Source: a virus. From it: a DNA stretch of 21,508 bases. The notes below the pieces were generated by a model. It was not told the origin of the DNA. It worked only from the letters and a program-made list of their open reading frames with translations, and did not search any database. Where the stretch lies: the IMG/VR virus record IMGVR_UViG_3300035034_002003, positions 1 to 21,508 of that record, one strand, 5' to 3'. The position numbers were made by a program, and so were the translations under genes. This document shows positions 1 through 21,508 of the stretch, in pieces (the stretch's first letter is position 1; every line of letters starts with the position of its first letter).

Positions 1-40
1 ACCTGGTGATCACTCAGCAGTCGACTTTTTAAAATCATAT

Positions 41-1195
41 ATGACTAATCTCAAACTCAAAGATCTGACAGATGAGCAAAGAGTAGAATTCATTATAATA
101 CATATTGAAGAGTATGGTGATCCAACTACACATAAACAATATGTTCAATGGATCTTAAAACAATGGTTGAAAGAATATATGCTAATTGAGGATATATCCG
201 CGGCGGGCAGAACATTGGCGCGGTTTGATAAACTCAAAAACCAAATTAAAAAAGATGGAAAATCAACTGATATCAACCAATATATTATATTTGAGGTTGA
301 CTACCTAATTAACACTTATACATTTAATCATGATACTACATCAAACGAACAAAAGCGTATTGACGCACAGAATGCAACTGACCAATCCGAGGTGATATAT
401 CGAGGTCGTGAAGGCATCTTGGTTATACCAAAAACTGAATATGCCGCGTGCTATTGGGGTAGGGGAACTCGTTGGTGTACTGCATCAAGAGACGATAATA
501 GATTTGATATCTATGCCAAGCAAGGCCCACTATATATATGGCTTGATCATCAATCAAAAGAAAAATATCAATTTCAATTTGGTAGATCACCACAGTTTAA
601 TGATAGTCGTGATATGGCTATTTCCAAAGAACTAATTGAAGAATTCAGAACTGGAAATTCAGTAACATCAAAATTATTTGATAGGGAAGAACAAAAATTA
701 CTTGAACTAGAATCATTATATCAAGCAGTAATTTATACCAAAGCAGTTATTAAGGGTAGATGGCCCAAACTTGAAGAAAATCTTCTGGCTATTAAATCAA
801 CAAATCGACTAGTAGAGTCACTAGATGCATTGGTAGATTATACCAAATTTGTCATTAAAGATCGCTGGCCAGAAGCTGAACCGCTTCTGCTTCTCACTGA
901 GTATACTGCAATCAATTATATTATGTCATGCATCGTACAAAAAGCAACGTCTAGATTTGCCTATTCTGAAAAATCAGCCTTAAGGTATATACGAAAAAAT
1001 CCAGAAGCTATGAAAATTTATAAAATGGGGAAAAAGCTCAGACCGCCATTGTATAGAGTAACTGAACAAGGATTAACTGATTTAGATTATGGGCAAACTC
1101 TATCAGAAACTGAAGTTGAGTATCACCTTCATATCAATGGCCATGATGAGGAAGCTGAGGATGCACCATTCATATATGAACCTATCAATAATTGA
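41..1195 (+). CDS. GTRWCTA / GRWPEAEP-repeat family protein, probably 5' partial
   Basis: Uncharacterised phage protein, paralogous to the gene at 20300. Seen in the sequence: an N-terminal block with DPT..QYV.WIL..WL (residues about 27-44), a DINQY motif near 77, the core CYWGRGTRWCTA at 137-148, then GPLYIW, KYQFQF and DSRD, and two GRWPEAEP-like repeats (from residues 239 and 274). The C-terminal 55 residues are unlike the paralogue. The frame stays open from base 2 to the ATG at 41. That ATG has no visible Shine-Dalgarno, and the N-terminal tag of the paralogue is missing, so the true start may lie outside the window. It converges on uvsW and overlaps its end by 11 bases. No enzymatic function can be assigned; the C and W in GTRWCTA are candidates for a structural or catalytic core. 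Confidence 0.8.
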   Translation: MTNLKLKDLTDEQRVEFIIIHIEEYGDPTTHKQYVQWILKQWLKEYMLIEDISAAGRTLARFDKLKNQIKKDGKSTDINQYIIFEVDYLINTYTFNHDTTSNEQKRIDAQNATDQSEVIYRGREGILVIPKTEYAACYWGRGTRWCTASRDDNRFDIYAKQGPLYIWLDHQSKEKYQFQFGRSPQFNDSRDMAISKELIEEFRTGNSVTSKLFDREEQKLLELESLYQAVIYTKAVIKGRWPKLEENLLAIKSTNRLVESLDALVDYTKFVIKDRWPEAEPLLLLTEYTAINYIMSCIVQKATSRFAYSEKSALRYIRKNPEAMKIYKMGKKLRPPLYRVTEQGLTDLDYGQTLSETEVEYHLHINGHDEEAEDAPFIYEPINN

Positions 1196-2645
1196 CCTTT
1201 GTGATCTCAAATTTATACCCAGCTTCTTTGTAAAATTTCTTACGCTCAGTTAAATGTTTTTTGGAGTATTTGGCTGTTGATGCAATATCCCATATACAGG
1301 CATGGTCTTTATTTTTACCCTTGCGCAAACCTCGGCCAATACTCTGTATTACTCTGATGAAGCTTTTACCAGATTCAAGTAAAACTACATTGAACAGCCT
1401 GGGTACGTCAATACCAACAGACGCTGCGCCATAAGTGGCGACCATAATTTTATCATCACGATTCCTTACTTCATCATAGTGTTCTTTGCGATCATCCGCA
1501 GCCATTTCGCCACTGATGAATATAGCATCGCCACCCAACCTCAATATTAATTCCTTGCCAGTACTAATTCTGTCGACTAATACAAGGGTGTTGCCAGTTT
1601 TTGAAATAGTGTCAATAAGCTTGGCAATATAATCAAGCCTATTAGGGTTGGTTGTGAGATACTTTAATTCACTCTGATAATTATTGTATGCAATAGTTTC
1701 AACCATTTGTACGACATTGACTTCACATGATGCCAATACACCTTCGTCCTGAAGAGTTGACGCTTTGATTTCATTTACAACAGGACCAATATGAGTTTCA
1801 ATAATCAATTTTGATATGTCGTCTCGAGGTATCGTGCCAGTGAGGCCCCACCTGATAGGAATGTTGCGACCTGGGCCACCAAGGAAACTCTTTAGTTCGG
1901 TAGCCTTAGCCGTGTGTGCTTCGTCTATGATTACTGCTACCACGCCCTGCAATAAGTCATCAATGCGATCACCGAGCATCTTATCAGCCCGTCGCGCCCG
2001 CATTAATGAACTCAATGTTTGCCAGGTATAGATAGTGTGCATATGGCCAACTTGTTTTGTTTTGCCATAATACATACCAGCATCAAGCCCAATGTTTTTA
2101 TAATCAGCATATGTTTGCTTCATTAAGTTTTCAGAAGGCACCACTGTAATAGTTCTGCCATGCTTTTCAACCATGTGGCATAATGTCGCTGTGGTTATTG
2201 TTTTACCAGCACCCGTTGATATACATTGCATGGACTGCTGATTCTCAAGATACATGTTTGCCGCGTCTACCTGATAGTCTCTGAGACTGATTGGTTGACC
2301 TTCGTGGGTATGTCCAGCTGGCCAATTGATGTGACTTATTATATCAGAAGTTATCTTGTCAAAATCAAATCGCGCAGGAGTAATTCTGCGATCTTCAACT
2401 TTGAACGAATAATTTTCTTTTTCAAGTTCGTCCAATATTGCTGGTAGCAGATTATTATAGGTTGCACCATTTATGGTAAAGAAATTGGCTTTTCCATCCC
2501 ATCTACCAAGCTTGTACGCTTCAGTATAGAAGGCATGTGGATAGGTAAACGACCAGCTTTTGACTAGTCGTTTACGAGTTATGGGATCTAGACCATTTAT
2601 CTGGCAGTTGACCTCGTCTTTAATTATTACTGATGCTTGTTTCAA
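1185..2645 (-). CDS. uvsW: UvsW-like SF2 RNA-DNA / DNA helicase
   Basis: Homologue of the T4 recombination helicase UvsW, which unwinds branched DNA and R-loops and helps switch from origin- to recombination-dependent replication. At 486 residues it is close to the 503 of T4. Visible motifs: an N-terminal domain containing LGRWDGKANFF (about 46-56), like the GNWDGRIRLL region of T4; Walker A STGAGKT (143-149); DEAH box (241-244); motif III GLTGTIPR (267-274); and motif VI QSIGRGLRKG (434-443). The reading frame has a stop just upstream and no ATG near its 5' end, so the only sensible start is TTG at 2645, eight bases after the AAA+ gene stops, with no clear Shine-Dalgarno. Translation is probably coupled to that gene. 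The end overlaps the convergent plus-strand gene. Confidence 0.93.
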   Translation of the reverse strand: MKQASVIIKDEVNCQINGLDPITRKRLVKSWSFTYPHAFYTEAYKLGRWDGKANFFTINGATYNNLLPAILDELEKENYSFKVEDRRITPARFDFDKITSDIISHINWPAGHTHEGQPISLRDYQVDAANMYLENQQSMQCISTGAGKTITTATLCHMVEKHGRTITVVPSENLMKQTYADYKNIGLDAGMYYGKTKQVGHMHTIYTWQTLSSLMRARRADKMLGDRIDDLLQGVVAVIIDEAHTAKATELKSFLGGPGRNIPIRWGLTGTIPRDDISKLIIETHIGPVVNEIKASTLQDEGVLASCEVNVVQMVETIAYNNYQSELKYLTTNPNRLDYIAKLIDTISKTGNTLVLVDRISTGKELILRLGGDAIFISGEMAADDRKEHYDEVRNRDDKIMVATYGAASVGIDVPRLFNVVLLESGKSFIRVIQSIGRGLRKGKNKDHACIWDIASTAKYSKKHLTERKKFYKEAGYKFEITKVNY

Positions 2646-2653
2646 TGTTCATT

Positions 2654-3673
2654 TTAATGCTTCATGCAAGTGGCTTCAACGTATTCGCGCCACTCGTCTC
2701 GACTCATTTTGCGCAGATCAGCAATCTTTTTGATCATACGCAAACTGATCTCACGAAGCCGTTCTTTATTGGACTCAATATAGTCCATAAGCTCTTGCTC
2801 ATCTTCGTGAGAAAAATTGTAGCTAGCAAGCATTCCATCCTGGACTACTTGCTTGCACCGGAGGTATTTATCACGAGAACTATTGATCGTGAGGTCAATG
2901 TAGTGGCACCGGCTGGTAATAGCTGCCAGGTGTTGGCCAATTTTGCCGCGCGTATTCTCGAATTTGATGTTGGTAATAAAGATCATCGAACCCTCAAATT
3001 CAAACGTATTGGGGATACGCTCGTCTGCTAGGACCCTACTTTCAGCGTTCCAGGAGAGTACACGCTTCTTTGTACTGTCAAGTGCCGCTTTAAGCAAACC
3101 AAGCGTCAATTCATCATACAAGATGCTGTCGCTATCGTCCAACACCAGAACACTTCCCGGCGTGGAATGTTGATAAAGCAATTTATACATACCAAGCGCA
3201 GATGCTTGGCCACGCGACACCGAAATCTCGCCCTGCTCGTCGAGGATTTGGCCAGCCAATTTGAATTGATCCATGATGGCTTCAATTCCAAAGCTTTTAC
3301 CAACACCCGGAGGACCTGACACAATCAACCCCCGGACAATTCCTTGTCCAACAGCTCGTGTCATTTCATCCAAGATATGAAAGCGACGGCGGATACGGTC
3401 CATAACCTGTTTTTCAGTTTCCAGAACCTCAGGCTCGTCGTCAATCTCATCGTTATCTGATTCTTCGGCGCCGTCGCTAATGATCTTAAACGCATTGGCG
3501 CCGTTAACCTTCAAACGGAACTTTTGGCCCAGGGGCACAATGTTGCCGTTGCCGCGCACCGTGATCCAGCTTCCGCTCTTGCCGGTTTTGAAACCTTCAA
3601 CAAGATCAAACACCTGGTTGCAAATTTCTTCGCCGCGGTAAGTGCCAACTTCAACGTATACTTTAGTGGACAT
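2654..3673 (-). CDS. AAA+ family ATPase
   Basis: P-loop ATPase of the AAA+ type, common in T4-like phages but without a firm T4 counterpart. The 339-residue protein has a small N-terminal beta-rich region, an acidic linker around residues 68-84, Walker A GPPGVGKS (120-127), Walker B LVLDD (about 176-180), a sensor-1-like FITN segment and a helical C-terminus. The frame extends upstream to a GTG at 3736, but ATG at 3673 was chosen because AGGAG lies seven bases ahead of it and a promoter-like TTGACA lies inside the longer version. Its base composition is visibly more GC-rich (about 45-55% in sampled lines) than the neighbours (30-40%). It sits between the uvsY candidate and uvsW, so a role in recombination or replication is inferred from context only. 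Confidence 0.85.
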   Translation of the reverse strand: MSTKVYVEVGTYRGEEICNQVFDLVEGFKTGKSGSWITVRGNGNIVPLGQKFRLKVNGANAFKIISDGAEESDNDEIDDEPEVLETEKQVMDRIRRRFHILDEMTRAVGQGIVRGLIVSGPPGVGKSFGIEAIMDQFKLAGQILDEQGEISVSRGQASALGMYKLLYQHSTPGSVLVLDDSDSILYDELTLGLLKAALDSTKKRVLSWNAESRVLADERIPNTFEFEGSMIFITNIKFENTRGKIGQHLAAITSRCHYIDLTINSSRDKYLRCKQVVQDGMLASYNFSHEDEQELMDYIESNKERLREISLRMIKKIADLRKMSRDEWREYVEATCMKH

Positions 3674-3704
3674 ACATTCGCTCCTAGCTATGTTTCGTTC
3701 TATG

Positions 3705-3733
3705 TGTCTAACAATTAATCGCACTTGTGTCAA
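3705..3733 (-). promoter_or_regulatory. Possible sigma70-type promoter ahead of the AAA+ gene
   Basis: On the minus strand a perfect TTGACA (3733-3728) is followed 17 bases later by TAGACA (3710-3705), a poor -10 match, with the AAA+ start 32 bases further on. The position, in one of the few gaps of the recombination module, is sensible. The weak -10 keeps confidence low. Confidence 0.3.
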
Positions 3734-3763
3734 CACCAGAATGCTCTATCCTAGTGTTTTACT

Positions 3764-3778
3764 GTGCATTTAATGCAC
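3764..3778 (-). terminator. Hairpin at the end of the uvsY candidate
   Basis: Perfect 6-bp inverted repeat GTGCAT/ATGCAC with a three-base loop, overlapping the last base of the upstream stop codon. No T-run follows, so it may be an RNA stability or processing element rather than an intrinsic terminator. Confidence 0.35.
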
Positions 3779-4239
3779 TATAGGCCCAAGTCATCGTAGC
3801 CAGCCGCGCGCAGCTTTGATATATTGCTAATTGAAAAGGATTTCTGATCCAAGCCCTTGATCACACCATGCATTTTGTTTCGCACAACGGCAAACTCATT
3901 GATAATGTGACACCAGTTGACTACATCAGGTTCGGAGTCAACATATTTTTCAGCATCGCGCGAACTCAGTGCTCTGTTATAGTGTTCAAGGAACTTCTTG
4001 AATTTCTGGCTTCTGAGCTTGCGCAATTCAATATTTAAATATTCAAGGATTGACTCAATCTCTTGAAGTTGGGAGAATCTTTCCTCAACCAGACCAGGCA
4101 AATCTCGGCTGTGTTTTTCTATAGACCCGTTCAAACTGAGACTTTTGCGAGCGTTGATAATTTCAAGATCATAATAGTCAATTGCACTGATGATCTCATT
4201 TATATCAGCACGAATTCTAGACAGCCAGTTTATTGACAT
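3778..4239 (-). CDS. uvsY: Candidate UvsY-like recombination mediator
   Basis: Small charged, mostly helical protein of 153 residues (T4 UvsY has 137). The middle, LEYLNIELRKLRSQKFKKFL (residues about 67-86), has the same character as the basic LRKKEAEYAKLRR region of T4 UvsY, which loads UvsX onto gp32-coated ssDNA. The sequence then has ALSSRDAEKYVDSEPDVV and a C-terminal KLRAAGYDDLGL. Context fits: it lies in a tight set with uvsX, the AAA+ gene and uvsW, and in T4 uvsY neighbours uvsW. It has an AGGGA ribosome site seven bases before ATG. Family membership is inferred from pattern and position only. I recall relatives in marine phages but cannot confirm their annotation. Confidence 0.5.
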   Translation of the reverse strand: MSINWLSRIRADINEIISAIDYYDLEIINARKSLSLNGSIEKHSRDLPGLVEERFSQLQEIESILEYLNIELRKLRSQKFKKFLEHYNRALSSRDAEKYVDSEPDVVNWCHIINEFAVVRNKMHGVIKGLDQKSFSISNISKLRAAGYDDLGL

Positions 4240-4248
4240 TGTTATTCC

Positions 4249-4878
4249 CTAAAAGACAAAGTCAGACACAACCTTATAGTTGATGTTGAATGCATTCATC
4301 ATGAGTTGTACTTCTTTCAAGCATTCATTTTTGCCTCCACCCATTATATACGATCCGCTAAACTTTTTCAAGACCCCAATTGACACCCAATTGATATGGA
4401 TTCCATCTTCTGTAATTATTTCGTTCAAATATTCAGGATCAACCATTATGATGTCATTTAATATTTGTCTATATTCTTGAGAATATTTGCCAGATGCTAT
4501 CATTTCGTTACTAGTGTCGTGACCATATTGATACATTTCTCTGATAGTCTTGATTATGAATGACGCCGGAATTTCAGAATCCATCCAGGAGCGTAAAAAT
4601 CCATAACCTTTATCAATAGTGGTAACTCTATTCCAGTTTTTTGGATCAAATCCAGAATCTTCCCAATATAGTTTGACGTCAGCAACCGTATCACTAGATA
4701 ATCCCATATCTTCTGCATTCACAAACATCAGAATATTTGAGTTCTGATTATTCAAAAATTTCATTAAATCATCGACCCAGGGCAGTTCATCACCGTCATT
4801 CAAACCAGTATACTCAGGTTGCACGTCGACCACAATACATGGAACGCTTTTGCCTTCATATAAGTCAATTGTCTTCAT
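4249..4878 (-). CDS. Isochorismatase-like (cysteine hydrolase fold) protein, function unknown
   Basis: Protein of 209 residues. The start, CIVVDVQPEY (14-23), looks like the first strand of isochorismatase-type hydrolases with its catalytic Asp (D18). The late motif YIMGGGKNECLKEVQ (about 177-191) places Cys186 where that superfamily has its nucleophile, followed by a strand like the usual C-terminal one. K90, in DKGYGFLRSW, could be the third catalytic residue. The spacing is unusual and the link is inferred. Its ATG overlaps the stop of the 75-residue gene (ATGA), so the two are probably co-translated. It could be a nicotinamide- or small-molecule-related hydrolase, or a catalytically changed relative; no substrate can be named. 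Confidence 0.6.
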   Translation of the reverse strand: MKTIDLYEGKSVPCIVVDVQPEYTGLNDGDELPWVDDLMKFLNNQNSNILMFVNAEDMGLSSDTVADVKLYWEDSGFDPKNWNRVTTIDKGYGFLRSWMDSEIPASFIIKTIREMYQYGHDTSNEMIASGKYSQEYRQILNDIIMVDPEYLNEIITEDGIHINWVSIGVLKKFSGSYIMGGGKNECLKEVQLMMNAFNINYKVVSDFVF

Positions 4879-5102
4879 TCGTCGTCAATTTCTGATGAAC
4901 TATCACTATATTCATCATGCACGTCGCTATTGTATAAGTATTCACATTGATCCTTGAACTCCTGAATATGCTCTGACACATCAATACCATTATCAACCAA
5001 TTGGGTTAAAAATTGGTTTGCCGCAGCTTGGCGGTCTTTAATGGGGATATAATGTTTCATTTGCGCCCATAGTTCAATTATTAGTTCCATATCATAATCC
5101 AT
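4875..5102 (-). CDS. Small conserved acidic hypothetical protein
   Basis: 75-residue protein: a helical first half (MELIIELWAQMKHYIPIKDRQAAANQF) and a strongly acidic, Ser-rich tail (last 16 residues). The start is supported by AAAGGA seven to eight bases ahead. It follows the uvsX terminator-like hairpin and overlaps the next gene by ATGA. I believe similar proteins occur beside recombination genes in other marine T4-like phages, but its function is unknown. The acidic tail could contact a basic partner or mimic nucleic acid; that is a guess. Confidence 0.7.
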   Translation of the reverse strand: MDYDMELIIELWAQMKHYIPIKDRQAAANQFLTQLVDNGIDVSEHIQEFKDQCEYLYNSDVHDEYSDSSSEIDDE

Positions 5103-5137
5103 TGTATTTTCCTTTTGTTGTATACTTAGTGGATATT

Positions 5138-5160
5138 TGATCCAATCAATGATTGGATCA
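5138..5160 (-). terminator. Hairpin after uvsX
   Basis: Perfect 10-bp inverted repeat TGATCCAATC/GATTGGATCA with a three-base loop in the gap after uvsX. The following T content is modest, so it may be a terminator or a 3'-end stabiliser. It separates uvsX from the 75-residue gene. Confidence 0.5.
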
Positions 5161-5172
5161 TAACTCCTTAAA

Positions 5173-6279
5173 TCAAGTATCGTCTGTTAGTATAGCTTCA
5201 CCTTCTCTGAGTTCTTCAAGGATTTCTTCAATTTGATCTTTCTTGTCTAGATGATGATCCCATTCCATTAGAATAATGTCAAATATCTTGTTTAAGTTTT
5301 TCTTATATTCTTTTTCAAAATATTTGTGCTCAGTGCCTTGCCGGTCAACATAAATGTATTTGTTGCCAGTTCTTTCAAGAACACCTTTAGAGAGTATATA
5401 TTCAAACAATCCAGAATATGGATCAAGCCCTGTTTCATATGGAATTTCAAGTTCAACAGTTTCAAATGGCTTGCTGTACCTTGTCTTCATTATCTTGCAT
5501 TTTGCTCTAATACCATGCACTTGCGATGTCTTGTTGCCGTCAGCATCAGTTTTCAATTTTAATTTTGACATAGCAATCACTATTGAGCTTGCGTAAATGA
5601 ATCCTTGGCCGCCAGATATTTTATCATCGGGATCAAACATATCTTGTGATGCATATGTATGATTTGTTGCCACCAATCCCATATTCAAATCAGCAAACAT
5701 ATTGACAGCATTCCGCACTAGGGCAGTCAGCGACTTGGGCTTTCTACCAAAATCACCCTTGAGGTCACCTTTAGCAAATTGGTCAGTATCAGTTGGAGTC
5801 AGCAACATACCCAAGCTGTCAACCACAAATAATATCTTGGGTCTTTCTTCAATTTTTAGAGACATATATTCACTTTTATATTCTTTAACAAAATCAGAAA
5901 TAATTTTTGCCACGTCATCAACCATGGCGACATTCAGTTTAAGCAATTTGTCTTCTGACGTATCAACTTTGAGTGCTTTCAACCATTTTTCGTCTAGTGC
6001 ATTTTCTGTATCAATCAGTATTACAAATATGCCTTGGTCTTGCGCATTTTTGACCAGATTACCAGATGCAATAAATGATTTTCCTGCGCCACTTGATCCT
6101 GCTAAAACAGTGACCTTGCCAAGAGGAACCCCGTTATAGAAGCTGCCACTTATTAGTTTATTGAGCACAAAATTTCCTGTAGAAATCCAAGTATCTGGGT
6201 CCCGGAATCCAGTGCTCATACCAGGTATACTTTTAGTGAGTCCTTTTCTGAACTTTGAAACATCAAATGCTTTACTCAT
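5173..6279 (-). CDS. uvsX: UvsX RecA-like recombinase
   Basis: Strand-exchange recombinase that forms filaments on ssDNA with gp32 and UvsY and drives recombination-dependent replication and repair. The 368-residue length is near the 391 of T4. Motifs: Walker A GSSGAGKS (61-68), an ILIDTEN segment with E92 as catalytic Glu candidate, Walker B ILFVVDSLG (149-157), NHTYAS (206-211) and GGQGFIYAS at about loop L2, plus an acidic C-terminus. No intein or intron interrupts the ATPase core. ATG at 6279 overlaps the endonuclease stop (ATGA), and AAGGA eight bases ahead lies inside the endonuclease coding end, so uvsX translation depends partly on that region. Confidence 0.96.
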   Translation of the reverse strand: MSKAFDVSKFRKGLTKSIPGMSTGFRDPDTWISTGNFVLNKLISGSFYNGVPLGKVTVLAGSSGAGKSFIASGNLVKNAQDQGIFVILIDTENALDEKWLKALKVDTSEDKLLKLNVAMVDDVAKIISDFVKEYKSEYMSLKIEERPKILFVVDSLGMLLTPTDTDQFAKGDLKGDFGRKPKSLTALVRNAVNMFADLNMGLVATNHTYASQDMFDPDDKISGGQGFIYASSIVIAMSKLKLKTDADGNKTSQVHGIRAKCKIMKTRYSKPFETVELEIPYETGLDPYSGLFEYILSKGVLERTGNKYIYVDRQGTEHKYFEKEYKKNLNKIFDIILMEWDHHLDKKDQIEEILEELREGEAILTDDT

Positions 6280-8021
6280 TTATTCATCCTTTCATATAAC
6301 CATTTCTGGTGTCCGGCGTCGTATATTCGATAGAATCCATTTAAATTCATATTTTCTCTCTCTGTTAACAATTCGTTAAATTTTGGTAATATATTCTTCA
6401 ATTTATGTTTTTGAAATTTTAACCTGGATTCCAGATTACCATTTACAAGATACTTATATCCTGGTTTGGTGTTTTCTTTAAATATGAAACCCAATTTATT
6501 ATACAAGTTTCCTTGACTGAAACTTCTATCTGCGTATGATACTATACTTCCAGTATTATGGTCAAGAAAATACTTGAATAATTTGCTTGCACCGCCCACA
6601 ACTGAAACCCCAGTTTCAACACAAAACCGCATCAATTCCCATTCTATACTTTTATCAAATCTAGAAGATGAAAAAGTCATTACTGCTACCAATCTATTAT
6701 CATACTGTAATCCAATAGACTTGGATGAGTTTACATATCCCTGAATATGATTGGCTTTTAAAAATTCTCTCAATTGGATACTATTAATATGTGTAGTCAG
6801 TTGACAATTTCTTGCATAAATTTTTGTAGGTGAAAGTCCCAAGCGATGTGATATCATACTCTTGATGAGGTCAGTCTTATTATCCCAATCTAAATCATTG
6901 ACATGAATTAGTTGAATGCCTGCTTGGTCACATAATTTAGTTTTGTTCAAATGATATGAGTCTTCTAAAAATAATTCAGAATGCCAATATGTGCCATTAA
7001 ACTCAATGGCCATACTGGCAGAAGGAATATAAATGTCAAGTTCGTACGGATAGAGCAGTGTTCTATTATTGAGTTCAATAGTTTGACCCAATGACATAAT
7101 ATATTCTGATAATTGTAATTGACCATTAGAAGTATATGAGTATTTTAAATCAAGACCCAGTTGGGCGGCGCGCTGCTGAATAGGAGTTGAGCTGTATCCA
7201 AAGTATTTGGCAATTTCCAACACGGTGTTATGATATTCATATATTTTTTTGAACTGCTCGTCTGAGTGAAATTCAGCTATTTTTTCTGTTGATTTTCCAA
7301 TAAGCTTTGCATTATGTACTCCATATTTTTCTATTATGGAAGTTTTTTGTTTTTGCTTAATATCTGGAGATTGCATTGCATAATCATAACCAAATTTTCT
7401 TCTTGAAGTTTCTGTCACTTTTTCATTATGATTGGCGATCTGGCCAGGATTAGCGACGCCATATCGTTCATTCAATATAGCCCTTTGGTCAATAATACCT
7501 TGATGTGATTGCAAATAATGAGGGGAACCATATTTTTTAATATTAGAAATTTTAGCTAATTCTCGACATTCTTGGGTGGCAAGATAGGATGTTTTGCCGT
7601 ATTTCATTAAATGCGTCAATCTTGTCTTTTGTTTTATTTCTGTAGATTTCGTTGGAAATTCAACCCCATATTTTTCTAGATTTGTCGCCATAGTCTTTTT
7701 TAGCATAGTATCTTTATAATTTTCACCATGGTTTTGTATAAGGGTCTTTACTTTTTTGTCAGACACACATTGACAAGATTTATTGCATACATATTGCGAT
7801 TTCTTGAATTTTTGTCGCCGGCCGTATGGGCAGTGGGTATTCTCATGTGGATTATTAATCAGGTAAATTCGTTCAGCTAATGACTCGCAATCATTACTAG
7901 TATTAGCGTTAATCCAGTCAATCTCATCCTGACTATTCTTCAACAATGTTGCTCTTCTTTTTGGTTGTGCTATGAAAAGAGTTATAAAGTTGGATACTTG
8001 TGCGGGGATGAGATTGACCAT
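6276..8021 (-). CDS. Free-standing EDxHD-type homing endonuclease with KYG repeats
   Basis: Selfish DNA endonuclease, 581 residues. The N-terminus carries a Cys cluster (C64, C79, C83, C85) that may bind zinc. Residues about 110-240 hold at least four copies of the (R/K/E)KYG motif (LEKYGVEF, LMKYGKTS, IKKYGSPH, IEKYGVHN) typical of DUF723-like DNA-contacting repeats. A putative helix-turn-helix follows (about 262-292), then a Vsr/EDxHD-like nuclease core: YELDIYIP (E327, D329), AIEFNGTYWHSE (E340, H347) and YHLNKTKLC. A C-terminal domain (about 405-560) looks acetyltransferase-like (RFCVETGVSVVGGASKLF, YADRSFSQGNLYNKLGF). There is no visible Shine-Dalgarno before ATG 8021, and the gene looks more AT-rich than gp32 or uvsX. 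Placement between gp32 and uvsX suggests it targets this locus in rival phages. Confidence 0.9.
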   Translation of the reverse strand: MVNLIPAQVSNFITLFIAQPKRRATLLKNSQDEIDWINANTSNDCESLAERIYLINNPHENTHCPYGRRQKFKKSQYVCNKSCQCVSDKKVKTLIQNHGENYKDTMLKKTMATNLEKYGVEFPTKSTEIKQKTRLTHLMKYGKTSYLATQECRELAKISNIKKYGSPHYLQSHQGIIDQRAILNERYGVANPGQIANHNEKVTETSRRKFGYDYAMQSPDIKQKQKTSIIEKYGVHNAKLIGKSTEKIAEFHSDEQFKKIYEYHNTVLEIAKYFGYSSTPIQQRAAQLGLDLKYSYTSNGQLQLSEYIMSLGQTIELNNRTLLYPYELDIYIPSASMAIEFNGTYWHSELFLEDSYHLNKTKLCDQAGIQLIHVNDLDWDNKTDLIKSMISHRLGLSPTKIYARNCQLTTHINSIQLREFLKANHIQGYVNSSKSIGLQYDNRLVAVMTFSSSRFDKSIEWELMRFCVETGVSVVGGASKLFKYFLDHNTGSIVSYADRSFSQGNLYNKLGFIFKENTKPGYKYLVNGNLESRLKFQKHKLKNILPKFNELLTERENMNLNGFYRIYDAGHQKWLYERMNK

Positions 8022-8040
8022 TGGATTAATGATTTGCGTC

Positions 8041-8063
8041 TAGGTTTTTTCTAGAACAACCTA
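8041..8063 (-). terminator. Hairpin after gp32
   Basis: TAGGTT/AACCTA inverted repeat around an inner TTCTAGAA palindrome, directly after the gp32 stop and before the endonuclease. It may end or stabilise the gp32 message and so keep endonuclease expression low. There is no clear T-run. Confidence 0.4.
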
Positions 8064-9068
8064 TTATTGTGGTTTTGTTCTATTGCGCAGGGCTGCAAGA
8101 ATATCTTGAGCGCTGCTGGTTGGTTGTTGCACAACTTCATCAGCAGCCACAGTGTTTTCAGAATCTTGATCATCTGGTTCAGGATCCTGAACCTTGGATT
8201 TTTCAACTTTCCTAGTGGTCGCCTTGGCTTTTGTTGACTCACTCTGGGCTGGCTTGGTATCTTGATTTTTATCCAAATCAATTCCGGATGGTTTGTAGAA
8301 CTTGGCATATTTGTCTGGATCATACATTTCACCATTGACACTATCTTCAAACATAGCAAAGATAATAGCCAGTTCTTCTGTAGAAGGTTGCTTTGGCATG
8401 AAATCATTTAGATCATATAACCCGTGAGTCACAATAGCTTCACGTTCGTCGTCAGACAAGCTTCGTTCTCTTCTAGCCCATGATGAGGTGGAATAGTCTG
8501 CATAATCACCTTTTTTAGTTTTAGTGATTTTGAAGTCTGTGCCTTTTTCCACATGGGTTGGGATTTCAGTAAAATCAGGATCCATTAGGGCGGCCTTGAT
8601 TGTATTGAATAGGCTACTGTTTATCATGAACCTTCTGATTGGATTCTCAGGTACTGCATCTTCGTGAAGTGTAGATTTCACAGCAAACCCTTGGAACAGA
8701 TAGCTTTTCTTTTTCCAATATGTACGAGCGAGGCTTTCCATGTTGGAGTCTTTAAACCATGGACGAATTTCGTCATGGATTGGGCAACGCAAACCATGGC
8801 TATCTTTCCACATTTCTGCGCATGGAACCTTAACAGTGACTTTTTTAGTTTCATCTACGCCAAGCACACCATTGAATGGTATGTTGATCATTTGACGCTC
8901 TCTCCAAAAGAAAGGATTTGAACTGTCAGAATCTTCCAGAAATCGTATCTCAGAAGTTTCGTTTTCCTTCATATTCCAGAATGGGAATATTGCATTGTCG
9001 AGTACCTGGTTTCCTTTTGATTCCTGGCTTAATAGTTGTTTTCTGATTTCGGCTAATGTTAGTGCCAT
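8064..9068 (-). CDS. 32: Single-stranded DNA-binding protein gp32
   Basis: Replication and recombination ssDNA-binding protein, 334 residues (T4: 301). Seen: an N-terminal helical segment for cooperative binding (LAEIRKQLLSQ), a core with a zinc-site-like arrangement (C83, H91, C95, H98), the aromatic and basic stretch RTYWKKKSYLFQGF (115-128), and FMINSSLFNTI (147-157). After residue about 262 comes a charged, low-complexity, acidic linker and a conserved-looking tip AQDILAALRNR, as expected for the tail that recruits other replication proteins. In T4 the last zinc ligand of the CxxC pair is Cys; here it reads C95-x-x-H98. The start has AGGAAC seven bases ahead. It has its own leader with two hairpins and a late-type promoter motif. 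Confidence 0.93.
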   Translation of the reverse strand: MALTLAEIRKQLLSQESKGNQVLDNAIFPFWNMKENETSEIRFLEDSDSSNPFFWRERQMINIPFNGVLGVDETKKVTVKVPCAEMWKDSHGLRCPIHDEIRPWFKDSNMESLARTYWKKKSYLFQGFAVKSTLHEDAVPENPIRRFMINSSLFNTIKAALMDPDFTEIPTHVEKGTDFKITKTKKGDYADYSTSSWARRERSLSDDEREAIVTHGLYDLNDFMPKQPSTEELAIIFAMFEDSVNGEMYDPDKYAKFYKPSGIDLDKNQDTKPAQSESTKAKATTRKVEKSKVQDPEPDDQDSENTVAADEVVQQPTSSAQDILAALRNRTKPQ

Positions 9069-9105
9069 GGTTGAGTTCCTATTGAGTATTAAAAATGTAT
9101 TGTAT

Positions 9106-9121
9106 CCAACATTTACGTTGG
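9106..9121 (-). promoter_or_regulatory. Leader hairpin 1 upstream of gp32
   Basis: Inverted repeat CCAAC/GTTGG with a six-base loop, about 38 bases ahead of the gp32 ATG. In T4 the gp32 message has a structured leader that binds gp32 for autoregulation, so this may have the same role. This is inference. Confidence 0.35.
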
Positions 9122-9130
9122 CTTACAAAG

Positions 9131-9146
9131 TTTGCTTACTAGCAAA
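9131..9146 (-). promoter_or_regulatory. Leader hairpin 2 upstream of gp32
   Basis: Perfect TTTGCT/AGCAAA 6-bp stem with a four-base loop, ten bases from hairpin 1 and just downstream of the TAAATA motif. It would form at or near the 5' end of a transcript starting there. Confidence 0.35.
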
Positions 9147-9148
9147 TA

Positions 9149-9154
9149 TATTTA
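9149..9154 (-). promoter_or_regulatory. Late-promoter-like TAAATA motif, gp32
   Basis: Minus-strand AGATAAATATA matches most of the T4 late -10 (TATAAATA). It lies in the gp32 gap, about 80 bases from the ATG, leaving room for a structured leader. Confidence 0.4.
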
Positions 9155-9170
9155 TCTATTTGATCTCTAT

Positions 9171-10496
9171 TTAGAGTGCAAATATTCTTTCAAATCTAAA
9201 TTTATCTAGAGATTCTTTAAGATGTGAGATTGCTTCTTGTTCTGATTTATTATCAGCCGCATCCTCAACTTCTTCGTTTACTATAATAGAATTATGCAGA
9301 GAAGTCAATATATTATTTGCCTTTTCGTGCATTTCTGCTGGATAATTCCGATAGTTTTCTGCTATTTTCATTAATGCTTCTGCTATGTTATGGTCTGTTG
9401 TTTTCTGAGCAAGGTAATTAAACCAATCAACAGTTTCGTCAATTTTTGATCCATATGTGACATTGCATGGATGATTGGATTCGTTCTTATCCAGCATGTG
9501 AGAATTTAGACCGCCAGATTCCAATACCGCTTTGACCATTTCTGAAAGCTCTTTGCGGTAGCCTTGTTTCTTGACCATTGTTTCTTTGATTTTTCCCAAG
9601 TGTGGAAGAATGTCGGAAACCATTTCCTCAGTGAACATTTCCAGTAATGATTCATCAACTACTTCTTCTTCATCATCATCAGTATATGATTCAAAATACT
9701 TCTGGTAACCGTTGACATTATGCATACTGGCCAATGTTTTCTTAACTTCAGCAACTCTACTATAGACTTCATTGATGAACTCGTTATGTGATTCATGTAA
9801 CTCAGCGTCTTTGCGAGTTGATTTCAAAAAATTCTTGAGTTTGTTTGATTCCTCAGTAATATTCAAAATATGCTTTCCATGATTGTCATATGTACTGCCG
9901 CCCTCGCTGACGTGAACCGTCATGGCCCTGGCAGCAGGTACATTATTGTAAGGGAACCGAAAACGTTCTCCGCGATTATTTTCAACAAATATTGAATGTA
10001 TATTTCTAGACCTACTGCCACGAATATTTTCATCTATAGACTTGGTATGTCTAATATATAAGGTTGCATTTTCGAATTGTTGTTTCGAGGTTTTAATTGT
10101 TCCAAATGGTTTGGAAAAACCTTCAGTAACTGAATTACTCATATCATCTCCTGCTATTTTTTCTATCTGCGTAACATAATCCTTTGGAGAGATAACCTTT
10201 CCAATAGACTTCAAGTTGAATTCAAGAACGTATTTATTTGCCAATTTCCGTAGTTGGGTAATTAAACTTCTGATTTCACTAATATCAACTCCCTGCCCCA
10301 CATCCAAGTTAATTGCATTGTATTCACTAGATGTATCAAAGTTAAGCATAATGTTGGAGTCTTTACTGTAGAATCTACGAGCATAATCTATATTAAGAGT
10401 ATGCTCGCCTTCAAAAGTATACATCCTTAAAGTCAAGCCGTGGCTTTTCAAAGTTTTGAATAATTGATTACTGACTGATTTTTCATTAATTGACAT
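9171..10496 (-). CDS. Conserved phage protein of unknown function downstream of terminase
   Basis: 441-residue protein between the large terminase and gp32. I recall this family in marine T4-like phages but know no function. It has an N-terminal domain beginning MSINEKSVSNQLFKTLKSHG, a predicted mixed region to about residue 110, a distinctive middle block with RHTKSIDENIRGSRSRNIHS and RFRFPYNNVPAARAM (about 149-192), then long helical, acidic stretches (DDDEEEVVDES near 272-283) to the end. The GSRSRNI and FPYNN motifs look like a nucleic-acid or protein contact surface, but this is a guess. No signal peptide or membrane segment is visible. AAGGA seven bases before ATG supports the start. 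Being next to gp17 suggests a role in packaging or as a minor virion protein. Confidence 0.8.
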   Translation of the reverse strand: MSINEKSVSNQLFKTLKSHGLTLRMYTFEGEHTLNIDYARRFYSKDSNIMLNFDTSSEYNAINLDVGQGVDISEIRSLITQLRKLANKYVLEFNLKSIGKVISPKDYVTQIEKIAGDDMSNSVTEGFSKPFGTIKTSKQQFENATLYIRHTKSIDENIRGSRSRNIHSIFVENNRGERFRFPYNNVPAARAMTVHVSEGGSTYDNHGKHILNITEESNKLKNFLKSTRKDAELHESHNEFINEVYSRVAEVKKTLASMHNVNGYQKYFESYTDDDEEEVVDESLLEMFTEEMVSDILPHLGKIKETMVKKQGYRKELSEMVKAVLESGGLNSHMLDKNESNHPCNVTYGSKIDETVDWFNYLAQKTTDHNIAEALMKIAENYRNYPAEMHEKANNILTSLHNSIIVNEEVEDAADNKSEQEAISHLKESLDKFRFERIFAL

Positions 10497-10514
10497 AATA
10501 TTATTTATCCTTGG

Positions 10515-12077
10515 TCACAAAAATCCGATAGGCATAGGGGCTTGACCTGAGTCATCAAAAGATTCGCGAACATAGTCGTAAGTATCATCATCATATCGGC
10601 TTATTACCTCTATCATTCTAATATTGATAACCAATGCCATGACTAAATCATCTGTTTCACCTGGCTTGGCCTTATAGCCAGGTCCAGCAGCCACAAAAGT
10701 TTTCAATTCTCTGACCAAATTTTTGCTATTGATCTTTAGTTTGTCTTTTTCTATCCATTGTTTTAATTTTGAACAGGCGGCAACCTTGTTGCTGTTGTTG
10801 GTATGAAATCCACGTCTTATTATTTTTCCGGCGGCAATCTTGGCCTTCCTGGGTTCATTCAAGAATGTTCCAGGAATATTCTCTTCGCCCATTTCTCTGA
10901 TAGTGGTCAGCGCCGCTTCGCCAATAGTATTATTTTCCACGCTCCAATATATTTCTGAATCCCCATTGGTATCTTCTTTAATGGTGTCACAAATACTTTT
11001 GAGTAGTTTTATCTGCTCAGGGATAGCAGTTTTATTATGCTGCCATTCAGCAACTTGAACCAAGTCTGGTAAGCTAATAACTTGTATAGCGGCGAAATCA
11101 CCACCAGTTCCAATACTTGGGTCCAATGAAACAGAGTATGTTTTATTCTTATTGAGTGGTGCATACCATCTGATCTGCCCAGTTTTCTTAAATGGGTCTA
11201 TACCAAGATGCATTTGTGATAGAAATATGCTATCAATCAAGGTTTCATCAAACGAAATGAATTCAAGTTCCATTTCCCGTCTAAATCGTTCCTCGCCAAT
11301 CTTATTTCGTTCTTCAGTTGCCCACGCATCGTCACGATCTGGATGATCTCGCCAATGTGATTTGAATGATTTAAACCCGTTGACTCCAACAGATTGCTCA
11401 TTACCGTATTCATCAAAAGTTTTTGCGGCTCCTCTCCAGAGCTTGGCGAATTGATCATTATCTTGGTTTGGTGTAGAAGTTATCAGACATTTACCACCAG
11501 TTGACAATGTCGGGGAGATTGAGGTCCAGAACTCTTCTGCTATTCTAGGCGCAACGAATGATAACTCATCACAGTAAAGCAATGAAATAGCCATACCCCG
11601 GCCAGTTTTTTCGGTGGTAGCTTGTGAAATAATTCTACTACCATTATCAAATTCAATACTTCCACGGTTGTATGCAGTGGTGCCAGCTCTAATATGATCC
11701 GGGCAGCTTTCATACATATACCGTATTCTAGACATAATTTCTTGAGCGCCAGAATACTTGTGGGCAGCAATTAAGATGGTACTGTCTGCAACAAACATTG
11801 CATACCACAACAAGTAAGCGCCAGCACAGGTTGATTTACCAACCTGTCGCGGCATCATTGCAATAGAATTTCTATAACCATGGTAAACGTCTATTAGATC
11901 TTCTTGAAATTTATAAAGATCGAATGGCAAACGCCCTTTAATAGGGTGCTGAATATAACAAAAGTTTTTAATGAAATATTTAGGGTCAGCAGTACACCTG
12001 GCAAGTTCTAGTGCTTGAGTTAAACCAAGCACTTCTTTTTTATATGGTGACTTTGTTAGATCATTATTGGCTGCCAT
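10515..12077 (-). CDS. 17: Terminase large subunit gp17
   Basis: DNA-packaging motor and headful nuclease, 520 residues (T4: 610). ATPase domain: MPRQVGKST Walker A (75-83), SLLYCDE Walker B with catalytic Glu171 (165-171), and coupling motif LITSTPN (198-204). Nuclease domain: SLDPSIG with D319, WSVENN with E381, and ETDDLVMA with D476/D477, matching the D-E-D metal triad of T4 gp17 (D401, E458, D542). The C-terminus ends PMPIGFL. The start is ATG at 12077, six bases after the preceding stop and without an obvious Shine-Dalgarno, so translation is probably coupled. Four genes separate it from the small subunit, whereas in T4 genes 16 and 17 are adjacent. Confidence 0.97.
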   Translation of the reverse strand: MAANNDLTKSPYKKEVLGLTQALELARCTADPKYFIKNFCYIQHPIKGRLPFDLYKFQEDLIDVYHGYRNSIAMMPRQVGKSTCAGAYLLWYAMFVADSTILIAAHKYSGAQEIMSRIRYMYESCPDHIRAGTTAYNRGSIEFDNGSRIISQATTEKTGRGMAISLLYCDELSFVAPRIAEEFWTSISPTLSTGGKCLITSTPNQDNDQFAKLWRGAAKTFDEYGNEQSVGVNGFKSFKSHWRDHPDRDDAWATEERNKIGEERFRREMELEFISFDETLIDSIFLSQMHLGIDPFKKTGQIRWYAPLNKNKTYSVSLDPSIGTGGDFAAIQVISLPDLVQVAEWQHNKTAIPEQIKLLKSICDTIKEDTNGDSEIYWSVENNTIGEAALTTIREMGEENIPGTFLNEPRKAKIAAGKIIRRGFHTNNSNKVAACSKLKQWIEKDKLKINSKNLVRELKTFVAAGPGYKAKPGETDDLVMALVINIRMIEVISRYDDDTYDYVRESFDDSGQAPMPIGFL

Positions 12078-12083
12078 TATCAG

Positions 12084-12572
12084 TTACTGATTAAACACTA
12101 TTGGCAACCACATTCTGATATAACTTTTGGCGCCTGTACGATTACACAGGAAAGCAGATCCTGCAGGTAATTCTATACGCCCATCGGCTGACTTGTTTAA
12201 ATCTTCTTCAGTATGTATTATAAACGTATCTTCAATTGGTTCATCTCTAAAGCTACTTTGTGGGTAATAAAATCCCCTAGTTCGCAACAATACATCCTGA
12301 ATGTCGTACGCATTCAGCGTCCGTCCCAGAGCTTTCTTAATCCTAGCTCTGGTTACGTCGTCATATCTCACATGCTTTTCTGAATTCAACAGACTATCAA
12401 AACCAGATGGTTTTTCAAAATAGTTTATTCCAATTTCTTTAAGAGCCTCATATTCTGGATTGGCAAATGCCGAGCTTAAAGAAATTTGGGTGCCTAGTTG
12501 ACTAGCCTTTGGTGCCGCTTTGGTGGGTTTCTTGGCATTCCACGGGCCTTGAATTATATTGTCGTCAGTCAT
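12084..12572 (-). CDS. Hypothetical protein between the terminase subunits
   Basis: 162-residue protein, not recognised. The N-terminus (about residues 8-30) is a disordered-looking, Lys/Ala/Pro-rich stretch. The middle, with VTRARIKKALGRTLNAYDIQ (about 73-92), looks helical and could bind DNA. The C-terminal part (IHTEEDLNKSADGRIELPAG...FLCNRTGAKSYIRMWLPIVF) reads as a beta-rich domain. It overlaps the preceding gene by ATGA and is followed seven bases later by gp17, so it is translated with the packaging genes. It could be a head or neck component. No T4 name is justified. Confidence 0.7.
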   Translation of the reverse strand: MTDDNIIQGPWNAKKPTKAAPKASQLGTQISLSSAFANPEYEALKEIGINYFEKPSGFDSLLNSEKHVRYDDVTRARIKKALGRTLNAYDIQDVLLRTRGFYYPQSSFRDEPIEDTFIIHTEEDLNKSADGRIELPAGSAFLCNRTGAKSYIRMWLPIVFNQ

Positions 12573-13075
12573 GTGATTCCTGCTCGTTTCTTGAGATCTG
12601 CTAGAATTCCATCAGGTCCGCCGGTAGGTTTATCATCTTGTGTGAAATCAACTCGACGTTTTGATGGATTATAAGCATTGAGAGGAATATTATATCCAAA
12701 TGCACTTTTTGTTTTCTTCAACCCAATGGCAGTTGCTATACTCTTTTTAAGAGAAATTCTGGCATCTTTATCTGCCAGACTGGAAATAATATTCACTATT
12801 CTATTAGCATTACGGGCTCTAGCAGCCATTATTATCTTTTCAAAATCAGCCTGCAAATGAGGACCAATGATATGGTCATTGTTGCGGATTTCAATACCTA
12901 TCATCTTGAACTCATCAGATATTTTTTTCCAATCAACATCATTCAAGCTATTATCTTCTTCATGAATTTTATCATTATTCATTTCCATTCTGGATCTTAA
13001 ACTTTCTGGTCTAGTGATTTGACGACCAGTTCTAGAGCTTGCTTCTAATTTTGAATATTTCATTTGAGACCCCAT
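12569..13075 (-). CDS. Hypothetical protein between the terminase subunits
   Basis: 168-residue protein, not recognised. It begins with a basic, polar segment (SSRTGRQITRPESLRSRM) and has a helical centre (DFEKIIMAARARNANRIVNI, about 79-98) and a basic C-terminal part (SIATAIGLKKTKSAFGYNIP, NPSKRRVDF). A second in-frame ATG at 13063 preceded by GGGGT is an alternative start. The upstream ATG at 13075 has only a weak AAAGAAA. The stop overlaps the ATG of the next gene. Overall composition suggests a small DNA- or head-associated protein, but no function can be stated. Confidence 0.68.
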   Translation of the reverse strand: MGSQMKYSKLEASSRTGRQITRPESLRSRMEMNNDKIHEEDNSLNDVDWKKISDEFKMIGIEIRNNDHIIGPHLQADFEKIIMAARARNANRIVNIISSLADKDARISLKKSIATAIGLKKTKSAFGYNIPLNAYNPSKRRVDFTQDDKPTGGPDGILADLKKRAGIT

Positions 13076-13084
13076 ATTTCTTTG

Positions 13085-13792
13085 TTATTTTTTTGATCCA
13101 CGACGCTTAAAAATCCTATAGGATTCAAGCATTTTGACTGGAGACAATGATCCGCTATTGGCATTGGCGGCTAACCAACTCATACGATTATTTGAATCCT
13201 CTTTAACTTCTTTGACTTCTTTTTCGTCATCACACCAGGCGGCTACCGCTTGCTTCAACGATGCATATTTTGTGTCTTGGCCTTTAATGTAGTATTCTCC
13301 AGTTTCTGGTTCTTCAACGGTTACAGTATCACCATTGTGTCCAACCTTGAAGCACTTGCATCCATCATCACGTGTAGTCATTGTGACAGTGTAACCATCA
13401 TCTTTGAGATCTTGAACATATTTAGATGAATCAGCATGTTCAGTTAGTTTGTTATTTTCAATAAACTCAAGCATGGAAATAATCTCAGCCATGCTTTTTT
13501 CGCCTTCTTGTATTTTGACTGGTTGAGCATCTGCTCCAAGCAAACGGCGTAGACTAGTATCAACAATCGCACCACTGGGTTGATCAAGATATTGTTCTCG
13601 ATCTTCAGTATCATCTTCTGGACTATTTGCCCATTCAGCCAACTCGTCACCACAATCATCATCTGATTCGGATTCTTCAGATTCTTCAGATTTCTTTACT
13701 TTGGCATCTGATTCGACGATGCGCTGAGGGTGTGTTGTTTTTCTGGCAGGTAGTCCCGCCAATTTAATTATGTTGTCTAATTCACTGTTCAT
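13085..13792 (-). CDS. Acidic structural-type hypothetical protein
   Basis: 235-residue protein beginning with ELDNIIKLAGLPAR, an N-terminal pattern (LDxIxxLAGL) that I recall in many cyanophage and marine-phage structural or head-associated proteins. It is followed by a highly acidic low-complexity block (about 32-65, rich in E, S and D) and a C-terminal domain with DDGYTVTMTTRDDGCKCFKV (131-150) and YASLKQAVAAW. The tail is basic (RIFKRRGSKK). It overlaps the upstream gene by ATGA. It is probably a minor virion or scaffold-like component, judged from context and the N-terminal pattern only. Confidence 0.7.
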   Translation of the reverse strand: MNSELDNIIKLAGLPARKTTHPQRIVESDAKVKKSEESEESESDDDCGDELAEWANSPEDDTEDREQYLDQPSGAIVDTSLRRLLGADAQPVKIQEGEKSMAEIISMLEFIENNKLTEHADSSKYVQDLKDDGYTVTMTTRDDGCKCFKVGHNGDTVTVEEPETGEYYIKGQDTKYASLKQAVAAWCDDEKEVKEVKEDSNNRMSWLAANANSGSLSPVKMLESYRIFKRRGSKK

Positions 13793-14307
13793 TTGTTTTT
13801 TACCTTATATTCATTATCCAGATTAACTCTCTTTTTTGACAAGTCCTTTAAGAACTTACTCAAGTGTTTATCGCCATGATAATCAGATCCTTTAACATCT
13901 TTATGTTCTGAATATTTGTCATCAGTTAGTCTTGGCTTATATTTTGTTTTTGGTTCTTGATTAATATCATCACCAATCAATTCCAATGGCTCTTGTTTGT
14001 TTCTAATTCGTATCTGTGTTTCACCAATTTTCAAACGGGCTATTAATTCATTCTTTAAAACATGAATTGGTGTTTGTAGCTTTGTTTTAAAATCAATAAT
14101 GAAAACTTCACATGCGCCGCATTCTGGAAAATCAAGAGGGGCTTTTTGAAAAATTGTCTTCTGTGGGGTGGAAACATCATAGGCTTCATATTTTCTTAGA
14201 TGAGTTTCCAGTTTATCAAGTTGGTCATCAGACAACTCAACTATGGTTTTTAACCTGAATTCATTAAATTTTGCTGATTCAGCTAGATATTGACTTAAAG
14301 TTTTCAT
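13789..14307 (-). CDS. Putative virion protein with capsid-targeting-like N-terminus
   Basis: 172-residue protein that I recall as a conserved structural or hypothetical protein in T4-like cyanophages and pelagiphages. The N-terminus MKTLSQYLAES closely resembles the capsid-targeting tag of T4 internal head proteins (MKTYQEFIAEA), including an L-A-E prohead-protease-type cleavage site. Then come a predicted alpha/beta domain with LSDDQLDKLETHLRKYEAYD, QKAPLDFPECGACEVFIIDF (residues about 54-73) and HVLKNELIARL, and a charged, lysine-rich tail. AGGA precedes the ATG. It follows gp16 closely. Packaging inside the head is inferred from the tag; the molecular function is unknown. Confidence 0.7.
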   Translation of the reverse strand: MKTLSQYLAESAKFNEFRLKTIVELSDDQLDKLETHLRKYEAYDVSTPQKTIFQKAPLDFPECGACEVFIIDFKTKLQTPIHVLKNELIARLKIGETQIRIRNKQEPLELIGDDINQEPKTKYKPRLTDDKYSEHKDVKGSDYHGDKHLSKFLKDLSKKRVNLDNEYKVKNK

Positions 14308-14317
14308 TAAACGAATC

Positions 14318-14872
14318 CTATTTTATTTTATTTACCTTGTCATTCACTATTTCACTCATCCGTTTCAATAGCTCATTTCTACTCATACCTTCTTCATCAT
14401 CAGATGGTATATCTTTCGCCCCTGCGCCCGACAGTCTAAATTCTTCTTTTCTCCATTCCAGTTTATCTCTTTCGAGATCTATCTTTTGTTTATTGATTTG
14501 CAACTGGATAGCTTTAAGTTTCCTATCCATCTTGGATTGGGTTGCAGTAATTGCAGCGTTCAACATTTTTGCAGCAGAATCAAAGAATGCTGGAGCATTT
14601 TTATCTTCAACATTTTTACCAAAATCTATAATTTCATCAAAAATAGCCATACTCTTATTCTTGATTTCATCTAGTTCTGTATCAAGTGTTTCCAAGCCCC
14701 TAACAGTTGGTAGGGATGCATTAATTTGATCAACCCTATTAAATAGATCAGTCATTTCTGCAATATTATATTCTTTTGAATCATCTGATTCCAGAGGTTC
14801 AATATCATCTTCTATATCATGAATTGATTGCAACGATCGCATATCAAAAACTTCTTCTAATTTTCTTGTCAT
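14318..14872 (-). CDS. 16: Terminase small subunit gp16
   Basis: DNA-recognition and regulator subunit of the packaging motor, 184 residues (T4: 164). It has an acidic N-terminus with MTDLFNRVDQINASLPTVRG (about 40-59), a LDTELDEIKNKSMAIFDEI helix, MLNAAITATQSKMDRKLKAI (about 107-126) and a long charged coiled-coil-type helix (to about 147), as in cyanophage gp16 proteins, which assemble into rings through coiled coils. The C-terminus is short and polar. A strong AGGAGAG lies about eight bases before ATG 14872. It is separated from gp17 by four genes here. Confidence 0.85.
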   Translation of the reverse strand: MTRKLEEVFDMRSLQSIHDIEDDIEPLESDDSKEYNIAEMTDLFNRVDQINASLPTVRGLETLDTELDEIKNKSMAIFDEIIDFGKNVEDKNAPAFFDSAAKMLNAAITATQSKMDRKLKAIQLQINKQKIDLERDKLEWRKEEFRLSGAGAKDIPSDDEEGMSRNELLKRMSEIVNDKVNKIK

Positions 14873-14891
14873 GAGTTATACTCTCCTAATC

Positions 14892-14906
14892 TTAGTAGAT
14901 TACTAA
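14892..14906 (-). repeat. Short inverted repeat between gp4 and gp16
   Basis: Perfect TTAGTA/TACTAA with a three-base loop, placed immediately ahead of the gp16 ribosome site on the minus strand and abutting the start-proximal side of the gp4 stop codon. It could be a weak hairpin affecting gp16 translation. No promoter motif is evident. Confidence 0.3.
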
Positions 14907-15335
14907 TTAATTTTTTGGGTTTCTGAAGATATCATTCTCAGTGATAATTCTGAATCCGATACCTTGTGATTTGCACCATTGTCTAGCCATGCGCCACTTT
15001 GCTTCGTTCAATGCACCAGCGGCGCGGTCATGTACAGTTTTGGCATTTGCCAATATTTGTGAGCGTGGCTTCACCTCAATGAGCTCTGCTTTGCGATTAC
15101 CCTTACTGTCCTCATACACTACAAAGAAATCAGGAACGTATGTGGTTGGCTTTCCAGTGAACGGGTTGACGTATGGTATGCGGTGACTCTCGCTTGCCCA
15201 TGCGATCACATCAGAATGATTGTCAAGAAACCTCATGAGTTTGAATTCCCATGATGATCTATAATATGGTATTCGTTTCCCTATATACTTTTCTTCGTTT
15301 ATGGGCCGATAAAAATTCTGATGAAACTTTGTCAT
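14907..15335 (-). CDS. 4: Head completion protein gp4 (nuclease-fold)
   Basis: 142-residue homologue of T4 gp4 (150 residues), needed to finish DNA-filled heads before tail joining. The sequence shows a TnsA/restriction-endonuclease-like core: SSWEF with E30, VIAWASES (43-50), VPDFFVVYE with D69 and LIEVKP with E87 and K89, matching the E-D-ExK metal site of this fold. The first residues are basic and aromatic. Its ATG overlaps the stop of the tube paralogue (ATGA). All active-site residues are present, so it may be a working structure-specific nuclease acting on packaged DNA ends. Confidence 0.87.
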   Translation of the reverse strand: MTKFHQNFYRPINEEKYIGKRIPYYRSSWEFKLMRFLDNHSDVIAWASESHRIPYVNPFTGKPTTYVPDFFVVYEDSKGNRKAELIEVKPRSQILANAKTVHDRAAGALNEAKWRMARQWCKSQGIGFRIITENDIFRNPKN

Positions 15336-15955
15336 TGTTTATTAAACATTTCAACTCGTTCTGGTTGAAATGTTACCGTGAATTGGCATGGACTGCTATC
15401 ACTATAATCCAAGACGTCTACAGAAACATTAGTTATGATATTATTAAACATTCTAGTCTGTCTGCCATTTTCACCAGGATGAAACTGATACACTAATATT
15501 TCTGGCAAAAAATATCTATTTTCGGTTGAAGTAGGGGTGTATCCCTGCCTAGACTGGAAACTGGGGACTATAGTTTCATTGACCTGAGTGGAATTATCAG
15601 ATGTACCAAGGGCATCTATTCCTTGGCCAGCGTGATAGTAATTTCGTATATACGGCGTAAAGATCTTGTTCATAAATGCGTTATCATTAGTGTCAATGAA
15701 TATTACTGAACAAGTACCATAATTTATTTTTGTCTGAGTGACTCGTTTGTTATTGTATTGATTTAAAATCTGGGTATCAAAAGTGATGTCGGGTAGAGTG
15801 ACAGATCGGATTGTTTCAAATACAATTGAACTAGAATCTTTGACGGTAATGATCGCCATTTGAAAGTTATACTTATGACGAGGAACCCGGAAAAATGAAT
15901 CTCCAGGTTCCATACTTCCATAAATTCTACCAGCATTATTGACTAATATGGACAT
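15332..15955 (-). CDS. Second tail-tube-like protein (gp19 paralogue)
   Basis: 207-residue protein with the organisation of gp19 tail-tube monomers: SVTLPDITFDTQILNQYNNK (about 52-71), with the following beta-strand block INYGTCSVIFIDTNDNAFMN resembling the tube-protein segment in which a target-strand pair is followed by ISVMFRDD. It also has a long loop with TSDNSTQVNETIVPSFQSRQ and a C-terminal DVLDYSDSSPCQFTVTFQPE typical of the tube fold. It lies three bases after gp19. T4 gp54 and gp48 are also related to gp19, so it may be a tube initiator, a tail-terminator-like protein or a minor tube subunit. Relation to gp19 is inferred from pattern. Confidence 0.72.
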   Translation of the reverse strand: MSILVNNAGRIYGSMEPGDSFFRVPRHKYNFQMAIITVKDSSSIVFETIRSVTLPDITFDTQILNQYNNKRVTQTKINYGTCSVIFIDTNDNAFMNKIFTPYIRNYYHAGQGIDALGTSDNSTQVNETIVPSFQSRQGYTPTSTENRYFLPEILVYQFHPGENGRQTRMFNNIITNVSVDVLDYSDSSPCQFTVTFQPERVEMFNKQ

Positions 15956-15958
15956 ATA

Positions 15959-16564
15959 TTAGCTACCGGTAGAGTTGATCTGGCTTGACTGTCTAAACTG
16001 ACCACTAAGCATATCAACACCATTAATTGTGTGAGCAGCATTGTCGTAACGAAGTGATAATGTCACTTGGACTGGCTCGGATGACGAATAATCATTGTTG
16101 CCATATTCAACACTTTGCACATGACACCCTGACAATTCCCATACATCAAGAACTGGTGAAGAATTTCCAGCTATTGGTTCACCATTGGTGCCATCCAATG
16201 TTTCAATCTTTGTTCTAAACTTGAATGCTGAAGCTGCGCGCGCCGCGCTTTGTGACGCCATATCAATTTGTTGATTGACTTGCTTGTCTAGAGCAAATAT
16301 AGCTGTTGATGAAATATCATCTCTGAACATTATGCTAACTGGATTCCAGGAATGTTTTCCAGGAATGTAAATTCTTGAATTATATGCTTCTAGGGTAACT
16401 TCATCAAATGTAATTTGTGGTTTGGTGACACTCATTACGTTTCCGGTTATTATTTCGCCAAATTCAAAAACAAATGTTACTCTGAATCTATTCTGCAATT
16501 TGGGCATAAGAGTAATTCTGTTACCTGATTCAGTGGGAACACTCAAATTTGTAAGTATGGCCAT
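15959..16564 (-). CDS. 19: Tail tube protein gp19
   Basis: Monomer of the inner tube of the contractile tail, 201 residues (T4: 163). Typical segments: KLQNRFRVTFVFEFGE (23-38), VTKPQITFDEVTLEAYNSRI (46-65), PGKHSWNPVSIMFRDDI (69-85), and a C-terminal ELSGCHVQSVEYGNNDYSS and VQVTLSLRYDNA. Excess length over T4 lies mainly in the middle (about 100-135) and the C-terminal tail. CAGGAG lies seven bases before the ATG, with a late-promoter-like TAAATA 25 bases ahead and a strong hairpin further upstream, so gp19 probably heads its own late transcript. Confidence 0.93.
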   Translation of the reverse strand: MAILTNLSVPTESGNRITLMPKLQNRFRVTFVFEFGEIITGNVMSVTKPQITFDEVTLEAYNSRIYIPGKHSWNPVSIMFRDDISSTAIFALDKQVNQQIDMASQSAARAASAFKFRTKIETLDGTNGEPIAGNSSPVLDVWELSGCHVQSVEYGNNDYSSSEPVQVTLSLRYDNAAHTINGVDMLSGQFRQSSQINSTGS

Positions 16565-16588
16565 AATGGTCTCCTGTTTTCTTTAAGT

Positions 16589-16594
16589 TATTTA
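16589..16594 (-). promoter_or_regulatory. Late-promoter-like TAAATA motif, gp19
   Basis: Minus-strand TGATAAATAAC about 25 bases before the gp19 ATG, a near match to the T4 late -10 TATAAATA. It lies between the strong hairpin and the gp19 start. Confidence 0.5.
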
Positions 16595-16644
16595 TCAAAA
16601 ATGAATATTTTATTGCTACCTTAATAAATTAATAATTCATGATA

Positions 16645-16676
16645 TGACAAGGACGGGCAAATGCCCGTCCTTGTCA
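16645..16676 (-). terminator. Strong hairpin between tail sheath and tail tube genes
   Basis: Perfect 15-bp inverted repeat (TGACAAGGACGGGCA and its complement) with a two-base AA apex, GC-rich inside an AT-rich gap, 19 bases after the sheath stop. It is the strongest fold seen in the window. The flanks are AT-rich but lack a clean T-run on the minus strand, so it may terminate transcription less efficiently or protect the 3' end of the sheath message. Confidence 0.7.
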
Positions 16677-16695
16677 ATTATTTGTATATGTTCTA

Positions 16696-19086
16696 TTAGA
16701 GCTGTGAAGATTCAACAACTAGTCTAATTGGAATATATATGAATTCTACAGATTTGGTAGGAATAATTGCGACGTCAACCCACAATTCGTTTCTACTAAC
16801 TCTTAAAGATGTGTTGTTACTGCGATCACACACGACCGAAAAGTCTTCAACGCCGCGTTTGGCAATCATATCAAACAAGAATTTTTCATATACATCTTTA
16901 ACTCGTTCACGAGTTGGTTCGTCATTCTGTTCAAATATGAATGGTCTACCAATAACTGAAAACCGCTCCCTGAGATATGCTACCAATCTAGCAACGTTTA
17001 TTCTATCCAGTGCGCTTGATGCAGGGTGCAATGATTTATTTCCAAATACAATCACACCTTCATCAGTAAAGTTGGCTATTGGGTTCACTTTATTGATGTA
17101 TAGAATATCACGCTGGCCCTGATTCAGGCTAACCGGAGTAAATTCGCCCTCATTATTCAAGTAGCCAACCGCAGTTGCATTCTGAACTTGGCCTCTAGTT
17201 AATCCAGCTGCCGCAAACCATGGCCAAGAAATACTATCACTGAAACCAATTTGGTAAAGTATAATATGACTAGCAGGAACTATGGTTGAATCTCCTTCCA
17301 TAGTGGTTGCTCTGGCTGATGGATAGAAGACTCCAGAATATGTGTTTTTATTAACTAATCCATACTCGCCATTTTCAGCAGCGTTCTGGCCTTGAACCCA
17401 TTGCACAACTTGACTTGGTTGCAAATTCATTGGAGCATCAACAATCACGAATGCAGTTTCTCCTCTGTCTGAATTCAATGTTATCATTTCATCATATAGT
17501 TCAGGATAATTTGGTGCCGCAATAATGGTGTAACGAAGTGATTCGTCACGTAGTTCTTCTGAAGATATAACTGCCGCCTGCATTGCTTTTGTAATTATTC
17601 TTCGTTGTGCTGATTTTCCAAAAGACCCAGCACCGTCAGCATGATTTTCAGCAGCATTTCTCCAGGCTCCGGCAGATGCGTTGTATCGTCTAACAGTATT
17701 AGCACTCTGGCACATATTCACAGCCAACATACCAAGTGGATACAGCAATGGATTCACTGAAGTTGATATTAAAGCAGTTATATTTCCAACCGCGGTTTGG
17801 TCAGTAATATCAGTAAAGATGACTCCAGACTCAGTAGTCTGATCAGTATTTGAGTGCGGTGTCCATATTGTTCCAGTCCATACCTTTAAGGATGGGTAGG
17901 CTCTGGCATCTGCAGACAAATCAATCCAGATATCTTGTAGTTCTAATGCAGAGGCATCTGATCTAGTAATTGGCGCGGTCACTGAATAAATCAATGCATC
18001 CACAGCGGGTCTTACCCATCCAGATGACCCTCTTCTCAATATATCCAAATCCAATGCATTCGAATTGAACCACAATTTGCCGTCAGCAGTGACGCCCGTT
18101 GGCTCAATATTCTGTGTAATAAATGCTTGAGTAATTGGTGCAGTTGCGTTAGCAGCGGTCCATAATATTTCAAATCCGCCAGCTGTTGCTGCCAATAATA
18201 ATAGTTGTAATTGACCATTTTGCAATACTGATATTGTTGGTAGTGACAATCCATTTTGTGGAATATAATCAACAGCAGCGTAAGTATCAGACACGCCGTG
18301 CGTGGTTATGAACTGGAAAACACCTGCAATGTTTGATCTATAAACATTTAGGTTAATACCACCACCTGGCCGAGTAGTCTTGATCCACACATCACCAATA
18401 TCTGGCGAGGCTGGGGCAGCATAATGAGGGGCGTATGTGACAGTATCTGTAAACGCATTGTTTAGCGATACCCATGTTGCTGATTCACGACGGTAATATC
18501 TGACAAGAACATTTGAACTGGTTTTTATAACAGCAATGGCGTATTCGCCATTTGGGGCAGTTGCAGTTGGGGCCACATCAGTTGCTTTTGTTTCAACAAT
18601 TACAGATTGGCGGGTCCATCTGGCGCCATCCCATTCGTGAACTCCAAAAGAACTATCATTTGCATCAAGCCAAAATGTGCCAAATTGTACTGGGCCACTT
18701 GGCTCAGTAGCAACCGCATCTAATTCAGCTAAATCTATATTGGCGCGCAATACATAAGCTAATGATCCTTGACCAAGATATGAATAAGCAGCGAGTAGAC
18801 CGTACTCACTAGTTTCGGCTCCAGCAATAACAGACTCGCCTGATCTAGCAAATGCCGCAGTTCCAAAAAATTGAGTTATTTCTCTCTGAGAAGTCACTGT
18901 GACTACTTTACCAGCAAATTCTGGCTTTGTGTATCTGGCAATGCCATCACTAAATGTTGTGGTTGGATCAATTTTATTATTTCTTGTAGCCAGTATTATC
19001 AAAGGTATTGTGCCGCTGCCTGGTGACGCATACTGACTTTCGTCAGTTACTGGAACGGCGATACCTGGTGATACTAATGTTGACAT
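16696..19086 (-). CDS. 18: Tail sheath protein gp18
   Basis: Contractile tail sheath subunit, 796 residues (T4: 659). The N-terminal MSTLVSPGIAVPVTDESQY and the C-terminal sheath domain (about 480-796; RDESLRYTIIAAPNYPELYDEM, RATTMEGDSTIVPASHIILY, FGNKSLHPASSALDRINVARL, ELWVDVAIIPTKSVEFIYIPI) mark the family. The middle (about 130-410) is larger than in T4 and holds four repeats of the form GxxW(L/I/F)(D/N/K)...W/Y (from residues about 136, 231, 336 and 385), like the GDLWxD...W repeats of phage tail and fibre proteins. These are likely surface-exposed on the sheath. AAGGAGA lies about seven bases before ATG 19086, with a TAAATA motif 30 bases upstream. Confidence 0.95.
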   Translation of the reverse strand: MSTLVSPGIAVPVTDESQYASPGSGTIPLIILATRNNKIDPTTTFSDGIARYTKPEFAGKVVTVTSQREITQFFGTAAFARSGESVIAGAETSEYGLLAAYSYLGQGSLAYVLRANIDLAELDAVATEPSGPVQFGTFWLDANDSSFGVHEWDGARWTRQSVIVETKATDVAPTATAPNGEYAIAVIKTSSNVLVRYYRRESATWVSLNNAFTDTVTYAPHYAAPASPDIGDVWIKTTRPGGGINLNVYRSNIAGVFQFITTHGVSDTYAAVDYIPQNGLSLPTISVLQNGQLQLLLLAATAGGFEILWTAANATAPITQAFITQNIEPTGVTADGKLWFNSNALDLDILRRGSSGWVRPAVDALIYSVTAPITRSDASALELQDIWIDLSADARAYPSLKVWTGTIWTPHSNTDQTTESGVIFTDITDQTAVGNITALISTSVNPLLYPLGMLAVNMCQSANTVRRYNASAGAWRNAAENHADGAGSFGKSAQRRIITKAMQAAVISSEELRDESLRYTIIAAPNYPELYDEMITLNSDRGETAFVIVDAPMNLQPSQVVQWVQGQNAAENGEYGLVNKNTYSGVFYPSARATTMEGDSTIVPASHIILYQIGFSDSISWPWFAAAGLTRGQVQNATAVGYLNNEGEFTPVSLNQGQRDILYINKVNPIANFTDEGVIVFGNKSLHPASSALDRINVARLVAYLRERFSVIGRPFIFEQNDEPTRERVKDVYEKFLFDMIAKRGVEDFSVVCDRSNNTSLRVSRNELWVDVAIIPTKSVEFIYIPIRLVVESSQL
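17863..18681 (-). repeat. Four W-containing internal repeats in the tail sheath protein
   Basis: Protein-level repeats within gp18: GTFWLDAND..EWDGARW, GDVWIKTT..VYRSNIAGVF, GKLWFNSN..LRRGSSGW and QDIWIDLS..VWTGTIW. Each has a turn, a Trp-hydrophobic-Asp/Asn/Lys strand start and a closing aromatic. They are divergent at DNA level, so old. Confidence 0.6.
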
Positions 19087-19103
19087 ATTGTTTTCTCCTT
19101 AAG

Positions 19104-19130
19104 GGTTCTTTTGAATATTTACCAAGAACC
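19104..19130 (-). repeat. Inverted repeat flanking the sheath promoter-like motif
   Basis: GGTTCTT and AAGAACC (7 bp each) with a 13-base loop that contains the TAAATA motif. It could be a weak hairpin ending read-through from upstream, or an accident of AT-rich sequence. Confidence 0.3.
19116..19121 (-). promoter_or_regulatory. Late-promoter-like TAAATA motif, gp18
   Basis: Minus-strand TGGTAAATATTC about 30 bases before the sheath ATG, in the same position as the gp13 and gp19 motifs. Confidence 0.45.
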
Positions 19131-19168
19131 TGATTAAAGCACATTAAAAGAAAATTCAGTAGCTTTTT

Positions 19169-19492
19169 CTACTCGGTAATTGAATAGCCAATTAATGATA
19201 CATTATCATACGACAAATTGGTGACGTCATTATTGACTATCCATATTTCGCAATTATGATGCCGTTTATCTTTATCGTATGGCAAATCAAGAAGATACTT
19301 GGAAAATTGCCTATTATATAACTCGTAATCGTATAATATTTTCATTTCATGATGCAGATTCTGTGGATAGGACATAATTGGTGTTGAGTTAACATATTCT
19401 TTGGTCACAACATCGTATGATATTAATATTATATTGTGTTCATCACTAGGTTCAGCATATGATTTCAATAAATCGGCAATAAATTCATCCAA
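19169..19492 (-). CDS. Small hypothetical protein between neck and sheath genes
   Basis: 107-residue protein, not recognised. The likely start is TTG at 19492, overlapping the end of gp13 by eight bases, with a GGGGA ribosome-like site in the gp13 tail; the nearby ATG at 19488 is out of frame. It is rich in Tyr, Asp and Asn, and includes ISYDVVTKEYVNSTPIMSYP (24-43), HEMKILYDYELYNRQFSKYL and NCEIWIVNNDVTNLSYDNVS. It sits where T4-like phages usually carry gp14 and gp15, but is much shorter than either. A small neck or tail component is possible. A short hairpin (AGTAG/CTACT, 19158-19173) followed by T-rich sequence spans its stop. Confidence 0.6.
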   Translation of the reverse strand: MDEFIADLLKSYAEPSDEHNIILISYDVVTKEYVNSTPIMSYPQNLHHEMKILYDYELYNRQFSKYLLDLPYDKDKRHHNCEIWIVNNDVTNLSYDNVSLIGYSITE

Positions 19493-20231
19493 TTATAAAT
19501 CCCCAACCAGTATTTGATGTAACAAAGTTTTTGAGTTCATCTTCTAATCTAACCATTTCCTGATTAGCTTCTGCCTTCATTGATTCACCGTTAAGAGTGG
19601 TTCCGCCCTGTGGCCCAGCAATAGTTGAAAACTTGCTTCTTGCTTCGCCAATTATGTATTGGCATTTGGCGACGGCATAATCTCTGATCCAAGGAGCAAT
19701 ATAAGTATCATTGAATAATGATTCTTCTGATCGATGCAAATGTACATGCAAAAATACATCATCATCAGCCCGCATTCTTCGTTGAATCATTAACTGTTTG
19801 GTTGATGAATTCCATGTGAAGTTTAAGTCTGCACCAAACAATCTACCCAATAATTTTCTGTGTTGAGCTAGTGCATCATAGGTAGCCAGACCACCAGCCC
19901 GGCCAGAATGCAGCATATAATTGTTCAAAAATTGTGCTTCAAAAGGTTCAAATGTTGATCCAGTTTGACCAACACCTGCTGATCTTCTGTAAATTTTTGT
20001 GACTTCAATGACCTCATCAGGCAAAGTATAATGCTGTTTATTTTCTTCAATAACAATACTCATAAAGCTTTCTTCAACAGCATTGTCACTTCGCTGTCTA
20101 AATCTACTCAACGCTTCATTAAGTGCCAGATGGAAATGATCATTATCAAGTTCTATATCAACAATGCCTCCTCCAAGATTTAGGTAGACATCTTTAATTA
20201 AACTATCGCGAGTAATTTTTGGTATGGGCAT
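19485..20231 (-). CDS. 13: Neck protein gp13
   Basis: Head-tail neck (head completion/connector) protein, 248 residues (T4 gp13: 309). Features: MPIPKITRDSL, the block VYLNLGGGIVDIELDNDHFH (14-33) with ALNEALSRFRQRSDNAVEES after it, the strand-rich YTLPDEVIEVTKIYRR (72-87), FGADLNFTWNSSTKQLMIQR (133-152), and a C-terminal helix region IAPWIRDYAVAKCQYIIGEA (178-197) with QEMVRLEDELKNFV. This DD.....LDEAL and DYA.A..K...GEARSK pattern matches gp13 of cyanomyoviruses. AAGGA lies seven bases before the ATG. It is divergent from the plus-strand gene at 20300. Confidence 0.85.
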   Translation of the reverse strand: MPIPKITRDSLIKDVYLNLGGGIVDIELDNDHFHLALNEALSRFRQRSDNAVEESFMSIVIEENKQHYTLPDEVIEVTKIYRRSAGVGQTGSTFEPFEAQFLNNYMLHSGRAGGLATYDALAQHRKLLGRLFGADLNFTWNSSTKQLMIQRRMRADDDVFLHVHLHRSEESLFNDTYIAPWIRDYAVAKCQYIIGEARSKFSTIAGPQGGTTLNGESMKAEANQEMVRLEDELKNFVTSNTGWGFIIG

Positions 20232-20260
20232 GGTGATATCCTTGATTATAATCTTCGTAT

Positions 20261-20274
20261 TATTTAGCTAAATA
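20261..20274. promoter_or_regulatory. Palindrome with two divergent late-promoter-like motifs
   Basis: Perfect 14-bp palindrome TATTTAGCTAAATA in the gp13/20300 divergent gap. Each strand reads TAAATA, 30 bases before gp13 on the minus strand and 26 bases before the 20300 gene on the plus strand. The spacing matches the motifs of gp18 and gp19. Confidence 0.5.
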
Positions 20275-20299
20275 TAATATATGACTAATAGGAAATATA

Positions 20300-21451
20300 A
20301 TGCGAATACATCAAATATTGCTTGAATATAACAGAGCAAAGACCGTGGCGACCTATAATGAATTAATCAGCACTAGGGCAAAATATGATCATTCAGTAGA
20401 CGGGCAAGATATTAATCAAATCATTGAAATTATTGAGCAAATTGATCCAACTCCAAATAATCAATATGTGGTATGGATATTAAGGAATTGGTTAAAATCC
20501 AATATTCAGTTCTTGGCAGAAGATGGATACAGAATCACAGAGTCCTTGGGTATATTTTATACAAAAAAAGCACAAATCAAGGCCGACAACTCGTCAGTTG
20601 ACATAAATCAATATGACGCCAATACTCTTCAAGATTTAACTGATCAATACCGGGATGCCCAATCAGGCAAGGAAATTAGGAAAGAAGAAAGTGAGCAGGC
20701 GCGTCAGGAAAGCAATATATTATATGAAGGGCCGCTTGGTATCTTAGTGAATCCAAAAACTGAAGAGGCATCCTGTTATTGGGGGCGCGGAACCCGTTGG
20801 TGTACTGCCGCAACTAAGTCAGAAAATATGTTTGCTGATTATGATAAGGCCGGGCCACTCTATATCTGGATAGGAGTTGACGGTGGAAAATATCAGTTTC
20901 AGTTTGAAACTGAACAATTTATGGACAGTCGCGATCGTAAAATTAATACTGAGATACTCAAAAATTTAAGATTAAATCATCCAGTCATATCAAAATTATT
21001 TAAACACCATGAACAAAAACTATTAAGAGACGTTGCAGATAATGGCAGCGAATTTATTAGTGATCTAATGTCGTATCTGGCAGATTTTGTTGAAGGCCGG
21101 TGGCCAGAGGCAGAACCCTATATCATGAAGTCTGATGAAGCTGCATCGTACGCGCGGGAGTTCATTACAGGACGGTGGTATGAGGCAGAACCATATATCA
21201 TGAAATCTAAAGAGGCAGCATTGTATGCTCGTGATGTAATTAAAGGACGGTGGTATGAGGCAGAGCCAGATATTATGAAATCTAAATATGCAATATTGTA
21301 CGCCAACTATGTTATTAACGGCCGCTGGCCAGAGGCAGAGCCTTATATATTGCAGACCCGCGACGCCGCGCAGCGGTATATTAAAGACGTCCTTGAAGGA
21401 GAAGAATGGCCTGAGTATGAAGCTAAATGGAATCGGTCTGGTAGGTGGTGA
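20300..21451 (+). CDS. GTRWCTA / GRWPEAEP-repeat family protein with N-terminal tag
   Basis: 383-residue paralogue of the protein at 41-1195. The N-terminus MRIHQILLEYNRAKT looks like a T4-type capsid-targeting tag with an L-L-E cleavage-like site. It then has DPTPNNQYVVWILRNWL (49-65), DINQYD (101-106), the shared core CYWGRGTRWCTA (159-170), GPLYIW, KYQFQF, DSRD and SKLFKHHEQKLL. Residues 266 onward are 25-residue repeats starting GRWPEAEP or GRWYEAEP. The start has AGGAA about six bases ahead. No enzyme motif, signal peptide or membrane span was found. Function is unknown; packaging in the head is a hypothesis based on the tag and the late-type promoter. Confidence 0.9.
   Translation: MRIHQILLEYNRAKTVATYNELISTRAKYDHSVDGQDINQIIEIIEQIDPTPNNQYVVWILRNWLKSNIQFLAEDGYRITESLGIFYTKKAQIKADNSSVDINQYDANTLQDLTDQYRDAQSGKEIRKEESEQARQESNILYEGPLGILVNPKTEEASCYWGRGTRWCTAATKSENMFADYDKAGPLYIWIGVDGGKYQFQFETEQFMDSRDRKINTEILKNLRLNHPVISKLFKHHEQKLLRDVADNGSEFISDLMSYLADFVEGRWPEAEPYIMKSDEAASYAREFITGRWYEAEPYIMKSKEAALYARDVIKGRWYEAEPDIMKSKYAILYANYVINGRWPEAEPYILQTRDAAQRYIKDVLEGEEWPEYEAKWNRSGRW
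21095..21394 (+). repeat. 75-base tandem repeats encoding 25-residue GRWPEAEP units
   Basis: Three complete 75-base units start at 21095, 21170 and 21245, with a diverged fourth from 21320. They encode GRW(P/Y)EAEP.IMKS..A..YA..VI units. The first two units are very alike at DNA level, which suggests recent duplication or recombination. Two looser copies, from about 755 and 860, occur in the left-hand paralogue. Confidence 0.85.
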
Positions 21452-21456
21452 ATATT

Positions 21457-21508
21457 ATGAATCTCAGAAAATTACTATTTGAATACGATAGAAAAAAATC
21501 ACTAATTA
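21457..21508 (+). CDS. Third GTRWCTA-family gene, 3' truncated by the window end
   Basis: The open frame begins five bases after the previous stop, with a TAGGTGG ribosome-like site ahead of the ATG. The 17 visible residues, MNLRKLLFEYDRKKSLI, match the N-terminus of the 20300 protein (MRIHQILLEYNRAKT) in the hhxxLLxEY(N/D)RxK(T/S) pattern. Only the tag is visible, so membership of the whole family is inferred. If correct, these genes form a tandem array. Confidence 0.6.
   Translation, partial: MNLRKLLFEYDRKKSLI

Follow-up and report, generated by a model that had tools for sequence, protein, structure and literature searches.

Paralogous proteins with a T4-like candidate head-targeting leader at the two ends of a T4-type phage fragment

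Two genes at opposite ends of a fragment of a T4-type phage encode paralogous proteins with a common core, the WCTA core, and belong to a multicopy phage family whose N termini resemble the head-targeting leaders of T4 internal proteins. The fragment is the whole of IMG/VR record IMGVR_UViG_3300035034_002003 (21,508 bases, here called the window). With a probability of roughly 60%, judging from sequence, these genes encode head cargo that would be packaged and injected by the phage and that has diversified like the T4 internal proteins. Because their first nine residues look like a T4-type head tag, the copies would probably be injected to control the host or counter its defences, as a diversified set, and are unlikely to be housekeeping enzymes.

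Minus-strand genes of the window include those for the helicase, the terminase large subunit, and the tail sheath, and the two family genes run the other way, on the plus strand, as the first-pass annotation had noted. Searches of the window for RNA genes and for the T4 late promoter TATAAATA found none, and no gp21 gene was seen within the 21.5-kb fragment. A 581-aa ORF on the minus strand (6276 to 8021), which adjoins a UvsX-like gene, resembles Hef-like/HNH homing endonucleases by inspection, and a gene of similar look was found on a relative (L009:2465-3925).

The two flank genes (Table 1) had been proposed to be paralogues, and this was confirmed. Their products, P0001 and P0002, are 37% identical over 317 aa (blastp, E 5.6e-56) and 44% identical in the core (tblastn, E 5e-51), a likeness far beyond chance. 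All of the motifs named at first pass stand at matching places in P0001 and P0002, respectively: DPT at residues 27 and 49, CYWGRGTRWCTA at 137 and 159, GPLYIW at 162 and 185, KYQFQF at 175 and 197, and DSRD at 188 and 209. C-terminal GRW(P)EAEP repeats had been ascribed to both proteins; P0002 indeed carries an array of them, but P0001 has degenerate units only. A third gene had been placed at 21457. Its start is present, 5 nt past the P0002 stop, and its N terminus fits the family consensus ..LLE-Y-(N/D)-R, but only 17 codons (52 bases, MNLRKLLFEYDRKKSLI) fall inside the window and the body lies outside it.

Table 1. Positions of the family genes, their parts, and an unrelated leader-bearing ORF in the window
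Feature	Position (nt)	Strand	Remarks
Paralogue 1 (P0001)	2..1195	+	5′ end cut by contig start; ATG at 41 internal
Core domain of paralogue 1	about 119-685	+	
Two degenerate GRW(P)EAEP units, paralogue 1	752..883	+	KGRWPKLEE at aa 238, KDRWPEAEP at aa 273
Unrelated 172-aa ORF	13789..14307	-	N terminus resembling a capsid-targeting sequence, MKTLSQYLAE/S; no Pfam match above cut-off
Paralogue 2 (P0002), 383 aa	20300..21451	+	AF2 model, mean pLDDT 91.4
Candidate capsid-targeting sequence MRIHQILLE, P0002	20300..20326	+	L-x-E cleavage-type site after residue 9
WCTA core of paralogue 2, aa 40-225	20417..20974	+	Three alignments; core model pLDDT 92.2
Four 25-aa GRW(P/Y)EAEP repeats and one degenerate unit, paralogue 2	21092..21415	+	Helical in AF2 model
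Third tandem copy, start only	21457..21508	+	MNLRKLLFE/YDRKKSLI; cut by contig end

The start called at position 41 for the left gene is not its true one. Its reading frame is open to base 2 of the contig, and a sister contig (L041), which is 99.2% identical to window positions 1 to 124, shows that the gene begins upstream of the window equivalent, as MQINQILLEYTRAVTVKNYAQRILNRIPGDHSAVDF, with MQINQILLE as its first residues; this puts the ATG at 41 inside the gene. The P0001-equivalent gene of L041 has a shortened body, and a second, divergent copy then follows (MRIHQILLEYNRQITINRL). The last stretch of this second copy has 92% DNA identity to window positions 527 to 648, so copies in the window's phage group appear to recombine. 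Both contigs end inside family copies, which suggests that paralogues broke the assembly. When L041:10494-10760 is set against window positions 1 to 1195, the opening 124 bases of paralogue 1 are followed directly by a repeat region in which a stop codon comes early, through either a chimeric assembly or a deletion joining two paralogues. Beside the family copies of L041 is a 390-aa ORF (9275-10447, minus strand) that looks ART-like by inspection (VYRGMNF..ISSWTRS) and matches DRAT weakly (E 0.031).

The core signature of the phage family is D-P-T, GTRWCTA, and Q..D..D, with D-P, D, P, G, W-C, and Y near-invariant in alignments. Profile searches of the loci fetched gave 60 family ORFs, a count in which some genes recur because loci overlap. 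Relatives in cultured phages were found by tblastn in PA5oct-type jumbo phages (40%), Salicola phage SCTP-2, and Caulobacter phage CcrBL9. Copy number among related phages, which the first-pass annotation had proposed to check, does vary, from 1 each in PA5oct and CcrBL9 through 3, 4, 5, and 6 to 7 per record in SCTP-2, and several of the multicopy relatives are tandem arrays. Dosage had been offered as one reason for several copies; it was rejected because the copies in the window's phage group are too diverged, being only about 37 to 49% identical. Across the family, the bodies diverge to 20 to 40% identity, with swapped repeat types. When 84,980 bacterial and archaeal genomes were scanned once, three MAG contigs matched the family, one of which (L158) looks by inspection like a T4-type phage contig, where two copies are surrounded by terminase-like and further virion-like genes; on these grounds, an origin of the family in bacterial chromosomes was rejected. 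The family model also matched Marseillevirus-labelled metagenomic proteins in BFVD (A0A481Z016, A0A481YZT2, and A0A481YW50; ankyrin and others) at E 8e-11 to 1.5e-13, and these are explained either by gene transfer into giant viruses or by contigs that were binned wrongly.

The core is covered by phrog_28193 and phrog_17056 at E 1e-9 to 1e-12, both of unknown function. Searches with the window proteins against Pfam, NCBIfam, PADLOC, and PDB sequences gave no match above threshold, and sub-threshold matches to DUF4216 and Iron_permease were judged to be chance. In the AF2 model of P0002, residues 1 to 7 are disordered (pLDDT < 50) and residues 12 to 27 form a helix; the helical N part is followed by a small alpha/beta core containing the invariant G..W-C and then by an all-helical repeat region. 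A PDB fold search with the full-length and core models of P0002 gave nothing at E < 0.001, a level at which a more distant fold match is possible, and weak rows for helical-repeat, polo-box, and GNAT-type folds (Z at most 5.3) were judged to be common arrangements. A housekeeping enzyme, which the first-pass annotation had named as the finding that would tell against it, was looked for in these profile and structure searches; none matched above thresholds, and such a function is therefore judged improbable.

The GRWPEAEP repeats are a mobile helical module separate from the WCTA core. The unit is 25 aa long in P0002 and mostly 26 aa elsewhere. Units without the core stand behind other N-terminal regions, one ART-like by inspection (L010) and one with a weak amidoligase match (L021), and WCTA cores occur with other repeats (L043) or without GRWPEAEP repeats (PA5oct gp279). 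In L053, a single chain holds a weak nucleotidyltransferase match, the WCTA core, repeats, and Amidoligase_2 (E 9e-10). Proteins consisting mostly of GRWPEAEP-type repeats, without the core or an obvious leader, were seen in L013-L019, L022, and L023.

Most family proteins begin with a leader, not remarked on at first pass, of the pattern M(K/R)xx(E/D/Q)(F/I/L)..(L/I)xE, for instance MKLNQVILE, MRATEFLLE, and MRARDFILLE. T4 internal proteins bear capsid-targeting leaders of 10 to 19 residues, and T4 gp21 cuts after L/I-X-E (PMC9026906). By sequence comparison, the family N terminus fits both the T4 tag and the gp21 motif, with the leaders of P0002 (MRIHQILLE), of the third copy (MNLRKLLFE), and of the P0001 sister (MQINQILLE) each 9 residues long, one under the quoted range. 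An [LI]xE ending near residue 7 to 20 was present in 34 of 41 family ORFs compared to 167 of the 834 remaining ORFs in those loci, and shuffling gave a mean of 10.8 and a maximum of 18 against the 34 observed, in counts that are not independent within the family because its members are related. The full pattern, drawn up post hoc from the family already seen, was then scored in three related phage contigs of 213 to 250 kb (G001-G003), where it occurred at 11/376, 8/367, and 8/596 N-terminal methionines (27/1,339 in all; 28 matches with a lower ORF limit) compared to 0/3,758 internal ones.

Tagged proteins are not confined to the WCTA family, which makes up 9 of the 34 found in these three contigs, PA5oct, and the window; the 34 fall into 26 groups with mutually dissimilar bodies. 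Some of these bodies gave weak, sub-threshold matches to GNAT, SLT transglycosylase, and metallopeptidase; likeness to kinases, ARTs, and nucleotidyltransferases was seen only by eye. When one residue of the pattern was relaxed for a positive control in T4, four proteins came up, ipII and ipIII among them; the other two are probably false positives, and the pattern is therefore not perfectly specific. The tag was absent in two of the three MAG relatives (L159 and L160) and in a few viral members. In the window, the leader of the unrelated 172-aa ORF (Table 1) is close to that of T4 ipII/ipIII, making this ORF a candidate for further head cargo or a core protein. Like leaders on different bodies were also seen in family neighbours (L050:2642-3676, L049:5476-5832, L049:6753-7166, and L050:9521-10192), one of which has weak RegB/Colicin E5-type matches.

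Two relatives place the family in its phage setting. One, on L009, is a partial paralogue with 61% protein identity to the C-terminal half of P0002, the closest paralogue of that half, and genes for a gp21 protease (phrog_207, E 4e-56), for a scaffold-like protein, and for gp23 (phrog_138) were also found on L009, on the opposite strand. The other, PA5oct gp279 (YP_010678935), belongs to the same core family (40 to 46% identity) and has a similar leader, MKLFEVFTLYE/D; unlike the window genes, it is single copy, lacks GRWPEAEP repeats, and lies on the same strand as the adjoining terminase gene. It is annotated as a "structural protein" by ESI-MS/MS, a virion detection by annotation of a relative. 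The PA5oct MS-detected list also includes ribonucleotide reductase and similar metabolic enzymes, so detection is not proof of encapsidation. Among the MS-detected PA5oct proteins, the broad [LI]xE was not enriched (15/93 compared to 22/111), leaving it unsupported as a marker of virion proteins in this phage, and the strict leader motif did not differ significantly (5/93 compared to 3/111).

In the packaged-cargo reading, the first about 9 residues would serve as a capsid-targeting sequence and bring the protein into the core of the prohead, after which a gp21-type prohead protease would cut after L/I-x-E. The mature protein, consisting of the WCTA core and in some copies a GRWPEAEP array, would be packaged with the DNA and enter the host with it, and the core and repeats would there bind a target, most likely one in defence or takeover. 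Tandem duplication and divergence of the core and repeat array may then widen the range of targets. A precedent is found in T4, where Ip1-3 have only the leader in common and each blocks different GmrSD nucleases (PMC12373910). The window family shares with T4 IPI, IPII, IPIII, and Alt a short leader ending in L/I-x-E on otherwise unrelated bodies, non-core genes present in several copies, and, judging from L009, a phage group with a gp21-type protease and a gp23 capsid. It differs in that its mature bodies have no detected sequence relation to the T4 proteins, and in its size (about 300 to 1,500 aa), its new core with repeats, and its up to 7 copies; packaging and injection are also, in its case, predicted from sequence. 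The first-pass suggestion that the copies diversified as host-interaction or internal head proteins is favoured by the 3 to 7 copies, the tag, and the virion annotation of a relative, its packaging and injection being the part that we infer.

A leader of this kind could also belong to a head-core or structural protein that is loaded into the prohead and serves assembly like T4 gp67/gp68 rather than acting as an injected effector. T4 core proteins are likewise cut at L/I-x-E (PMC9026906), in PA5oct and L158 the family genes have terminase, tail, and capsid genes around them, and the gp279 annotation fits such a role. A copy number of 1 to 7, bodies 20 to 40% identical, and swapped repeat types are unlike assembly proteins, and some tagged neighbours resemble enzymes and effectors, which makes this role unlikely. 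Still less likely is that these are cytoplasmic accessory genes expressed after infection, with the common N terminus a translation-enhancing or folding feature. The behaviour of the broad [LI]xE in PA5oct and the family members without the motif would agree with that, but what is common to the N termini is protein sequence, ends in L/I-x-E, occurs at none of the 3,758 internal methionines, and heads 26 groups of unrelated bodies, matching the leader logic of T4 internal proteins.

We consider it improbable that the proteins are divergent PcfJ-type (PF14284) domain proteins of mobile elements, with a role in DNA transfer or early establishment. PcfJ did not match the window proteins in Pfam, but it matched 5 of 37 core sequences (best E 8.9e-4, below the curated cut-off; one search gave 17.9 bits against a cut-off of 25). 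PcfJ-like models come after family members in a viral fold library (weak, E 0.05 to 1.4), and in hhalign WCTA aligns with the HCV motif of PcfJ, also weakly (E 0.07). PcfJ genes sit beside AcrIIA9/PcfK. This similarity in sequence and fold around a conserved Cys motif is suggestive of a distant link, but every match is below threshold, G-T-x-W-C-T stands in place of the E-G..L.HCV signature, and the genetic setting is different; membership in PcfJ was therefore not accepted. A PcfJ-type origin would in any case be compatible with packaging. The polyvalent proteins of phages and conjugative elements are likewise predicted to be injected and have mix-and-match domain architectures (PMC5512222). 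The L053 chain, with its weak nucleotidyltransferase match, WCTA core, repeats, and amidoligase domain, is like them, whereas the window proteins have one core and repeats rather than several unrelated functional domains, and the polyvalent-survey domains held in Pfam gave no match to them above cut-off.

A wider proposal can be made, tentatively and with the odds somewhat against it: that large environmental phages related to T4 have more tagged head cargo than T4 itself, with one leader on many unrelated bodies (acetyltransferase-, kinase-, peptidase-, and nucleotidyltransferase-like). Of this set the WCTA/PcfJ-related family would be the one that has expanded most, and its proteins would be injected against host defences and carry repeat arrays that can be exchanged. 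Should the tag work as proposed here, the injected proteins of uncultured T4-type phages could be listed from their first ten residues, whatever the body, which would extend what is known from three small T4 proteins. A family with no assigned function would become a concrete candidate set of anti-defence or takeover proteins, and the multicopy, variable genes that lie between otherwise conserved T4-type modules would be explained.
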